Assembly (NCBI RefSeq): GCF_016745425.1
Contig: NZ_JAERVK010000004.1
Span: 1 to 64,000, forward strand
Length of the DNA stretch: 64,000 bases
DNA from: Candidatus Methylomicrobium oryzae
Lineage (GTDB): Bacteria > Pseudomonadota > Gammaproteobacteria > Methylococcales > Methylomonadaceae
Direction: 5' to 3'
Position numbers and translations under genes: made by a program. Below are positions 1-64,000 of this stretch, piece after piece (position 1 is the first letter of the stretch; the number at the start of each line of letters is the position of its first letter). The notes below the pieces were generated by a model. That model was not told the DNA's origin, did no database searches, and saw nothing but the letters and a program-made list of their open reading frames with translations.

Positions 1-161
1 GAATCAATAGTTGTGTACACGGCATAGTTTATCTGAAACTGATAGGTGATGAGGTGCGTACATATCGGCTTTAACCGTCAAAGCGAAAGATGGTAAAATC
101 CCGAATTCCTATCGTTCCATTATCACCCGCCGTGCAACCGCGGCGCATCCAAAATTTCATC

Positions 162-2024
162 ATGTCTTTTCCACACTGTTCATCACGACATTTATTGACG
201 CTGGCCGCCCTGTTGCTGACCGCCTGCGCGGAAACCCGCCAGATTGCGGTAGACGGGCCGGCAATGACCGCTCAGCCTTTGGAGCCGCTGGCCGGATTTC
301 AAGCCATTGACGGCGACGACTACTACGTTCGGCTGGTTTCCGAATTCTCCGGCCAGGGCGACAATTTTCTGAAAGGCGGCTGTTCCGATCTCGCGCCCTA
401 CCAAAAAGGCGATCTGTCGGCCGCCCTGGTTTACCGAGTCCGGAACGACACGATCAGGTTTCAGGGCGAGGCCTCCGGCTTTCTGTACCAGGCCACAACC
501 GGCAAGTGCAACTTCAGGTTCGACGCAAAAAAACTGTATCTGACGCCCTGGCTCCGCCTCGATACCGGCAGACAAACGCAGATGGATTACGATTTCTATA
601 CCAATGCGAACAGCGATCTGGACGTATCGAGCCTGGTCGGCGACGTGAATGCGGCAAGCGGCATTCTGGCCTTGACCGGCGCGGGGCTCGGCGTCGCGAT
701 CATGGGACAGATGGCCGGGCAATGGGTACAGAACAACCAACAAGCCGTTCCGGCGCAGACTCAATCCTCCGCCAAGCAAAGCTCCGAATCGCACTCGCTG
801 CCGGCGCTGACCGCCTACGCCGGCAAAACCGGCAAACTGAATCAGGCCGTATTCGACGTTTTCGAGATCGACGAAGGCGGGCTTAACCCGTTCAAACTCG
901 AAACCAGAACGCTGGGCAAACTGAAGGTTTATCCCGAAATCGCGCCGACCCTGCTCCTGCGCACCGGGTCCGACGGCGTGCCCGACGCCCGCGATATGTC
1001 CTTCGAAGAACTCAACCGGTCGACGATCAAATCCGCATCGGGCGACATCAGCCTGGCACAATTACTCGACCAGTCGCAGCCGCTCGACAAACCCAATCTG
1101 AAGCCGGACTGGAAAAATTACGCGGAGGTGGAAAACAACTGCCGGAAGCTGAAACTGACCATGAAGGCGCTGGGCTTCAACAAGTTCGACCGCAACGCGC
1201 TGCTGTATTACTTCCTCGCCAACAGCGGCGACTGGAAAAACTACAACACCGACCGGCGCCGGGCAACGGACAGCGGACTCCGCCCGAGAGCGATCGCCGA
1301 ATACCGCGCAAAGAATTTCGACGCCTGCCTTGCGGAAGACGATTATACGGTGATGAAAACGATGGGCCTGGCGGTTAATACGCGGGCCGACTGGGATCAG
1401 CTCGGCGCCACGAGCCTCCAGCAGGAACAACTGTTCTCGCCGCTGCAATCGATCGAGCGGCAATTGCTGGCGGTGCTGCGAAATACCTCGGCCGCCGAAA
1501 TGGAGCGGCAGCTGTATCCGCTGTTGATGACCGGCGACAAGGTGAACGGCAAGGTCTTGCTGCAAAACCATCTGGGCGATTTCGGGCTGGAAAAACTGCT
1601 GAATCCGCCGGCGGCGGCCGTTCCTGCCGCACCAGCATTGATCGATACCGCCCTCCCGCCGGCGCCTCCCGCACCACAGACCGTGCCATCCGTTCCGCCC
1701 GTTTCGCCAATTCCCGGGGAAGGAACTCAGGTCAGCGCGGCGCAGCTGACCCAGGTATTTCAAGGCCTGAAAATCGGCGAATTGAGCTGTGCGCGTCCGG
1801 CGCCGGGCCTGCAAGGCAAAGGCGTCGGCATCCTGCTCTTCACCACCCGCGAAGGCAGCCCGAGAGCCAAAGGCGGCGCGCTGGAATTCGAATTCGCGGA
1901 CGGAAAAATCAGCCGGATCGCATTTCAGCTGCCGACGTTCCGCGATTTCGAACAAGACATTGCCGACCGCCCCGAAGTCGGCGGCTGCAGAATCGATCCG
2001 GCCTGGCTGACGAAACTGCATTAA
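162..2024 (+). CDS. Large lipoprotein of unknown function
   Basis: 620 residues if translation begins at the ATG at 162; an in-frame ATG at 90 would bury the signal peptide. The N-terminus is a lipoprotein signal: a hydrophobic stretch at residues 11-21 followed by LLTAC, with the lipidated cysteine at residue 22. A mature globular region follows, then a Pro/Ala-rich linker at about residues 483-520, then a C-terminal domain of about 90 residues with two cysteines (SCARP near its start, GGCRID at its end). I recognise no catalytic motif or named family. The domain-linker-domain design suggests a periplasm-facing lipoprotein reaching away from its membrane anchor (inference). Stand-alone gene ending in a hairpin terminator and convergent with the next gene. 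Confidence 0.75.
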   Translation: MSFPHCSSRHLLTLAALLLTACAETRQIAVDGPAMTAQPLEPLAGFQAIDGDDYYVRLVSEFSGQGDNFLKGGCSDLAPYQKGDLSAALVYRVRNDTIRFQGEASGFLYQATTGKCNFRFDAKKLYLTPWLRLDTGRQTQMDYDFYTNANSDLDVSSLVGDVNAASGILALTGAGLGVAIMGQMAGQWVQNNQQAVPAQTQSSAKQSSESHSLPALTAYAGKTGKLNQAVFDVFEIDEGGLNPFKLETRTLGKLKVYPEIAPTLLLRTGSDGVPDARDMSFEELNRSTIKSASGDISLAQLLDQSQPLDKPNLKPDWKNYAEVENNCRKLKLTMKALGFNKFDRNALLYYFLANSGDWKNYNTDRRRATDSGLRPRAIAEYRAKNFDACLAEDDYTVMKTMGLAVNTRADWDQLGATSLQQEQLFSPLQSIERQLLAVLRNTSAAEMERQLYPLLMTGDKVNGKVLLQNHLGDFGLEKLLNPPAAAVPAAPALIDTALPPAPPAPQTVPSVPPVSPIPGEGTQVSAAQLTQVFQGLKIGELSCARPAPGLQGKGVGILLFTTREGSPRAKGGALEFEFADGKISRIAFQLPTFRDFEQDIADRPEVGGCRIDPAWLTKLH

Positions 2025-2042
2025 CCTCCACGCAGGGTTTGG

Positions 2043-2074
2043 CGGCCCGGTCGACCAAAATCCGGGCCGTTTTA
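2043..2074 (+). terminator. Rho-independent terminator
   Basis: CGGCCCGG at 2043-2050 pairs with CCGGGCCG at 2062-2069, and a short T-rich tract follows. It lies 19 bases after the lipoprotein stop, between two convergent genes. Confidence 0.7.
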
Positions 2075-2083
2075 CCCTATCCG

Positions 2084-2647
2084 CTAAGGCACAGAAATGC
2101 GCATTTCGCCGTTATCCTGCGCAATCTTGAAATGGCGGAGAATGTTCATCCCCAGCAAGGGCTGGCCCAAATTCGGCACGATCATGCTCTCGGCGTTCTT
2201 GATCAGGAAATGCCCGAACCGGAGTTCCGGAATCACTGCCGTACAAGCTTCGGTCAGGCCGTTGGCCGTTTCCATCAGCGCCGTTTTTCTGCAGGCGATG
2301 CCGGCCGCCGATGCTTCATTGCTAGGCAACGATACGACCGATGCCCCGGTATCGATCACGAAAACCAGCGCCTTGCCGTTGATTGCGCCGTCGACAAAAT
2401 AATGTCCGCTGCCGTGCTGCTTGACTAACAGCGGCGCCGACCCGGACTTGGCATCGGCTGATGGTGAAAGCGGAGCCTTATAAGTTTGTGTCCAGGAAGA
2501 AAGCGTTTCGGCAGTCGCGACGCAGGGTGTTTTCTGATACAGCAAACGGCCTTCCGCGTTTTTGCATTTGTAAATCTGATCGCCGAAAGACGCCTGTGAG
2601 GCTGTTACCAGCAACGCCGCCGACAAAGGGATAATGAATTTGCGCAT
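2084..2647 (-). CDS. Secreted retropepsin-like aspartic protease with DUF4124 domain
   Basis: 187 residues. A signal peptide occupies about residues 1-22. A DUF4124-like segment (DQIYKCKNAEGRLLYQKTPC) follows, then a single-lobe aspartic protease fold. The catalytic motif is seen directly: FVIDTGAS with D99-T100-G101, then the flap region, and the second hydrophobic motif QPLLGMNIL near the C-terminus. Proteins of this clan AA type act as homodimers because each chain supplies one Asp; a periplasmic processing role is inferred. The start is secure: AGGAGGAG lies directly upstream of the ATG at 2647. The truncated integrase reading frame on the other strand begins inside this gene's first codons, so the integrase, not the protease, is the one that lost its natural 5' end. 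Confidence 0.85.
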   Translation of the reverse strand: MRKFIIPLSAALLVTASQASFGDQIYKCKNAEGRLLYQKTPCVATAETLSSWTQTYKAPLSPSADAKSGSAPLLVKQHGSGHYFVDGAINGKALVFVIDTGASVVSLPSNEASAAGIACRKTALMETANGLTEACTAVIPELRFGHFLIKNAESMIVPNLGQPLLGMNILRHFKIAQDNGEMRISVP

Positions 2648-3656
2648 AACTCCTCCTGATCAAGCGGATTCTCTGATGCGGTTGCAGTGTGTAAAGATCA
2701 TCCGACACTATAGCCTTTCTTGCGAGAAATACCATGCCCCAATTCGTTTTTCCGGCAAACGCGAAGATAACGCGGCGTCAGCCCCAGGGCAGCCCAAAAA
2801 ACGCGGCACCGCCGTTACCGTACAAGGTGTTCTGTTTCCGCTTCTGCAAATGTGTCTGTCCGACATTAACGCCGATGTGTTGCTGCAGTGGCTATCCCGT
2901 GAGAGCAAGACCCGAGCGACCGTCACCAAAAACGGATATATTCTGTTTCGGGCGTTCTGGCATTGGTGCGCCGGGCATAAGACCTACAAAAATGTGATCG
3001 ATACCGACGCACTGACCAAACAGGTTAAAAAATCAGTTCCCAAAGCCGGGACCAAAAAAACGGACCTTCTCCATAAAGGCCAGCTAAAAGACTGGTTTGC
3101 CGCCGTGCGCAACCTGAGCAATCCGGTGGTATCCGCCTACTTGCAAGGATTGATATTGACCGGCGCCCGCCGTGAAGAGCTGGCCGGGCTGAAATGGGAC
3201 GACATCGATTTTAAATTGGGCGCTCTCTGGATCAAAGATAAGGTGGAAGCCGAGGGTAGCGTGATTCCCTTAACCCCTTATTTACACAGCCTGATCGTGC
3301 AACTGCCACGGCGTAATCAATGGGTATTCTCAAGCCCCACAGCCGCCGACGGCAAACTGGCGGAGCCCAGGAAAGGCCATACCCGGGCGTTAACTGCGGC
3401 CGGACTGGAACATGTTACTGTACACGGCTTACGCCGCACATTCGCCAGCCTGGCCGAATGGGTGGAAATGCCGGTAGGCGTAGTCGCGCAAATCATGGGA
3501 CATCGGCCAAACGCCACCGCCGAACGCCATTACAAGAGCCGGCCGCTCGAACTGCTAGCCATCTGGCATGGAAAATATGAAGCTTGGATATTGGAACAGG
3601 CCGGCGTCGAGTTTGCCGAAACCACGCAAGCGCACGGCTTACGTGTCGTTAAGTAA
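2634..3656 (+). CDS. Tyrosine recombinase (phage-type integrase), 5'-truncated
   Basis: The open frame is 340 residues. Recognisable integrase sequence begins near residue 75 with the core-binding domain (NADVLLQWLSRES) and continues through a full catalytic domain. Catalytic residues are visible: R179 (TGARREELAG), H264 and R267 (HGLRRTF), H290 (MGHRPNA) and nucleophile Y300 (ERHYKSR). P4-type integrases are usually about 400 residues with an N-terminal arm-binding domain; here that domain is absent and is replaced by unrelated sequence running into the protease gene on the other strand, with no ribosome site. I infer a remnant whose catalytic domain is intact but which probably cannot recombine its own element. 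The toxin-antitoxin remnants and the Rha gene downstream fit its former cargo. Confidence 0.8.
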   Translation: MNLRITPPDQADSLMRLQCVKIIRHYSLSCEKYHAPIRFSGKREDNAASAPGQPKKRGTAVTVQGVLFPLLQMCLSDINADVLLQWLSRESKTRATVTKNGYILFRAFWHWCAGHKTYKNVIDTDALTKQVKKSVPKAGTKKTDLLHKGQLKDWFAAVRNLSNPVVSAYLQGLILTGARREELAGLKWDDIDFKLGALWIKDKVEAEGSVIPLTPYLHSLIVQLPRRNQWVFSSPTAADGKLAEPRKGHTRALTAAGLEHVTVHGLRRTFASLAEWVEMPVGVVAQIMGHRPNATAERHYKSRPLELLAIWHGKYEAWILEQAGVEFAETTQAHGLRVVK

Positions 3657-3715
3657 TACCTACTGCTTGACATGCGTATTCCTTGAGATAGATTAAAACG
3701 ATAGATGAAACTAAC

Positions 3716-3757
3716 GACATTCCGGAAAAGTTCCGAAATCGAGTCATTGAGCAGGCG
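3716..3757 (+). pseudogene. Fragment of a second mntA 3' end
   Basis: Translating from 3716 gives DIPEKFRNRVIEQA, nearly the C-terminal tail of the MntA protein encoded at 4148-4438 (LPEKFRNRVIAEA). Seventeen consecutive bases (CCGGAAAAGTTCCGAAA) are identical between the two places. I read this as the leftover 3' end of another mntA copy. It is in frame with the vapB-like gene that follows, with no stop between them. Confidence 0.6.
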
Positions 3758-3811
3758 AGACAGGGCACATGCCCACTCCGTCCAAATACAACCCTTACGA
3801 GACCAGCCCCC

Positions 3812-4045
3812 ATGCAAACCCTACTCATCAGCGACCAAGCCGCCGAACAACTCAACCTTATGGCTGCAAAAGAGCACATTTCAAGCCGCGATTTGATCGA
3901 GCGCTTGATCGTAAAGCATCGGCAAGAAATGGAAGCGCGAGCCACCGAGCAAGAACGGCAACAATCATTAAAGGCGTTCTTCGCGCCATACCGTAAAGAC
4001 CTGGGCGGTTTTAAGTTCGACCGGGACGAAGCCAATGCCCGGTGA
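3812..4045 (+). CDS. vapB: VapB-type antitoxin
   Basis: 77 residues. The N-terminal half (LISDQAAEQLNLMAAKEHISSRDLIERLIV) has the spacing of a small DNA-binding dimerisation fold. The C-terminal tail (FFAPYRKDLGGFKFDRDEANAR) is of the toxin-binding type seen in VapB antitoxins. The gene overlaps the start of a PIN-domain gene by 11 bases, the usual vapBC arrangement. The toxin is broken, so the antitoxin is an orphan. Whether it still represses its promoter cannot be told from sequence. In-frame upstream sequence contains an mntA fragment, so the ATG at 3812 is taken as the start. Confidence 0.65.
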   Translation: MQTLLISDQAAEQLNLMAAKEHISSRDLIERLIVKHRQEMEARATEQERQQSLKAFFAPYRKDLGGFKFDRDEANAR

Positions 4046-4135
4046 GTTCATCGATACCAACGTCGTGATTTACAGCTTGGCCAAGCAATCGACGGCCGGC
4101 TTGTGATCGCCAATCCGTTTTTGCAACCCATTTAA
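4035..4135 (+). pseudogene. vapC: vapC toxin remnant with internal deletion
   Basis: The first 19 codons read MPGEFIDTNVVIYSLAKQS, the N-terminus of a PIN-domain ribonuclease with its first metal-binding Asp (IDTN). The frame then stops at 4104-4106. In another frame, bases 4091-4135 read DGRLVIANPFLQPI and a stop, which is the typical C-terminal end of a VapC toxin. An out-of-frame deletion of roughly 100 central codons explains both pieces and removes the other catalytic acidic residues. The toxin must be inactive. Confidence 0.75.
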
Positions 4136-4147
4136 AATCATTTAAAT

Positions 4148-4438
4148 ATGAAGCCATCCGAAGCTTTCCACCATCACCGCGAAGAAATTCGTGCCATTGC
4201 GCTGCGCCACCGCGTGCAGAATGTACGGGTTTTCGGATCGGTTTTACATGGCGTCGACAACGACGAAAGCGACCTTGACTTGTTGGTCGACCCCACGGAT
4301 CAAACTACGCTGCTCGACGTTGCCGCTATTCAGTACGAAATCGCGCAATTGCTCGGCGTTTCGGTCGATGTGCTCACCCCAAAAGCTTTGCCGGAAAAGT
4401 TCCGAAACCGGGTTATCGCCGAAGCGGTGCCTGTATGA
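4148..4438 (+). CDS. mntA: MntA-type nucleotidyltransferase antitoxin
   Basis: 96 residues, the size of a minimal nucleotidyltransferase. The signature is complete: G30-S31 in FGSVLHG, the metal-binding pair D42 and D44 in SDLDL, and a third Asp at D74 (SVDVLTP). In characterised MntA-HepT modules this protein transfers AMP groups to the HepT toxin and silences it; that is family knowledge. It overlaps the next gene by four bases (ATGA). The partner hepT is frameshifted, so this antitoxin probably has nothing left to neutralise. Confidence 0.85.
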   Translation: MKPSEAFHHHREEIRAIALRHRVQNVRVFGSVLHGVDNDESDLDLLVDPTDQTTLLDVAAIQYEIAQLLGVSVDVLTPKALPEKFRNRVIAEAVPV

Positions 4439-4787
4439 GCAAGCAGGACATACTTCGCATTCCCGATTATCTCGAACACATCCTGGAAGCGATCGAACGC
4501 ATCGAGCGCTATACCGAGGACGTTGACGACTTGGGTTTTCTCAACGACGAGAAGACGCCGTCATCCGCAATTTTGAAATCATCGGCGAGGCCTCGAACAA
4601 TATTCAACGCCATCATCCCGAATTTGCAGACAGGCCCCCCGATGTGCCTTGGTCTCTGATGTACACCATGCGCAACCGGGTTGCTCACGGCTATTTTGCG
4701 GTCGATTTTGAGCTGGTTTGGAAAACCATTCAGCACGATTTGCCCGGACTCTACCAACTGATACGCCGCGCACTGGAGCAGTTATAA
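4435..4787 (+). pseudogene. hepT: hepT HEPN ribonuclease toxin, frameshifted
   Basis: The frame starting at 4435 matches HepT through FLNDEKT (to about 4555) and then turns into unrelated sequence, ending at 4659. The next frame continues the family exactly: AVIRNFEIIGEASNNIQ, then the HEPN active-site motif RNRVAH, then a normal C-terminus with a TAA at 4785-4787. Family members usually have about two residues between T and AV, so a 7-base deletion is as likely as a single-base loss. As sequenced the toxin lacks its catalytic C-terminal half. A read error is the alternative. Confidence 0.8.
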
Positions 4788-4885
4788 TCTTTTTGCCAAG
4801 TCTAGGATGGCCCCCGAAAACCGGTTTCCTTCACCGGCTGGCTTGGCAACCCTTTGAAAGATAATGCTTTGAAGGAAAGCGAAAA

Positions 4886-5647
4886 ATGGAGCGTGACTAT
4901 TATCCGTTGGAAGATGCCGCCAAGATTTTGAATTGTTCCGTTGATGACATTATTCATCAGGGTGTCAAAGGCAATATTGAAATTCATATTCTTTTGGCAA
5001 ATTGGAACACTCAAGTTTTTGAGGGGTTAGGCTTTGATGTAATCGATATTTCTGTGCTCTATAGCCCGCATTCCCGCAAAATAAGCAAGTCTTGCCTTGC
5101 TCGATTTGAAGCTGGCCCTGCTACAGCCGTGGTATCACTTGATCCTGAAGTGAGATACACCCACAATTACCGGCATCCACTGGCTTTGGTTGGTGAGTGT
5201 TGGGAATACGACGCCCAAGCGGAACAATGGAGGTATCCCATCTTTAATCATGTTGTGCTCTATCGGCCAAATGTTCGTTACCCGACTGAGAATATGTTGC
5301 AAGAACATCGGCAACGCGGCGGAAATATTGATGACATTATGCCGCCCCCCATCCTGTTATCAGAATGCAAAATGGTTGTATTGGCTGGAGAACTGGAACG
5401 ACTCAAGCTGTCGCAACCAAAAACCACCACAGCGTCTTCAAGCTCTAAAACAGAACTTGTATATCAAGAAAGAGAGGAAGACTTTGATAACTGGCGCAAC
5501 CAGACCGGCGTCGCTCTCGATGTGTTAAAGGTCGAAGAAACCCTTCAGCAAGTCCGTCAGTGGTCAAAAAATAAAAAACTTTGGAATATAAAGGCAACGT
5601 CATTCAGGCGGGGTTTCTGGTTGCCGAAGGTGCGTAATCATGAGTAA
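4886..5647 (+). CDS. Hypothetical protein of the integrated element
   Basis: 253 residues, not recognised. The N-terminus (YYPLEDAAKILNCSVDDIIHQG) resembles the start of helix-turn-helix or excisionase-like proteins, in which an 'xxAAKxLNCS' helix precedes the recognition helix; this is a weak, visual resemblance. The rest has no motif I know; residues 180-190 are rich in Ser and Thr. It overlaps the Rha-type gene by eight bases, so the two are probably co-translated. The ribosome site GAAGGAAAG lies before the ATG. Its base composition is clearly more AT-rich than the neighbouring housekeeping genes, in keeping with acquired DNA. Confidence 0.6.
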   Translation: MERDYYPLEDAAKILNCSVDDIIHQGVKGNIEIHILLANWNTQVFEGLGFDVIDISVLYSPHSRKISKSCLARFEAGPATAVVSLDPEVRYTHNYRHPLALVGECWEYDAQAEQWRYPIFNHVVLYRPNVRYPTENMLQEHRQRGGNIDDIMPPPILLSECKMVVLAGELERLKLSQPKTTTASSSSKTELVYQEREEDFDNWRNQTGVALDVLKVEETLQQVRQWSKNKKLWNIKATSFRRGFWLPKVRNHE

Positions 5648-6377
5648 TATCATTGAACTGCACGCCATCAAAAACGAAGCAAGGATTGATAGCCGCTTAT
5701 TGGCTGACCGTCTCGGCAACCGGCATAAGAACGTTATCGCGTTAATAGATCAGTACCGTAGCGACTTCGAAGAATTGGGAAGGGTCGCGTTTCAAACGCG
5801 ACCCTTTGAAACAAACGACGGACAGCAGAAACAGCGCGTTGCTCTGCTTAACGAAGATCAAGCTTATCTACTGCTGACGTATTCCAGAAACACGCCAATC
5901 GTCAGAGCGCTAAAGGTGGAATTAGTCAAAGCCTTTTCCAGATTCCGCCGGCATCGGCAGACCGAAGCCGATTACCTGCCGTTTTACCATGAACTGCATG
6001 ATCAGATCAGCATTTTGGCCGAACGTGCGCGTCAGGCCGGCAGTTCGACAGATGAAAGGTGGTTTCATGTCAATTTCAACCGACTGATCAATCACACCTT
6101 CGGATTGGAAGCCGATCGGCGGGACCAGATCCCGGATGCGCTACGCGTTAAAATGACGGCCGCGCATGTGCTGGCCGGCGAATTACTCAAAGAAGCGCTG
6201 GCTTGCAATCTCGATCATAAAGCCGCTTTTTCGCATGTTAAGCAAGGATTGGCGGCATTCTGTAATGCAAGCGCGAAGCGGTTGGAAATGGCCAGAATGA
6301 CTCATCAGACGACTTCTTCAAACCCAGCCCCATTAAAAAACGCCGCCGAAAAAAGAAATGGCGCGTTCAAAGTTTGA
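5640..6377 (+). CDS. Rha family phage regulatory protein
   Basis: 245 residues. The N-terminal 105 residues match the Rha domain: IDSRLLADRLGNRHKNVIALI, then the VALLNEDQAYLLLTYSRNT core and VRALKVELVKAF. Rha proteins of lambdoid phages and P4-like satellites interfere with growth in hosts lacking certain regulators; their exact role is poorly known. The C-terminal region (about 110-245) resembles the extra domain that many Rha and P22 AntB-like proteins carry, but I cannot name it with confidence. It overlaps the preceding hypothetical gene by eight bases and is the clearest phage-type gene in the remnant. Confidence 0.8.
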   Translation: MSNIIELHAIKNEARIDSRLLADRLGNRHKNVIALIDQYRSDFEELGRVAFQTRPFETNDGQQKQRVALLNEDQAYLLLTYSRNTPIVRALKVELVKAFSRFRRHRQTEADYLPFYHELHDQISILAERARQAGSSTDERWFHVNFNRLINHTFGLEADRRDQIPDALRVKMTAAHVLAGELLKEALACNLDHKAAFSHVKQGLAAFCNASAKRLEMARMTHQTTSSNPAPLKNAAEKRNGAFKV

Positions 6378-6425
6378 CATCGATCACTCCGGCGGTTATG
6401 ACTCGCTTGCACTCGCCAAAGGCGG

Positions 6426-6710
6426 GTGTCGGGATTTGCACCCCGCGCAACCAAGCCCCGCCCCCAAAGGCCACGTTCAACCGTGGTTTTTTTATGCCCA
6501 TCAAAAACAGCGGCCGAATTGCGCCGTATTGATTCTGTTATGGTGGATTGTATTGGACAGCCCCTCAAGGAGGAGTCGGGCCTCGTGCCCGGCTTTTCCC
6601 TTCCTTCCAAACGATTTCGCTATCCGTGCCTAGCCGTTAGAAAGCCTGGACAGACAAAATGCTGGTTTCTCGCGGCCGTAATCACTCGCCACCGCGACAA
6701 TGAGGCGTAG
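6426..6710 (+). CDS. Possible Ash-like small phage ORF
   Basis: 94 residues: MSGFAPRATKPRPQRPRSTV at the start, SVMVDCIGQPL in the middle. The wording is reminiscent of the Ash family encoded near the immunity region of P4-like elements, which often sits close to Rha genes, but this is from memory and unverified. Two other frames in 6729-6998 are also open, so chance open frames in a GC-rich tract are a real alternative. Confidence 0.3.
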   Translation: MSGFAPRATKPRPQRPRSTVVFLCPSKTAAELRRIDSVMVDCIGQPLKEESGLVPGFSLPSKRFRYPCLAVRKPGQTKCWFLAAVITRHRDNEA

Positions 6711-7065
6711 AGTCCGTCAAGAGTCACAATGCACTCCAGAAAACCGGGGCAACGCGTTTTTTTGTGCCGATCGGGCGTCCGGTCGCCGAACGGTTCGCCA
6801 TCACGAGCGGAAAATATAAAAGACGCCACCGCCCCGCAAAACCGGCCGAGAAGCAGCCACCCCGCGGCCGGCCGAGCCGTTTGGCCGTTACCCCTTCGGC
6901 GTACCGAGCCGGGCGCAGGGAAGGATGGTTTTTTGCGAAATCTGCCTAATGCTGATGTGCTCAATAAAGGGCAAGAAAATGGAATCGATGGAAGTTAAAA
7001 AAGCGGCAGTTGAGCTAAATGTTGAACGATCGGTTACATGCGGGTTACATAAAACTTCAGCGCAA
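6711..7065. other. Gap with no confident gene
   Basis: GC-rich until about 6950, with overlapping short open frames (6729-6998 and 6764-6949) that lack a convincing ribosome site or a family I can name. It is probably the degraded right end of the integrated element. I found no clear copy of tRNA sequence that would mark an attachment site. Confidence 0.5.
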
Positions 7066-7098
7066 TAAAAAAGGCCTTACGATTTCTCGTAAGGCCTT
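7066..7098 (-). terminator. Terminator of the tRNA-Met transcript
   Basis: On the minus strand AAGGCCTTACGA pairs perfectly with TCGTAAGGCCTT around a four-base loop and is followed by TTTTTTATT. It begins 8 bases after the tRNA 3' end. Confidence 0.9.
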
Positions 7099-7105
7099 GA
7101 ATTCG

Positions 7106-7182
7106 TGGTGGCGATGGGTGGGATCGAACCACCGGCCTTGGGGTTATGAATCCCACGCTCTAACCGGCTGAGCTACATCGCC
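7106..7182 (-). tRNA. tRNA with CAT anticodon (Met, or Ile2)
   Basis: 77 bases including an encoded CCA. Acceptor GGCGATG pairs with CATCGCC; D-arm GCTC/GAGC; T-arm GGTGG/CCACC around TTCGATC. The anticodon loop is TTCATAA, anticodon CAT. The anticodon stem has an A-C mismatch next to the loop. The lack of initiator features (a mismatch at the first acceptor pair, three G-C pairs in the anticodon stem adjoining the loop) argues against tRNA-fMet. Elongator Met and lysidine-modified Ile2 cannot be separated by eye. Confidence 0.93.
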
Positions 7183-7208
7183 TGCTTGATAGCTTCAATA
7201 GAAGCGGA

Positions 7209-7237
7209 ATTATAAATAGGGTAAGACTCTTTGTCAA
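7209..7237 (-). promoter_or_regulatory. Consensus sigma70 promoter of tRNA-Met
   Basis: On the minus strand TTGACA (7232-7237) is followed, after exactly 17 bases, by TATAAT (7209-7214), 27 bases before the tRNA. Both boxes are perfect. The -35 box overlaps the ychF stop codon (7234-7236). Confidence 0.9.
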
Positions 7238-8325
7238 ACGTTGAATCGAAAATGCATCACGTCGCCGTCCTTGACGATGTAGTCTTTCCCTTCGAGTCGC
7301 CATTTACCCGCGTCCTTTGCCCCTTGCTCGCCCTTGTAGGCAATAAAATCTTCGTAGGCGATCACTTCGGCGCGGATGAAGCCGCGCTCAAAATCGGTGT
7401 GAATCACGCCGGCCGCTTGCGGAGCGGTTGCACCGATCGGGATGGTCCAGGCGCGGACTTCCTTCACGCCGGCGGTAAAATAGGTCGCCAGGTTCAATAA
7501 CTTGTAGCCGGCGCGGACCACCCGGTTCAGGCCCGGCTCTTCGAGGCCCAGATCTTCCAGAAACTCCTGCTTCTCTTCGTCTTCAAGCTGGGCGATTTCG
7601 GCTTCGATCGCCGCGCAGATCGGGACGACCGTCGCGCCTTCCTGCGCGGCAAACGCCTGCACGGCATCGAGCAGCGGATTGTTCTCGAACCCGTCGTCCT
7701 GCACGTTCGCGATGTACATGGTCGGCTTAATCGTCAACAGGCACAGTTCCTTGACCAAGGCTTTTTCGTCGTCGGACAACCCCATCGCGCGCGCCGGCTG
7801 CCCCGCATCCAGGTGCTGATAGATTTTTTCGAGCACCTCTTTCTTGGCCAGTTCGTCCTTATTTCCGGATTTGGAGGCTTTCGCAGCCCGGGTCAGCGCT
7901 TTCTCGACGGTCGCCATGTCGGCCAGCGCCAGTTCGGTGTTGATCACTTCGATATCGGAAACCGGATCGACCTTGCCCGCAACGTGCACGACATTCTCGT
8001 CATGGAAGCAGCGCACGACATGCGCGATCGCATCGGTTTCGCGGATATTGCCGAGAAACTGGTTGCCAAGCCCCTCCCCTTTCGAGGCGCCGGCGACCAG
8101 GCCCGCGATATCAACGAATTCGATCGTAGTCGGCAGCACGCGTTCGGGCTTCACGATCGCCGCCAGCTTGTCCATCCGTCCGTCCGGCACCGGCACGACG
8201 CCGACGTTCGGGTCGATCGTACAGAAAGGGTAGTTTTCGGCCGCGATCTTGGCCCGGGTCAACGCGTTAAACAGGGTCGATTTGCCGACGTTCGGCAGCC
8301 CGACGATTCCACAATACAATGCCAT
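7234..8325 (-). CDS. ychF: YchF/Obg-like ATPase
   Basis: 363 residues, the usual family length. The P-loop GLPNVGKST lies at residues 9-17, the switch region DIAGL near residue 73, and NVQD occupies the place of the GTPase NKxD motif, which is why YchF prefers ATP to GTP. A TGS domain forms the C-terminus (about 280-363, ending VMHFRFNV). YchF binds ribosomes and is linked to translation and oxidative-stress control; this is family knowledge. The end of the gene carries the -35 box of the downstream tRNA promoter. A TATAAT-like element lies about 45 bases before the ATG but lacks a good -35. Confidence 0.96.
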
Positions 8326-8388
8326 AGGTTGCTATTTTTCGAATCAGAGAGGGTATTTAAGGGCGGCAATTATACAGCAAACGGTTAT

Positions 8389-8799
8389 TCAGGCGGCCGA
8401 GATTTTCAGCTTCACGGTCAAGCGGCGGAATTCGGTATCGGGCATCGCATCCTTTACGATCAGCAGCGCTTTCTTGCGGGCCGAGCGCGGCTCGTAGTGC
8501 AGCCAGATCGCAAACGGCGCCAGAACGGATGACGGGAGTATCTCCACCGGTTCGCCATCGATGACCCAACCCGAACCCTCCAGATAGCCGATCGCGACTT
8601 GACGGCTTCCCGCATCCCTCGCCGCAAAGTAAAAATGCACGGGAAGCGCAAGGCTCAGCAAGAGTTTTCCGGGCCAGGGCAAGGCGCTGATCAGGCAGGC
8701 GACCATCGCCAGGCCGTGCCCGGCCAATAAGGCATACTGCAACCAGCGGGACGGCCCGACCGCAAACCGGGCGGGATGAAGAGCATGATGATGGGGCAC
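8389..8799 (-). CDS. YgfX/CptA-like inner-membrane protein
   Basis: 136 residues from a GTG at 8799, chosen because CAGGAGA sits six bases upstream; longer in-frame ATGs at 8862 and 8925 have no such site. Near the N-terminus the chain reads HPARFAVGPSRWLQYALLA. Two transmembrane helices follow (about residues 17-33 and 36-52), then a soluble domain with WVIDGEPVEILPSS. This matches the YgfX/CptA family, small proteins paired elsewhere with SdhE (YgfY) and described either as a toxin on cytoskeletal proteins or as a succinate dehydrogenase helper. No sdhE lies next to it here, so I leave its role open. Confidence 0.65.
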   Translation of the reverse strand: MPHHHALHPARFAVGPSRWLQYALLAGHGLAMVACLISALPWPGKLLLSLALPVHFYFAARDAGSRQVAIGYLEGSGWVIDGEPVEILPSSVLAPFAIWLHYEPRSARKKALLIVKDAMPDTEFRRLTVKLKISAA

Positions 8800-8952
8800 A
8801 ACTGATCTCCTGAAAACCCGGCCCGGAATGATTGCACAGGAAAATGGAAACGACCGGATCATAGAATTATATACGGCAATGACTGTTCGCGGATTAGGAT
8901 GAACCGTTATCAAAAGGAACTTCATGTTGCGGCCGGGTCCCTAATAAAACAA

Positions 8953-8972
8953 TTCTTATAGATTTATAAGAA
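8953..8972. promoter_or_regulatory. Perfect 20-bp palindrome, operator candidate
   Basis: TTCTTATA-GATT-TATAAGAA, two exact 8-base arms, centred about 50 bases before the start of the DUF2795 gene. It lies in an AT-rich promoter region and is followed by no T tract, so an operator is likelier than a terminator. Confidence 0.5.
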
Positions 8973-9012
8973 GAGCGCTAGGTGAATTTATACAGTAAAT
9001 AAGGGAGGCGTT

Positions 9013-9207
9013 ATGGCAAGAGCAAATCCTATTCAAGTGCAAGAGTGCTTATCCGGCATGGATTACCCTGCCGATAAAGAAGAGATTATCAACCACGCCA
9101 AAGATCAGGGCGCGGATGAGGATGTGATGCAGACACTCCAACAGTTGCCGGAACAAGATTACCGGACCGCTGCCGACGTGAGCCGGGCTATCGGTCAAAT
9201 TCAATAA
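9013..9207 (+). CDS. DUF2795 protein
   Basis: 64 residues covering one DUF2795 domain: a helical start (VQECLSGMDYPADKEEIINHAK), then GADEDVMQTLQQLPEQDY and DVSRAIGQI. The family is small, widespread and without assigned function. The ribosome site AAGGGAGG precedes the ATG. The gene has its own promoter region with a 20-bp palindrome and its own terminator, so it is transcribed alone. Confidence 0.85.
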   Translation: MARANPIQVQECLSGMDYPADKEEIINHAKDQGADEDVMQTLQQLPEQDYRTAADVSRAIGQIQ

Positions 9208-9244
9208 TTATTGATCGACCGGACTCATTGCGATGAATCAGATA

Positions 9245-9293
9245 TACAGCATTTTAGATCGAACTCCGCTTCGGTTTGAGATGCTGTTTTTTT
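9245..9293 (+). terminator. Rho-independent terminator of the DUF2795 gene
   Basis: ACAGCAT (9246-9252) pairs with ATGCTGT (9281-9287); partly paired bases lie between, and seven Ts follow. Confidence 0.75.
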
Positions 9294-9379
9294 ACGGCGG
9301 AAAATCAAACAGGCTTAGGCAAAGCTACTTCGGTGTAGTTCTACATCTTCGCCCAGCCCATCATACATGTAAGTGTCCA

Positions 9380-9533
9380 GTTCCCCTTTGAAAAAAAGGG
9401 GGTGGAGAGATTTTTTGAATAAATCCCCCTCGATCCCCCTTTTTCAAAGGGGGAAGTTGTTTTTGACAAAATCCTCCTTTTTCAAAGGGGAAGGTGAATC
9501 CTCAAACCCCTTTTTTTTCAAAGAAGAGAGATG
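9380..9533. repeat. Cluster of CCCCTTTTTCAAAGGGG palindromes
   Basis: Four imperfect units built on CCCC-TTTTTCAAA-GGGG or its complement lie in tandem. The same unit occurs at 61924-61957 and 62238-62270. The rest of the gap 9294-9711 holds no gene that I can see. Confidence 0.8.
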
Positions 9534-9711
9534 AACACTTACCCTATCTCAAAACCTTTCTTATCTAAGAATTACGCCTGACGCCAAATATATAAACGGG
9601 CGTTAATAAAGCGCAGGCCGTTAAAAAGATCGACCTAAGCTCGCTGACGTACATACGGGGAAATGATTATTAATAGAATAAGGAACGAGAATAATATTCA
9701 GGAGATACTGT

Positions 9712-9897
9712 ATGGCCATCTCAGAAAATATCCAGAAAACCGACGATACCCCCTCGAAATGCGCCAATCCCGCCTGCAGCTGCAACGTCTCTCCCGACCA
9801 GAAATACTGCAGCGAACATTGTGCCAGCATGGCTACGATGGATAGCTGCGACTGCGGCCATCTCGAATGCGAAGCTTACACGGAGCAGGAGCGATGA
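9712..9897 (+). CDS. Metallothionein-like cysteine-rich protein
   Basis: 61 residues with eight cysteines (17, 22, 24, 33, 37, 46, 48, 53) plus a histidine in CGH, spaced CX4CXC...YCSX2C...CXCGHX3C. This is the pattern of bacterial SmtA/BmtA metallothioneins, which bind zinc, cadmium or copper in a thiolate cluster. The N-terminal 15 residues are free of Cys. AGGAGA lies upstream of the ATG. The stop overlaps the start of the ThDP enzyme gene (ATGA), so the small protein is translated together with an oxidative operon, an unusual partner. Confidence 0.85.
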   Translation: MAISENIQKTDDTPSKCANPACSCNVSPDQKYCSEHCASMATMDSCDCGHLECEAYTEQER

Positions 9898-11657
9898 AAG
9901 GCAACGTCAGCGATTTTCTCGTGCGGCGCTTGTCGGAATGGGGCGTCAAACGCATTTACGGTTATCCGGGCGACGGCATCAACGGCGTGTTCGGCGCGCT
10001 GAACCGGGCCTCCGGCCTGATCGACTATATCCAGGTGCGGCACGAGGAAATGGCCGCCTTCATGGCCTGCGCGCACGCCAAATTCACCGGCGAAGTCGGC
10101 GTCTGCATCGCCACCTCGGGGCCCGGCGCGATCCATTTGTTGAACGGCCTGTACGACGCCAAGCTGGATCATCAGCCCGTGGTCGCGATCGTGGGGCAAC
10201 AGAAACGCGAATCGCTGGGCGGCAACTACCAGCAGGAAGTCGATCTGATTTCGCTGTTCAAGGATGTCGCCCATGAATATGTTCACATGGTCACCACGCC
10301 GTCGCAAATGCGCCATATCGTCGATCGCGCCATGCGCATCGCACAAGTCGAACGCAACGTCTGCTGCATCATCATTCCCAACGACGTGCAAGAAATGGAT
10401 GCCGAAAAGCCGCCGCGCGAACACGGCAGCGTATTTTCCGGCATCGGTTACCAACCGCCGCGCACCGTGCCGCAAATCGAAGAACTCCAGCGTGCGGCCG
10501 ACATTTTAAACGCCGGCGAAAAAGTCGCGATGCTGATCGGAGCCGGAGCCCTGCATGCCGCGGACGAAGTCCTGGAGGTGGCCGATCTGCTCGGTGCGGG
10601 CATAGCCAAAGCGCTTCTGGGCAAGGCCGCCGTACCCGACGATCTTCCCTTCGTAACCGGCTCCATCGGGCTGTTGGGCACCCGGCCCAGCTACGAGATG
10701 ATGACCGATTGCGACACGCTGCTGATGGTCGGTTCGAGCTTCCCCTATTCCGAATTCCTGCCCGAAGAAGGCCAGGCGCGCGGCGTGCAGATCGATATCA
10801 ACGGCCGGATGACCAGCCTGCGCTATCCGATGGAGGTGAACCTGATCGGCGACAGCGCGGAAACCCTGCGCTTGCTGATCCCACTCCTTAAACGCAAGGA
10901 TGACCGCAGCTGGCGCGAAAAGATCGAAAAGAACGTCGCAAACTGGTGGGAAACCCTGGCGGACCGCGCTATGGAATCGGCCAATCCGATCAATCCGCAG
11001 CGGGTGTTCTGGGAGCTGTCGCCGCGCCTCCCCGATCACTGCATACTGACTTGCGATTCGGGTTCGGCGGCCAATTGGTATGCGCGCGACCTGAAAATCC
11101 GCACCGGCATGATGGCGTCTCTGTCAGGCGGCCTGGCGACGATGGGCTGCGGCGTGCCGTATGCGATTGCGGCCAAGTTCGCCCATCCCGACCGCGCCGT
11201 CATCGCGCTGGTCGGCGACGGCGCGATGCAGATGCTGGGCATGAACGAGCTGATCACGATCGGCAAATACTGGCAGCGCTGGAGCGATCCCCGATTAATC
11301 GTACTGGTTCTCAACAACCGCGACCTAAACCAGGTGACCTGGGAACAACGTGCCATGGCCGGCGATCCGAAATTCGAAGCCTCGCAGGATGTGCCCGATT
11401 TCCCTTATTCGCGCTTTGCCGAACTGGCCGGCCTGCAGGGGATTCGCGTCGACCAGCCGGACCAGCTGGCCGACGCCTGGGAGCGCGCGCTCGGCGCCGA
11501 ACGGCCGGTCGTGCTGGAGGCTTATGTCGATCCCGACGTGCCGCCTTTGCCGCCGCACATCACCTTCAAGCAGGCGAAAGCCTACGCTTCGGCGATCCTG
11601 CAGGGCGACCCGGATTCGGTCGATGTGATCAAGGCTTCGATGAAGCAGATCTTTTGA
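9894..11657 (+). CDS. Thiamine diphosphate-dependent enzyme, pyruvate oxidase/PoxB-like
   Basis: 587 residues. The start at 9894 is set by the ATGA overlap with the metallothionein gene; upstream in-frame codons are antisense-free but lie inside that gene. Three domains as in acetolactate synthase/PoxB: an N-terminal pyrimidine-binding domain with the catalytic Glu in VRHEEMAAF (E51), a middle FAD/NAD-type fold, and a C-terminal pyrophosphate domain with the Mg/ThDP motif VGDGAMQM...NN. Such proteins decarboxylate pyruvate or related 2-oxo acids. The exact substrate cannot be read. The C-terminal lipid-binding tail of E. coli PoxB is not evident. First enzyme of a three-enzyme operon. Confidence 0.85.
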   Translation: MKGNVSDFLVRRLSEWGVKRIYGYPGDGINGVFGALNRASGLIDYIQVRHEEMAAFMACAHAKFTGEVGVCIATSGPGAIHLLNGLYDAKLDHQPVVAIVGQQKRESLGGNYQQEVDLISLFKDVAHEYVHMVTTPSQMRHIVDRAMRIAQVERNVCCIIIPNDVQEMDAEKPPREHGSVFSGIGYQPPRTVPQIEELQRAADILNAGEKVAMLIGAGALHAADEVLEVADLLGAGIAKALLGKAAVPDDLPFVTGSIGLLGTRPSYEMMTDCDTLLMVGSSFPYSEFLPEEGQARGVQIDINGRMTSLRYPMEVNLIGDSAETLRLLIPLLKRKDDRSWREKIEKNVANWWETLADRAMESANPINPQRVFWELSPRLPDHCILTCDSGSAANWYARDLKIRTGMMASLSGGLATMGCGVPYAIAAKFAHPDRAVIALVGDGAMQMLGMNELITIGKYWQRWSDPRLIVLVLNNRDLNQVTWEQRAMAGDPKFEASQDVPDFPYSRFAELAGLQGIRVDQPDQLADAWERALGAERPVVLEAYVDPDVPPLPPHITFKQAKAYASAILQGDPDSVDVIKASMKQIF

Positions 11658-11666
11658 GCGAAGATC

Positions 11667-12782
11667 ATGCGCGCGGCAAACCGCCCCAACTTCAATGGCC
11701 CACCTATCGCCGGCCTGCACGGGTCGGCCTTCCTGATTCCGACCGCTTCGCCGGAATCCGACGGCACGTTCGCCTGGGAAGCGACCACGCTGGTGCTGGT
11801 CGAAGCCCGTGCGGCCGATAAGACCGGCATCGGCTTCAGTTATGCCGATACGGCGACGGCTAAACTGATCAACGACACGTTGGCCGGCCGGGTGATCGGC
11901 TGCGATGCGCTGGCGGTCGAGTATTGCTGGAACGCCATGACGGCAGCCGTCCGCAATCTGGGCCGGCCGGGCATCTGTTCAATGGCGATCGCGGCCGTCG
12001 ATAACGCGCTGTGGGACTTGAAGGCGCGGCTTCTCGATCTGCCTCTGGTTTCGCTGTGGGGACAGGTGAGAACGGGCATCCCCGTGTACGGCAGCGGCGG
12101 CTTTACCTCCTATTCGATCGAGGAACTGCAGGCCCAGTTATCCGGCTGGGTCGAGCAAGGCATCCGGCGCGTCAAGATGAAAATCGGCCGCGAACCGAAG
12201 CAGGACGTGTACCGCGTCGCCGCCGCGCGCGAAACGATCGGGCCGGACGCGGAACTTTTCGTCGACGCCAACGGCGCCTATTCGCGCAAGCAGGCCCTGG
12301 CAATGGCACAGGCTTTTGCCGAAGCGGGCGTGTCCTGGTTCGAAGAACCCGTTCCGAGCGACGATTTGGAAGGGTTGCGGCTGCTTCGCGACCGGGCGCC
12401 GCCGGACATGGACATCAGCGCCGGGGAATACGGCTACGACTGCGTGTACTTCCGCCGCATGCTGGAAGCCGGCGCCGTCGACGTGCTGCAGGCCGACGCG
12501 ACCCGTTGCGCAGGCATGACCGGTTTCCGGCAGGCGGCTGCCCTGTGCCGCGCTTTCAATCTTCCGCTTTCCAGCCATTGCGCGCCGTCGATGCATGTCC
12601 ATGCCGGCTGCGCGGAGACGCCGGTACGGCATCTGGAATTTTTTTACGACCATGTGCGCATCGAGAAAATGCTGTTCGACGGCGCGCTCGAACCGGTGAA
12701 CGGGGAGTTGAGGCCCGATCTTTCCCGGCCGGGTTCGGGGCTGATATTCAAGCATGCCGATGCTTTGCCTTATGCGATTTGA
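11667..12782 (+). CDS. Enolase-superfamily dehydratase/racemase (mandelate racemase type)
   Basis: 371 residues, the usual length for this group. Seen in order: an N-terminal capping domain, then a barrel with the KxK base motif (K170, K172 in VKMKIG), the metal ligands D200 (FVDANG), E226 (WFEEPV) and E254 (SAGEYG), and a late His-containing loop (SSHCAPSMHVH). Members abstract a proton next to a carboxylate, typically dehydrating acid sugars to 2-keto-3-deoxy acids or racemising. It begins nine bases after the ThDP enzyme and ends three bases before the FAD/Fe-S gene, so the three are one unit. The substrate is unknown. Confidence 0.85.
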   Translation: MRAANRPNFNGPPIAGLHGSAFLIPTASPESDGTFAWEATTLVLVEARAADKTGIGFSYADTATAKLINDTLAGRVIGCDALAVEYCWNAMTAAVRNLGRPGICSMAIAAVDNALWDLKARLLDLPLVSLWGQVRTGIPVYGSGGFTSYSIEELQAQLSGWVEQGIRRVKMKIGREPKQDVYRVAAARETIGPDAELFVDANGAYSRKQALAMAQAFAEAGVSWFEEPVPSDDLEGLRLLRDRAPPDMDISAGEYGYDCVYFRRMLEAGAVDVLQADATRCAGMTGFRQAAALCRAFNLPLSSHCAPSMHVHAGCAETPVRHLEFFYDHVRIEKMLFDGALEPVNGELRPDLSRPGSGLIFKHADALPYAI

Positions 12783-12785
12783 CCG

Positions 12786-15686
12786 ATGACGACCTCCAAA
12801 CCGGATGCACAGGCCCTTGCCGCGGAACTCCGCCGAACACTCCAGGGCGAAGTGCGCTTCGACGACGGCAGCCGCGCGCTATATGCCACCGACGCCTCCA
12901 ATTACCGGCAGGTGCCCATCGGGGTGGTCGTACCGCAATCGGTCGAAGACGTCGTCGCCACCGTTGCCGCCTGCCGCCGTTACGGCGCGCCGGTGGTCTC
13001 GCGCGGCGGCGGCACCAGCCTGGCCGGGCAATGCTGCAATGTGGCCGTGGTGCTGGATATGTCCAAATACCTCAACCGCATCCTCGAACTCGATCCCGTC
13101 GCCAAAACCGCATGGGTCGAACCCGGCTGCGTGCTCGACGATCTGCGCGATGCCGCCGAACGCCATCATTTGACGTTCGCGCCGGATCCTTCGACGCACT
13201 CTCACAATACGCTCGGCGGCATGATCGGCAACAACTCCTGCGGCGTGCATTCGTTGATGGGCGGCAAGACCGTCGATAACGTCATCGAGCTGGACGTGTT
13301 GCTCTACGACGGCACGCGCATGAAAGTCGGCAAAACCGATACGCAGGCGTTCGAGCGCATTGTGGCCGAGGGCGGACGGCGCGGCGAAATCCATGCGCGG
13401 CTGAAGGCATTGGCCGACCGACAGGCCGATCGGATCCGGCCACGCTACCCGAAAATCCCGCGCCGCGTCTCCGGCTATAACCTTGACGAACTGTTGCCCG
13501 AAAACGGCTTTCATGTAGCCCGCGCGCTGGTCGGCTCGGAAGGGACTTGCGTGGTCATTCTGGAAGCCACATTACGGCTGGTCGACAGTCCGCCTTCACG
13601 GTCGCTGCTGGTGCTCGGCTATCCGGACGTGTTCAGCGCCGGCGATCATGTGGCCGATATCCTCCGGCATCAGCCCATCGGCCTCGAAGGGCTTGATAAC
13701 CTTTTGGTGGAGGACATGAAAGCCATCCACCTGCATCCCCGGGACGTTCGGTTACTGCCGGACGGCGGCGGCTGGCTGCTGGCCGAATTCGGCGGCAACA
13801 GTAAAAACGAGGCCGACGCCAAAGCCAAGGCCTGCATGGAAGCGCTCAAACAGTCGGACCACCCGCCGGCGATGAAATTGTTCGACAATCCCGCGGAAGA
13901 GAAAATGATCTGGTTGGTGCGCGAGTCCGGACTGGGGGCGACCGCGCATGTGCCCGGCAAAAAGATCACCTGGGAAGGTTGGGAGGATGCCGCCGTGCCA
14001 CCCGACAAGGTGGGCGACTATCTGCGCGATTTCCGCAAATTGCTGGAAAAATTCGGCTATGCGTGCGATCTGTACGGCCATTTCGGTGAGGGCTGCATCC
14101 ATACCCGCATCGATTTCGATCTTGAGACCGAAAGCGGGATACAAACATTTCACGCCTTTCTGAACGAAGCGGCAGAACTGGTTATAAGTTACGGCGGCTC
14201 GCTTTCCGGCGAGCATGGCGATGGACAATCCAAAGCCGAATTCCTGCCGCTTATGTTCGGCGACGAACTGGTGCAGGCGTTCAGGGAATTCAAATCGATC
14301 TGGGACCCGGACGGAAAAATGAATCCGGGCAAGATCGTCGATGCCTATCTGCCCACCGAGAACCTGCGCCTTGGCACCGGCTACAAACCGGAGCAGCCGG
14401 TCACGTATTTTCAGTATCCGAAAGACAAAGGGCTATTCAGCCGGGTCGCCCTGCGCTGCGTCGGCGTCGGCAATTGCCGGCAGCAGCATTCGCAGACCAT
14501 GTGCCCCAGTTACCGGGTCACGCGCGAAGAAAAGCACTGCACGCGCGGCCGGGCGCGACTATTGTTCGAGATGCTGCGCGGCGACGTGATCACGGACCTT
14601 TGGCAAAGCGAAGCGGTGAAAGAATCGCTCGATCTGTGCCTGGCCTGCAAAGGCTGCAAGGGCGACTGCCCGGTCCATGTCGACATGGCGACTTACAAGG
14701 CCGAGTTTCTGGCGCATTACTACCGGCACAAACTCCGGCCGCGCCAGGCTTATGCGTTCGGCTGGCTCGACCGCTGGGCCGCGTTGGCCGCCTACGCGCC
14801 GGGAACGGTCAACTGGCTGGCGCAAGCCCCGGGGATCGGGTCATTGATCAAATTCGCGGGCGGGATATCATCCCAGCGCCGCTTGCCGCGCTTTGCGCCG
14901 GCAACCTTCCGACACTGGTTCAACGCGCGTGCGCCCGGCAGTCCCGGCCAGCCGGCCGTTCTGCTCTGGCCGGATACGTTCAACAATCATTTCCATCCCG
15001 AAACCGCCAAGGCGGCTGTCGCGGTACTGGAAGCTGCCGGGTTTCAGGTGCGCATTCCCGCGCGGCGCCTGTGCTGCGGACGGCCGCTGTACGACTTAGG
15101 GATGCTGGACCAGGCCAAGGAGCGGCTACAGCAGATTCTTGCCGAGCTGCGTCCCGCCATTGAAGGCGGCATGCCGCTGGTCGGACTGGAACCCGCCTGC
15201 GTCGCGGTTTTCCGCGACGAATTGGTAAACCTCTTTCCCGACGATGAACTGGCGCAGCGGTTGAGCCGGCAGACCTATTTCTTCAGCGAGTTCTGGATGC
15301 AGAAGGCGCCGGAATTCGCTTTCCCGAAGCTGGAGAAGAAAGCCCTTTTGCACGGGCATTGCCATCAGAAAGCGCTCGCGGACATCGCCTCCGAAAAGGC
15401 GCTGCTCGACAAGCTCGGGCTGGACGTACAGGTTCTCGACTCGGGCTGCTGCGGCATGGCCGGCTCGTTCGGTTTCGAACGGAATAAAGCCGACGTGGCG
15501 GCGCAAATCGGCGAGCTGGTGCTGTTGCCGGCGGTGCGCCAGGCCGGACCGGACACCCTGATCGTGACTGACGGCTACAGTTGCCGCGAACAAATCGCCC
15601 AGTTGACCGAAAGGCGCGCTCTGCATACGGCGGACGTCCTATTCATGGCGTTGCGGGAAGGAAGAAGCGAATCGGTTCCGGATTGA
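12786..15686 (+). CDS. FAD-linked oxidase fused to Fe-S oxidoreductase
   Basis: 966 residues. The N-terminal half is a VAO/GlcD-type flavoprotein: FAD-binding PQSVEDVV...SRGGGTSLAGQ, NNSCGVHSLMGG, and a C-terminal cap with GHFGEGCIH and SGEHGDGQ. The second half has two 4Fe-4S motifs (C558 with spacing CX5C and further Cys; C618 in CLACKGCKGDCP), then two CCG domains (RRLCCGRP and DSGCCGMAGSFG). The layout is that of membrane-associated D-2-hydroxyacid dehydrogenases that pass electrons to the quinone pool. It is last in the operon; the upstream enzymes suggest oxidation of a sugar-acid-derived hydroxy acid, but this is inference. Confidence 0.9.
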   Translation: MTTSKPDAQALAAELRRTLQGEVRFDDGSRALYATDASNYRQVPIGVVVPQSVEDVVATVAACRRYGAPVVSRGGGTSLAGQCCNVAVVLDMSKYLNRILELDPVAKTAWVEPGCVLDDLRDAAERHHLTFAPDPSTHSHNTLGGMIGNNSCGVHSLMGGKTVDNVIELDVLLYDGTRMKVGKTDTQAFERIVAEGGRRGEIHARLKALADRQADRIRPRYPKIPRRVSGYNLDELLPENGFHVARALVGSEGTCVVILEATLRLVDSPPSRSLLVLGYPDVFSAGDHVADILRHQPIGLEGLDNLLVEDMKAIHLHPRDVRLLPDGGGWLLAEFGGNSKNEADAKAKACMEALKQSDHPPAMKLFDNPAEEKMIWLVRESGLGATAHVPGKKITWEGWEDAAVPPDKVGDYLRDFRKLLEKFGYACDLYGHFGEGCIHTRIDFDLETESGIQTFHAFLNEAAELVISYGGSLSGEHGDGQSKAEFLPLMFGDELVQAFREFKSIWDPDGKMNPGKIVDAYLPTENLRLGTGYKPEQPVTYFQYPKDKGLFSRVALRCVGVGNCRQQHSQTMCPSYRVTREEKHCTRGRARLLFEMLRGDVITDLWQSEAVKESLDLCLACKGCKGDCPVHVDMATYKAEFLAHYYRHKLRPRQAYAFGWLDRWAALAAYAPGTVNWLAQAPGIGSLIKFAGGISSQRRLPRFAPATFRHWFNARAPGSPGQPAVLLWPDTFNNHFHPETAKAAVAVLEAAGFQVRIPARRLCCGRPLYDLGMLDQAKERLQQILAELRPAIEGGMPLVGLEPACVAVFRDELVNLFPDDELAQRLSRQTYFFSEFWMQKAPEFAFPKLEKKALLHGHCHQKALADIASEKALLDKLGLDVQVLDSGCCGMAGSFGFERNKADVAAQIGELVLLPAVRQAGPDTLIVTDGYSCREQIAQLTERRALHTADVLFMALREGRSESVPD

Positions 15687-15810
15687 GGCGCAGCGGAAAC
15701 CCGTCAATGCCTCGAAAACGCCGGCTTTAGACCATTTTTGTTTCGGGTTTATCGGCTATGACGAGGCTGCTAGGGATTTTGGAAAAATATCTCCCTCATT
15801 GCGCCCCCGT

Positions 15811-15865
15811 GTAGGAGCGGCTTCAGCCGCGATAGAGCCCTCATCGCGGCTGAAGCCGCTCCTAC
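15811..15865. repeat. GTAGGAGCGGCTTCAGCCGCGA inverted repeat
   Basis: Two 22-base arms (15811-15832 and 15844-15865) are exact inverse complements around an 11-base loop. It lies downstream of the FAD/Fe-S gene. Such GTAGGAGCGGC palindromes are common dispersed elements in gammaproteobacteria; it could also stop transcription, though no T tract follows. Confidence 0.9.
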
Positions 15866-15993
15866 AGGGACAAGAACTGAATTGTCCGAGCTGATTTGAA
15901 GACGAACAAATTCGCGCCTTATACGCAATATGAAAATGTACTAGCGCCTAACGCATGCCACAATCTATCGGCGATAAATCCGGAGGAGGCTTT

Positions 15994-17031
15994 ATGAACG
16001 ACAGGCAACCGAAACAGGGCCGTATTTCCCGAACGCCGCGAGTCGTGGCGATCACCGGCGCGGGTGCCGGCGTCGGCCGCGCCACGGCGCGGCGGTTCGC
16101 CGAGGAAGGGGCCTGCATCGGCTTGATCGGGCGCGATGCGGTCCGCCTCGAACAGGCAGCCGAAGAAGTGCGGCGCCTGGGCGGGACGGCGGCGGTATGT
16201 CCGGCCGATGTTGCCGACGCGGCGCAGGTCGAAGCGGCGGCGGCTAACATGGAAGCGGCATTCGGGCGTATCGACGTCTGGATCAACAATGCAATGGCCA
16301 CGATCTATTCCCCGTTCCACGAGATTTCCCCGGAGGATTACAAGCGAGCCACCGAAGTGACCTATCTGGGCGCCGTCTACGGCACGATGGCGGCGCTCCG
16401 GCGCATGCGGCCCCGTAATGAGGGTCTGATCCTTCAAGTCGGTTCGGCATTGGCTTACCGGGCGATTCCGCTGCAGGCGCCTTATTGCGGCGCCAAATTC
16501 GCGATCCGCGGCTTTACCGATGCCCTGCGCTGCGAATTGCAGCACGACCGCAGCCATGTCAGGGTAATGATGGTGCATATGCCGGCGCTCAATACCCCAC
16601 AATTCGACTGGGGCAAAAATCACCTGCCAAAACGGCCGCAGCCGGTGCCGCCCATTTTTCAACCGGAAATGGCGGCCAGGGCCATATGCTGGGCCAGCCG
16701 CCACTACCGGCGCGAAGTCTATGTCGGCCTGCCGACCATCAAAGCCATCTGGGCGAATAAGTTCGTCCCCGGCCTGGCCGACCGCTATCTGGCGCGTACC
16801 GGCTATACCGCCCAGCAAAGCCGGCAGCCGGCCGAAGCCACGGATCCCGATAACCTATGGCAGCCCGTGGCAGGCGATTTTGCGGCCCGCGGCCGCTTCG
16901 CCGAACGGGCCGAAGACGGCACCCTGCAACTGTGGGCAAGCCTTTACCGCGGCCCGGTCGCCGCAGGTCTACTGGCGGCCGGCTGGTGGGCCTGCCGGCG
17001 GTGGCGGGACAGCCGCGATAAATCCGTCTGA
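15994..17031 (+). CDS. Short-chain dehydrogenase/reductase
   Basis: 345 residues from the ATG at 15994, chosen because GGAGGAGG lies just upstream; an earlier in-frame ATG at 15955 has none. Rossmann motif TGAGAGVG near residue 25, NNAMA near 100, and the catalytic pair in YCGAKF with a preceding Ser (QVGSAL). After the SDR domain a tail of about 70 residues contains an Ala/Gly/Leu-rich hydrophobic stretch near the end (VAAGLLAAGWWAC), which may anchor the enzyme to the membrane. Substrate unknown. Not obviously in an operon. Confidence 0.85.
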   Translation: MNDRQPKQGRISRTPRVVAITGAGAGVGRATARRFAEEGACIGLIGRDAVRLEQAAEEVRRLGGTAAVCPADVADAAQVEAAAANMEAAFGRIDVWINNAMATIYSPFHEISPEDYKRATEVTYLGAVYGTMAALRRMRPRNEGLILQVGSALAYRAIPLQAPYCGAKFAIRGFTDALRCELQHDRSHVRVMMVHMPALNTPQFDWGKNHLPKRPQPVPPIFQPEMAARAICWASRHYRREVYVGLPTIKAIWANKFVPGLADRYLARTGYTAQQSRQPAEATDPDNLWQPVAGDFAARGRFAERAEDGTLQLWASLYRGPVAAGLLAAGWWACRRWRDSRDKSV

Positions 17032-17138
17032 GAGGGCTTTGAATAAATCGAATATCTCACTCTCCTTTTGGGCATAAGTGCCTACACATCGTTAAACGGA
17101 CTTGGCGCAAGAGGCAGGCAGGAGCAATCGCCCGGAGC

Positions 17139-17173
17139 GTAGGATGGGTAGAGCGAAGCGAAAACCATCCTAC
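17139..17173. repeat. GTAGGATG-family palindrome, copy 1 (short)
   Basis: GTAGGATGG...CCATCCTAC with GAGCGAAGCG between. It is a short member of the family seen also at 19224, 31998, 36877, 38391 and 62050. Confidence 0.8.
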
Positions 17174-17287
17174 AACTTCCATGCTTGGCAAGGCGAGAAG
17201 TTGTGTAAAGAGTGATTCATCCGTACCGGATCGAGGCTCGCCCGTACCGACGCTAAAATCCATCCGCAACCGAAGGAGGTCATCGCC

Positions 17288-17656
17288 ATGAATATCGGCC
17301 ACAAGCGCTGGATCATCGCCGACGGTTACATTCCGGCGGGCAGTACCGGCAGCGGGAGGGAATTGGTCAGCCACGATGCGATCTGTATCCTGAACTGCGG
17401 CCTGCGCGACGCGCGGATCGAAATCACGCTTTACTTTTCGGACCGCGAGCCCGCCGGACCGTACCGCTTTACGGTCGAGGCGGAGCGCACCCGGCATCTG
17501 CGTTTCAACGACTTCGCCGATCCCGAGCCCGTGCCGCACAATACCGATTACGCTAGCGTCATCGAAGCGGACGTACCGGTCATCGTCCAACATACGCGCC
17601 TCGATTCCCGGCAGCCGGCACTGGCGCTAATGACGACGATCGCCTACCCGGCGTGA
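17288..17656 (+). CDS. Sensory rhodopsin transducer (ASRT) family protein
   Basis: 122 residues. The whole chain follows the Anabaena sensory rhodopsin transducer family: WIIADGYIP, the CILNCG and ITLYFSDREPAGPYRF strands, RTRHLRFNDF, and near the end VIVQHTRLDSRQ. The Anabaena protein is a soluble beta-sandwich tetramer that binds sensory rhodopsin and DNA. Many bacteria carry homologues without any rhodopsin, as seems to be the case in this window, so binding of a small molecule or a regulatory role are open options. The ribosome site GAAGGAGG lies seven to eight bases upstream. It is a single gene between a repeat and a convergent gene. Confidence 0.85.
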   Translation: MNIGHKRWIIADGYIPAGSTGSGRELVSHDAICILNCGLRDARIEITLYFSDREPAGPYRFTVEAERTRHLRFNDFADPEPVPHNTDYASVIEADVPVIVQHTRLDSRQPALALMTTIAYPA

Positions 17657-17727
17657 CGCGATGAAATCACCCGCCGGCCGAGTATAGTCCTGTGTCGGAG
17701 AACGGGAGCCTGCCGGTATAAGGTCGG

Positions 17728-19061
17728 TCAGAACTCCATGGACCAGGTAAAAATTACGCTGTGACCGCCGAACTGAGGACCTCCCCCGGAGTTTCGCAGG
17801 ATGCCGAAATTGTAGCTATAGTCCAACGTCACTTCGGAATTGCCGGGCGCGCCGGAAATCAAACCGGCCCCCACGGAAGGCAACGCATCCATCTGATTCC
17901 CCACCTGTCCGTTGTCCTTGAAGCGCAGACGGTCGACCCAAGCCAAGGAGCCCCGTAAATAGGGATAAACGAAGAACAACGCTTCGTAACGATAACGCAG
18001 CTCTATCAGGCCATAACTGCGCGAATAGAATTCACCGATGCGGTACCCGGCAAATCCGGGATGGATAAGGCGTCCCACTCCCAAGCGGTTGGACGCGACG
18101 ACAAGCGGAAGGCGGAAAAACGGTCCAAATTCTTGCCGATTCCGGCATAGGCACTGGCAATCAAACGGTGCCGATCACTCTTTACGCCTGGTATACCGTC
18201 TGCCGCCACCATGTAGGCGCTGGCAGCAAAATAGTCCTGCTGAGTGCCGGCATGAGACGAACCGAGTTGCGGTTCACCCCAGTTTTCCCAGTTATTTCGA
18301 TGACCGTATACGAGGTCCACACCCGTAGACCATCCTTGGTGGGCAAGCTCTAAAAGATTGCGTTCCAAGGCATCGGCGCGCAGGCGGAAATGTACTCTAC
18401 CCTCATAGGTATCTTGCGGTGTAATGAAATTCTGCGCGGTATCGCTGCCGCGCTCGAACCAAAGATAGCCCGGTTCGTATGTCAATGCCAACTCCAAAGC
18501 ATTGTCCTGATGGCCGGGGCCAATCAGCGTACGATAGCCCAATCCCAGCCCGGCACGCGCGTAGTACCATTTCAATTCGACAGCATCAATGCTTTCTCCC
18601 TCGATATATTCGGGCCGTTCGACGGGAATCGTGAGGTTCTCGAAGGTGAAAACAAATTCCGGCCCGTGCATGAACTCCGGGGCGAAATTATAGCGTAGGT
18701 CGTTGTAGAGTCCTGAAATGACACCGCGGAAACGTTGTTTGTTATCCTCCGGATGGCGCCAGACGTAGAGCGCTCCGAGGGGCTGGAAGACATCCTCACC
18801 CTTGCTATGCTCGTTGGGAAACAGCAGTGCTCCGCCGAAAGGAATGATAACTGGGGTGTTCGGCCCATCCGGAATGTAAGTCAGCCCCAGCGTCAAAGCA
18901 GTCACCCGGCGGCGATCGCGCTTAGGCGCAGTCACCGGCATGCCGAATAACGCCGTACGATACTCTTCGCCGGCCCGTGGCGTGCGATAGTCATCCGCTT
19001 GCGCGCTTTCCGTCTGCATAGTGGCCAAAAATAGGCTGATCAACCAGGCTTTGCTATTCAT
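17728..19061 (-). pseudogene. Outer-membrane beta-barrel protein, frameshifted
   Basis: From the ATG at 19061 (AGGAAG six bases upstream; another ATG at 19076 is less well placed) a signal peptide MNSKAWLISLFLATMQTESAQA leads into alternating hydrophobic strands. The frame runs off near 18100: after FSAFRLSSR it becomes unrelated sequence to 18006, while the neighbouring frame continues as SNRLGVGRLIHPGFAGYRIG to 17728 and ends in a Phe (FTWSMEF), the usual last residue of outer-membrane barrels. A single-base change near 18085-18110 explains it, by mutation or read error. Full length would be about 443 residues. Family not recognised. Confidence 0.75.
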
Positions 19062-19223
19062 ATGCTTCCTTTCCATAGAGTTTATGAATTTTGGACTATT
19101 GAGCTATCCCGAATTTACCGGAGGCTGTTAGTTGTGAGTCATGCTGCAAGAGGAGACTCGAGAAGTTATTGATAATTCCTTGTTTCAGCTTCAGTCTGAA
19201 GACCGCATTCACAAGGTAGGCCC

Positions 19224-19310
19224 ATAGGATGGGCTGACGAAGGAAGCCCATCGTTCGCGATAGATACCCTCAAAGACACTCGATGGGCTTCGTGCCTCAG
19301 CCCATCCTAT
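19224..19310. repeat. GTAGGATG-family palindrome, copy 2
   Basis: ATAGGATGGGCTGACGAAGG at the left is matched by CTCAGCCCATCCTAT at the right, with ATACCCTCAAAGACACTCGA in the centre. Close kin of the copies at 31998 and 38391. The remainder of the gap 19077-19667 shows no gene. Confidence 0.85.
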
Positions 19311-19667
19311 CGTGCTCTGTCTGTTAATTTCAGACTTTATCTAAACCAAAGTTTGAAATTGTCATCAAGCCTGAACGCCTTTACATTATCCAACCCCTCC
19401 AATCCAATAGTTTGTTGTCTTCTTCGTTATGAAGACTTATCCCAAAGCAGTTAGCGGTTACATCGATTTTTTCATGCCACATCGTATCGAGTAGCTACAT
19501 GCCTTATCCATTCTTTACCCTAAATAAACCGTTATTGTTTATTCAAATCTCCTGCCGATAGCTGTACGCTTCTAATTCAAGCGCTGTACCTGGCTTTCTT
19601 TTTGAATTGTTTCGGCATCGCTTCTTACGGGAGCTTGAAACTTTGATCCATCGTTCAAGGAGGATTT

Positions 19668-19841
19668 ATGGGTTTACTCCCTCCATTTAACAAGTTGATC
19701 TCCAGGTCAATCTTCTGTGTATGGCCGCTTATGGATGGCTGTCTCCTTTTTAATCCAATAGCTGACAACGGAGAAAGGCAATGCAATCGAAGCCCGTTAC
19801 CGACTTTATGTTTGCGGAACTTGCTGCGGTCGCGGCGCTGA
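19668..19841 (+). CDS. Small ORF before ctaG, possible leader peptide
   Basis: 57 codons from the ATG at 19668, preceded by CAAGGAGGATTT, a stronger ribosome site than that of ctaG. It reads MGLLPPFNKLISRSIFCVWP at the start and ends in an Arg-rich run, overlapping the first 20 codons of ctaG in another frame. Translation could couple to ctaG. No family recognised; a chance frame remains possible. Confidence 0.3.
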   Translation: MGLLPPFNKLISRSIFCVWPLMDGCLLFNPIADNGERQCNRSPLPTLCLRNLLRSRR

Positions 19842-20434
19842 TATTTTCCGTCATCGGTTATAACGAAGTCGCAGGCACCTTCTCGCATCACATGATCGCC
19901 CATATCGTTTTGATGACGGTCATGTCACCGCTTTTGGCATGCACAATCGGAAAGTGCTGCATGCCGGTTTTCCGGAGGGCCGGCCTGAAATCGCTGCCCG
20001 CGGCTGCCGCGCTGCAGGCCGTTTTATTTTTCGCGTGGCATTCGCCGCCCGGATTGGCGGCAGGGCAAACCGGCGTTCCCGTATCCGCCATGCTGCTTTT
20101 TTCCTCTTTGTGGTTCTGGCTTGCCATATTCGATCAGGCGGGCGCACGTTTATGGGAAAAAGTCGCCGTCCTGCTGTTGACCGGCAAGCTGTTTTGCCTT
20201 TATGCCGTCCTGCTGACCTTTGCGCCGCGCGTGCTTTACGGCGAAGCCGCGTTCGGCTCGGCCGCGGGGATCGATCTTGCCGACCAGCAGCTGGCGGGGC
20301 TGCTGATGATCACGGCGTGTCCCCTGACGTACCTGCTCGCCGCGACCGTGCTGATTTACCGCTGGTTTTGGGAGCTGTGCGAATCGCAAAAGGAAACCGC
20401 GCCGCCTGTCATGGCTTCGGAAAACAGGTCATGA
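19781..20434 (+). CDS. ctaG: Cytochrome c oxidase assembly protein, caa3-CtaG type
   Basis: 217 residues, mostly membrane-spanning (about six helices). The chain matches the caa3_CtaG family: FSHHMIAHIVLMTVMSPLLA with its conserved His pair near residues 36-40, and AWHSP later. The family is needed for copper-centre formation of caa3-type oxidases in Bacillus. GGAGAAAGG precedes the ATG. It is the first oxidase gene of the operon and overlaps the next gene by four bases (ATGA). Confidence 0.85.
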   Translation: MQSKPVTDFMFAELAAVAALIFSVIGYNEVAGTFSHHMIAHIVLMTVMSPLLACTIGKCCMPVFRRAGLKSLPAAAALQAVLFFAWHSPPGLAAGQTGVPVSAMLLFSSLWFWLAIFDQAGARLWEKVAVLLLTGKLFCLYAVLLTFAPRVLYGEAAFGSAAGIDLADQQLAGLLMITACPLTYLLAATVLIYRWFWELCESQKETAPPVMASENRS

Positions 20435-21591
20435 CGGAGTGGATAGCCGCGCATTGGCGTTCCCTTCTGCTTTGGGCGCTCGGACTCTTCGCCGGCGGCG
20501 TCGCACTTGCCCTGCTGATCGCTTATTCCGGCATTTACAACGTAGCGGCGAGCGCGGGCCACCACCCCTGGCTCGAGGCGTTTCTGAAAATGGCCAAGGA
20601 CCGGTCGGTGATTTTCAACAGCCGATCCGTCAAGGCCCCGGAACTGGAGTTTGCCGAACAGGTGCCGCTGGGAGCGGCGCATTTTCAAGGCACCTGCGCG
20701 GCCTGCCACGGCGCGCCGGGACAGGCGGTCAATCCGGTTTACGCGCACATGCTGCCCCATCCTCCCGATCTGCAGATCCATGCCGCGCATTGGACGCGCG
20801 CGCAACTGTTCTGGATTGCGCGCCACGGCATTCAGTTCACCGGCATGCCGGCGTGGAGCGGCACGGGCCGGGATGACGAAGTCTGGGCGGTCGTGGCATT
20901 TCTGGAAATGTTGCCGTCGATGACCGAGGCGGATTACCGCCACCATGCCGGCGGCCATAGCGAAGCCCGAAATTATTCCGCCAAGGAACTTGTCAGCGCG
21001 GGACGGCCCCGACTCGACCTGACAGCGTGCAGCCGCTGCCACGACACGACCGAAGCGGCGCCGACCAGTCCTTATATTCCGCGCCTTGGCGGCCAGGATC
21101 AGTCTTACCTGAAAAGGGCGCTGCAGGAGTACCGTGACGATTCGCGGCAGAGCGGCTTTATGGAACCGGTTGCCGACGACCTCGACGACGAACAGATCGA
21201 CCGATTGTCGGCCTATTACGCCGCCTTGAGTCCTGCCTCTTCTCCCGTTTCGCGCTCCGCCTCAGTAGAAGAGCGCGAGCGGGGACGCCAACTGGCGGAA
21301 CAGGGCGACCGGGCGCGCAAAATTCCTGCCTGCCTTTCCTGCCATACCGAGAAAGGCCGGGAGGATTACCCGCGTCTGGCCGGTCAGTCCGAACCGTATC
21401 TTAGGCAGCAATTGCAGGTGTTCCGGCGCGGCGTCCGCGATAAAACCCCGCATGGCGCCATGATGTCCGTGGTCGCCAAGCGCATGACCGAACAGCAGGT
21501 CTTGGCCGCGGCCTCGTTCTTTGCGAGCCGGCCGTGGCAGGCGGCCGCCTTTCCGGCCGGGGCGGAAAAAGAAAAGGATTCCCGGCCATGA
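20431..21591 (+). CDS. Three-heme membrane-anchored cytochrome c
   Basis: 386 residues. The start at 20431 is fixed by the ATGA overlap with ctaG. An N-terminal transmembrane helix (about residues 11-30) precedes three cytochrome c domains with heme sites CAACH, CSRCH and CLSCH. The last two belong to the cytochrome c4-like pattern (PRLxGQ...YL...). Such a protein can carry electrons from the bc1 complex or a soluble donor to the CuA site of the oxidase encoded next door. It overlaps coxB by four bases. Confidence 0.9.
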   Translation: MTEWIAAHWRSLLLWALGLFAGGVALALLIAYSGIYNVAASAGHHPWLEAFLKMAKDRSVIFNSRSVKAPELEFAEQVPLGAAHFQGTCAACHGAPGQAVNPVYAHMLPHPPDLQIHAAHWTRAQLFWIARHGIQFTGMPAWSGTGRDDEVWAVVAFLEMLPSMTEADYRHHAGGHSEARNYSAKELVSAGRPRLDLTACSRCHDTTEAAPTSPYIPRLGGQDQSYLKRALQEYRDDSRQSGFMEPVADDLDDEQIDRLSAYYAALSPASSPVSRSASVEERERGRQLAEQGDRARKIPACLSCHTEKGREDYPRLAGQSEPYLRQQLQVFRRGVRDKTPHGAMMSVVAKRMTEQQVLAAASFFASRPWQAAAFPAGAEKEKDSRP

Positions 21592-22583
21592 AAACCGTAA
21601 GCCGCCGCTGGCCGAAACTGATTTTAGCGATCGCGCTGATAACGGCGGTGGCGGGCTGCAGCGGCGAACAATCGGCATTGGCCGGTTTCGGGCCGGTAGC
21701 GTCGCGCATCACTCTGCTGACCTGGATCATGTTCGCCGCCGCCGTGCTGATCACGGTTTTCATGGGCCTGTTGACCGGCCTGGCGATAGCAGGCCCCGCA
21801 GGCTGGCGGCGCAGGCTGGCCGGCGAAAAAAGCGTGATGTGGGGCGGCGTCGTTTTCCCGGTCGCGACCTTGAGCGTACTGCTGTTTTACGGTTTTTCGA
21901 TATTAAATGCAGGAGAACGATTGGCCCGTGCCGAAAACCCGGTACATATCGCCGTGGTGGGGGAACAGTGGTGGTGGCGGGTCATCTACCTGCACGGCGA
22001 CGGCCGGACGACCGAGAGCGCCAACGAGGTACGCATTCCGACCGGCCGTCCCGTCGAAATCGAGCTGACGACGGCGGACGTGATTCACAGCTTCTGGCTG
22101 CCGACTTATGCGGGCAAGGTCGATATGATTCCGGGGCGCACCAACCGTCTGCATTTCGCCGTCGACAAACCCGGCATCGTACGCGGCCAATGCGCGGAAT
22201 ACTGCGGCGGCGCCCATGCGCTGATGGCTTTTTATGCGGTCGCGATGGCGCCTGCCGACTATGACGCCTGGCTCGCCAAAGAAAAGGCGGACGCGCAGCC
22301 GGCGGCCCGGAAAGCCGGCGAAAGACTGTTTCTGGTCAGCGGCTGCGGGGGCTGCCATACCGTGCGCGGCACCTCGGCCGACGGCAAGGTGGGGCCGGAC
22401 CTGACGCATGTGGGCGGCAGGGTTTCGCTCGGCGCGGGCATTTTGCCGAATACGCCGGACAGCTTTGCACAATGGATCGGCCGCCACCAAAAGCTAAAAC
22501 CGGACAACCTGATGCTGCCTTTCGATTTTTTCTCCGAAAGCGAACTTCACGATTTATCGGCTTATTTGAAAGGGCTGGAGTAG
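21588..22583 (+). CDS. coxB: Cytochrome c oxidase subunit II with fused cytochrome c
   Basis: 331 residues from the ATG at 21588 (ATGA overlap). A lipoprotein-type signal (AVAGC) is followed by two transmembrane helices, the aromatic EQWWWRVIY region, the CuA ligands in CAEYCGGAHALM with an upstream His (VIHSFW), and a C-terminal cytochrome c domain with CGGCH. CoxB with an attached heme c defines caa3-type oxidases. All CuA ligands are present. It is followed after one base by the exchanger gene, not by coxA. Confidence 0.93.
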   Translation: MKTVSRRWPKLILAIALITAVAGCSGEQSALAGFGPVASRITLLTWIMFAAAVLITVFMGLLTGLAIAGPAGWRRRLAGEKSVMWGGVVFPVATLSVLLFYGFSILNAGERLARAENPVHIAVVGEQWWWRVIYLHGDGRTTESANEVRIPTGRPVEIELTTADVIHSFWLPTYAGKVDMIPGRTNRLHFAVDKPGIVRGQCAEYCGGAHALMAFYAVAMAPADYDAWLAKEKADAQPAARKAGERLFLVSGCGGCHTVRGTSADGKVGPDLTHVGGRVSLGAGILPNTPDSFAQWIGRHQKLKPDNLMLPFDFFSESELHDLSAYLKGLE

Positions 22584-22584
22584 C

Positions 22585-23661
22585 ATGATGCCGAATTTTG
22601 CCGAATACGGCCTGACCATCAATCTTGCGGTTTTCGCGGCGGCCGCCGGCGCGGTCGGAATTGCCGGCACCAAGATCGCGGCCTATGCGGACGAGCTGGC
22701 CGAGCGGCTTCAGCTTAGCCGGGCGCTGCTCGGGCTGTTTCTGCTGGCCGGCGTGACTTCTTTGTCGGATATTGCCACCAGCCTGAGCGCGGCCTTCAAT
22801 AACAATGCCACGCTTGCCGTCAATAACATGCTCGGCGGTATCGCGTTCCAGGTCGCGTTGTTGGCCATCGCCGACATTTTTACCGGCAAGCGGGCGCTAA
22901 CCTCGGTCATCCCCAATCCCGTGGTCATGCTGCAGGGTGCGCTGGTGATTTGCCTGCTGACCTTTGTGACAATGGCCGTCATCGTCGGCGACGCACCGCT
23001 GTTCGGCGCCGGCATCTGGTCGTGGGGATTGTTGGGAGCTTCGCTGTTCAGTTTCGTCAAAATCAGCGAAGCCGAAGGGCGCTATCCCTGGATCGTGAAC
23101 AATCCCGAGGATGAAGCGCTGGGCAAGGAAGACCGCAGCGGCCAGGACGAAAGCGAATTTCCCTTGCGGCGCGATCCGCTGGCCCGGCTTATCGCCAAAA
23201 CCGCCGCCAGCGCACTGGTCATCCTGTGCGCCGGCTATGTGCTGGCCACCGTAGGCGACGTCATCGCCCGGCAGAGCGGGCTGGGCTCGTCATTCGTCGG
23301 GATGACCCTGATGTCCTTCGCGACCGCCCTGCCGGAAGCGAGCACGGTATTCGCCAGCATGTACCGGGGCCTTTATACGATGGCCATTTCCGACATTTTG
23401 GGCTCCAATATCATCAACGTGATGCTGCTGTTCGGCATCGATGCGATAACTCCGGGAGATCCGGTTTTGTCCCGGGTCGGCAATTTTTCCGCGATAGGAG
23501 CCTTGCTCGGCTTGGCCGTTACCGGCTTGTTCCTGATGGGGCTCGCCGAACGGGCCAACCGGACTTTTTTCCGCATGGGGCGGGATTCGGCCGCGGTGCT
23601 GGCCGTGTACGGCGGCGGCATGGTTTTGCTTTATTCGATGAGGGGGTCCGGTGGCGGATAG
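22585..23661 (+). CDS. CaCA-family cation exchanger-like membrane protein
   Basis: 358 residues, about ten membrane helices in two halves. The second alpha-repeat is close to the family pattern: GMTLMSFATALPEASTVFAS then DILGSNIINV. The first is changed: GVTSLSDIATSLSAAF then NMLGGIAF, so the usual Pro-Glu is Ser-Asp. Members exchange Na+ or H+ for Ca2+ or other cations. The loop between the halves is acidic (NNPEDEALGKEDRSGQDESE). It starts one base after coxB and overlaps coxA by 11 bases, so it is made with the oxidase. Its role there is unknown; proton/cation balance or metal supply are guesses. Confidence 0.8.
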   Translation: MMPNFAEYGLTINLAVFAAAAGAVGIAGTKIAAYADELAERLQLSRALLGLFLLAGVTSLSDIATSLSAAFNNNATLAVNNMLGGIAFQVALLAIADIFTGKRALTSVIPNPVVMLQGALVICLLTFVTMAVIVGDAPLFGAGIWSWGLLGASLFSFVKISEAEGRYPWIVNNPEDEALGKEDRSGQDESEFPLRRDPLARLIAKTAASALVILCAGYVLATVGDVIARQSGLGSSFVGMTLMSFATALPEASTVFASMYRGLYTMAISDILGSNIINVMLLFGIDAITPGDPVLSRVGNFSAIGALLGLAVTGLFLMGLAERANRTFFRMGRDSAAVLAVYGGGMVLLYSMRGSGGG

Positions 23662-26194
23662 CATTCAAGAAAGGGGCATATTGCCCAACAGCCTGCCGCG
23701 GCCGGCCGGCGAGAAGGAACAACTGCTGCGCATCTGGTCAACCCCGCCCGGCTGGCGGTGGATTACGGCGGTCAACAACACGGTCGTAGGGCTGCTGTAT
23801 CTCGGCGCCGCCTTCGCGTTTTTCGTGCTCGCCGGCCTCCTGGCGCTGGTGATGCGTACGCAACTGGCCGTGCCCGAAAACGATCTGGTCGGCCAGGATC
23901 TCTATAACCAAATCTTCACCGTGCACGGCACCACGATGATGTTCCTGTTCGCGGTGCCGGCCATGGAGGCCTTGGGCGTGCTGCTGCTGCCGCAGATGCT
24001 GGCCGCGCGCGACCTGCCGTTTCCGCGCCTCAGCGCGTTCGCGGTCTGGGCTTATATCATCGGCGGCGGGGTGTTTTTCTCGACCGTTTTTTACGGCCTG
24101 GCGCCCAAGGGCGGTTGGTTCATGTATCCGCCGTTGACGCTGACCGAATATTCGCCCGGCGACAACGCCGATTTCTGGCTCCTGGGCATCGGCTTCATCG
24201 AAATCTCCGCGATCGCCGGCGCGATCGAGATCATCGTCGGCATTTTACGGACCCGGCCGCCCGGCATGTCGCTCGACAAATTGCCCGTGTTCGGCTGGTC
24301 CATGCTGGTGTTCGCCGGCATGATCGTGCTGGCGTTCCCGGCCGTGATCCTCGCGACGATGTTCCTGGAAATCGAACGTTCCTTCGGATGGCCTTTTTTT
24401 ACCGCTTCTTTGGGCGGTGACCCCCTCTTGTGGCAGCACTTGTTCTGGTTTTTCGGCCATCCGGAGGTATACATCATTTTTCTGCCCGCGGCCGGACTGG
24501 TGTCGATGATCGTGCCGACCATGGCACAGACGCCCTTAGTCGGTTACCGGCTGATCGTCGTGGCCCTGATCGCAACCGGTTTTTTCAGTTTCGGGCTGTG
24601 GGTGCACCACATGTTCGCCACCGGCATTCCTGCGCTGAGCACGGCTTTCTTTTCGGCGGCGAGCATGGCGGTCGCGGTGCCTTCCGGCATCCAGGTGTTT
24701 GCCTGGATCGCGACCATCGCCTCGGCCAAGGAACGGTTCCGGCTGACCACGCCTTCGCTGTTCGTGCTGGGCATGCTGTTCATTTTCACGGTCGGCGGAC
24801 TGACCGGGGTGATGGTGGCCATGGTGCCGTTCGACTGGCAGGCGCACGATACCTATTTCATCGTCGCGCATCTGCATTACGTCCTGATCGGCGGGATGGT
24901 GTTCCCGCTGTTCGCGACGTTTTATTACTGGGCGCCGATGATCAGCACGCGCAGGCTGTCCGAGCGGCTGGGAAAATGGTCCTTCTGGCTGATCTTTATC
25001 GGCTTTAACGTTTCGTTCATGCCGATGCATGTTTCCGGGCTGCTGGGCATGCCCCGCCGGGTATGGACCTATTCCGAAGCGTCGGGTTGGGGTCCTTATA
25101 ATCTGGTCTCCACACTGGGAGCTTACCTGATCGGCATCGGGGTAGTGGTTTTTATCATCGACCTGGTGCGTAATTTTCGGGTGGGGCCCTGCGGCGAACC
25201 CAATCCGTGGCAGGCCGGCACCCTCGAATGGCTGCCGACCGATCTTTATTCGACGCGCTCGATTCCGCACGTGACCAGCCGCGAACCGCTGTGGACGCAG
25301 CCCGATCTGCCCGAAGAGGTCGACGCCGGCCGGCATTATTTGCCGAATGCGCCGACCGGCGCCCGCGAGACGATCGTCACCTCGGTCATCGACGCCAAAC
25401 CGCAATATGTGATCCAGATGCCCGGCAACGGCTGGGGGCATTTGCTTGCGGCGGTCTTTACCGCCGCTTGTTTTCTGCTGCTGACGATTAAAGTGGTCGT
25501 TCCGGCGCTGATATGCGGTGTGCTGGCAATCGCCTGCTGTCTGGTCTGGGTGTGGGAGCTCGATAAAGGGCCCGGCAAAGGGCCGGTGCCGATCGGCGCC
25601 GGCATTACGCTTCCCGTTTACGTGACCGGTCCGACCGGTCACGGCTGGTGGGCCATGGTGATTCTGATGCTGGTCGCCGGCTCGCTTTATCTGGCTTATT
25701 TGTTCTCCTATTTTTATCTGTGGACCGTTTCGCCCAAGGTTTGGCCAGCAAGCGCGCAAAGCCTGCCCGATTTAGAGTGGCCGGCGTTGAGCGCTTCTTT
25801 GTTCATTGCCGGCGCGGCGTTGTTCGCGCTCGCCCAAAAGACGCTGGCGGCGCCGGGCCGCAAGCCTTTCTGGACGCCGCTGCTGATCGGCTCGGGCGCG
25901 CTCTCGACGGCCTGTGCGGTGGGCGTGGCGATCGGCTGTCACTGGCAGGCCGGGCTCCGCCCCACCGCATCGAGCTACGGCGCGCTGGTCTATATGGATG
26001 GCGTATTGACCGGCCAGCTCGTGTTTGCGGTGCTGATCATGTCACTGTTCGTGATTGCGCGCCACTTCACCGGCAAACTCGACCGGGTGCGTTCGGCCAC
26101 GCTGGAAAATACCAACCTGTTGGTTTATTACGCGGTGGCGCAGGGTCTGGTCGGCCTGCTGCTGATTCACGGCTTTCCGAGATGGCTTTTATGA
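23651..26194 (+). CDS. ctaD: Cytochrome c oxidase subunits I and III fused
   Basis: 847 residues. Residues 1 to about 560 are subunit I: heme ligand and copper ligands in FGHPEVYIIFLPAAG and WVHHMFATG, the K-channel region, and HDTYFIVAHLHYVLIGG for the heme a/a3 histidines. Residues about 600-847 form a subunit III-like domain with several more helices. Fused I-III polypeptides are known in caa3 and related oxidases. All redox ligands needed for O2 reduction are seen. The start is the GTG at 23651, inside the exchanger gene. It overlaps the following small gene (ATGA). Confidence 0.93.
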   Translation: MADSIQERGILPNSLPRPAGEKEQLLRIWSTPPGWRWITAVNNTVVGLLYLGAAFAFFVLAGLLALVMRTQLAVPENDLVGQDLYNQIFTVHGTTMMFLFAVPAMEALGVLLLPQMLAARDLPFPRLSAFAVWAYIIGGGVFFSTVFYGLAPKGGWFMYPPLTLTEYSPGDNADFWLLGIGFIEISAIAGAIEIIVGILRTRPPGMSLDKLPVFGWSMLVFAGMIVLAFPAVILATMFLEIERSFGWPFFTASLGGDPLLWQHLFWFFGHPEVYIIFLPAAGLVSMIVPTMAQTPLVGYRLIVVALIATGFFSFGLWVHHMFATGIPALSTAFFSAASMAVAVPSGIQVFAWIATIASAKERFRLTTPSLFVLGMLFIFTVGGLTGVMVAMVPFDWQAHDTYFIVAHLHYVLIGGMVFPLFATFYYWAPMISTRRLSERLGKWSFWLIFIGFNVSFMPMHVSGLLGMPRRVWTYSEASGWGPYNLVSTLGAYLIGIGVVVFIIDLVRNFRVGPCGEPNPWQAGTLEWLPTDLYSTRSIPHVTSREPLWTQPDLPEEVDAGRHYLPNAPTGARETIVTSVIDAKPQYVIQMPGNGWGHLLAAVFTAACFLLLTIKVVVPALICGVLAIACCLVWVWELDKGPGKGPVPIGAGITLPVYVTGPTGHGWWAMVILMLVAGSLYLAYLFSYFYLWTVSPKVWPASAQSLPDLEWPALSASLFIAGAALFALAQKTLAAPGRKPFWTPLLIGSGALSTACAVGVAIGCHWQAGLRPTASSYGALVYMDGVLTGQLVFAVLIMSLFVIARHFTGKLDRVRSATLENTNLLVYYAVAQGLVGLLLIHGFPRWLL

Positions 26195-26565
26195 CGGCAT
26201 CGAAATCGCCTTTTTCCGAAAAATCGGTCGGTACCGTGGCGATCGCTTTGGTCGGCCCTTCGTTCGTTTGGGGACTGCATTTCGCCGCGGTGTACGCGAT
26301 CCAATCGCTCTTCTGCGATATCCTCGGCGGCAGCCGCGCCGCTGATCAAGCGCAGATGGCCGTCATCGCCGCGACCGTTGCGGCGCTGCTGATATTGCTG
26401 TTGCTGATCGCAAAACCCGCTGCGGTGCTGCGCATGAACCGGCCGGAAACATCATTGTCTTTTCTTGCCGGCGTGATGCGGCTGCTTGCTTTGCTGTCTT
26501 TTTTCGGCGTGCTTTGGGCCGGCAGTGCCGCCTTGCTGGTGCCGGCCTGCACGCAACTGTCGTGA
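26191..26565 (+). CDS. Small membrane protein of the oxidase operon
   Basis: 124 residues, start fixed by the ATGA overlap with ctaD. Three hydrophobic helices: FVWGLHFAAVYAIQSLF, VIAATVAALLILLLLIA and LLALLSFFGVLWAGSAALLV. I recognise no family. Its place suggests an oxidase accessory subunit or assembly factor (inference). Confidence 0.75.
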   Translation: MTASKSPFSEKSVGTVAIALVGPSFVWGLHFAAVYAIQSLFCDILGGSRAADQAQMAVIAATVAALLILLLLIAKPAAVLRMNRPETSLSFLAGVMRLLALLSFFGVLWAGSAALLVPACTQLS

Positions 26566-26872
26566 CCGCACGGGATAGCGTTTTTCGCCGAATCAGCGGC
26601 CGCGCGGCCGGATCGCGGCACGCTTATCGCGACGAGGCGAATGGCGGTGCAATCGGCCGTTAGTTAAAATCGTCCGTTATTGATAAAATTCAGGATTCGT
26701 TCCCTATAAAAATTATCGGGAAAGGCCGACTCAATCATTCCTTTCGACCTATGTTGCCGACGCCATCATGAACAGAGCCGTTTTTTGCGGAGGCGAAACT
26801 TTTACCTGACCCAATATTCAAACATTTACCCATTCCGGAATCCCCGTTTCAGTTTTTTAGAGTAGATCGACA
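26566..26872. other. Gap after the oxidase operon
   Basis: 307 bases. AT content rises from about 26680 onward, consistent with a promoter for the zinc-finger/P450 pair. No hairpin with a T tract and no gene were seen. Confidence 0.6.
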
Positions 26873-27091
26873 ATGTCAACAGCATGGGCAGGCGGAACAG
26901 ACGCCATACTTGAACGCATGGAGCAGATGACCAATATTTTTATCGAGGAACAACGCAAATCGATGTATGCGGGCGAATCGGCCACGCATTGCGAAGAATG
27001 CGGCGAACCGATACCGGAAAGCCGGCGCAAGGCGATTCCCTGCAAATATTGCCTGGCTTGCCAAAGCGAGCTGGAAAAGCATTCGCGATAG
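26873..27091 (+). CDS. DksA/TraR-type zinc finger protein
   Basis: 72 residues. The N-terminal helix (DAILERMEQMTNIFIEEQRK) is followed by the C4 zinc finger CEECGEPIPESRRKAIPCKYCLACQ, the exact spacing of TraR/DksA (CX2C...CX2C with IPE and RR). TraR-size members bind the RNA polymerase secondary channel and mimic DksA with ppGpp. The gene ends 13 bases before the P450 start, suggesting joint transcription. Such short proteins are often phage- or plasmid-borne, but nothing else here points that way. Confidence 0.85.
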   Translation: MSTAWAGGTDAILERMEQMTNIFIEEQRKSMYAGESATHCEECGEPIPESRRKAIPCKYCLACQSELEKHSR

Positions 27092-27104
27092 TTTCCGGCC
27101 CGGT

Positions 27105-28505
27105 ATGTATTTCGATCAACGATCCGCATCCTCCCCTTTACCCGGCCCGAAGGGCTTGCCGCTTCTCGGCAATCTGCTGCAGATCGATCTGTCGAAGCTG
27201 CATCTGATCCTGGAAGAATGGGCAGAACTTTACGGCCCCCTCTATCGATTCAAGCTGATCAACAAACCGCTCGTCGTAGTCAGCGACAGCGAGCTGATCC
27301 AGCGGATTTTACGCGACCGTCCGCACACTTACCGCCGGGCAAGCCTGCTCGAACGCATCATGAAAGAGCTCGGCACGCACGGCGTGTTCGCGGCGGAAGG
27401 CGAACAATGGCAACGGCAGCGCGCATTGACGATGCAGGCGTTCCGCCAGGAGAATCTGCGGCGCTTCTTCCCCACTCTCCGCCGCATTACCGAACGGCTG
27501 CACAACCGCTGGCAAATCTCCGCCGGCCAACCGGTTCCCCTGCCCCAGGAATGGATGCTGTTCACGGTCGATGTGACCACCCAATTCGCGTTCGGCTTTG
27601 ACATCAATCTGCTCGAAAATCAAAACCCCGACTTTCAGCGGCATCTGGAGCGCCAGTTGCCCGGTTTCAACCGTTGGGCGAATTCCCCGTTCCCCTACTG
27701 GCATTTCGTCAAGCTGCCCGGCGACCGCGAAATGCTGGATTCGCTCGCGATCATTAAAGACACGATCAACGGCTTTATTCGCCAAACCCGCGATCGCCTC
27801 GAAAAGCAGCCGGCAACGGATCGGCAACCGGCGAATTTTCTCGAAACCCTGCTGCTGGCGCGGGACGAAAATGGCGCCGGCTTAGCCGACGGCGAGATTC
27901 AGGGCAACATCCTGACGATGCTGCTGGCCGGCGAAGATACGACCGCCCATACCTTGTCCTGGCTGCTCTATCTGATCGCCGAACATCCTGAAGTCCAGCA
28001 ACGGATGCAACAGGAAGCCGATTCGATGTTAGCCGACGAGCCTTTACCGTCCGACTTTGCGACCCTCGAGAAACTGCCTTATATCGAAGCGGTCATCCAG
28101 GAGACGCTGCGCTTGAAAAGCGTCGCGCCGATGCTGTACCTGGAACCGATCAAGGATGTCGAGCTGAACGGGACGCGGATTCCGAAGGGAACGATGCTGG
28201 TCCTGTTGAGCCGATACGGTACATTGCAGGAACAAAACTTCGGCAAAGCCTCGACCTTCAAACCCGAGCGCTGGCTGGCTCCCGCGGCTGTCTGCCCCCA
28301 CAACCGGAATGCCTTCGTGCCTTTCGGATCCGGCCCCCGCTTTTGCCCGGGCCGCAGCCTGGCCATGTTCGAAATCAAAATGGCGGTGGCGATGCTGTGC
28401 CGGAACTTCACCGTGAGCCGCAATCAAAGCGGGCCGCCGGTTCGGGAGCTTTTTTCTTTTACGATGATGCCGGAGAATTTGAGCGTCGAATTTACTCCAA
28501 GATAA
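27105..28505 (+). CDS. Cytochrome P450
   Basis: 466 residues from the ATG at 27105; upstream in-frame codons would overlap the zinc-finger gene. Seen in order: proline-rich start LPGPKGLPLLGNLL, I-helix AGEDTT (275-280), ExxR at E333-R336 (ETLR), and the heme loop FGSGPRFCPG with the axial thiolate at C414. There is no N-terminal membrane anchor, so a soluble enzyme using separate ferredoxin partners is likely. The sequence resembles the CYP4/CYP102-like clan more than camphor-type enzymes (impression). No redox partner gene lies adjacent. Confidence 0.92.
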   Translation: MYFDQRSASSPLPGPKGLPLLGNLLQIDLSKLHLILEEWAELYGPLYRFKLINKPLVVVSDSELIQRILRDRPHTYRRASLLERIMKELGTHGVFAAEGEQWQRQRALTMQAFRQENLRRFFPTLRRITERLHNRWQISAGQPVPLPQEWMLFTVDVTTQFAFGFDINLLENQNPDFQRHLERQLPGFNRWANSPFPYWHFVKLPGDREMLDSLAIIKDTINGFIRQTRDRLEKQPATDRQPANFLETLLLARDENGAGLADGEIQGNILTMLLAGEDTTAHTLSWLLYLIAEHPEVQQRMQQEADSMLADEPLPSDFATLEKLPYIEAVIQETLRLKSVAPMLYLEPIKDVELNGTRIPKGTMLVLLSRYGTLQEQNFGKASTFKPERWLAPAAVCPHNRNAFVPFGSGPRFCPGRSLAMFEIKMAVAMLCRNFTVSRNQSGPPVRELFSFTMMPENLSVEFTPR

Positions 28506-28592
28506 AGTTGCGCCGCGGAAAACCCAAACTTCGTCACTTTCAACGGCAAGTCTTCGATTATTAGCAATTGATTTGAATACAAGGAGGCAACA

Positions 28593-29159
28593 ATGAAAAC
28601 GCTGAATCTTTCCTTTATCCCCATGGCCTTCATAATGGCCTGCTCTTATTCCGCAAGCGCCTTTTCGGCGGGTGAACCGGGCGCCAAAGTTCAAATGGCG
28701 CTCACCTCTTCCGCCTTTCCTCATCAGGGCGCAATTCCGAAACAGTTTACCTGCGACGGCTCGGACGTCTCGCCCGAACTGGCCTGGTCCGATATTCCGG
28801 CGGACGCCAAAAGCCTCGCCTTGATCGTCGACGACCCGGATGCGCCAACACCCATCACGCCGGTGATGACCTGGGTCCATTGGGTGCTGTACAACATTCC
28901 CACCTCAGCTACTAAGCTATTTCCGAACATCGGCCCGGAAAACCTGCCCCAAGGCACCCTGCAGGGCAGGAACGACTGGAAGAAAACCGGCTACAAAGGC
29001 CCCTGCCCGACTTTCGGGACGCACCGCTATTTTTTCAAACTGTATGCGCTGGACACGCTTCTGCCCGACCTGGATGAACCGGACAAAGCCGCGCTAATGA
29101 AGGCAATGGACGGGCATATTCTCGACCATGCGGAATTGGTCGGGACTTATAAGCGCTGA
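28593..29159 (+). CDS. YbhB/YbcL-type PEBP protein, exported
   Basis: 188 residues. A signal peptide (about 1-25: IPMAFIMACSYSASAFS) is followed by a phosphatidylethanolamine-binding protein fold: FTCDGSDVSPELAWSDIP, the DDPDAPTP motif, WVHWVLYNIP and the GPCP...HRYFFKLYALD segment. The family includes Raf kinase inhibitor-like proteins; the bacterial function is not settled. CAAGGAGG lies before the ATG. Monocistronic. Confidence 0.9.
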   Translation: MKTLNLSFIPMAFIMACSYSASAFSAGEPGAKVQMALTSSAFPHQGAIPKQFTCDGSDVSPELAWSDIPADAKSLALIVDDPDAPTPITPVMTWVHWVLYNIPTSATKLFPNIGPENLPQGTLQGRNDWKKTGYKGPCPTFGTHRYFFKLYALDTLLPDLDEPDKAALMKAMDGHILDHAELVGTYKR

Positions 29160-29192
29160 ATAAAAGTTTATAAAATAAAGGCCGAATCTTGT

Positions 29193-29247
29193 ATACCGCA
29201 CCAAAGCTAATGATGAATTAAAGTTCATAAGGAACACGGTGCGGTAT
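29193..29247. promoter_or_regulatory. Spaced inverted repeat before the AAA-TOPRIM pair
   Basis: ATACCGCACC (29193-29202) is exactly matched by GGTGCGGTAT (29238-29247), 35 bases apart. No T tract follows. It lies about 100 bases upstream of the ATPase gene; it may mark an insertion edge, an operator or a stem-loop. Confidence 0.45.
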
Positions 29248-29348
29248 CAGCTCGGCTAATCGATACATTACAGTTATAATGGCAGAAAAAACAAAAATTT
29301 AATTATATCTAAATCGATTATTTTTACTTATCCATAGACGAACTATTA

Positions 29349-30569
29349 ATGGGCCAACCTAAGCCTCGATCTTCAAGCCGTTTTCTTACCCGTGTCGTAT
29401 TGCGCAATTATAAAAGCATCGCCTCTTGCGATGTCCGTTTGGGCGAACTTACTTACCTGATTGGTCTTAACAGCTCCGGAAAAAGCAATTTTATCGATGC
29501 TTTACACTTTGTTCGGGACGCACTAGTCGGCTCGCTCGATAATGCATTGAATGAACGCGGTGGATTATCCGAGGTGAGAAGAAGGTCTAGCGGACATCCT
29601 ACCCATTTCGGTGTCCGCCTGGAATTCCGCCTCCGAACCGGGGAACAGGGCCATTATGCATTTAACATTAGAGCATTAAAAGATAGAGGCTATGAGGTAC
29701 AGACCGAGGAATGCTGTCTTTATGGAATCGGAAAAGGACCGTTCTTCAGGCTCGAAGGGGGTAAGCTCAAAGATACCAGCGAGGATACATTTCCGGCAGT
29801 AACTTCCGACCGTCTTGCATTAGTCAGTGCATCAGGCTTGCCGGTATTTAGGCCAGTCTTTGACGCACTGACAGCAATGGGCTTTTACAACCTCAATCCA
29901 AAATTGATACGCGAACTACAAAAACCTCAAGACGGCCGCCTTCTTAAATCAGCCGGAGAAAACATAGCCAGCGTTTTAGGCCACCTCGAACGCAATGCTC
30001 CTGAAGCTATAGAAGTAATAGAAGAATATCTACATACAGTGGTGCCTATGGTTCACGGGGTGAAACGAACTGCAATCGGACCGATGGAAACTGTCGCTTT
30101 CAGGCAGGACATGGCCGGTTCGAAGTATCCCTGGGAATTTCTGGGGATGAATATGTCGGATGGAACATTACGGGCATTCGGCGTATTAACGGCCTTATTT
30201 CAAGGCAACCGGGATTATACCCCTTCGCTGATTGGCATTGAAGAGCCGGAAACAGCCTTGCATCCTGCTGCGTCATCTGCACTGAGGGAGGCGTTGCAGC
30301 GCGCTTCAGAGCATACTCAGGTCATTATCACTAGCCATAGCCCGGATTTATTGGATGATGCATCCATAACTTCAGAAGCATTACTCGCCGTAGTAGCGAA
30401 TGGAGGTGAAACCAAAATCGCTCCCATTGATGAAGCATCTCGCAATGCCATACGCAACCATTTATTTTCCGCAGGGGAACTTTTGCGTCTTGATCAACTG
30501 GCCCCAGATCCAAAATTACTCGCTGAAACGGGGTCGTATCAAGTCGATTTGTTTGGGGATCAGCAGTGA
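29349..30569 (+). CDS. AAA/ABC-type ATPase, OLD-like
   Basis: 406 residues. It starts with the SMC/RecF-like fold (VVLRNYKSIASCDVRLGELTYLIG), Walker A at GLNSSGKSN (39-47), Walker B at IGIEEPETALHP (E298, E299), and the D-loop/H-loop region VIITSHSPDLLDD. The family (AAA_21/AAA_15) includes the ATPase of OLD, Gabija and PARIS systems. It has no nuclease domain of its own; the neighbouring gene supplies a TOPRIM domain. The two overlap as GTGA. The ribosome site is weak. Base composition is AT-richer than flanking genes, which suggests transfer. Confidence 0.85.
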   Translation: MGQPKPRSSSRFLTRVVLRNYKSIASCDVRLGELTYLIGLNSSGKSNFIDALHFVRDALVGSLDNALNERGGLSEVRRRSSGHPTHFGVRLEFRLRTGEQGHYAFNIRALKDRGYEVQTEECCLYGIGKGPFFRLEGGKLKDTSEDTFPAVTSDRLALVSASGLPVFRPVFDALTAMGFYNLNPKLIRELQKPQDGRLLKSAGENIASVLGHLERNAPEAIEVIEEYLHTVVPMVHGVKRTAIGPMETVAFRQDMAGSKYPWEFLGMNMSDGTLRAFGVLTALFQGNRDYTPSLIGIEEPETALHPAASSALREALQRASEHTQVIITSHSPDLLDDASITSEALLAVVANGGETKIAPIDEASRNAIRNHLFSAGELLRLDQLAPDPKLLAETGSYQVDLFGDQQ

Positions 30570-31150
30570 TAATCGCATCAATTGTTGAGGGCGATGGCGA
30601 AGTCGCTGCCCTCCCCTTGCTTTTGCGGCGCATGGGGCAATGGCTGACTCCTGAAAATCACGTTGAAATCCCGAAGCCTATTCGAGTTCGTCGTGATCGT
30701 TTTCTGAATAAGGATGAAGAGTTTCGACGCATGGTTTTACTCGCCGCCGACAAATGCGGGATAAACGGATGGCTTCTTATTTTGCTGGATGCTGATGATG
30801 ATTGCCCTGCAGAATTAGGCAGACAAATTCAACTACGTGCCCGGAACATAGCACCAGATAGAAAAATATCGGTTGTCCTTGCCAATCGCGAATATGAGGC
30901 TTGGTTTATCGCCTCCGCCAAATCGTTGAACGGACAACGAGGATTTTCAATGACAACTGGAGATATCGCCGATGCCGAACGCATCCGCGACGCGAAAAAT
31001 TGGCTCAGTAGCCGAATAAGAGATGGGAAATATCGTGAAACCACCGACCAACCTGCCTTTTCATCACTAATGGATATGCAGCAAGCAAAAGATAATAGTC
31101 GTTCTTTTCTAAAACTGTGCATGGAATGGCAGAAACATATCATCCTTTAA
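30566..31150 (+). CDS. DUF4276 TOPRIM-like nuclease partner
   Basis: 194 residues from a GTG at 30566 that overlaps the ATPase stop. The TOPRIM pattern is visible: IVEGDGE with E8 in the first motif, and the acidic LLDADDD (D75, D77) in the second. These are the metal-binding residues of TOPRIM nucleases. DUF4276 proteins are typically encoded next to AAA ATPases. Together the pair would rebuild a split OLD-like nuclease; antiviral function is inferred from analogy with PARIS (AriA/AriB), Gabija and OLD, and not shown. Confidence 0.8.
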   Translation: MIIASIVEGDGEVAALPLLLRRMGQWLTPENHVEIPKPIRVRRDRFLNKDEEFRRMVLLAADKCGINGWLLILLDADDDCPAELGRQIQLRARNIAPDRKISVVLANREYEAWFIASAKSLNGQRGFSMTTGDIADAERIRDAKNWLSSRIRDGKYRETTDQPAFSSLMDMQQAKDNSRSFLKLCMEWQKHIIL

Positions 31151-31251
31151 AGACAAATTACCAGACAATTCCTCCAAGTAATACTTCTCAAAAACCTGCC
31201 CTTGGCCTAAATGATAAGCAAAGATTCTATTCCTAAGCTATCAATTACCGA

Positions 31252-31614
31252 TCAAAACGAGCAATCGCAAGGCAGGTCCGGCAAGTCGCAGCTCGAGTGT
31301 TCGCAGGCGTCCGCTTTTTTGAAGCGGCAGGCCTCTGAACAATCGCAGTCGCAATCCGGACACTCGTCGCAATCGTTTCGGCCGCGCCGGCGTTGTCCGC
31401 TTCCGATCAGGGTTTCGTTGGCCTCCTTGCATGCCTGAAAACGGGCGCGGATGTCCCGATAGCCGCCGAAAGGGCCTTTGTCGCGCACGATAGTCTTGAC
31501 CGCTTCGGAACAGGAATCGCCGCCGTGCAGCACCGCATAAGCGCAACGGAAGCCCTTGTGGGGCGAGATGAATTTCTGGTAGAAAACGATCAGCAGGATG
31601 GCAAGGTATTTCAC
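31252..31614 (-). CDS. yidD: YidD-like protein with cysteine-rich tail
   Basis: 120 residues. The N-terminal part is YidD: a hydrophobic start, YQKFISPHKGFRCAYAVLHG, with later Cys and basic residues; YidD aids insertion of membrane proteins with YidC and is usually 70-85 residues. Here an extra tail of about 40 residues holds ten or so cysteines in Cys-Asp and Cys-Glu pairs (CDECPDCDCDCSEAC, later CDLPDLPCDC), looking like a metal or disulfide module. It is not beside rnpA/yidC, where the standard copy lives, so it may be a second, specialised copy. Confidence 0.75.
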   Translation of the reverse strand: MKYLAILLIVFYQKFISPHKGFRCAYAVLHGGDSCSEAVKTIVRDKGPFGGYRDIRARFQACKEANETLIGSGQRRRGRNDCDECPDCDCDCSEACRFKKADACEHSSCDLPDLPCDCSF

Positions 31615-31786
31615 AGGCGTATGCTTTGGGAAGGAGAATCGTAACAGCTGCCGCAGCGGCTGCGGTCACGATCCTTAAGCATAGCAAATTCTCGTCATCG
31701 GGCTGAGTATGAACCAACCCGCCTCAGCGTCCAAAAACCCATGCCGAAAAGCGTGTAGGAATTACGACCATCACGGAGGGGGGCGG

Positions 31787-31980
31787 GAGATCACGTCAGG
31801 AACAAGTGATCGAGAGCACCGCAGGAGTAGTTGCCGAGAGCGAAGCGAAAACCATCATCAGGCTGCGGCGTGTTTTGATCGATGAGCTTCGGCTGACGCC
31901 TCTCGGCAACTGCTCCTGCGTTGCCCTACCTCTGTCCATAGACCACCCTTTAGTGGTGGCATCCGTGCAGTCGTACCCAT
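31787..31980. repeat. Modular dispersed repeat, copy 1
   Basis: Contains three modules also found at 62290-62440: AGATCRCGTC-GGAACAAG-YGATCGAG (from about 31790), GCAACGCAGGAGCAGTTGCCGA (in reverse near 31910) and GATGCCACCACTAAAGGG (in reverse near 31960). Module order differs between the two places. Confidence 0.75.
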
Positions 31981-31997
31981 CCTACGGTGACAGCTTG

Positions 31998-32106
31998 TAG
32001 GATGTGCTGAACGAAGTGAAGCGCATCTAAGTACCTTTCAATGTATCATTCGCGACTGATACCCTGAAGGGCACTCGATGCGCCTCCTGACGTCGGCACA
32101 TCCTAC
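31998..32106. repeat. GTAGGATG-family palindrome, copy 3
   Basis: GTAGGATGTGCTGAACGAAG at the left, CGGCACATCCTAC at the right, with ACCCTGAAGGGCACTCGATG in the centre. Lies just after the end of clpB on the minus strand. No gene was seen elsewhere in 31615-32126. Confidence 0.85.
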
Positions 32107-32126
32107 GGTTATAGAAGGTTAGTCCG

Positions 32127-34703
32127 TCAGCCTTTCACAAACCGCAGCAGTCCCTCTTCCAGCTCGACCTTGACCGTATCCCCCGGCGCGAACCGGCCGG
32201 CCAGGATTTCCTGCGCGAGCGGGTTTTCGAGCTGGTGCTGGATCGCCCGCTTCAAAGGCCGCGCACCGTAGACCGGATCGAAGCCGGCTTCGCCCAGCCG
32301 GTCGAGGGCCGCTTCGCTGATCTCGAAGCCGATTTCGCGATCCGCCAGGCGTTTCTGCAGATTGGCGATTTGAATCTTGGCAATCGCGCGGATCTGTTCG
32401 CGTTCGAGCGGATGGAACACCACCACTTCGTCGATCCGGTTGATGAACTCGGGCCTGAAATGCCCGCCCACGATGTCCATCACTTCGTTCTTCATTTCCT
32501 GGTAATTCGCCTCACCCGCCAGCTCCTGGATCCGGCTCGAACCGAGGTTCGAAGTCATCACCACCACCGTATTGCGAAAATCGACCGTACGACCCTGCCC
32601 GTCGGTCAGGCGTCCGTCGTCCAGCACCTGCAGCAGTACGTTGAACACGTCCGGATGCGCCTTTTCGACCTCGTCCATCAGGATCACCGAATACGGTTTC
32701 CGGCGCACAGCCTCGGTCAGATAGCCGCCTTCCTCGTAGCCGACATAGCCCGGCGGCGCGCCGATCAGACGCGCGACCGAATGTTTCTCCATGAACTCGG
32801 ACATATCGATCCGCACCAGCGCATCGGCCGTATCGAACAGGAACTCGGCCAGCGCCTTGCACAGCTCGGTTTTGCCGACGCCGGTCGGCCCCAGGAACAG
32901 GAAAGAGCCGTTCGGCCGGTTCGGATCGGACAGTCCCGCCCGCGAGCGGCGGATCGCATTGCTGACCGCTTTCAGCGCTTCTTCCTGGCCAACCACGCGC
33001 TTGCTGATCTCCTCCTCCATCCTGAGCAGCTTGTCGCGCTCGCCTTCCATCATTTTCGAGACCGGAATCCCTGTCCATTTGGAGACGACTTCGGCGATTT
33101 CCTCGTCGGTCACCTTGTTGCGGAGCAGAGTCATCTTCTTCGTTTCGCCGGCGCCCGCCTGCGCCAGCTGCTTTTCGAGATCGGGAATCACTCCGTATTG
33201 CAGCTCCGCCATCCGGTTCAGATCGCCCGCGCGCCGCGCCGATTCGAGCTCGACCTTGGCATGGTCGAGTTTTTCCTTGATCGACGCCGAACCTTGCAGG
33301 GAGGCCTTCTCGGCCTTCCAGATTTCCTCCAGATCCGAATAGTCCTTTTCGACTTCGGCGATTTCTTCTTCCAGAATTTCGAGCCGCTTTTTCGAGGCCG
33401 GGTCCGATTCTTTCTTCAACGCGACCTGTTCGATCTTCAGCTGAATCAGGCGGCGGTCCAGCCTGTCCATTTCTTCGGGCTTCGAGTCCTGTTCCATCCG
33501 GATCCGGCTGGCGGCCTCGTCGATCAGGTCGATCGCCTTGTCCGGCAGTTGACGGTCGGAAATGTAACGGTACGACAGCCCCGCCGCGGCGACGATCGCG
33601 GGGTCGGTAATCTCGACACCATGATGCACCTCGTACTTTTCCTTCAGGCCGCGCAGAATCGCGATCGTATCCTCGACCGAAGGCTCGTCGACCAGCACCT
33701 TCTGGAACCGGCGTTCGAGCGCCGCATCCTTCTCGACATACTTGCGGTATTCATCGAGGGTCGTCGCGCCCACGCAGTGCAGCTCGCCGCGCGCCAAGGC
33801 CGGTTTCAGCATGTTGCCCGCGTCCATCGCGCCTTCGGCCTTGCCTGCGCCGACCATCGTGTGCAGCTCGTCGATGAACAGGATTACTTGCCCTTCCTGC
33901 TTGGCCAGATCGTTCAGCACTGCTTTCAGGCGCTCTTCGAATTCGCCGCGGAATTTTGCGCCCGCGATCAGCGCCGCCATGTCCAGCGCCAGCACCCGCT
34001 TGCCTTTGATCCCTTCCGGCACTTCGCCGTTCACGATCCGTTGCGCCAACCCTTCGACGATCGCGGTCTTGCCGACGCCGGGTTCGCCGATCAGCACCGG
34101 ATTGTTCTTGGTGCGGCGCTGCAGCACCTGGATCGTGCGGCGGATCTCGTCGTCGCGGCCGATCACCGGATCGAGTTTGCCGGCTTCGGCGCGTTCGGTC
34201 AAGTCGATCGTGTATTTTTTCAACGCCTGGCGCTGATCCTCGGCATTCGGATCATCGACCTGCTGGCCGCCGCGCATCGCCTCGATCGCTTTTTCGATCG
34301 CCTGCCTGCTCGCGCCGGCTTTTTTCAGCAGGTCCTGCAACGTTCCCCTTTCCTCGAACGCGGCCAATAGAAACAGTTCGCTGGCGATGAACTTGTCGCC
34401 GCGCTTCTGGGCAAGCTTGTCGGTCAGGTTCAGCAGGCGCGCCAGCTCGCTCGAAATCTGCACGTCGCCGCCCGTGCCCGACACGGTCGGGAACCGGTTC
34501 AGCGCCTGGCCGAGTTCCGTGCGCAAACCGGCGGTATTGGCGCCGATCTGCGCCAGCAACGGCTTGACGGTGCCGCCTTCCTGATCCATCAACGCGATCA
34601 TCAGATGCACGGGCTCGATGAACTGGTGATCCTTGCCCAAAGCCAGGCTCTGGGCATCCGACAACGCTTCCTGAAACTTGCCGGTCAATTTATCCATTCG
34701 CAT
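32127..34703 (-). CDS. clpB: ClpB disaggregase
   Basis: 858 residues, family length. Order: Clp N-domain (about 1-150), first AAA domain with GEPGVGKT and Walker [14 protein letters not shown], the long coiled-coil M-domain (about 400-530) that separates ClpB from ClpA/C, and the second AAA domain with GPTGVGKTE and [13 protein letters not shown]. ClpB works with DnaK to rescue aggregated proteins after heat stress. AGAGGTAAACC precedes the ATG at 34703. A consensus heat-shock promoter lies 43 bases upstream. Confidence 0.98.
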
Positions 34704-34745
34704 ATAGGTTTACCTCTTGATGAGAGAATTTCTAAGTTGCGGGGG

Positions 34746-34774
34746 ATATGGGGAGCGAATGGAGGATTTTCAAT
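34746..34774 (-). promoter_or_regulatory. Sigma32 heat-shock promoter of clpB
   Basis: On the minus strand ATTGAAA (34768-34774) and CCCCATAT (34746-34753) are separated by exactly 14 bases; the RpoH consensus is CTTGAAA-N13/14-CCCCATNT. Only the first base deviates. Confidence 0.85.
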
Positions 34775-34865
34775 AACGGATGGGGAAATTCGCCAAGTGC
34801 TTTGCAAAAGTCCTCGGTAAGTCTATATTGGGACCAGTTTGGGTATGTTTTTAAATCCCCCAAAT

Positions 34866-34898
34866 GCCGTCATCCCGGCAGGGATTGCCGGGATCCAG
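34866..34898 (+). repeat. 33-bp repeat left of the GIY-YIG gene
   Basis: Exact inverse complement of 35238-35270. Internally it is itself a hairpin: ATCCCGGCA-GGGAT-TGCCGGGAT. Confidence 0.95.
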
Positions 34899-34933
34899 TA
34901 TACATGGATGTGGTAGCGCTCAAGGTATAACAA

Positions 34934-35266
34934 ATGGAAAAACATCCCTGTGTTTATATTCTTGCCAGCGGCAAGAATGGGACTCTCTATGTGGGTGTTA
35001 CTTCGGACTTAATTGGACGTATATATCAACATCGCCAGAAACTGATAGGAGGATTTACTGCACGTTATGGAGTTACCCAATTAGTTTGGTATGAAGTTCA
35101 TGGACAGATGGAGAGTGCAATTCTGAGGGAAAAGCAGATAAAAAAATGGCCCCGTATCGCTAAAAAACGTCTGATTGAACTTAGCAACTCTACATGGCAA
35201 GATTTATGGCCAGATTTAGTGTCGCCTTCCTTGGCCACTGGATCCCGGCAATCCCTGCCGGGATGA
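34934..35266 (+). CDS. GIY-YIG nuclease-domain protein
   Basis: 110 residues, the size of the UPF0213/YhbQ group. The motif is seen as YILASG then TLYVG with 8-9 residues between, followed by catalytic Arg (DLIGRIYQH), and REKQIKKW with a conserved Glu. Stand-alone proteins of this type are often found in many paralogous copies and have no agreed function. The last codons run into the right-hand 33-bp inverted repeat, so the repeat encodes the tail SRQSLPG. A ribosome site AAGGT precedes the ATG. Confidence 0.88.
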   Translation: MEKHPCVYILASGKNGTLYVGVTSDLIGRIYQHRQKLIGGFTARYGVTQLVWYEVHGQMESAILREKQIKKWPRIAKKRLIELSNSTWQDLWPDLVSPSLATGSRQSLPG

Positions 35267-35270
35267 CGGC
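35238..35270 (-). repeat. 33-bp repeat right of the GIY-YIG gene
   Basis: Perfect inverted copy of 34866-34898. It overlaps the last nine codons and the stop of the GIY-YIG gene. Confidence 0.95.
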
Positions 35271-35304
35271 TTAGCTTAGCCGCACTTGGCAAACAGAATA
35301 AGTT

Positions 35305-36327
35305 TTATAAAACAAGCTCCCCGGCAATATCCGCCGCCAGAAACGCCGTAATATCCTGCGGCTCCCGAAAATTCCCATACGCCAGCGCCAGTTTCACGTA
35401 AGCTGCTTCGAGCGACATGTTCCAAATCATCTCCGCGCCCGCATCGAGCAGAAACCGGGTGCTTTCATACGTATCCGGCGATTTTCGGGCCGGCGCCAGA
35501 TACACTTTCACGCCCTGCTGACGGCAGCGTTTGATGAACGCGAGCAGCGAATGATTTTCGCCCCATTGCGGAGTGCTGCAGGCGGTGCCGGAATGGTAAA
35601 GATCGTGCAGGACCGCCTCGACGCCGTCCAGGGAGAAATGAGTGTAATCGAGCCCCGGATAAGGCCGGATCATCAGGATCCGCTCCGAAAACCGCGCTTT
35701 GACCCCAGCCGTCTCCGCCCGCGCCGATAATGCCGGCAATCCCTGGCTCAAAAACCGGCCGTCGCGATATTCCAGGTAACTTTGCCCCTGCACGCTGAAA
35801 AAATCGCCGCTCAGCTGCAATGACGATGCCAGCCGCGTGCCTCGGTGCACCTGCATGGTCTGGCCTTGATTGCGGTAAGGCACGAATGCGCCGGATTCTT
35901 TCACGTCCAGGATAAAATCGACCGCGCAGCGGAAATTGTCCAGTCCGTTCGCCTGCGGATGATCGAGCGGATGGTCGCTCGATACCAGCAGCAGCGGCAC
36001 CTTCAGCCCGTGGAAATAAAAAGCGAGCGCCGCCGCGGTATAGGCCAGAGTATCGGTGCCGTGCGTCACGATCACGCCGTCGTAACGTTCCGGCTGCTTG
36101 GCTGCGATCGCCTCGATGATGATCGGCCAGGCGGGGGGGGCGAGATTTTCGCTGAGCAGCCGAATCGGTTCGACCGATTCAAACGCAATCTCGTCGGCCT
36201 TTTCGGGAAATCGGCGTCGAAATTCGCCGAGCAGTTTGAAAGGCGCCGCTTCGGACGGCTTGATCGTGCCTTCGCCGGCGGCCGACCCGATCGTACCGCC
36301 GGTGAATACAACCAGAATCTGTTTCAT
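35305..36327 (-). CDS. ansA: L-asparaginase
   Basis: 340 residues from the ATG at 36327. A longer open frame to 36582 exists but would run across folA on the other strand. First catalytic motif VVFTGGTIGS (nucleophile Thr near residue 10-12) and second THGTDTLAYTAAAL with the Thr-Asp pair. This is the type I/II asparaginase fold, hydrolysing asparagine to aspartate and ammonia. There is no signal peptide, so it is cytoplasmic. Specificity for Gln versus Asn cannot be judged. It is divergent from folA with 58 bases between. Confidence 0.88.
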   Translation of the reverse strand: MKQILVVFTGGTIGSAAGEGTIKPSEAAPFKLLGEFRRRFPEKADEIAFESVEPIRLLSENLAPPAWPIIIEAIAAKQPERYDGVIVTHGTDTLAYTAAALAFYFHGLKVPLLLVSSDHPLDHPQANGLDNFRCAVDFILDVKESGAFVPYRNQGQTMQVHRGTRLASSLQLSGDFFSVQGQSYLEYRDGRFLSQGLPALSARAETAGVKARFSERILMIRPYPGLDYTHFSLDGVEAVLHDLYHSGTACSTPQWGENHSLLAFIKRCRQQGVKVYLAPARKSPDTYESTRFLLDAGAEMIWNMSLEAAYVKLALAYGNFREPQDITAFLAADIAGELVL

Positions 36328-36385
36328 AGTATGATGTCCGTTTTGTCCTGAACCTGAATCGCCCCCGATTTTAAACCACCCCTGC

Positions 36386-36880
36386 ATGAAAATCTCACTC
36401 ATCGTCGCGATGGCGAGCAACCGGGCCATCGGCCTGAACAACAAAATGCCCTGGCACCTCTCCGCCGACCTGAAACACTTCAAAAAGATCACGATGGGCT
36501 CGCCGATCCTGATGGGCCGCAAGACTTTTGAATCGATCGGCCGGCCCCTGCCCGGCCGCACCAACATCATCCTGACCCGCAATCCGGCCTATGCGCCGGA
36601 AGGCTGCGTGGTCGTGCACGATCTCGACACCGCGATCCGGACCGGCTGCCGAGAGCACGGCGAGATTTTCGTGATCGGCGGAGCCGATCTGTATGAAGCC
36701 CTGCTGCCGCGGGCCGAGACGATTTACCTGACCCAAATCAAAAAGGCATTTCCGGGAGATACTTTCTTTCCTGAGCTGGATATGAGCGAGTGGTCCGAAG
36801 TGGACCGGGAAGATGTCGAGAATGATGCGGACGCGGGTTTCAGCTACAGTTTTTTGCGGCTGGACAGAATAAAAACGTAG
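36386..36880 (+). CDS. folA: Dihydrofolate reductase
   Basis: 164 residues. Family signature: SLIVAMASNRAIGLNNKMPWHL, the substrate Asp in LSADLKHFK, NADPH-binding GRKTFESIGRPLPGR, and IFVIGGADLY. It reduces dihydrofolate to tetrahydrofolate. No clear ribosome site. The stop codon TAG at 36878-36880 lies within a GTAGGATG-family palindrome, showing that the element was inserted at, or supplies, the gene's end. Confidence 0.96.
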   Translation: MKISLIVAMASNRAIGLNNKMPWHLSADLKHFKKITMGSPILMGRKTFESIGRPLPGRTNIILTRNPAYAPEGCVVVHDLDTAIRTGCREHGEIFVIGGADLYEALLPRAETIYLTQIKKAFPGDTFFPELDMSEWSEVDREDVENDADAGFSYSFLRLDRIKT

Positions 36881-36956
36881 GATGTGCTGAACGAAGGGAA
36901 ACGCATCGTTCGCGTTATATTTCGACCGATGCGCCTCGTTCCTCGGCACATCCTAC
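36877..36956. repeat. GTAGGATG-family palindrome, copy 4
   Basis: GTAGGATGTGCTGAACGAAG at the left and CGGCACATCCTAC at the right, with GCATCGTTCGCG and its complement-like partner inside. Overlaps the last codon of folA. Confidence 0.9.
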
Positions 36957-36999
36957 ACATACGGCGCATCTTACGGAGGTTTAGCCTTTGTAGCGGATT

Positions 37000-37270
37000 C
37001 GCCGCTAGGCAATCCGCCATCGCTTTGAAGCCTGTTGGCGTTTTGCTATCGCGAAAACGCCCTTGTATCTTTATCCAGGTCGTGATTAGCTATCATGACC
37101 TGAGGCAGAATGAGCTTGTAACCGCCCTTAAGGTTCGACCTTGTGCTGTAGATCAAGCCTTCTGTCTCGCTCCTGATGCCAACTCAGACACTGAACGGTA
37201 GCCAAGGGCGTTGACCCTGTATGCACAAGGCAAGTGGGCTCAGTTGGTTTGTTTTATCGTCTGTCATTGT
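37000..37270 (+). ncRNA. Candidate bridge RNA region of the IS110 element
   Basis: The long noncoding stretch upstream of the transposase contains short pairing segments (for example AAGGTTCGACCTT at 37129-37141) and no coding frame of note. Position only; folding and comparison with copies are needed. Confidence 0.3.
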
Positions 37271-37280
37271 GTCAAAGCTA

Positions 37281-38198
37281 ATGTTTTTTATTGGGATCGA
37301 TGTTTCTAAAGCTAAACTGGATTGTAGTTTATTGCTGGAGGTCGCCCGCAGCAAGCGCCGTGCCAAAACCGTAGCTAACTCAAAGGCCGGCATTACCGAT
37401 TTGCTGGCCTGGTGTACCAAGCAGCAGGTGGCCAACCACGAACTCCACGCCATCCTGGAAGGCACCGGCGTCTACCACGAGCAGGCCGCCTCGGCGCTCA
37501 CCGAGGCCGGGGTCACGGTTTCCATCGTCAATCCGGCGCAAGTCAAAGACTTCGGCCGCAGCCTCGGCATCCGCACCAAAACCGACGGGGTCGACAGCCT
37601 GATTCTGGCCCGTTATGGCGCTTTGTTGAATCCCAGACCTTGGCAGCCGCCTAGCCGGGAAGCCCGTATCCTGCAAGCCCTGCTGTCACGCCGCGAAGCC
37701 ATTGCCCAGGATTTACAACGCGAGCGCAACCGCCTGGAAAAAGCCGACGCCACCGAGACCTGTCAGCTGATTCATCAATCCCTGACAGATTCGATTGCCT
37801 TTCTGGAAACCCAGCTCGCCAAACTCCAGCAAGACATCGACGATCATATCCAGCAGCATCCCGGCCTGAAAGACGACCGGGAGCTGTTGACCAGCATTCC
37901 GGCGGTGGGACCGCAAGTCGGTAATCACCTGCTTTCGATCATGCACAATCACCGCTTTCAGTCCGCCGAGCAATTGGCCGCCTATCTCGGCTTGGTGCCG
38001 GTAGAGCGTCAATCCGGCACCTCGATTCTGGGACGGCCCCGCTTGTCGAAAGCCGGACCTGCCCGTATCCGTGCGATTCTCTTTATGGCCGCGGTCGTCG
38101 GCACTCGACACAACCCTCACCTCAAAGACCTCTACCAGCGCCTGCAAGAGCGCGGCAAAACCAAAATGTCCGCCTTGGGTGCCGTCATGCGCAAATGA
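37281..38198 (+). CDS. IS110-family transposase with an early stop
   Basis: 305 residues from the ATG at 37281. N-terminal RuvC-like DEDD domain: FFIGIDVSKAKLD, ILEGTGVYHE, KTDGVDSLILARYG. C-terminal transposase_20 domain: SIPAVGPQVGNHLLS...AAYLGLVPVE, with the conserved Ser region GTSILGRPRLSKAG. After LGAVMRK a TGA at 38196-38198 ends the frame, but in-frame codons VHLCFGVLKTRQPYQ continue to a second TGA at 38265-38267, which is the normal family ending. So about 22 residues are lost by a nonsense change, probably TTA to TGA. Activity is doubtful. Confidence 0.9.
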   Translation: MFFIGIDVSKAKLDCSLLLEVARSKRRAKTVANSKAGITDLLAWCTKQQVANHELHAILEGTGVYHEQAASALTEAGVTVSIVNPAQVKDFGRSLGIRTKTDGVDSLILARYGALLNPRPWQPPSREARILQALLSRREAIAQDLQRERNRLEKADATETCQLIHQSLTDSIAFLETQLAKLQQDIDDHIQQHPGLKDDRELLTSIPAVGPQVGNHLLSIMHNHRFQSAEQLAAYLGLVPVERQSGTSILGRPRLSKAGPARIRAILFMAAVVGTRHNPHLKDLYQRLQERGKTKMSALGAVMRK

Positions 38199-38324
38199 GT
38201 CCATTTGTGCTTCGGCGTGCTGAAAACTCGTCAACCTTATCAACCTGATTATGGAAGGTTGTCTTGACTTTTAAGACGGTATCTACAGCTTTATTCCCAA
38301 AAGGTACTGCGCCAATTTATTCCG

Positions 38325-38349
38325 TAGGGTACGCTGGGCGTACTTTATG
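38325..38349. repeat. GTAGGGTACGC palindrome, copy 1
   Basis: GTAGGGTACGCTGGGCGTAC; a second copy occurs at 38542-38564. Confidence 0.7.
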
Positions 38350-38390
38350 GTTTTTTGTTAAAACTCTTTGAAAACGGTACGAATAAGACC

Positions 38391-38524
38391 GTAGGATGGG
38401 CTGAGGCACGAAGCCCATCGAGTGCCCTTTAGGGTATCGCTCGCGATTGATGCGCTTCGTACCTCGATCGCTTGTTCCGACGCGATCTATCTCCTGCATC
38501 CCTGCAGTCGTCAGCACATCCTAC
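38391..38524. repeat. GTAGGATG-family palindrome, copy 5, with an inserted module
   Basis: GTAGGATGGGCTGAGGCACG at the left and CAGCACATCCTAC at the right, central TGCCCTTTAGGGTATCGCTC. Inside the right half, GATCGCTTGTTCCGACGCGATCTA (38466-38489) is the module found also at 31790 and 62390. Confidence 0.85.
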
Positions 38525-38536
38525 TCTACGGCTCCC

Positions 38537-38564
38537 GAAAAGGTACGCACAGCGTACCCTACGA
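38537..38564 (-). terminator. Hairpin terminator after prfC
   Basis: On the minus strand GGTACGC-TGT-GCGTACC is followed by TTTTC, 18 bases after the prfC stop. It is also the second GTAGGGTACGC repeat, so a dispersed palindrome serves as the terminator. Confidence 0.65.
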
Positions 38565-38575
38565 TCATCGCCTCC

Positions 38576-40156
38576 CTACAACTCGCGCGTCGCGCTGAAC
38601 TTGATGTCCGGCCAGCGTTCTTCGGTCAATTGCAGATTGACCCGGCTGGTCGCGAGATACACCAGGAACCCGCCGCCGTCTTCGGCCAGGTTGTCGAACA
38701 CCTTCTTCCTGAACTCTTCCAGCTTGGCCGGCTTGTCCGACGATACCCAGCGGACGGTCGACACGTTCACCGCATCGTAAACGCATTCGACGTTGTATTC
38801 GTTCTTGAGCCGGTGCGCGGTCACGTCGAACTGCAGCACGCCGACCGCGCCGAGAATCAGGTCGTTATTCTTCAGCGGCCGGAACAGCTGGGTCGCGCCT
38901 TCTTCGGTCAGCTGCACCAACCCCTTCTGCAGCGCCTTCGCGCGCAGAGGATCTTTCAGCACGACCCGGCGGAACAGTTCCGGGGCGAAATATGGGATCC
39001 CGCCGAACTTCAGCGTTTCGCCCATCGTAAACGTGTCGCCGACCTGAATCGTACCGTGATTGTGCAGACCGATAATGTCGCCCGGATAGGCTTCCTCGAC
39101 CGCTTTGCGGGTGTCCGCCTGGAACGTGATCGCGTTGGCCACCTGAATGGGCTTGCCGATCCGGACGTGGTGGAGCTTCATGCCCTTGTCGAACTTGCCC
39201 GAACAGATCCGCATGAAGGCGACCCGGTCGCGGTGCGCGGGGTCCATGTTCGCCTGAATCTTGAATACGAAGCCGGTGAATTTTTCCTCTTCCGGATGCA
39301 CGGTGCGCTGCTCGGCCTGGCGTGGCAGGGGCGGCGGCGCGAATTCGGCAAATGCGTCGAGCAGCTCGAGAATCCCGAAGTTGTTGATCGCGGAACCGAA
39401 GAAGACGGGCGTCTGCGCCCCGGCCTGATAGGCGTCCAGGCTGAACTCGTGGCTCGCGCCTTTGACCAGGTCGATGTCGATCCGGAGCTCCTCGGCCTGA
39501 TCGCCGAGCAATTCGTCCAGCTTCGGATTGTCCAGCCCCTTGATTACTTCGGCTTCCGCGATGCGGCCGCCGTGCTGCGGGCTGAACAGGTGGATTTCGT
39601 CCTTATAGAGGTGATAGACGCCCTTGAAGCGCTTGCCCATCCCGATCGGCCAGGTCATCGGCGCGCATTGGATCTTCAATACATGCTCGACTTCGTCCAG
39701 GAGTTCGATCGGTTCGCGCCCTTCGCGGTCCAGCTTGTTGATGAAGGTCAGGATCGGCGTCGTGCGCAAACGGCAGACTTCCATCAGGTTGATCGTCCGC
39801 TCCTCGACGCCTTTCGCGGAGTCGATCACCATCAGCGCCGAGTCGACCGCAGTCAGCGTCCGGTAGGTATCTTCGGAGAAGTCCTCGTGGCCGGGCGTGT
39901 CGAGGAGGTTGATGATCGCGTTCTTGTGCTCGAACTGCATCACCGAGGTCGTGACCGAAATCCCCCGCTCCTTTTCCATCTCCATCCAGTCGGAGGTCGC
40001 ATGCCGGGCGGCCTTCCGCCCTTTCACCGAGCCCGCCAGCTGAATCGCGCCGCCGAACAGGAGTAGCTTTTCGGTGATCGTGGTCTTACCCGCGTCCGGG
40101 TGCGAAATGATCGCGAACGTGCGCCGGCGGTTAAGTTCTGAGAGGACTTCGGACAT
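38576..40156 (-). CDS. prfC: Peptide chain release factor 3
   Basis: 526 residues from the ATG at 40156 (40174 is an alternative, six codons upstream). GTPase motifs: [13 protein letters not shown], the RF3-specific [34 protein letters not shown] and NKLDREG. RF3 recycles RF1 and RF2 from the ribosome after termination. Length and order match the E. coli protein. A TATAAT is seen about 30 bases upstream of the ATG but without a good -35. Confidence 0.97.
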
Positions 40157-40174
40157 ACTCTGGACTGACTGCAA

Positions 40175-40562
40175 AACCGCGTATTATAACGGAAACTTAT
40201 CGACAAGGGATAATAGGCATCACCGGATGGTCTCTGCTCGGCGTGGGCTGAAAAGCGAAAACCGGCCCCGCTTCAGGATAGAGGCAGACATTCGGATAAA
40301 ATCGCATTGAGATATCAGGCTTGCTGGGCTGCTGGCGATTCCGTACGCTACCGCACAGACGGCATCTTCCCGGGAAATTAATTTTAGAGCTGCTTGTTTT
40401 AAACCCGACCTCCGGTTTGAATAGACGAAGGTTGGACGAAGATTGACCGCCACGACAAAAAAAGCGAGTATTTGCCATTGTCCGCTCAGAAGGACAACCA
40501 GACTATGCCAGGCGGCGAACGGAAGCGAAGAAACAAGGCATTTTATGAGGGAGATTGTCTCC
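40175..40562. other. Divergent promoter region of prfC and glgX
   Basis: About 390 bases with no convincing gene. An in-frame ATG for GlgX at 40443 would add 40 residues that do not resemble the family. Confidence 0.6.
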
Positions 40563-42779
40563 ATGATCGACAGGAACAGGATTTCAACCGTATGGCTCGG
40601 CAAGCCTTACCCTTTGGGCGCAACCTGGGACGGCAAAGGCGTCAATTTCGCCCTGTTTTCCGAACACGCCGAAAAAGTCGAACTGTGCTTGTTCGAACCC
40701 AAAGGGCGCCGCGAGTTCCAGCGCATTCCGATGCCGGAGCAGACCGGCCATATTTGGCATTGTTACCTTCCCGAGGCCCGTCCCGGCCTTTTGTACGGTT
40801 ACCGCGTTTACGGAAAATATGCCCCATTGGAAGGCGCCCGTTTCAACCACTATAAACTGCTTCTCGATCCTTATGCCAAGACGATCGTCGGTCCGCTGCA
40901 CTGGAGCGATACCCTGTTCGGCTACCGGATCGGCCATAAAAAGGAAGACTTGTCATTCGACCGACGGGACAGCGCCTCGCATATGCCGAGATGCCGGGTC
41001 ATCGATCCCGCCTTCAGTTGGGGATACGATCAGCCGCCGCAGATTCCCTGGCAGGATACGATCATTTACGAGCTGCACGTCAAAGGCTTTACCAAACTCC
41101 ATCCGCTGATTCCCTCCGCTTTACGCGGGACCTATGCCGGACTTGCTTCCGAACCCGTGATAAACCATCTGAGAAAACTCGGCGTGACCGCCGTGGAGCT
41201 GATGCCTGTCCATGCCTTCATCGACGAACGCCATCTGGTGGATAAGGGCCTGCGCAATTACTGGGGCTACAGTTCGATCGGTTATTTTGCACCGGAAAGC
41301 CGCTACGGGTATGTCGATCCGATCAACGAATTCAAAAACCTGGTCAAGACCCTGCACCGCAACGATATCGAGGTCATTCTGGACGTGGTCTACAACCATA
41401 CCGTCGAAGGCAACCAGTTCGGACCGACTCTGGCATTCCGGGGCATCGATAACGCCGCGTATTACCGTTTGACCGGCGACAACTGCGCACGCTATTACAT
41501 GGATTATACGGGCTGCGGCAATACGCTCAACATGGGGCATCCGCGCGTGCTGCAGATGATCATGGACAGCCTGCGCTATTGGGTAACTGAAATGCATGTA
41601 GACGGCTTCCGCTTCGACCTGGCCTCCACGCTCGCCCGCGAAACGAATGAAGTGGACCGCCGCAGCGCTTTCTTCGACATCATTCATCAGGACCCGATAC
41701 TTTCGCAAGTCAAGCTGATTGCCGAGCCCTGGGATTTGGCCGAAGGCGGCTACCAGGTCGGCAATTTTCCGGTCGGCTGGGCCGAATGGAACGATAAATA
41801 CCGGGACGGAGTACGCGCCTACTGGAAAGGCGAAGAAGGACTGATCGACAATCTGGCCTACCGTCTGACGGGTTCGAGCGACCTTTACGGCCACAGCGGC
41901 CGCAAGCCTTATTCCAGCATCAATTTTCTGGCCGCGCACGATGGCTTTACGCTGCACGACCTGGTCAGCTATGACGGCAAACATAACGAAGCGAATCTCG
42001 ACGATAACCACGACGGCACCGACAACAATAAATCCTGGAATTGTGGCGTCGAAGGCCCGACCCACGATCCCGGCGTGCGCAGTTTACGCGCCAAACAGAA
42101 GCGTAATCTTCTGAGTACCCTGCTTCTTTCCCAGGGCGTTCCGATGCTGCTGGCCGGAGACGAGATGGGCCGCACCCAGCAGGGCAACAATAATGCCTAC
42201 TGCCAGGATAATCCGCTTAGCTGGATTGACTGGGATTTACGTCCGGAAGACCGGGAACTGAGCGATTTCGTCCGGAAATTGATCCATTTGCGCAAACAGC
42301 ATCCGGTTTTCCGCCGGCGCAATTTCTTTCAGGGACGCCCGATCTCCGGCGCGGACGACAAGGACATACTCTGGCTGAATCCGAACGGCCAGGAAATGAA
42401 CGGCAACGAATGGAATCAGACCTACGTGCGCTGCCTGGGGGTCTATCTGTCAGGCAAGGCGATCACCGAACGGGACGAACATGGCCAGCCCATTCCGGAT
42501 AACGATTTTCTGCTGCTGTTGAACAGCTACGACGGCGAAATTCCGTTTCGTCTTCCGGAAGACGAAACGGATGCCTGTTGGTATACCGCCGTGAATACCG
42601 CGCAACCGGATACACTGGATTGGGAATGCCTTGCCGGCGAGAATTTCGTATTGCAAGGACGTTCGTTGGCGTTACTGATCAAGACGGGGGCGAAGGATGA
42701 TCCGGCTGCGTCCCATTCCTTGCTGCTCGGAGCCTTAGGCATAAGAACTCCTTTTCCTCGGCACCGCTCCCCAGGCTGA
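40563..42779 (+). CDS. glgX: Glycogen debranching enzyme
   Basis: 738 residues from the ATG at 40563, chosen for GAGGGAGA nine bases upstream; 40545 is an alternative. An N-terminal CBM48 domain (about 1-120, PYPLGATWDGKGVNFALFSEHA) precedes a GH13 barrel with the nucleophile Asp in DGFRFDLA, the acid/base Glu in LIAEPWDL and the third Asp in AAHDGFTLHDLV. GlgX cuts alpha-1,6 branches of phosphorylase-limited glycogen. It complements the TreY/TreZ pair at 53.8-58.6 kb, which acts on the linear chains released. It is monocistronic and convergent with the BON lipoprotein gene. Confidence 0.95.
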   Translation: MIDRNRISTVWLGKPYPLGATWDGKGVNFALFSEHAEKVELCLFEPKGRREFQRIPMPEQTGHIWHCYLPEARPGLLYGYRVYGKYAPLEGARFNHYKLLLDPYAKTIVGPLHWSDTLFGYRIGHKKEDLSFDRRDSASHMPRCRVIDPAFSWGYDQPPQIPWQDTIIYELHVKGFTKLHPLIPSALRGTYAGLASEPVINHLRKLGVTAVELMPVHAFIDERHLVDKGLRNYWGYSSIGYFAPESRYGYVDPINEFKNLVKTLHRNDIEVILDVVYNHTVEGNQFGPTLAFRGIDNAAYYRLTGDNCARYYMDYTGCGNTLNMGHPRVLQMIMDSLRYWVTEMHVDGFRFDLASTLARETNEVDRRSAFFDIIHQDPILSQVKLIAEPWDLAEGGYQVGNFPVGWAEWNDKYRDGVRAYWKGEEGLIDNLAYRLTGSSDLYGHSGRKPYSSINFLAAHDGFTLHDLVSYDGKHNEANLDDNHDGTDNNKSWNCGVEGPTHDPGVRSLRAKQKRNLLSTLLLSQGVPMLLAGDEMGRTQQGNNNAYCQDNPLSWIDWDLRPEDRELSDFVRKLIHLRKQHPVFRRRNFFQGRPISGADDKDILWLNPNGQEMNGNEWNQTYVRCLGVYLSGKAITERDEHGQPIPDNDFLLLLNSYDGEIPFRLPEDETDACWYTAVNTAQPDTLDWECLAGENFVLQGRSLALLIKTGAKDDPAASHSLLLGALGIRTPFPRHRSPG

Positions 42780-42987
42780 ACCGCTGCATTCAAAACACCG
42801 TTTTCCCCTATTCCTTAATTCATAAAGGATAACGGCTCCCTGAAGGGCGCCACCCGAACGACAGCTATCCGGTAAAGCCGGCCCCTCAGCCAGGATCGAC
42901 TACCCGGAACTCCGTTATTTTTACATTGCATTACAAGCTGAAACTTCCGGTCAGGCAGCAGCTCGCAATGCGATGCATCTTCAAGGG

Positions 42988-43566
42988 TTATTTACCCATG
43001 CCCTCCTTGATGACAAGTTCGCTTTCCACCGCTTTCACATCCGTGACGCTTTGCGCAATGGCTTTGACCCTATCGATACTTTGCTGGGAACCGACGGCTC
43101 CGGAAAGCTTAACTACGCCATTTTCGGTTTCCACATCGATTTGAGAAGCCTTAAGCAGAGGATCGCTCAGAATGTCCTGCTTGATTTTAGCCGTAATGAC
43201 CGAATCGTCCATATAGTCGCTGGCCTCTTCCAGCCCGGTTCTTGGCTCGCCGGCCCCTGGCGCACTTCCCTCGCCCATGCCCGTTCCGCTGCCCGACCTT
43301 GCCGTCCCGGAGGTATCCGGCCCTGCTCCCGGGCCTTCCGGACTTCCGGTCCCCGAGGCTCCTTCGCCTCCCGCCCTGGTCGGGTCGGCAACACTCCCTG
43401 TTGCCGTACGTTCCGATCCCTGCGTCGAGCTCATCCTTGTGTCGGAACGTCCTGTTTCCGGCGTCGGAGGTTGCCCCGTCCTATCGCCCGAGCCGTCTTT
43501 TTCACACCCGGCCACAGACAGGAGGGAACTCAAAAAAATCGTCATAAAAATTCTGTTTAAGCTCAT
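42988..43566 (-). CDS. BON-domain lipoprotein with low-complexity linker
   Basis: 192 residues from the ATG at 43566, seven bases after GAGAGG; 43572 is too close to that site. Signal with lipobox SVAGC, then about 90 residues of Gly, Ser, Thr, Pro and Glu without structure, then one BON domain (DDSVITAKIKQDILSDPLLKASQIDVETENGVVKLSGAV). BON domains bind membranes or outer-membrane proteins, as in OsmY and DolP. The signal peptide is very like that of the next gene upstream (KIFMTIFL...GC.KDGSG), so they are paralogues in their N-termini. Confidence 0.85.
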   Translation of the reverse strand: MSLNRIFMTIFLSSLLSVAGCEKDGSGDRTGQPPTPETGRSDTRMSSTQGSERTATGSVADPTRAGGEGASGTGSPEGPGAGPDTSGTARSGSGTGMGEGSAPGAGEPRTGLEEASDYMDDSVITAKIKQDILSDPLLKASQIDVETENGVVKLSGAVGSQQSIDRVKAIAQSVTDVKAVESELVIKEGMGK

Positions 43567-43601
43567 TTTCATGCCTCTCGTGCAGGTGGGTTACAGGCTC
43601 T

Positions 43602-43877
43602 TTAGGGTGTACCAGTGCCCGAGCCTGAACTTGTTCCGCCAGTTGAACCTGTCCCGCCGCTTGAACCGGTTCCGCTACCCGAACTGGTTCCGCTTGACCC
43701 CGTTCCGGTGCCTGAGCCTGGCGTTCCCGTAGATCCCGAACCCTGAGTCGAGCTCGTACCGGTGCCGGAGCTTTGCGTTCCTTGGCCCGACTTGCTGCCC
43801 GAGCCGTCTTTTTGACATCCGGTCAAAGCCAGAAAGAAACTCAAAAAAATCGTCATAAAAATTTTATTCGTATTCAT
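43602..43877 (-). CDS. Gly/Ser/Thr-rich small lipoprotein
   Basis: 91 residues. Lipobox ALTGC is followed by KDGSGS and a tail composed almost only of Gly, Ser and Thr with a few Gln and Pro. GAGGAG lies eight bases upstream of the ATG. There is no globular domain. It shares its signal peptide with the BON lipoprotein 35 bases downstream and probably the same transcript. The function is unknown; a flexible surface coat is a guess. Confidence 0.7.
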   Translation of the reverse strand: MNTNKIFMTIFLSFFLALTGCQKDGSGSKSGQGTQSSGTGTSSTQGSGSTGTPGSGTGTGSSGTSSGSGTGSSGGTGSTGGTSSGSGTGTP

Positions 43878-43989
43878 CTTTCATGCTCCTCATGTTTTTT
43901 GCCTTGGAATTTGGCAGAATCATTAGCACCGGCTGTTTACCGGCACCAACTATAAGACCTCGCCTAAGGTCCCGGAACGGATCAGGGTA

Positions 43990-44190
43990 CTAACTGTAGG
44001 CTTTTTCCCAATCCTTGATTTGTTTGTCAGCTTCCCTTTTAGCGATCTTGTACTTCCTTTGGGTCTTCTTGAGGGGAGTATCCGATTTGCCTGAAAATCG
44101 TCCAGATTCATCATCGGCAAACCTGCGCCTTTTCTCCTTCGATTTACCTTTAAACTGGCTGTCACCATTCTCTATCAAGCTATATCTCAT
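43990..44190 (-). CDS. Small highly charged protein
   Basis: 66 residues, MRYSLIENGDSQFKGKSKEK at the start and READKQIKDWEKAYS at the end, with about one third Lys and Arg. Ribosome site TAAGGTAA precedes the ATG. No signal peptide and no known family. Could bind nucleic acid; this is only a composition-based guess. An overlapping frame (43950-44168) is less convincing. Confidence 0.5.
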   Translation of the reverse strand: MRYSLIENGDSQFKGKSKEKRRRFADDESGRFSGKSDTPLKKTQRKYKIAKREADKQIKDWEKAYS

Positions 44191-44385
44191 ACCGTTTACC
44201 TTAATTTTGTATATTGAATTCCCTCCTGAAGAAAACCGATTCCATGTCTTTTACCGTTATTCTTCAGGAATAAAAATTAATTTATTTAAAAACAAGAATA
44301 AGTCTGTACACTAACAAACATAAGACTAAAGCGGAGTAGTTCAGGAGGGATTAATATGAATCAGTCTTTAGATAAATCCTGTCCT

Positions 44386-44874
44386 TTATTGCTGATTCTC
44401 CATCATAAGGTTTTTATACTCATTTTCTTCCAGTTGAGCATCCTTATTGGCATCGGCGCGGTCAAAATGCTTAAGTAAAGAAGGAGAATCGGCTAGCTCG
44501 CTTTTGGTTACATAATTGTCGCCATTCTTATCCACGCTTTGGAAAGGCTGAATTTTGCCCATTCCCTGCGAACTGCCCATACTGCTCGAACCGCCTTGTT
44601 GCATACCAGAGGCTCCACCGGATGTCCCTGAAGTGCCTGAGCCTCTTGAAATTCCCTGCGAACCGCCGCTGCCGGTAGTACCCTGAGAACTACCGGAGCC
44701 TCCCATCGAACCGCTTGAACCGCCCTGTGAAGTACCGGAGGAGGTGCCCGTGCGCTCTTGTGGGCTGATGGATTCCGATCCGCCCATGGCACCCGCCTGA
44801 GCGATGCCCGCCAGGCCAAGGCAAAAACCGATCGTTAACCAGAACTTTTTACTTAAACAATTAGAAATACGCAT
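44386..44874 (-). CDS. Secreted Gly/Ser-rich protein with EF-hand calcium sites
   Basis: 162 residues from the ATG at 44874, which has AAGGAGAA eight bases upstream. Signal peptide MRISNCLSKKFWLTIGFCLG to about residue 27, a Gly/Ser/Gln/Thr-rich region (28-100), then two EF-hand loops: DKNGDNYVTKSEL and DANKDAQLEENEY, each with Asp/Asn at positions 1, 3 and 5 and Glu at position 12. Calcium binding outside the cytoplasm is predicted. Tandem paralogue of the next gene upstream with almost the same signal peptide. Confidence 0.8.
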   Translation of the reverse strand: MRISNCLSKKFWLTIGFCLGLAGIAQAGAMGGSESISPQERTGTSSGTSQGGSSGSMGGSGSSQGTTGSGGSQGISRGSGTSGTSGGASGMQQGGSSSMGSSQGMGKIQPFQSVDKNGDNYVTKSELADSPSLLKHFDRADANKDAQLEENEYKNLMMENQQ

Positions 44875-44909
44875 ATCGATTCTCCTTATTAGTATCCACA
44901 TACCTTTCT

Positions 44910-45416
44910 TCATTGCGAAGTTCCTGAGCCTCCTGAAGAGCCTGAGGCGCCCGAGCCTTCTTCCTGCATGGTGCCTGATGTGCCCGAACCGCCCTGCGAA
45001 GTGCCGTACGAACCGCTGGAACCACCTGAAGTACCTGAACGACCGGAAGTTCCTGAGCTTCCCGAAGTTCCTGAGCTTCCGGAAGTTCCTGAATTCCCCG
45101 AAGAGGTGCCCGAATCTTCCGGCGATGTGCCGCGCGATGTGCCGGAGCTTCCTTCCGGACTTCCGGTGATGCCTTGCGATGAACCGGTGGTGCCTCGGTA
45201 AGTTCCGGAGCTGCCCTGCGAACTACCGCTGCCGGTAGTGCCCTGAGAACTGCCGGAGCTTCCCATCGAGCCTCCGGACGTTCCCGTGTTTTCTTGCGAA
45301 GTGCCGGAACCCGCGCCGGTATCGCGCATCGTACCCGCCTGAGCGATGCCCGCCAGGCCAAGGCAAAAGCCGATCGTTAACCAGAGCTTTTTACTTAAAC
45401 AATTAGAAATACGCAT
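44910..45416 (-). CDS. Secreted Gly/Ser/Thr-rich repeat protein
   Basis: 168 residues from the ATG at 45416 with TAGGGAGAA upstream. The signal peptide is identical to that of the EF-hand protein except for one residue (F to L at position 11). The mature part is built of SGTSGSS-type repeats with no EF-hand. The paralogues are 36 bases apart on the same strand: a tandem duplication in which one copy kept or gained a calcium-binding end. Confidence 0.75.
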   Translation of the reverse strand: MRISNCLSKKLWLTIGFCLGLAGIAQAGTMRDTGAGSGTSQENTGTSGGSMGSSGSSQGTTGSGSSQGSSGTYRGTTGSSQGITGSPEGSSGTSRGTSPEDSGTSSGNSGTSGSSGTSGSSGTSGRSGTSGGSSGSYGTSQGGSGTSGTMQEEGSGASGSSGGSGTSQ

Positions 45417-45579
45417 ATTGATTCTCCCTATTGGATTAATAGTCATATATCATTCTTTACGCCCTTTCCCGTCCGAACGATCAAAATCGGATAAACCGGA
45501 ATTCGAGTAACGCGTAAAGGCGTTGAAAATATAGAGTTAACTTCAATTATTGTCAGTACGATATCCAACAGAAATATTA

Positions 45580-46869
45580 TTAATTCAATAGCGGCCTGAA
45601 AATGGCGAGAATATCTTTTCGGTTTGCCGAATACCAAAGATTACCCAAATGACCGCCATGAGGATAAATAATGGCGCGGTCGCCGAATGTTTTTTCCAGA
45701 AAGGCGATGTCTTGATCGGTAAGCAGAAAATCATCCAGATTGTGCATTAAAAAAAAGTTCTCATTATTTTCCAGCATCGTTTTGATGGCCGGAAGGCTAT
45801 TCCGGGCATTGACTTCATCCGGGTCAATCCGTGTGTTCCCCATCTGCCGCAGCCGGTTAATAAGAATTTTTTTTAGATACTCGGTCAGCGTATAAGAGTG
45901 GGCCTCGCGAAACCGCTGAGTGCGATCCCCCCAACTGATCGGAGTTCTCAAAATACCCAGATTCAAGGCCAGATCGGCTGCGTAAATGGCATCACCAACC
46001 GCCCTTTGCATCCGCTCTCCGATCAAGTACCCGATTTCCCTGTCCGTAAGTCCAATTCTGCGATCCCATCCCAGGAAATAATCCGGACTATCGGGATCGT
46101 TGCGCAATGCCTCGCCCAGCAGGCCTAGCGCATAACTTTCTAGGTAATCGCGCTGATTTTCGCTATACACATCGCCGAGGCTGGCCATGTGGTCGATACG
46201 CCTGACCGATTGCAACAGATTGACGGGAGGATTGATCAAAAGGTAAGTCGAAATGCCGATTTTATGTTGAGCGGTATCCAGTTCGCCGATGTATGCCGCA
46301 TCCAGCGCCCCAACGCTCAATCCCAACATCCCGGTCTTGCCGATTTTGGCCCGCCATCGCAGCTTGACTTCGTTCAGGATTAATTGCATCGACCGGTAAA
46401 GATCTTCGGCATCTTTCCCGGTCAGGCCGGGCAGACCGGAGCGGCTTACCGCCAAAGCGAAATTCCAATGGAACGGGGAAGGCAGAACCAGCACATGAAA
46501 CCCGTACCCGGCCAAAAATTCCGCCATTTGCCTGGCCGAGCCGGCGTATGCCGAGCTGCCTACTCCGGGCAGGATGAAAACAAGCGGAGCCGAAGCCTTT
46601 TGCTGATAAAACCGGTAAAGCAATTCTCCTTTCCCTTCCAGGTAAGGATGATTGCGACCCTCCAGAATCTTGATCTGAAGATCGCGGATATCGCCGTCCG
46701 GAATGGTTTCCTTCCCCTGCATCAGGGAAACGGTAGAGGTTGCGATCCAGGGATCCTTATAGGGATAGCGGTAAGCCTCTTCACTGACTCGTTTCGCCAA
46801 CGCATCCGGAAGACCGCTCATCAGCAGAAAGAAAGCAGCCGCTGCGCAAACAACTCGTCGGGAATGCAT
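45580..46869 (-). CDS. Exported alpha/beta-hydrolase
   Basis: 429 residues from the ATG at 46869, where CCGGAGGA provides the ribosome site; 46935 would hide the signal peptide. Signal peptide to about residue 25 (FFLLMSGLPDALA). Hydrolase features: VFILPGVGSSAYAGSARQMAEFLAGYGFHVLV (oxyanion strand), the nucleophile elbow GLSVGA and a late GGHLGNLW holding the catalytic His. The substrate is unknown. The first gene of the minus-strand block leading to the low-complexity secreted proteins. Confidence 0.75.
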   Translation of the reverse strand: MHSRRVVCAAAAFFLLMSGLPDALAKRVSEEAYRYPYKDPWIATSTVSLMQGKETIPDGDIRDLQIKILEGRNHPYLEGKGELLYRFYQQKASAPLVFILPGVGSSAYAGSARQMAEFLAGYGFHVLVLPSPFHWNFALAVSRSGLPGLTGKDAEDLYRSMQLILNEVKLRWRAKIGKTGMLGLSVGALDAAYIGELDTAQHKIGISTYLLINPPVNLLQSVRRIDHMASLGDVYSENQRDYLESYALGLLGEALRNDPDSPDYFLGWDRRIGLTDREIGYLIGERMQRAVGDAIYAADLALNLGILRTPISWGDRTQRFREAHSYTLTEYLKKILINRLRQMGNTRIDPDEVNARNSLPAIKTMLENNENFFLMHNLDDFLLTDQDIAFLEKTFGDRAIIYPHGGHLGNLWYSANRKDILAIFRPLLN

Positions 46870-47029
46870 GTCATCCTCCGGAACAACCTGATACGCTAGA
46901 ATTCGCCGCTTTATTTTCCGAAATGAAGAATCCAAAGAATTTAGGTTCGGTCATTGCAGGAAATAAGGGCTATATCAACAAAAGACAGAGCAATAATATA
47001 AAAAGTTGCACCCGGACTGTCAGCTTGAT

Positions 47030-47308
47030 TCAGAAATGGTCGGTATTGATAATGTATCTCGCCTGCCCTCTATAGGGCTCTATTTTTTTGCCGATTTCAA
47101 AGGCTCCGGATTGATAGCCCTCAGGATTGTTTCCGGATTTCATCAATACTCCCGCTTCTTCGACAGAAGCATGTGGATAATAATGCACAATAGCTTCGAC
47201 GATTAGACTCGGCGGAGAAAGATTATTTTTTTCCGCGTCATTTGCCTGATTATTTACTCGAAACAATACCGCCAGCATGATACCGATTATCATTATTCGA
47301 ATTTTCAT
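47030..47308 (-). CDS. Small exported hypothetical protein
   Basis: 92 residues with a hydrophobic N-terminus (IRIMIIGIMLAVLF). The mature part has no motif I know. AT-rich, weak ribosome site. Confidence 0.45.
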   Translation of the reverse strand: MKIRIMIIGIMLAVLFRVNNQANDAEKNNLSPPSLIVEAIVHYYPHASVEEAGVLMKSGNNPEGYQSGAFEIGKKIEPYRGQARYIINTDHF

Positions 47309-47355
47309 GGCTTCTACATTATTGTTTTATTATTTATATTTAAAAGCCGAAAACG

Positions 47356-47682
47356 TCAGCCGCCTTTTTCTTTGCGCCGCATATCGATTTCCTTATGGTG
47401 GCTGGCTCGAAATGCAGCCCTCTCCTCCTTCGTCTTCATACCGTCGAGCTTCAGCAAATAATTGCATCTTTCTTGCTCGGTCATAAAATCGGCGCCGTAG
47501 ATATGAGAATATACCGGAACATCTCCCGCCCTTCCCGTCAATTCCTGAACAGGCTCGCTAAACGACTCTTCCTGCTGCTGTTCTTCTTCACTGGTACCGG
47601 CTGCATGCGCCAGCGGGGCAACGGAAAATAAAACCAGAATAAAAGCCGCGAAAAACTCTATCGATATCTCTTGCTTAACCAT
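47356..47682 (-). CDS. Secreted small protein with a TEQER...HHKE helix
   Basis: 108 residues. The signal peptide ends at about residue 28 (APLAHAAG). The C-terminal 45 residues form a charged helix with the recurring pattern MTEQERCNYLLKLDGMKTKE, then AAFRASHHKEIDMRRKEKG, seen in a family of periplasmic small proteins of unknown role. GAGGGTGA lies before the ATG. Its upstream region (47743-47810) carries a composite regulatory sequence shared with the DUF2934 gene at 62.9 kb. Confidence 0.7.
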   Translation of the reverse strand: MVKQEISIEFFAAFILVLFSVAPLAHAAGTSEEEQQQEESFSEPVQELTGRAGDVPVYSHIYGADFMTEQERCNYLLKLDGMKTKEERAAFRASHHKEIDMRRKEKGG

Positions 47683-47742
47683 AATTCATCACCCTCATTA
47701 CAATTAATAACAGCTGTTCTTTTTATTTTTTAATTAATTAAA

Positions 47743-47810
47743 TTTACAACAGAACAAGTAAATGTAAACATTAAATAACAGGCAATTAATGATAAGAAAT
47801 GGATAGAATA
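47743..47810 (-). promoter_or_regulatory. Composite regulatory element, copy 1
   Basis: On the minus strand: a 26-base box (47785-47810), 15 bases, GTTTACA (47763-47769), 14 bases, TGTAAA (47743-47748). The same three parts with the same spacing occur at 62646-62713. The box is 25/26 identical. TTTACA-N14-TGTAAA is a dyad. It ends 60 bases before the ATG at 47682. Confidence 0.75.
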
Positions 47811-48014
47811 GATATCCTATTTTTTAATAAACCGAGAGGGGATTTTCAAGCTGAAATGCCACGCAAGCGCCATGGCTTTTTACGTTTAAAGTCAGTCGAC
47901 ATAGGGCGCGAAGCAGAGCGCTGCGGTACAAACAAAGGCTTAATTCCCGCGGGAGCATTTACCGAGACAAACAGATTTATCGTTCCAATCAAAGAACGAG
48001 CCGGCCGAACCTAA
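47799..48014 (+). CDS. Doubtful small ORF
   Basis: 71 codons, MDRIDILFFNKPRGDFQAEM at the start, no family or ribosome site of note. Its start lies in the shared regulatory element copy 1, which argues that it may not be a gene. Listed because nothing else occupies 47811-48061. Confidence 0.2.
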   Translation: MDRIDILFFNKPRGDFQAEMPRKRHGFLRLKSVDIGREAERCGTNKGLIPAGAFTETNRFIVPIKERAGRT

Positions 48015-48061
48015 TTCTGAAGAGAAACAAAAGAAAGAGAGGAAAGAAGACTAATAAGCCC

Positions 48062-48097
48062 GCGCATGATTCTTCCGATACAGGAAGAATCATGCGC
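48062..48097. terminator. Perfect hairpin after the PAS-LuxR gene
   Basis: GCGCATGATTCTTCC (48062-48076) pairs perfectly with GGAAGAATCATGCGC (48083-48097). It has no T tract on either strand, so it may end transcription of the convergent genes only weakly or protect the mRNA 3' end. Confidence 0.6.
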
Positions 48098-48119
48098 CTG
48101 AACCCGTCGGAGCCGGGAT

Positions 48120-49598
48120 TCAATTTTCTTCTAGAAGCAGGCTTTGATCGGCGTGTGAGATCTCTTCATGCAGGGACATCAAATAGCCGGTCAGATTCAA
48201 TGAACGGCTGTTCAATCCCAATTTTTTGCGGATGTGCTTTCGGTGGATGTTGACCGTTCCCGGTGAGAGCTTCAGCATCGAAGCAATCACTTTTGTCGGC
48301 ATGGCCTGCCTGATCATCGACGCCACCTGGATTTCGACCGGGGTCAGCTTCATATAGGCGGCCGGCAGGCTTTCCGAAACGCCGTACGAATCCAGCAAAT
48401 GCTTTAAGTTGACCTCCAGAATGCCGATCAAGCGGATTTCGTTTTTATCGCGGGTATGCTCTTTCAGCTTTTTCAGAAAAGGCAGCACCGTTCTTTCCGC
48501 TTCCTGCGAAAGCGAGAACTGGGCCTTGGAAAGCTCCGCCTGTTGCTGCTTGAGCATCACTTGCAAAGCGGTGTTTATTTCGGAAGTTTCCTTATTGGCT
48601 TTCCCGAGGTCCGAATGCATGATTTTGATCTGCTTTTCGAGGAAGGCCTTTTTGTTCAGCAGAACTTTTTCAGCTTCCTTTTGCAAGGTAATGTCCGAAA
48701 AACAGATCACATAATGGCTGATGCGACCTTCGGGTCCAAGTACTTGGGTGATGCTGAGCGAGACGGGAAAAACCTCGCCGTTCTTGCGCCGCTCGCAGGC
48801 TTCGCCTTGCCAGTAGCCGTCGCGCACCATGGAGATCCACAAAAATTCCGCAAACGAGTCGTCCTGCAGGCCGCATTGAAAGAATGAAGGCGTCTGACCG
48901 ACAATTTCTTTCGCACTGTAACCGGTAATCCGGGTGAAGGCTTTATTGGAGCGCAGAATAAGCTTGTCCGCGTTGGTGATCAGGATGGCTTCCTGGGTCT
49001 CGAAAGCCGCGGCAGCCACGCGCAGGCATTGTTCGGCCTGCTTGAGTGAAGAAATGTCGCTGAGCGTCAAACGGAAAATCGGCAGTTCGCCGTCAATCTC
49101 GATGCGCAGGCAGTCGACCTGCACATAAAAAACGGAACCGTCGGCGCGCCGAATCTGCGTTTCGCAGCTCTGTCTATCCGCATTCTGGCGAGCCTGGCAA
49201 AAAAACCGGTGCCATTGGTCTTTTTCTTCATCGGCAATAAACTGCGCAAACAGCCGATTGATCAGCTTTCTGCGGGGCGTATCGAACAATTTCGCGCCGG
49301 TGAGGTTGCATTCGAGAATCACGCCGCCCCAAGTAATCGTACAATAACTGACCGGCGCAAAATCGTAAAGGTCGGCGTACCGGTCGCGCGAGGCAGTCAG
49401 TTCGGCCTGCGAACGCCGCAGTTCCTCATTTTGCATCTCCAGTTCGATCTGGTGGACCCGCAATTCGTGCAACAGTTTGTCGGGACTTAAAACCTCCCGG
49501 TCTTTTATGGCGACACGGGCAATTCGAGCTTCGGCTTTTTCGCGTAACTCTAACTGCCTTTGTAGCTGATCGAAGAGTAGATCGGTCTTCATAGTCAT
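48120..49598 (-). CDS. PAS-PAS-LuxR transcriptional regulator
   Basis: 492 residues. An N-terminal helical segment (1-75) is followed by two PAS domains (about 75-195 with YDFAPVSYCTITWGGVILEC; about 200-320 with SNKAFTRITGYSAKEIVGQT), a coiled coil of roughly 70 residues and a C-terminal LuxR-type HTH (LTPVEIQVASMIRQAMPTK, then LSPGTVNIHRKHIRKKLGL). There is no receiver and no kinase domain, so the PAS domains themselves likely sense the signal and the coiled coil passes it to the DNA-binding end. GGAGC precedes the ATG. Targets unknown. Confidence 0.9.
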   Translation of the reverse strand: MTMKTDLLFDQLQRQLELREKAEARIARVAIKDREVLSPDKLLHELRVHQIELEMQNEELRRSQAELTASRDRYADLYDFAPVSYCTITWGGVILECNLTGAKLFDTPRRKLINRLFAQFIADEEKDQWHRFFCQARQNADRQSCETQIRRADGSVFYVQVDCLRIEIDGELPIFRLTLSDISSLKQAEQCLRVAAAAFETQEAILITNADKLILRSNKAFTRITGYSAKEIVGQTPSFFQCGLQDDSFAEFLWISMVRDGYWQGEACERRKNGEVFPVSLSITQVLGPEGRISHYVICFSDITLQKEAEKVLLNKKAFLEKQIKIMHSDLGKANKETSEINTALQVMLKQQQAELSKAQFSLSQEAERTVLPFLKKLKEHTRDKNEIRLIGILEVNLKHLLDSYGVSESLPAAYMKLTPVEIQVASMIRQAMPTKVIASMLKLSPGTVNIHRKHIRKKLGLNSRSLNLTGYLMSLHEEISHADQSLLLEEN

Positions 49599-49825
49599 CA
49601 GTTGAGCTCCATCGAAATTTGAACTGTCAACAGCATATTAATTTTGGATACAATTTACTACAGATTCCGTCTGCTCGAAAACCGGCAGATTCTTACCGCG
49701 AAACTCAGGCAACAGCTCTACATGAGGGGAATGCTAATTAAGCTCATCAGCATATTCTACCTATATAATTGTAATTAGATTTCATGCTCGGCGAATTGTT
49801 CATAATGATCGAAATCAGCTTAAAT

Positions 49826-50554
49826 TCAAAAACTTCCCGATAATGACATGGAGCTTGACAAAACCGAATCGGTCAACGGAAAACGGCTTTCATCTTCCAA
49901 AACCGAAATAATCTCATCGCAATCAATGATGAGCTTGTCATCAGCCAGAATATGATCCGCCAGCCTGTTGATGGCGCTCCAGTTTGAGTAATCGCTGACG
50001 AAGGCGAATGCAGCCAGGAAGAATTCATTAATTTTTCTTTTTTTCAGGTCTTCGTTATCAAAAAAACATTCAAAATATTCCCTGACAACATCCAATTCAT
50101 ATGACCCGTCATAGTACTGCAGCGCCTTGACGTTGATCCGGTCCGAATTGACCAGTTCGTTATCGCGCATGGCTACATCCTTGGCTTCAGCCACCGGCCC
50201 CGCCAGCAAATTGATGATGTCCGCTTCGAAAGCGGTTTCATAGGCGATTTTCTGGGCAGCGGAAAAGTCCTTTGTCGCTGCAGCAAGTGACGTAGGCAGA
50301 TTCTGAACCAGGCGACCGCCTTCCATTTTGGCAATATAGGTATCATAAGGATCGCCGAGAAGACGTTTTGATTGGCTACCGCTTTGCACTATACCATTGA
50401 TCGTAATCCGAAAATAGACCGGCGGCAAACCTTTTTGCTTGTTGCCCAGATAAATGGCGGCAGCATGTCCGGCCTCATGGATGGCGTTTCTTCTACTGAG
50501 CTCTTTATGAGCCAGACGCGATGCCTTTATTAAGTTGTGGGAGTACTGATTCAT
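49826..50554 (-). CDS. Stand-alone HEAGH zinc peptidase-like protein
   Basis: 242 residues. The zinc-binding motif HEAGHAA lies near residue 27 (NAIHEAGHAAAIYLG), as in the peptidase domain of FtsH. The third ligand is probably acidic in the LNAGPVAE-like stretch (LLAGPVAEAKD) about 90 residues later, also as in FtsH. There is no AAA domain and no membrane helix, so it is a soluble peptidase fold without its motor. AGGAAC precedes the ATG. The substrate is unknown; catalytic activity is inferred from the motif. Confidence 0.75.
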   Translation of the reverse strand: MNQYSHNLIKASRLAHKELSRRNAIHEAGHAAAIYLGNKQKGLPPVYFRITINGIVQSGSQSKRLLGDPYDTYIAKMEGGRLVQNLPTSLAAATKDFSAAQKIAYETAFEADIINLLAGPVAEAKDVAMRDNELVNSDRINVKALQYYDGSYELDVVREYFECFFDNEDLKKRKINEFFLAAFAFVSDYSNWSAINRLADHILADDKLIIDCDEIISVLEDESRFPLTDSVLSSSMSLSGSF

Positions 50555-51833
50555 AAAATGTTCCTAATTGCCATCGATTTTTCATCCGCATAACACCAAA
50601 CGAAAACCGGCAAAAATCAAGCCCTTTCGTTCGGCGCACCTTAAAATGACATTTTCCATTGTTTTTTATTATCTAAACCAAGTAGGGCATCCGGCCGGGC
50701 AGGCATAGCGCTAGCTACACAAAGGTCCCTGCGCCAATCAATTTACAACGCCTTACACGCAACACAGATTGACTATTTTTCCTCGATAGCATAAGGAAGA
50801 TACCGCTATCTCCGCCCTAGCCCCGGGTAGGATGCCCGCGCCTGCCGGAGCCGATCGTGTCATATTCCGATCTTCCTGTAGCTTGCCCGGCCGTTTTTCA
50901 TCAGCACGTCAAAGCCAATCCGCACTGACTCGAGCCGCTGACAAAACCGCATTTTTAGATGATTTAATTTCAAAAATTCGGCTCCTCATGCGTTCTTTTG
51001 GCTTCCCTGGATAGCACGAGCCAAACCGGATTCTCATGCCATCGATCCGAATGTTTATAAAATTTTGTATCGGTTCCGGGGAATTTCCCTCTCTAGCAAT
51101 GCCGTTAAAAACTACCTCATTCCGGCAAAAATCGCCGGCCGACGGTCCAACTTAACGACATTGCCCTTTTCGCCGACGGATGCTAGTTTATATTTATATC
51201 TAGAAAACTGTAAATATACAAATAATGAGGGGCTAAGGATATTAAATGGATATACAAAGTATCAATTCCCGAAAAGCTACGACTCTAGCCCTGGCTAAGC
51301 CTTTAGAATATAAAAGAATTAAAGATTGGCACCGCAGTTCGACTTCAGCATTAGGCAGGCACTTTTTAAAAAAAATTGAGGCTTTATTAAGGGTATTTTA
51401 AGTCACTCACAATCACTTTATGCAATGCCTCTTTCTGTACCAGCAACTCGTCGATTGCCCTTAGCTAAACCTAAAAAAATCAAGAACAAAACCCGGAAAT
51501 ATCGAATATATAAACAACTTAATTAATCAATTAATGATTATAAATCATTATATTATTACAAGTTATTCTTATTTTTTGATTAATGCACTTAATTTATACT
51601 TATTTCGCATTCGAACAAAATTGGAACTTGAATAACGGCCCTTGTCTCTAACAAATTATTCAAAAACAAGAATCCGCGAACAAAAATCATTTACAACCAA
51701 TTTAGTTAAACTAAAAATCCAGGCATTCATAAATAATCCTACTTGCTAAGAAATTTTAGCAAACAGGTAAATTTCATGTTTCGGAAAAATACCGGCGCAC
51801 CATTTTGCGCGATTACCGGGGGAGTTAATCCTA
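50555..51833. other. Long AT-rich intergenic region before the trehalose operon
   Basis: About 1.28 kb. Short open frames (50832-51014, 51065-51298) lack ribosome sites and family resemblance. From 51300 on it is very AT-rich with TTAATTAATCAATTAA-type dyads around 51510-51560. It probably holds the regulated promoter of the operon that follows. No RNA gene was recognised. Confidence 0.6.
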
Positions 51834-52523
51834 ATGAATGCGGCAAATGACCAAACCCAAACCGATATTCCGCGGTTTGTCTTTAAAGATTGCGCATTAA
51901 TCGCGATTGCCACTCACAAACGCGCGGCGACCTTGAAAGAATTCCGCGACCATATCGAAACACTGAGCCCGGACAGTCTTTATTACCATTTCTGGGGCAA
52001 TCTGTTGTTGCCTCACTTTGAAGAGGCGGAATATATCAACGATTTTGCGAGCTGGGTACGCCACAGCCTGCACGATACGAAACTGGCCGAACAATTGGCC
52101 GTTCTTGACCCGACCTTTTACAATAATCCCGAAGACCTGCGCTACCGCTTGCTGGAGTACATCGACGACCGGCTCGAAGAAAGCGAATACCTGCAATGGT
52201 CCCAAGCCTCGCAGCGTTTTCAATTCATCCGCTCGCAGATTGTCGTATTCGAGTCGCGCACCTCGGTGGCCACGCCGCAAGAGATGGTGGAAATGATTCC
52301 TCTCCTGTCGGCCAACAGCATTTTTTATCATTTCATCGACTCGCGCCGCCGTACCGAAAGCAATATCGACGATTTCCGCCAATGGCTGGGCTTTTTCGGC
52401 GAGACTTACCGACCTTTGATCGATCAATTATCGAAAATCGATCCGTATTTCATCACTTTGACCCAGTTGCGCCAACAACTGGCCACCACTTTTCAAAACT
52501 ATATTACGGAGGCCGTGTCATGA
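51834..52523 (+). CDS. DUF5752 protein
   Basis: 229 residues. Two internally similar halves: SLYYHFWGNLLLPHFEEAEYINDFASWV in the first and SIFYHFIDSRRRTESNIDDFRQWL in the second, each starting in a LSPDS/LSANS turn. This repeat is the mark of DUF5752, a family usually encoded beside a trehalose or related glycosyltransferase, as here. Function unknown. GGGGGAG lies before the ATG. It overlaps the glycosyltransferase gene (ATGA), which suggests a complex or strict co-expression. Confidence 0.85.
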   Translation: MNAANDQTQTDIPRFVFKDCALIAIATHKRAATLKEFRDHIETLSPDSLYYHFWGNLLLPHFEEAEYINDFASWVRHSLHDTKLAEQLAVLDPTFYNNPEDLRYRLLEYIDDRLEESEYLQWSQASQRFQFIRSQIVVFESRTSVATPQEMVEMIPLLSANSIFYHFIDSRRRTESNIDDFRQWLGFFGETYRPLIDQLSKIDPYFITLTQLRQQLATTFQNYITEAVS

Positions 52524-53764
52524 CCTCCATGCTGGAATCCTATGCCGCGGTGACCGGCGAGGACGTGATCCGCCATTTGCAGCAGTTGTCTCGATCGCTG
52601 CAAGGAAAAACCGTGGTTCATGTAAATTCGACACGCCTCGGCGGCGGCGTCGCCGAAATCCTGGAAAAAATGGTGCCGTTAGGCCGTGAGCTGGGAATCG
52701 ACATGCGCTGGGAAGTCATTACCGGAGACAGCGAGTTTTATCAATGCACCAAGAGCCTGCACAATGCGATCCAGGGCAACCAGATCGGCATACCCGAAGC
52801 GCAATTGAACCATTTCCGCGAAGTAAACGAACAGAATGCAAATCAATTGCGGCCCATTCTCGAAGAGGCGGATTTTGTTTTTATCCATGACCCGCAACCG
52901 GCGGCGCTGCTGCAATATTGCAAGGGACGGAAAGGCAAATGGATCTGGCGCTGCCACATCGATGCCAGCCATCCGTACCGGCGTCCCTGGCGTTTCATCG
53001 AACAGTTCGTGCGCGGCTACGATGCGAGCATTTTTTCCTTGCCGCAGTTCGTCCAGCCAATGCCGCATCCGTCCTATATCATTTCGCCAAGCATCGACCC
53101 GTTGAGCGACAAGAATATCGACTTGCCGCAGGAAGAACTGGATTCGGTGCGCGGGCATTTCGGCATCGACCCGGACGCGCCGATGATCGTTCAGGTTTCG
53201 CGCTTCGACCGCTTCAAAGACCCGGTCGGGGTAATCGAAGCATACAAAATGGCCAAGTGTTATATCCCGAACCTGCAAATGGTGCTGGCCGGCGGGAGCG
53301 CCACCGACGACCCGGAAGGCGAAGCCGTCCTGAACGAGGTGCGCTGCGCAGCCGGCGATGACCCCAGTATCAAAATTCTGCTGCTCCCGCCCGACGCGCA
53401 CCGGACGATCAATGCGTTACAGCGGCTCGCCGATATCGTGCTGCAAAAATCCACCAAGGAGGGTTTCGGCCTGACGGTGACCGAGGCACTTTGGAAAGGA
53501 AAACCGGTGATCGGCGGCGATACCGGCGGCATTCGCCTGCAGGTGATCAATTTCCATACCGGGTTTCTGGTCAATACCCCGGAAGGCGCCTCCTTGCGAA
53601 TCCGCTATCTTTTGAATCAAAGGCAGAAAATGGAAGAAATGGGGGTTAAAGGCAAAGCGTTCGTGCGCGAAAACTTTCTTCTGACCCGCCAGTTGCGCGA
53701 ACACCTGACCTTGATGGTCGCACTGCAGCATCATGCGAACGATCGAATCGAAGTGAGCGGATGA
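52520..53764 (+). CDS. treT: GT4 glycosyltransferase, TreT-like trehalose synthase
   Basis: 414 residues, start fixed by the ATGA overlap. N-terminal Rossmann half opens with VVHVNSTRLGGGVAEILEKMVPLG, typical of TreT; IWRCHIDASHP is also a family mark. The C-terminal donor-binding half has VSRFDRFKDPVGVIEAY and the E-x7-E motif KEGFGLTVTEALWKGKPVIG. TreT makes trehalose from nucleotide-diphosphoglucose and glucose; some relatives use other acceptors. Its closeness to treZ and treY means two trehalose routes are encoded in one operon. The donor (ADP- or UDP-glucose) cannot be read. Confidence 0.85.
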   Translation: MTSMLESYAAVTGEDVIRHLQQLSRSLQGKTVVHVNSTRLGGGVAEILEKMVPLGRELGIDMRWEVITGDSEFYQCTKSLHNAIQGNQIGIPEAQLNHFREVNEQNANQLRPILEEADFVFIHDPQPAALLQYCKGRKGKWIWRCHIDASHPYRRPWRFIEQFVRGYDASIFSLPQFVQPMPHPSYIISPSIDPLSDKNIDLPQEELDSVRGHFGIDPDAPMIVQVSRFDRFKDPVGVIEAYKMAKCYIPNLQMVLAGGSATDDPEGEAVLNEVRCAAGDDPSIKILLLPPDAHRTINALQRLADIVLQKSTKEGFGLTVTEALWKGKPVIGGDTGGIRLQVINFHTGFLVNTPEGASLRIRYLLNQRQKMEEMGVKGKAFVRENFLLTRQLREHLTLMVALQHHANDRIEVSG

Positions 53765-53770
53765 CGACGC

Positions 53771-55663
53771 ATGGCAGGAATAAAAAGATCACATCTGATG
53801 CCTTTCGGAACCCGGTTGCTCGACGACGGCCGAGTGAATTTTCGCCTGTGGGCTCCCGGAGCGGATAAAGTTGAGCTATGCCTGCAGGGCGATGCGCCCG
53901 AAGTCAGGCTGCACATGGCCGCCGAAGACGAAGGCTGGTACGGCATTACGACCGAACTGGCCGGTACCGGATTTTATTACCAGTACCTGATCGATGGTAA
54001 ACATCATGTGCCGGATCCCGGCTCCCGCTATCAGCCTCAGGACGTGCACGGTTCGAGCCAAGTAATCGACCCCGCGGCCTGGCAATGGCAGGACCACCAC
54101 TGGAAGGGCCGGACCTGGGAAAGCGCGGTGTTCTATCAACTGCATGTCGGGACTTTTTCCGGAGAAGGCAATTTTGCCGGGGTCAGGAAACAGCTGGATT
54201 ATCTGATCGATCTGGGCGTCACCGCGATTCAGCTGATGCCGATCGCCGATTTTTTCGGCCGGCGCAACTGGGGCTATGACGGAGTGCTGCCGTTCGCGCC
54301 GGCGAGCTGCTACGGAACGCCCGACGAACTGAAAGAGCTGGTCGACGCCGCGCACGCGAAAGGCCTGATGATTTTCAACGATGTGGTTTATAACCATTTC
54401 GGGCCCGAAGGGAATTATCTCCGCCTTTACGCGCCGGAGTTCTTTACCCCGGACCATGATACCTCCTGGGGCGATGCGATCAATTTCGGGCAAAGCCACT
54501 GGGTACGCCAGTACTTTATCCACAATGCCCTGTATTGGCTCGAAGAATACCATTTCGACGGCTTGCGTTTCGATGCCGCACACAGCATTTTCGATTCCAG
54601 AAAACCCCACTTTCTGGAGGAACTGGCCGATGCGGTCCGCCAGGGGCCGGGCTACGACCGCCATGTCTACCTGATCCTGGAAAACGACAACAATGCCGGC
54701 CATTATCTAAGGCGCGGCAAGAACAACCCGACCCAGTATTTCGATGCCCAGTGGAACGACGACATGCATCATGTCTTGCACGTGCTGCTGACCGGGGAAA
54801 CCTTCGGATTCTACCGGGACTACCGCGACCAAGCGATGCATCTGCTGGGGCGGTGCCTGACGCAGGGGTTCGCCTATCAGGGAGAAACCTCGCCCTATCG
54901 GGCCGGGCTAGCCCGGGGCGAGCCCAGCCCGGATCTGCCGCTCACCGCCTTCATCTCTTTCCTGCAGAATCATGACCAGATCGGCAACCGGCCGCAAGGC
55001 CGGCGGATTACCGAACTCTGCCCGGCCGAAGCCGTGCGCGCGGCAACCGCGATCGTTTTGCTGGCGCCCTCGATCCCGCTGCTGTTCATGGGCGAGGAAT
55101 GGGCATGCACGCAGCCTTTCCCTTATTTTGTCGATTTTCCGGAGGAACTCGGCCGGCAAGTGGCGGAAGGGCGCCGGCAGGAATTTGCCGATTTTCCGGA
55201 GTTCGGAGGCGAAACGGCGCCCAGCGCCAGCGCCCTGCCTTCGCCGAATGTGCTGTCAACCTATCAGTCGGCGATCCTGCGCTGGGAAGAAATCACGCTG
55301 CTGCCGCACCGGCAATGGCTGGATTTTCACCGGGAATTGCTGCGCATCCGTAAGCGTGAAATCATCCCAAGACTGCACGGCGTCACCGGAAAACAGGCCG
55401 GTTACCGGCTGATCGCCGACCGTTCCATACAGGTGCAGTGGCAGTTGAACGGCGGCGCGATGCTGACGTTGACCGCCAACCTGGGCGCTACCGAGGCGGA
55501 AGCGGAATGCCCTACCGCCGGCAGAGTGCTGTATGCCACTCCCGGCGAGCTGCCGGAAACGCTGCGGCAAGGGAAATTACCGCCGTGGTCGATTCTGTTC
55601 TGCCTGGAGGAACCTGATGATGATCGAGTCGACAGCCGGCTATCCGCTTCCCCGCGAAAGTGA
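53771..55663 (+). CDS. treZ: Malto-oligosyltrehalose trehalohydrolase
   Basis: 630 residues. An N-terminal immunoglobulin-like CBM48 domain (FRLWAPGADKVELCL) precedes a GH13 barrel with the nucleophile in FDGLRFDAAHSI, the Glu in LILENDNN and QNHDQIGN near the third Asp. It releases trehalose from maltooligosyltrehalose made by TreY. It starts six bases after treT and overlaps treY by 47 bases, so the last two are translationally coupled. The length is slightly over that of typical TreZ, near 600. Confidence 0.95.
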   Translation: MAGIKRSHLMPFGTRLLDDGRVNFRLWAPGADKVELCLQGDAPEVRLHMAAEDEGWYGITTELAGTGFYYQYLIDGKHHVPDPGSRYQPQDVHGSSQVIDPAAWQWQDHHWKGRTWESAVFYQLHVGTFSGEGNFAGVRKQLDYLIDLGVTAIQLMPIADFFGRRNWGYDGVLPFAPASCYGTPDELKELVDAAHAKGLMIFNDVVYNHFGPEGNYLRLYAPEFFTPDHDTSWGDAINFGQSHWVRQYFIHNALYWLEEYHFDGLRFDAAHSIFDSRKPHFLEELADAVRQGPGYDRHVYLILENDNNAGHYLRRGKNNPTQYFDAQWNDDMHHVLHVLLTGETFGFYRDYRDQAMHLLGRCLTQGFAYQGETSPYRAGLARGEPSPDLPLTAFISFLQNHDQIGNRPQGRRITELCPAEAVRAATAIVLLAPSIPLLFMGEEWACTQPFPYFVDFPEELGRQVAEGRRQEFADFPEFGGETAPSASALPSPNVLSTYQSAILRWEEITLLPHRQWLDFHRELLRIRKREIIPRLHGVTGKQAGYRLIADRSIQVQWQLNGGAMLTLTANLGATEAEAECPTAGRVLYATPGELPETLRQGKLPPWSILFCLEEPDDDRVDSRLSASPRK

Positions 55664-58586
55664 GGAGCATACCGCCGAATCCGCGCTTCTGCGCCAAAAA
55701 GCGGCGATTCCGGTATCGACTTACCGCCTGCAATTGAATAAAGATTTTACGTTTGCGAAAGCAACCCGGCTGGTGCCGTATTTGCGCCGCCTCGGCATCA
55801 GCCATTGTTACGTATCGCCTTACCTGAAGGCCCGCCCCGGCAGCGCACACGGCTACGATATTGTCGACCACAGCGAAATCAACCCGGAAATCGGCAGCGC
55901 CGAAGCGTTCGACCGGTTCGTCGCCGAACTGCAGCGCCACGGCATGGGCCTGATCGCCGACATCGTGCCGAATCACATGGGCGTGATGGGCAGCGACAAT
56001 CTCTGGTGGCAGGACATACTGGAGAACGGCCAAGCTTCCGGCTATGCCGATTTTTTCGACATCGAATGGCATCCCGTCAACCAGGCGCTGCAGAACAAGC
56101 TGCTGATTCCGGTGCTCGGCGGCCTGTACGGCGAGATCCTGGAACAGCAGCAACTGACGCTGGAATTCGACGCCACCCTCGGCGAATTCGGCATTTACTA
56201 TTTCCAGCACCGTTTTCCGATCGATCCGCAGACTTATCCGCTGATCCTGAACTCGCAGCACGAGCAGTTGACGAAGGCTTTCGCGCCGGACGACCCGGTG
56301 TTTCCGGAATACCAGACCCTCGACAACAGTTTCAGCAAACTGCCGCTGCGCACCGAAACCACGGAAGAGAAAAAAGAAGAACGCCGGCGGGACAAGGAAG
56401 TTTTCAAGAAACACCTCGCCCGGCTCTGCGCGGACAATCCGCCGATCCTGCGCTTCATCGCCTACCGCGTAGCGGAAATCAACCGGAACGGCGGCGAGAG
56501 CAGCGAAATGCACGCCCTTCTGGAAAAACAGGTTTACCGCCTGGCTTACTGGCGCGTAGCCGGGGACGAAATCAATTACCGCCGGTTCTTCGATATCAAC
56601 GATCTGGCCGGGTTGCGCATCGAAGACGAAAAAGTGTTCGATGCCACCCATCAATTGATTCTGTCCCAGCTCGGGCAGGGCAAGATTCAAGGGCTCCGGA
56701 TCGATCATGCGGACGGACTGTACGATCCGGTCGCCTATTACGAACGCCTGAATAAAAAGATGGCGGCCATCCTCTTGAATATCGAAACCGAACCGAAAGA
56801 CATGCCCCCGGTTTATGTGGTGGCCGAAAAAATCGTCGCCAATTACGAATACCTGTCCAGCGACTGGCCGATTCACGGCACCACCGGCTACGAGTTCGCC
56901 AATATCGTGAACGGCGTGTTCATCGACAACAATGCACAAGCGCAACTGACGCGTTGTTACGGCCGTTTCGCCCGAAAGCGCCAGGATTTCGGCGAATTGG
57001 TCTATCAGTCCAAAAAACTGGTGATGAAGACGCTGATGGGAGGCGAATTGAATGTACTTGCCAACCAGCTCAGTAAAATTGCCAATGCGAACCCGAAAAC
57101 CCGCGATTACACGCTGAACGCCCTGCGCGAAGCCTTATCGGAAATGATCGCCTGCTTTCCGGTCTACCGGACCTATATCAACAGCAACAGCATCGGCAAA
57201 AAGGACAGCCAGTACATCAACTGGGCAATTGAGCAGGCCAAGCAGCGCAGCCGCGCCGCCGACAAGACCGTGTTCGAGTTCATCCGGAACATCCTGCTCC
57301 TGGAACAACATTCGCCGGTTTCGGAAAGGGAGCGGCTCAAGTTCGCGATGAAGCTGCAGCAATACACCGCGCCGGTCATGGCGAAAGGCTATGAGGATAC
57401 CGCCTGCTACCGTTACAACCGGCTCATTTCGGTGAATGAGGTGGGCGGCGATCCGGGCCATCTGGGCTATTCGGTGAATGCCTTCCATTACTTCAACCAG
57501 GAACGGCTCAAAAAATGGCCGCACAGCATGCTGTCGCTGTCCACGCACGACAGCAAACACAGCGCCGACATGCGCGCCCGGATCAATGTGCTGAGCGAGA
57601 TACCGCGGCAATGGCAGGAAGCCGTGCTGCGCTGGCGGAAGCTGACCAAACAGCCCAAATCGAAAGCGGGCCGGAACGCGCTCGTCTGGGACGATGAATA
57701 TCTGTTCTACCAGGTGCTGATCGGAACCTGGCCGCTGACGCCCATGGACGATACGGCGCTGAAGGATTACCGGGAACGCATCCGGGCCTATATGATCAAG
57801 GCGGTCCGCGAAGCGAAGCTTTACACGTCCTGGATCGACCCGAACGAGAATTATGAGCAGGCCGTCGACGCGTTCGTTTGCCGCTGCCTGGACACCAACG
57901 CCAATCCGATGTTTTTACGGGAATTTACCGAATTCGAAAAACGGATTCGAACGCCCGGCCTGTTGAACACCCTTGCGCAATCGGTGCTGCAGTTGACCTC
58001 GCCCGGCGTGCCCGACATTTACCAGGGCAGCGAACTCTGGCAATTTAGCCTGGTCGATCCGGACAACCGGCGCCCGCTCGATTTCGACCGGCACCATCAG
58101 GCGATGGAACAACTGGATGCGATGCTGGCCGAACCCGGCCAGAACCGCCTTCAGCTGCTGCGTTCCCTGTTCTCCGTCATGGAAGACGGGCGCATCAAGC
58201 TGTTCGTCATGATGCAGACTCTGCGTTTTCGGCTGCGCCATGCCGCGCTGTTTCAAACCGGCGACTACCTGAAAATCAATATCCAGGGCAACGGCGCCGA
58301 GCGTCTCTTGGCGTTCGCCAGAAAAGACCAGAACCATTTCGTGATTATCGTGGTTCCCCGCCTGATCGCCGCTTTATATATCGACAAAAGCGATCCGCCG
58401 GGCGATTTTTGGAACGACACCCGGCTGGAACTGCCGCCGGCGGCACCCGAGGAATACCGGGATCTGTTCGGCCAATGCCGGGCCGAGACAATAAGGGCCG
58501 AAGATCAGCTTCAGCTTTGCCTGCCTCCCTCTTTCGGTTTGTTTCCGTTTGCGATTATGTCGCCCTCTTCTGAGCCGGCGCCATAA
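55617..58586 (+). CDS. treY: Malto-oligosyltrehalose synthase
   Basis: 989 residues. Start at one of two adjacent ATGs (55617, 55620) after CTGGAGGAAC; an in-frame ATG at 55533 lies deep in treZ. GH13 family 26 features: STYRLQLNKDFTF, GYDIVDHSEINPEIG, nucleophile in GLRIDHADGL, Glu in VVAEKIVANYE, and STHDSKHSADMRARI. It turns the reducing-end maltose unit of maltodextrin into an alpha,alpha-1,1 linkage. Last gene of the operon. An acidic/basic insert near residues 270-290 (TTEEKKEERRRDKE) makes the protein longer than the approx 750-900 residue average. Confidence 0.95.
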   Translation: MMIESTAGYPLPRESEEHTAESALLRQKAAIPVSTYRLQLNKDFTFAKATRLVPYLRRLGISHCYVSPYLKARPGSAHGYDIVDHSEINPEIGSAEAFDRFVAELQRHGMGLIADIVPNHMGVMGSDNLWWQDILENGQASGYADFFDIEWHPVNQALQNKLLIPVLGGLYGEILEQQQLTLEFDATLGEFGIYYFQHRFPIDPQTYPLILNSQHEQLTKAFAPDDPVFPEYQTLDNSFSKLPLRTETTEEKKEERRRDKEVFKKHLARLCADNPPILRFIAYRVAEINRNGGESSEMHALLEKQVYRLAYWRVAGDEINYRRFFDINDLAGLRIEDEKVFDATHQLILSQLGQGKIQGLRIDHADGLYDPVAYYERLNKKMAAILLNIETEPKDMPPVYVVAEKIVANYEYLSSDWPIHGTTGYEFANIVNGVFIDNNAQAQLTRCYGRFARKRQDFGELVYQSKKLVMKTLMGGELNVLANQLSKIANANPKTRDYTLNALREALSEMIACFPVYRTYINSNSIGKKDSQYINWAIEQAKQRSRAADKTVFEFIRNILLLEQHSPVSERERLKFAMKLQQYTAPVMAKGYEDTACYRYNRLISVNEVGGDPGHLGYSVNAFHYFNQERLKKWPHSMLSLSTHDSKHSADMRARINVLSEIPRQWQEAVLRWRKLTKQPKSKAGRNALVWDDEYLFYQVLIGTWPLTPMDDTALKDYRERIRAYMIKAVREAKLYTSWIDPNENYEQAVDAFVCRCLDTNANPMFLREFTEFEKRIRTPGLLNTLAQSVLQLTSPGVPDIYQGSELWQFSLVDPDNRRPLDFDRHHQAMEQLDAMLAEPGQNRLQLLRSLFSVMEDGRIKLFVMMQTLRFRLRHAALFQTGDYLKINIQGNGAERLLAFARKDQNHFVIIVVPRLIAALYIDKSDPPGDFWNDTRLELPPAAPEEYRDLFGQCRAETIRAEDQLQLCLPPSFGLFPFAIMSPSSEPAP

Positions 58587-58849
58587 AACCGAACATCGGC
58601 CTCAAGCAAAAAGCCATTACCGCGCTTCGGCAAAATGGATCGATCACCCCCACTCTGTCTGATTTTCCTGAGAAATATTCTTTGACAGCCAATAGGCCAT
58701 GGATCAATATTGATGTCTGGTATTCAGAAAAACTGAAAGCTTCCGTCCGGCCTTGATTAAGGGAACAATTGATCTCGTTTCGCTCAATGCCGAAAAACTC
58801 ACTATGTCATCCTGCAGGATGAAAACTCAAATGCGGCCAAAAAGTCATC

Positions 58850-61801
58850 GTGAACAAAACCCAATCTTCATCCAATAACCATTCGGATACTTCCCCTAAA
58901 TCTCCCGAAAATACGGCCGGATCTTTCAAAATTGTCGGAATCGGCGCCTCCGCCGGCGGTCTGGAAGCTTTCGAGGAATTCTTCCAGCATATGCCGGCCG
59001 ACAGCGGCCTCGCCTTTGTGCTGGTGCCGCATCTCGACCCGAGCCACGCCAGCCTGCTGACCGAAATCCTGCAGCGCTCGACCAGCATGCCGGTCGTCGA
59101 AGTGCAGGACCAAATGCCGGTTGCCCCCGACAAGGTGTACGTGATTCCGCCCAACCGGGACATGGAAATTTTTCACCGTAAAATCCAGCTCAGCATCCCG
59201 AATGTGCCGCGCGGGAAGCGCCTGCCGATCGACGCCTTTCTGCGCTCGCTGGCCGAGGACCAGAAAGAAAACGCGGTCGGGATCATCCTGTCCGGGACCG
59301 GCACCGACGGCACCTTAGGGTGCCGCGCGATACTCGGCGCGGGCGGCATGACTTACGTGCAGAAGCCCGACACGGCGCGTTACGACGGCATGCCGTCCAG
59401 CGTGATCCAGACCGGCTATGCGGCGCGGGTATTGCCTGTCGATAAAATGCCCGATGCGCTGATCGCCGAGTCCGAACACATCCGGATCACCGAGGCCGAA
59501 AAACCCGCCGCCGAAGGCGAACCGGCGGCCTCGCGCCCCAAACCGGAAAGCGGCATGATGCGTATTCTGCTGCTGCTCCGCTCGATTACCGGCCACGACT
59601 TTTCCTTGTACAAGGAAAGCACGATCGGCCGCCGCATCGAGCGCTGCATGCTGCAGAACGACATTAAGGATACCGATACCTATATCCGCTACCTCAAGGA
59701 AAAACCGGACGAAGTCCACACCCTGTTCAAGGAACTGCTGATCAATGTAACCAGTTTTTTCCGCGATCCGGAAGCGTTTGCGATCCTGGAAGAAACCATA
59801 CTGCCGCAGTTGTGCAAGGATAAACCGGAAGGCGCTATTTTCCGGGTCTGGGTCGCCGGGTGCGCCACCGGCGAGGAAGCCTACTCGATTGCGATCGTCT
59901 TGCGCGAACTGATGGACAAGCTCCAGAAAGAGCTTAAGGTCCAGATTTACAGCACCGACCTGGACGAAGATGCGATTGTAATCGCCCGCACCGGCCTTTA
60001 TCCGCCCAACATCGCCCAGGATGTCACGCCGGAACGGCTGCGCCGTTTTTTTTTAAAAGAAGACAACGGTTACCGGGTCAAAAAGGAGATCCGGGAAATG
60101 ATCGTGTTCGCGGTGCAAAACGTGATCAAGGATCCGCCGTTCACCAAACTCGACCTCTTATGCTGCCGCAATCTGCTGATTTACCTGAAGCCGGAACTTC
60201 AGGACAGGCTGATACCGGCGTTTCATTATGCGCTCAAGCCGGAGGGCGTGCTGTTCCTGTCGCCTTCGGAAAGCATCGGCAGTCATAACGAACTCTTCAA
60301 AGTGCTGAACCGCAAGTGGAAGCTCTATCGCGCCGTGCATTCCTTAACCTCCGCCCGGACCATGATGGCGCAAGGGATATCCTGGGGACTGGGAAACGTT
60401 ACAAAAACCTCCGACGAAAACATGAAGACGATCAGGGAATTCAACATTGCCGAGCTGACACGGCGCATGCTGGTGCAGTTTTTCGCGCCCGTTTCGGTGA
60501 TCGCCGACCATAAAGGCGACATCCTGTTCATTCACGGCGAAACCGGCAAATATCTGCGCCCTGCCCCCGGCCAGCCCTCGCACAACATCATCGAGATGGC
60601 CCGCGAAGGGTTGGGGATGGAGCTGCGCACCGCGATCCACGTGGCAGCCAATGAGAAAGTACAAGTTTTGAACCGGCAGATAGAAGTCAGAACCAACGGC
60701 GGTTTCTCCCCGATCAGCCTGTCGGTGCGCCCTATTTCCAACCCGGACGCCAACCAGAATCTGCTGCTGATCAGCTTTGAGGATGTCACCGTCGATCTCG
60801 CCAAACCGGTACGCAAACGCACCACCAAACCCGGCGAACAGGGACGCATCGAAGAACTGGAGCGGGCACTGGAGCAGTTGAAAACCAGCTATCGCGCCAG
60901 TATCGAAGAACAGCAGGCGTCCAACGAGGAACTCAAGTCCGCCAACGAAGAAATGCAGTCCACCAACGAGGAATTGCAATCGACCAACGAGGAACTGGAA
61001 ACCTCGAAGGAAGAGTTGCAGTCGGTCAACGAAGAACTGGTCACCGTCAACTCGGAGCTTCAGGCCAAAATCGAGCAGCTGGCCGGCATGCAGAACGACA
61101 TGAAAAACCTGCTGGACAACATCAACGTCGGGATCATTTTTCTCGACCGGAACCTGATCATCCGGCGCTTCACGCGCGAAGCGGTGCGGATTTACCGGCT
61201 GGTGCCTTCGGACGTAGGCCGGCCTTTGAACGACATCAAATCGGCCATCAACGGCGACGACCTTCACCATGCGGCGCAAGCCGTGCTCGAATCGCTGATC
61301 CCTTACGAGCGCGAGCTGTACATCGGCGACAATACCTGGATGATGGCGCGCATCCAGCCCTACCGGACGCTGGACAATATCATCGACGGGGTGGTGCTGA
61401 CCTTTACCGACATTACTTCGCGCGTGAAGGAGATCGCGTCGCAGGACGCGCTGGTGCGGGCCGAAAGCATCGTCAGCCTCGTACACCAGCCTCTTCTGGT
61501 ACTCACCGAAGCGCTAAAGGTCGTATCGGCCAGCCAGGCGTTCTACAGGGAATTCGGATTGGCTCCCGAGGAGACGATCGGCAAGGAAATCTTTCAATTG
61601 AAGGCGGGCCTCTCCGATTTTACCGAGCTTCGCCGCCTGCTGGAGAATGTATTAGCGAACGAGCAGCCCATTAAAGGATTTAAGCTGGAACGCGAAATTC
61701 CCGGCATCGGCCGCCGCAGGCTGGAGATCAACGCCAGCCGGATCATGGGCAAGATCAATATGCCGCAGATGATTCTGCTGTCGCTGGAAATCAATCCCTG
61801 A
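58850..61801 (+). CDS. CheB-CheR-PAS fusion protein
   Basis: 983 residues from a GTG. CheB methylesterase domain (about 25-210) with Ser in GIGASAGG, His in VPHLDPSHASLL and Asp in SGTGTDG; CheR methyltransferase (about 225-500) with FSLYKESTIGRRIERCM and SAM-site VWVAGCATGEEAYSIA; a PAS-like segment (about 520-640); a long coiled coil (665-745) of NEELQST-type repeats; then two PAS domains. Kinase domains often follow in this class but the chain stops here at the last PAS. No chemoreceptor or CheA gene is near, so it may modify another pathway, such as a stress or biofilm switch. Confidence 0.93.
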   Translation: MNKTQSSSNNHSDTSPKSPENTAGSFKIVGIGASAGGLEAFEEFFQHMPADSGLAFVLVPHLDPSHASLLTEILQRSTSMPVVEVQDQMPVAPDKVYVIPPNRDMEIFHRKIQLSIPNVPRGKRLPIDAFLRSLAEDQKENAVGIILSGTGTDGTLGCRAILGAGGMTYVQKPDTARYDGMPSSVIQTGYAARVLPVDKMPDALIAESEHIRITEAEKPAAEGEPAASRPKPESGMMRILLLLRSITGHDFSLYKESTIGRRIERCMLQNDIKDTDTYIRYLKEKPDEVHTLFKELLINVTSFFRDPEAFAILEETILPQLCKDKPEGAIFRVWVAGCATGEEAYSIAIVLRELMDKLQKELKVQIYSTDLDEDAIVIARTGLYPPNIAQDVTPERLRRFFLKEDNGYRVKKEIREMIVFAVQNVIKDPPFTKLDLLCCRNLLIYLKPELQDRLIPAFHYALKPEGVLFLSPSESIGSHNELFKVLNRKWKLYRAVHSLTSARTMMAQGISWGLGNVTKTSDENMKTIREFNIAELTRRMLVQFFAPVSVIADHKGDILFIHGETGKYLRPAPGQPSHNIIEMAREGLGMELRTAIHVAANEKVQVLNRQIEVRTNGGFSPISLSVRPISNPDANQNLLLISFEDVTVDLAKPVRKRTTKPGEQGRIEELERALEQLKTSYRASIEEQQASNEELKSANEEMQSTNEELQSTNEELETSKEELQSVNEELVTVNSELQAKIEQLAGMQNDMKNLLDNINVGIIFLDRNLIIRRFTREAVRIYRLVPSDVGRPLNDIKSAINGDDLHHAAQAVLESLIPYERELYIGDNTWMMARIQPYRTLDNIIDGVVLTFTDITSRVKEIASQDALVRAESIVSLVHQPLLVLTEALKVVSASQAFYREFGLAPEETIGKEIFQLKAGLSDFTELRRLLENVLANEQPIKGFKLEREIPGIGRRRLEINASRIMGKINMPQMILLSLEINP

Positions 61802-61923
61802 CGAATCCTAACCGCCTGCAAAACTCAGGCAGTGGAGTTCAAAGCCAGCTTTGAACCATGCCCTTATACATAAATGCGGATTAAGCGTTAAAGGCTGTTA
61901 CGCTGTGAAAGCAGCCTAATAAA

Positions 61924-61957
61924 ATCCCCCCTGCCCCCCTTTTTCAAAGGGGGGGGC
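61924..61957. repeat. CCCCTTTTTCAAAGGGG repeat, copy 2
   Basis: Same unit as 9380-9533, preceded by AATCCCCCCTGC. Confidence 0.8.
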
Positions 61958-61963
61958 GCCAGT

Positions 61964-62053
61964 CTGTAATCTGTAATCTGTAATCTGTAATCTGTAATCT
62001 GTAATCTGTAGTCTGTAATCTGTAGTCTGTAGTCTGTAGTCTGTAGTCTGTAG
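61964..62053. repeat. Heptanucleotide tandem repeat (CTGTAAT)13
   Basis: About 13 units of CTGTAAT or CTGTAGT. The AAT form dominates the left, the AGT form the right, which suggests stepwise unit growth from each end. The right end merges into a GTAGGATG palindrome. Confidence 0.95.
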
Positions 62054-62135
62054 GATGGGTAGAGGCGATAGCCGAAACCCATCGTGGATAGCTATAGCGT
62101 ACTTCGTATTGATGAGTTTCGCTTCGCTCTACCCC
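62050..62135. repeat. GTAGGATG-family palindrome, copy 6 (degenerate)
   Basis: GTAGGATGGGTAGAGGCGAT...TCGCTTCGCTCTACCC; the last bases of the right arm have been lost. Confidence 0.7.
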
Positions 62136-62237
62136 TCCCTTGCTGAGTTGTGATCAAAAGACAGGTTATAAACCGCTGTCCCACTCAGTTGAGCATTGAC
62201 CACGTCGACAAAATAACGTTTGACAGGGCTGTCGCTT

Positions 62238-62270
62238 CCCCTCTTTGAAAAAGGGGGGCAGGGGGGATTT
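62238..62270. repeat. CCCCTTTTTCAAAGGGG repeat, copy 3 (inverted)
   Basis: CCCCTCTTTGAAAAAGGGGG followed by GCAGGGGGGATTT, the inverse of copy 2. Copies 2 and 3 face each other 280 bases apart. Confidence 0.8.
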
Positions 62271-62282
62271 GCTTTGCAAATA

Positions 62283-62460
62283 GTTAATGAAGCAACGCAG
62301 GGAGCAGTTGCCGACGACTACAGGGATGCCACCACTAAAGGGTGGTCTATGGACAGAGAGAGGTACGAGCCCAAGGAAGGGCGAGGTAGATCGCGTCGGG
62401 AACAAGCGATCGAGGGCAACGCAGGGAGCAGTTGCCGAATCCAGCCCCAAGGACGGCAAG
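62283..62460. repeat. Modular dispersed repeat, copy 2
   Basis: GCAACGCAGGGAGCAGTTGC occurs twice (62293 and 62420 areas), with GATGCCACCACTAAAGGG and AGATCGCGTCGGGAACAAGC between. The same modules lie at 31787-31980. The rest of 61802-62645 contains no gene. Confidence 0.75.
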
Positions 62461-62645
62461 CTTCGAGCTATTCGTGCAGTATGGGCTATCCGAGGTGCAT
62501 AACGGAGCGTTAAAGCTACCGAACAATAAATCTAAAACTAATCCACATTATTCGATTACCCGTTCGAATACCGAAAAAAAGCTCTATCAAATAAAGCTTA
62601 TTCAGCGGCACGGCTTTAACGCGTCCCCTTCCCCACACGGATAGT

Positions 62646-62713
62646 TATTCTATCCATTCCTTATCATTAATCCTTCTTTCTTGCGCGTTTACAATTATTT
62701 TTTTTACTGTAAA
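62646..62713 (+). promoter_or_regulatory. Composite regulatory element, copy 2
   Basis: 26-base box (62646-62671), 15 bases, GTTTACA (62687-62693), 14 bases, TGTAAA (62708-62713). Same parts and spacing as 47743-47810, and the same orientation relative to the gene downstream. It ends 170 bases before the DUF2934 start. Confidence 0.75.
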
Positions 62714-62883
62714 GTAAGATGCACCGAGAATTAACGAATATATTAATTAAATTTTCCAAATTAAAACAAAGATTTTTATGTCGTTTTTAAACCGCTTTAT
62801 TTAAGAAAAATAATTCAGGCTTATTATCTGCTGTTTTAAATGTAGTAATTCGATGATTTTCAACCATGCGCGAGGTAGAAAAA

Positions 62884-63135
62884 ATGGCTTCCAGAAATGC
62901 TAAAGTCACAAAGGACGACGCTTCGGTAGAACTAGAATCAACTCCGGATCAAGAAGGGCCGGAGCAAGAGCAAATTCTCTCCGTCTATCAAGAAGCCCCG
63001 GAAATGGATTTCGACCGAGAAGCCAGAATTGCCCAGCTGGCTTATTACAAAGCGGAACAAAGAGGATTCGAGCCGGGTCATGAATTGGAAGACTGGTACT
63101 CTGCCGAACAGGAAATTAATGTTTCGCCAGGCTAG
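62884..63135 (+). CDS. DUF2934 protein
   Basis: 83 residues from the ATG at 62884, preceded by GAGGTAG; an ATG at 62866 is less well placed. The C-terminal half is DUF2934: REARIAQLAYYKAEQRGFEP, then GHELEDWYSAEQEI. The family is small and of unknown function. The N-terminal half is charged and probably disordered. A composite element shared with the small secreted protein at 47.4 kb lies upstream, separated by an AT-rich leader. Confidence 0.8.
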   Translation: MASRNAKVTKDDASVELESTPDQEGPEQEQILSVYQEAPEMDFDREARIAQLAYYKAEQRGFEPGHELEDWYSAEQEINVSPG

Positions 63136-63524
63136 CACTCAATATCCGAATAAAATGTAAAGCTCGCCTGCAAGTAAAATAATTAATTTGCGAACAATGA
63201 TTATTTTATCAACAAAATTAGTGATATCAGAATGAATAGAAATATGACATCCCTATCTTTCATCATGATTTACTATTTTATTAAAAAGATTCAAGCGCCG
63301 TTCATTGCATTCGAATTATCTCTCGAATAAAACGATACCGTTAAGTTAATAGAAATTCCATCTTTCCGGAAATAAGGGAATAAGAAAGGCTGCGTTAGCT
63401 TAACGGTATTAAGGATTTTTCCGAATATAAAAAACCCGGTCATCTTAATGACGAATTGTCGATTAAGCCCCTTAACCCCGTATTCCACTTCGCCGCCGCT
63501 GGTTGGCAGAGAGGCCATTTTATT
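63136..63524. other. AT-rich gap before the Crp/Fnr gene
   Basis: About 390 bases of AT-rich DNA containing the likely promoter of the Crp/Fnr gene. I see no gene or hairpin terminator. Confidence 0.6.
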
Positions 63525-64000
63525 ATGCTTGCATATGACTCCAATCCACAACAGAATTCCCTGCTCAATGCGCTGCCCCGGCACACCCAGGAGCGGCTGT
63601 CGCCGATGCTGGAACTGATCCAGATCAAACAGGGCCAGGTGCTTTACGAGTTGAATCATCCGCTTTTTTACGTGTATTTTCCCACCACTTCGGTTATTTC
63701 CCTGCTGAATCTGCTGGAGAACGGCACTTCCGCCGAAATTGCCGGCGTCGGCAACGAAGGCATGCTGGGCGTATCCCTGTTCATGAGCGGCGAACCGATG
63801 CATAACCTGGCGGTCGTACAAAGCGCCGGCCATGCCTATCGCCTGAAAGGCAGCATCCTCCGGCAGGAGCTCAACCGGTCGGGCGGCCGGCGCGACGGCA
63901 TGCTGCAAAAATTATTGCTGCACTATACCCAGGCTCTGTTTACTCAAACCGCTCAGACTGCGGTCTGCAACCGCCATCATTCGATAGAACAGCAACTGTG
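63525..64000 (+). CDS. Crp/Fnr-family regulator, incomplete at the window edge
   Basis: At least 158 residues; the frame is open to the last base. The visible part is the cyclic-nucleotide-binding-like beta-roll: RLSPMLELIQIKQGQVLYEL, FYVYFPTTSVISLLNLLENG, EIAGVGNEGMLGVSLFM, then the dimerisation helix HYTQALFTQTAQTAVCNRHH. The winged helix DNA-binding domain would follow outside. The GNEGMLG loop is typical of a group without the cAMP-binding Arg, so another ligand or none is likely. GAGAGG lies about ten bases before the ATG. Confidence 0.85.
   Translation, partial: MLAYDSNPQQNSLLNALPRHTQERLSPMLELIQIKQGQVLYELNHPLFYVYFPTTSVISLLNLLENGTSAEIAGVGNEGMLGVSLFMSGEPMHNLAVVQSAGHAYRLKGSILRQELNRSGGRRDGMLQKLLLHYTQALFTQTAQTAVCNRHHSIEQQL

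Follow-up and report, generated by a model that had tools for sequence, protein, structure and literature searches.

Introduction

Transcriptional activators with a NarL-type or LuxR-type helix-turn-helix (HTH) domain are the closest described counterparts of the control elements analysed here. The NarL-family activator BvgA of Bordetella recognizes a primary inverted heptad and lines up along one face of the DNA with one monomer per helical turn, so that its promoters resemble the present ones in having an inverted primary site and further sites next to the core promoter (PMC7250471). The half-site is different, however, and BvgA is a phosphorylated response regulator, whereas the candidate regulator considered here carries its PAS sensor in the same protein. 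In E. coli, NarL/NarP-controlled promoters likewise carry several half-sites ahead of a sigma70 core, the HTH is alike, and the NarL heptamer TACYYMT (PMC4886647) overlaps the TAYCCAT found in this study. They differ in that the inverted pair is here GGATA-N7-TATCC, accompanied by direct repeats at 11-bp intervals, and in that the candidate regulator is without a receiver domain and therefore has no evident phosphorylation switch. The NarL 7-2-7 arrangement orients its half-sites opposite to GGATA-N7-TATCC. Streptomyces PAS-LuxR regulators (PimM type) are transcriptional activators with an N-terminal PAS domain and a C-terminal LuxR HTH (PMC3367932, PMC6448028), an organization shared by the candidate regulator. 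The latter differs in the number of its PAS domains (at least two), in possessing a long conserved linker, in its putative operator, and in its association with a CheB/CheR-PAS protein rather than with antibiotic clusters. The PimM operator is CTVGGGAWWTCCCBAG. The BirA operator was also considered as a model and dropped, since its half-sites run in the opposite order to those found here. No paper describing the control circuit was found in the literature, nor any relevant to the motif, to a CheB/CheR-PAS protein with a LuxR protein, or to a Methylomicrobium regulator with HicB.

A Composite Element and Its Operator Family

The window analysed here is a stretch of 64,000 nucleotides from Candidatus Methylomicrobium oryzae. 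A first-pass annotation of this DNA described two composite elements at 47743-47810 (minus strand) and 62646-62713 (plus strand), and both were confirmed at these positions with the annotated spacing (copies 1 and 2; Table 1). With up to three mismatches, the 26-base box has two matches in the window (versus 0 in 100 shuffles) and only the same two copies in the 4.73 Mb genome, as does the second half of the box together with both hexamers (TATCATTAAT-N15-GTTTACA-N14-TGTAAA) at the same threshold, and the exact sequence GTTTACA-N14-TGTAAA is likewise restricted to copies 1 and 2 in each of the two genomes of the genus. The full pattern (box-N15-GTTTACA-N14-TGTAAA) is also present at both orthologous sites of the congener G001, the one other genome of the genus compared. 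The scan of the genome and its relatives that the annotation proposed thus established conservation in the congener, but it brought no further full copies from the window genome or from 235 other family genomes (box with up to three mismatches). Exact matches to the box core also exist in other bacteria, but they have no correctly positioned GTTTACA/TGTAAA and are apparently accidental; viral contigs contain no exact match to the box core.

The box is present in both copies as annotated, but the similarity between them extends 7 bases further upstream (GGATAnn). Weaker sites in front of HicB-like genes, obtained by degenerate motif searches, revealed the box to be the right-hand portion of a longer palindrome, AATGGATA-N7-TATCCATT. 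The operator layout consists of an inverted half-site, 7 bases, and then direct half-sites TAYCCATT at 11-bp steps; in oriented sites, TATCCATT is followed by TAYCnnTT at +11 and approximately +22, 8-9 bases, and the putative -35. The 7-base gap between the inverted half-sites is A/T-rich in a second genus (g27), and in copies 1 and 2 the H1 half-site has two mismatches and the fourth half-site is degenerate.

Table 1. Coordinates of the control elements and associated genes in the window (+, forward strand; -, reverse strand).
Feature	Positions	Strand	Remarks
Target gene 1, predicted secreted TEQER protein	47356-47682	-	108 aa; no Pfam family
Copy 1, putative -10 TAAATT after TG	47741-47746	-	TGTAAA of first-pass annotation; spacer 16
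Copy 1, putative -35 TTTACA	47763-47768	-	part of annotated GTTTACA; position 53-58 from palindrome start, as in other predicted regulon members
Copy 1, half-site H3 (TATCATTA)	47787-47794	-	11 bp past H2; end of box
Copy 1, half-site H2 (TATCCATT)	47798-47805	-	inside annotated box
Copy 1, inverted half-site H1 (ATAGGATA)	47813-47820	-	2 mismatches to AATGGATA
Candidate regulator, PAS-PAS protein with C-terminal LuxR/NarL-type HTH (PAS-LuxR)	48120-49598	-	upstream neighbour of copy 1
HEAGH-motif protein	49826-50554	-	next gene after third operator, just before PAS-LuxR
Third operator, putative -10 TAAACT	51185-51190	-	
Third operator, putative -35 TTTACA	51209-51214	-	
Third operator palindrome, AATTGATA-N7-TATCCATT	51245-51267	-	conserved in congener (L115)
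CheB-CheR-PAS protein	58850-61801	+	Pfam; upstream of copy 2
Copy 2, inverted half-site H1 (CACGGATA)	62636-62643	+	
Copy 2, half-site H2 (TATCCATT)	62651-62658	+	
Copy 2, half-site H3 (TATCATTA)	62662-62669	+	
Copy 2, putative -35 TTTACA	62688-62693	+	
Copy 2, putative -10 TAAAGT after TG	62710-62715	+	spacer 16
Target gene 2, DUF2934 protein	62884-63135	+	Pfam PF11154, E=4e-15

Allowing up to two mismatches, the two genomes of the window genus (g1) have 15 and 13 matches to the palindrome, as opposed to 1 and 0 for the reversed control; counted as strand-hits, there are 27 per genome versus 2 and 0 for the reversed pattern. Similar numbers (10-14 sites; controls 0-2) are found in seven of the eight g27 genomes, compared with ~1.95 per genome elsewhere in the family (control ~1.4), and g1 and g27 are the only genera with a clear excess among 237 family genomes. 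The nine best sites in the window genome lie outside long genes. The palindrome would thus mark a regulon of about 10-15 mostly non-coding sites per genome. The findings are consistent with a single regulator for the two annotated genes, but the element is not private to them.

The genes behind the operators include those for HicB-like proteins, exopolysaccharide functions, HEAGH proteins, and others (e.g., glycosyltransferases and, judged by eye, a dTDP-glucose dehydratase-like protein). Each genome encodes five or more single-domain HicB-like proteins behind operators (weak Pfam matches to PF15919), and the best NCBIfam match of an exopolysaccharide export protein, below the cut-off, is of the XrtA/PEP-CTERM type. 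At least one target, the HEAGH protein, is common to g1 and g27 (L162). HicB-like genes under an operator were seen at L095, L096, L097, L101, L104, L108, L110, L117, and L123, with an HtpG-like gene ~0.4 kb beyond the HicB-like gene at L096; no HicA partner was noticed. Several g27 palindromes located in long open reading frames or without promoter geometry (L168, L171, L173, L182, L188-L190) were set aside as chance occurrences, and sites where the promoter is absent (L098/L109, in a PII/ammonium transporter region, and L100) are doubtful.

The Candidate Regulator

Pfam assigns PAS_9, PAS, and GerE domains to the PAS-LuxR protein, the last of these being a C-terminal HTH (PF00196, E=3e-11) with NarL as its best PDB match (1je8, E 7e-7). 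Only PAS-type domains are found N-terminally (Pfam), and the receiver domain of NarL/FixJ response regulators is missing; the combination of a PAS sensor domain with a LuxR HTH is that of PimM-type proteins. PAS-LuxR may therefore be NarL-like at the DNA, yet not a response regulator. The orthologues of PAS-LuxR share an almost invariant recognition helix (GTvxIHRKHIRKKL). Of the half-site variants, TACCCAT, common in g27 and others, fits the NarL heptamer exactly, and the TATCCAT of the window (g1) is one base off.

The PAS-LuxR gene is present in 31 of the 237 family genomes, among them every one of the nine that have a clear excess of sites (Fisher 4e-9), and outside g1 and g27 the genomes that carry it have 2.9 sites versus 1.85 in others (p=0.0003), although these p-values overstate the evidence because the genomes tallied are related. 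The 22 PAS-LuxR genomes outside the two genera contain no large regulon. Among the 25 PAS-LuxR loci with enough flanking sequence, 17 have the palindrome (up to two mismatches) no more than 0.5 kb beyond the stop codon of PAS-LuxR, most at 20-77 bp (15 by script, plus L201 and L202, where the script overran the true stop), versus a mean of 0.10 and a maximum of 4 for 200 permuted motifs; the other ~8 are without an adjacent site of that quality. Where a genus has no genome-wide excess of sites, the PAS-LuxR stop is closely followed by a near-perfect operator that has the same promoter geometry and points toward the next gene. This adjacency across several genera is the strongest point for PAS-LuxR, which is the most likely regulator on the sequence evidence.

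A regulon that is real but controlled by a different regulator of the NarL/LuxR or OmpR type, its gene lying elsewhere, with PAS-LuxR as one of its conserved members, is unlikely, though it deserves more weight than any other rival. Regulators are often separate from their targets, several PAS proteins are encoded near g27 sites (L164, L172), and the operator comes after, not before, most PAS-LuxR genes. Against this, the regulon is found only where PAS-LuxR occurs, no gene other than PAS-LuxR is constant next to the operator from genus to genus, and the NarL-like HTH of PAS-LuxR fits the NarL-like half-site.

Core Promoter and Predicted Mode of Action

The first-pass annotation interpreted TTTACA-N14-TGTAAA as an operator bound by a dimeric regulator; the box would then be a second site. 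The hexamers do form perfect inverted repeats in copies 1 and 2 and in both orthologues, which alone have the exact pattern, but other members of the operator family keep the position of TTTACA and have TAAAnT at a 16-18-base spacer rather than TGTAAA at N14, and TGTAAA overlaps the -10; this interpretation is consequently very improbable. Because their counterparts in the regulon keep TTTACA and TAAAnT at promoter spacing, GTTTACA and TGTAAA are, to judge from their sequence, the -35 (TTTACA) and -10 (TAAAnT) of a sigma70-like promoter. The inverted repeat is peculiar to copies 1 and 2 (and their orthologues) because TG precedes their -10, and it is not conserved across the co-regulated promoters. 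Both copies have the TTGACA-like -35, TATAAT-like -10, and 16-18-base spacer of a sigma70-type core promoter.

Promoters in g1 read TTTACA, 16-18 bases, TAAAnT, with a -35/-10 score of 10.3 versus 7.4 when shuffled (shuffle maximum 8.0), and those in g27 read TTGnnn, 17 bases, GAnAAT at the same distance from the operator. The -35 and -10 sequences thus differ between the two genera. The distance from operator to promoter is constant in g1, g27, and others. The -10 GAnAAT at g27 sites (e.g., L156-L187), behind TTGnnn, is unusual in having G in place of the usual first T.

Taken together, both copies are probably activator-dependent sigma70-type promoters of one regulon, with PAS-LuxR as the most likely NarL-like regulator. 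The sequences compared show that the sites exist, how they are spaced relative to promoter-like elements, that they are conserved, and that they are linked to PAS-LuxR genes, and the site geometry fits an activator located upstream of the -35. A NarL-like regulator would bind the inverted pair GGATA-N7-TATCCATT and the direct half-sites at 11-bp steps, with one protomer per helical turn on a single DNA face. It would thereby be placed beside the -35 TTTACA and could recruit RNA polymerase to the weak core promoter (-10 TAAAnT); occupation of the half-sites and a polymerase contact at the -35 are expected by analogy with BvgA. The TEQER gene would be driven from copy 1 and the DUF2934 gene from copy 2; the site at 51245 would probably serve both the HEAGH gene and the regulator's own gene, and HicB-like, exopolysaccharide, and further genes would depend on other sites. 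We infer binding at these sites and a signal; activation is favored over repression because the sites end just upstream of a non-consensus promoter, and positive autoregulation is possible because PAS-LuxR, like the HEAGH gene, lies downstream of the operator at 51245. A repeat pair in one window would in this way lead to a regulon for which a consensus operator, a constant promoter layout, a list of targets, and a regulator candidate can be named, linking proteins of unknown role (DUF2934, TEQER, HEAGH, and HicB-like) to one circuit.

Conservation of the Two Copies

The earlier claim that a conserved control element is directed at the TEQER and DUF2934 genes holds in the congener, where the same genes lie behind both orthologous sites. 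The two copies are 1.15 Mb apart in the congener (15 kb in the window genome). Between the species, the half-sites, -35, and -10 of copy 1 are 97% identical and the rest of the 80-base element is 77% identical; copy 2 is too conserved to separate contacts from other positions. An origin of the copies from a duplicated or mobile segment, of which they would be relics without shared regulation, is the least credible explanation: they are near-identical over 33 bases, but their spacers are unrelated and both species preserve the putative contacts, neither flanking repeats nor mobile genes were noticed, and the motif recurs at ~10-15 mostly non-coding sites. The annotation's rejection of a recent duplication is supported.

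Cassette Organization

A CheB-CheR-PAS homologue is encoded directly before PAS-LuxR in other genera, and at eight loci the end of such a protein precedes PAS-LuxR (L193, L194, L203, L206, L212, L213, L216, and L218). At five loci, a DUF2934 gene follows the PAS-LuxR operator (L193, L194, L200, L208, and L210). The ancestral unit appears to comprise CheB/CheR-PAS, PAS-LuxR, an operator-promoter, and a small gene, often DUF2934. In the window, CheB/CheR-PAS precedes copy 2 and DUF2934, and PAS-LuxR precedes copy 1 and TEQER, an arrangement suggesting that one ancestral cassette was split into two blocks ~10 kb apart rather than that two related cassettes were kept.

Pfam detects no kinase or receiver domain in the proteins of 58850-61801 and 48120-49598. 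A tentative possibility is that the two form a kinase- and receiver-free pair in which methylation or PAS contact carries a signal from a chemotaxis-type methyltransferase/methylesterase sensor to a NarL-like one-component activator, and that the operator-promoter beside the regulator gene has spread in two genera into a stress, matrix, and HicB-like regulon. Whatever the signalling route, the regulon would be a clear case of a local switch, with regulator and operator side by side, that has grown genome-wide in two genera. Positions 61963-62052, downstream of the CheB/CheR-PAS gene and ahead of copy 2, contain 12.9 copies of the 7-base repeat TCTGTAA.

Target Genes and Neighboring Features

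The open reading frame of the DUF2934 gene opens at 62866, and its probable start is the ATG at 62884 after GAGG (by eye and from the congener). The site at 51245 would leave a leader of ~0.6 kb to the presumed HEAGH target gene; HEAGH homologues are also found behind an operator in g27 and in the PAS-LuxR/DUF2934 cassette of L200. The DNA upstream of TEQER orthologues in other genera is unrelated, and the operator-TEQER link is therefore genus-specific. Several of these orthologues (L011, L013, L014, L015, L017, and L018) appear to share a different, conserved upstream block with AATTGTC, TTTCAG, and GCTGAA segments, which may be another control element. Elsewhere in the window, 44910-45446 (minus strand) encodes a 178-aa predicted exported protein of SGTSG-type repeats, at a locus with several related GC-rich repeats.
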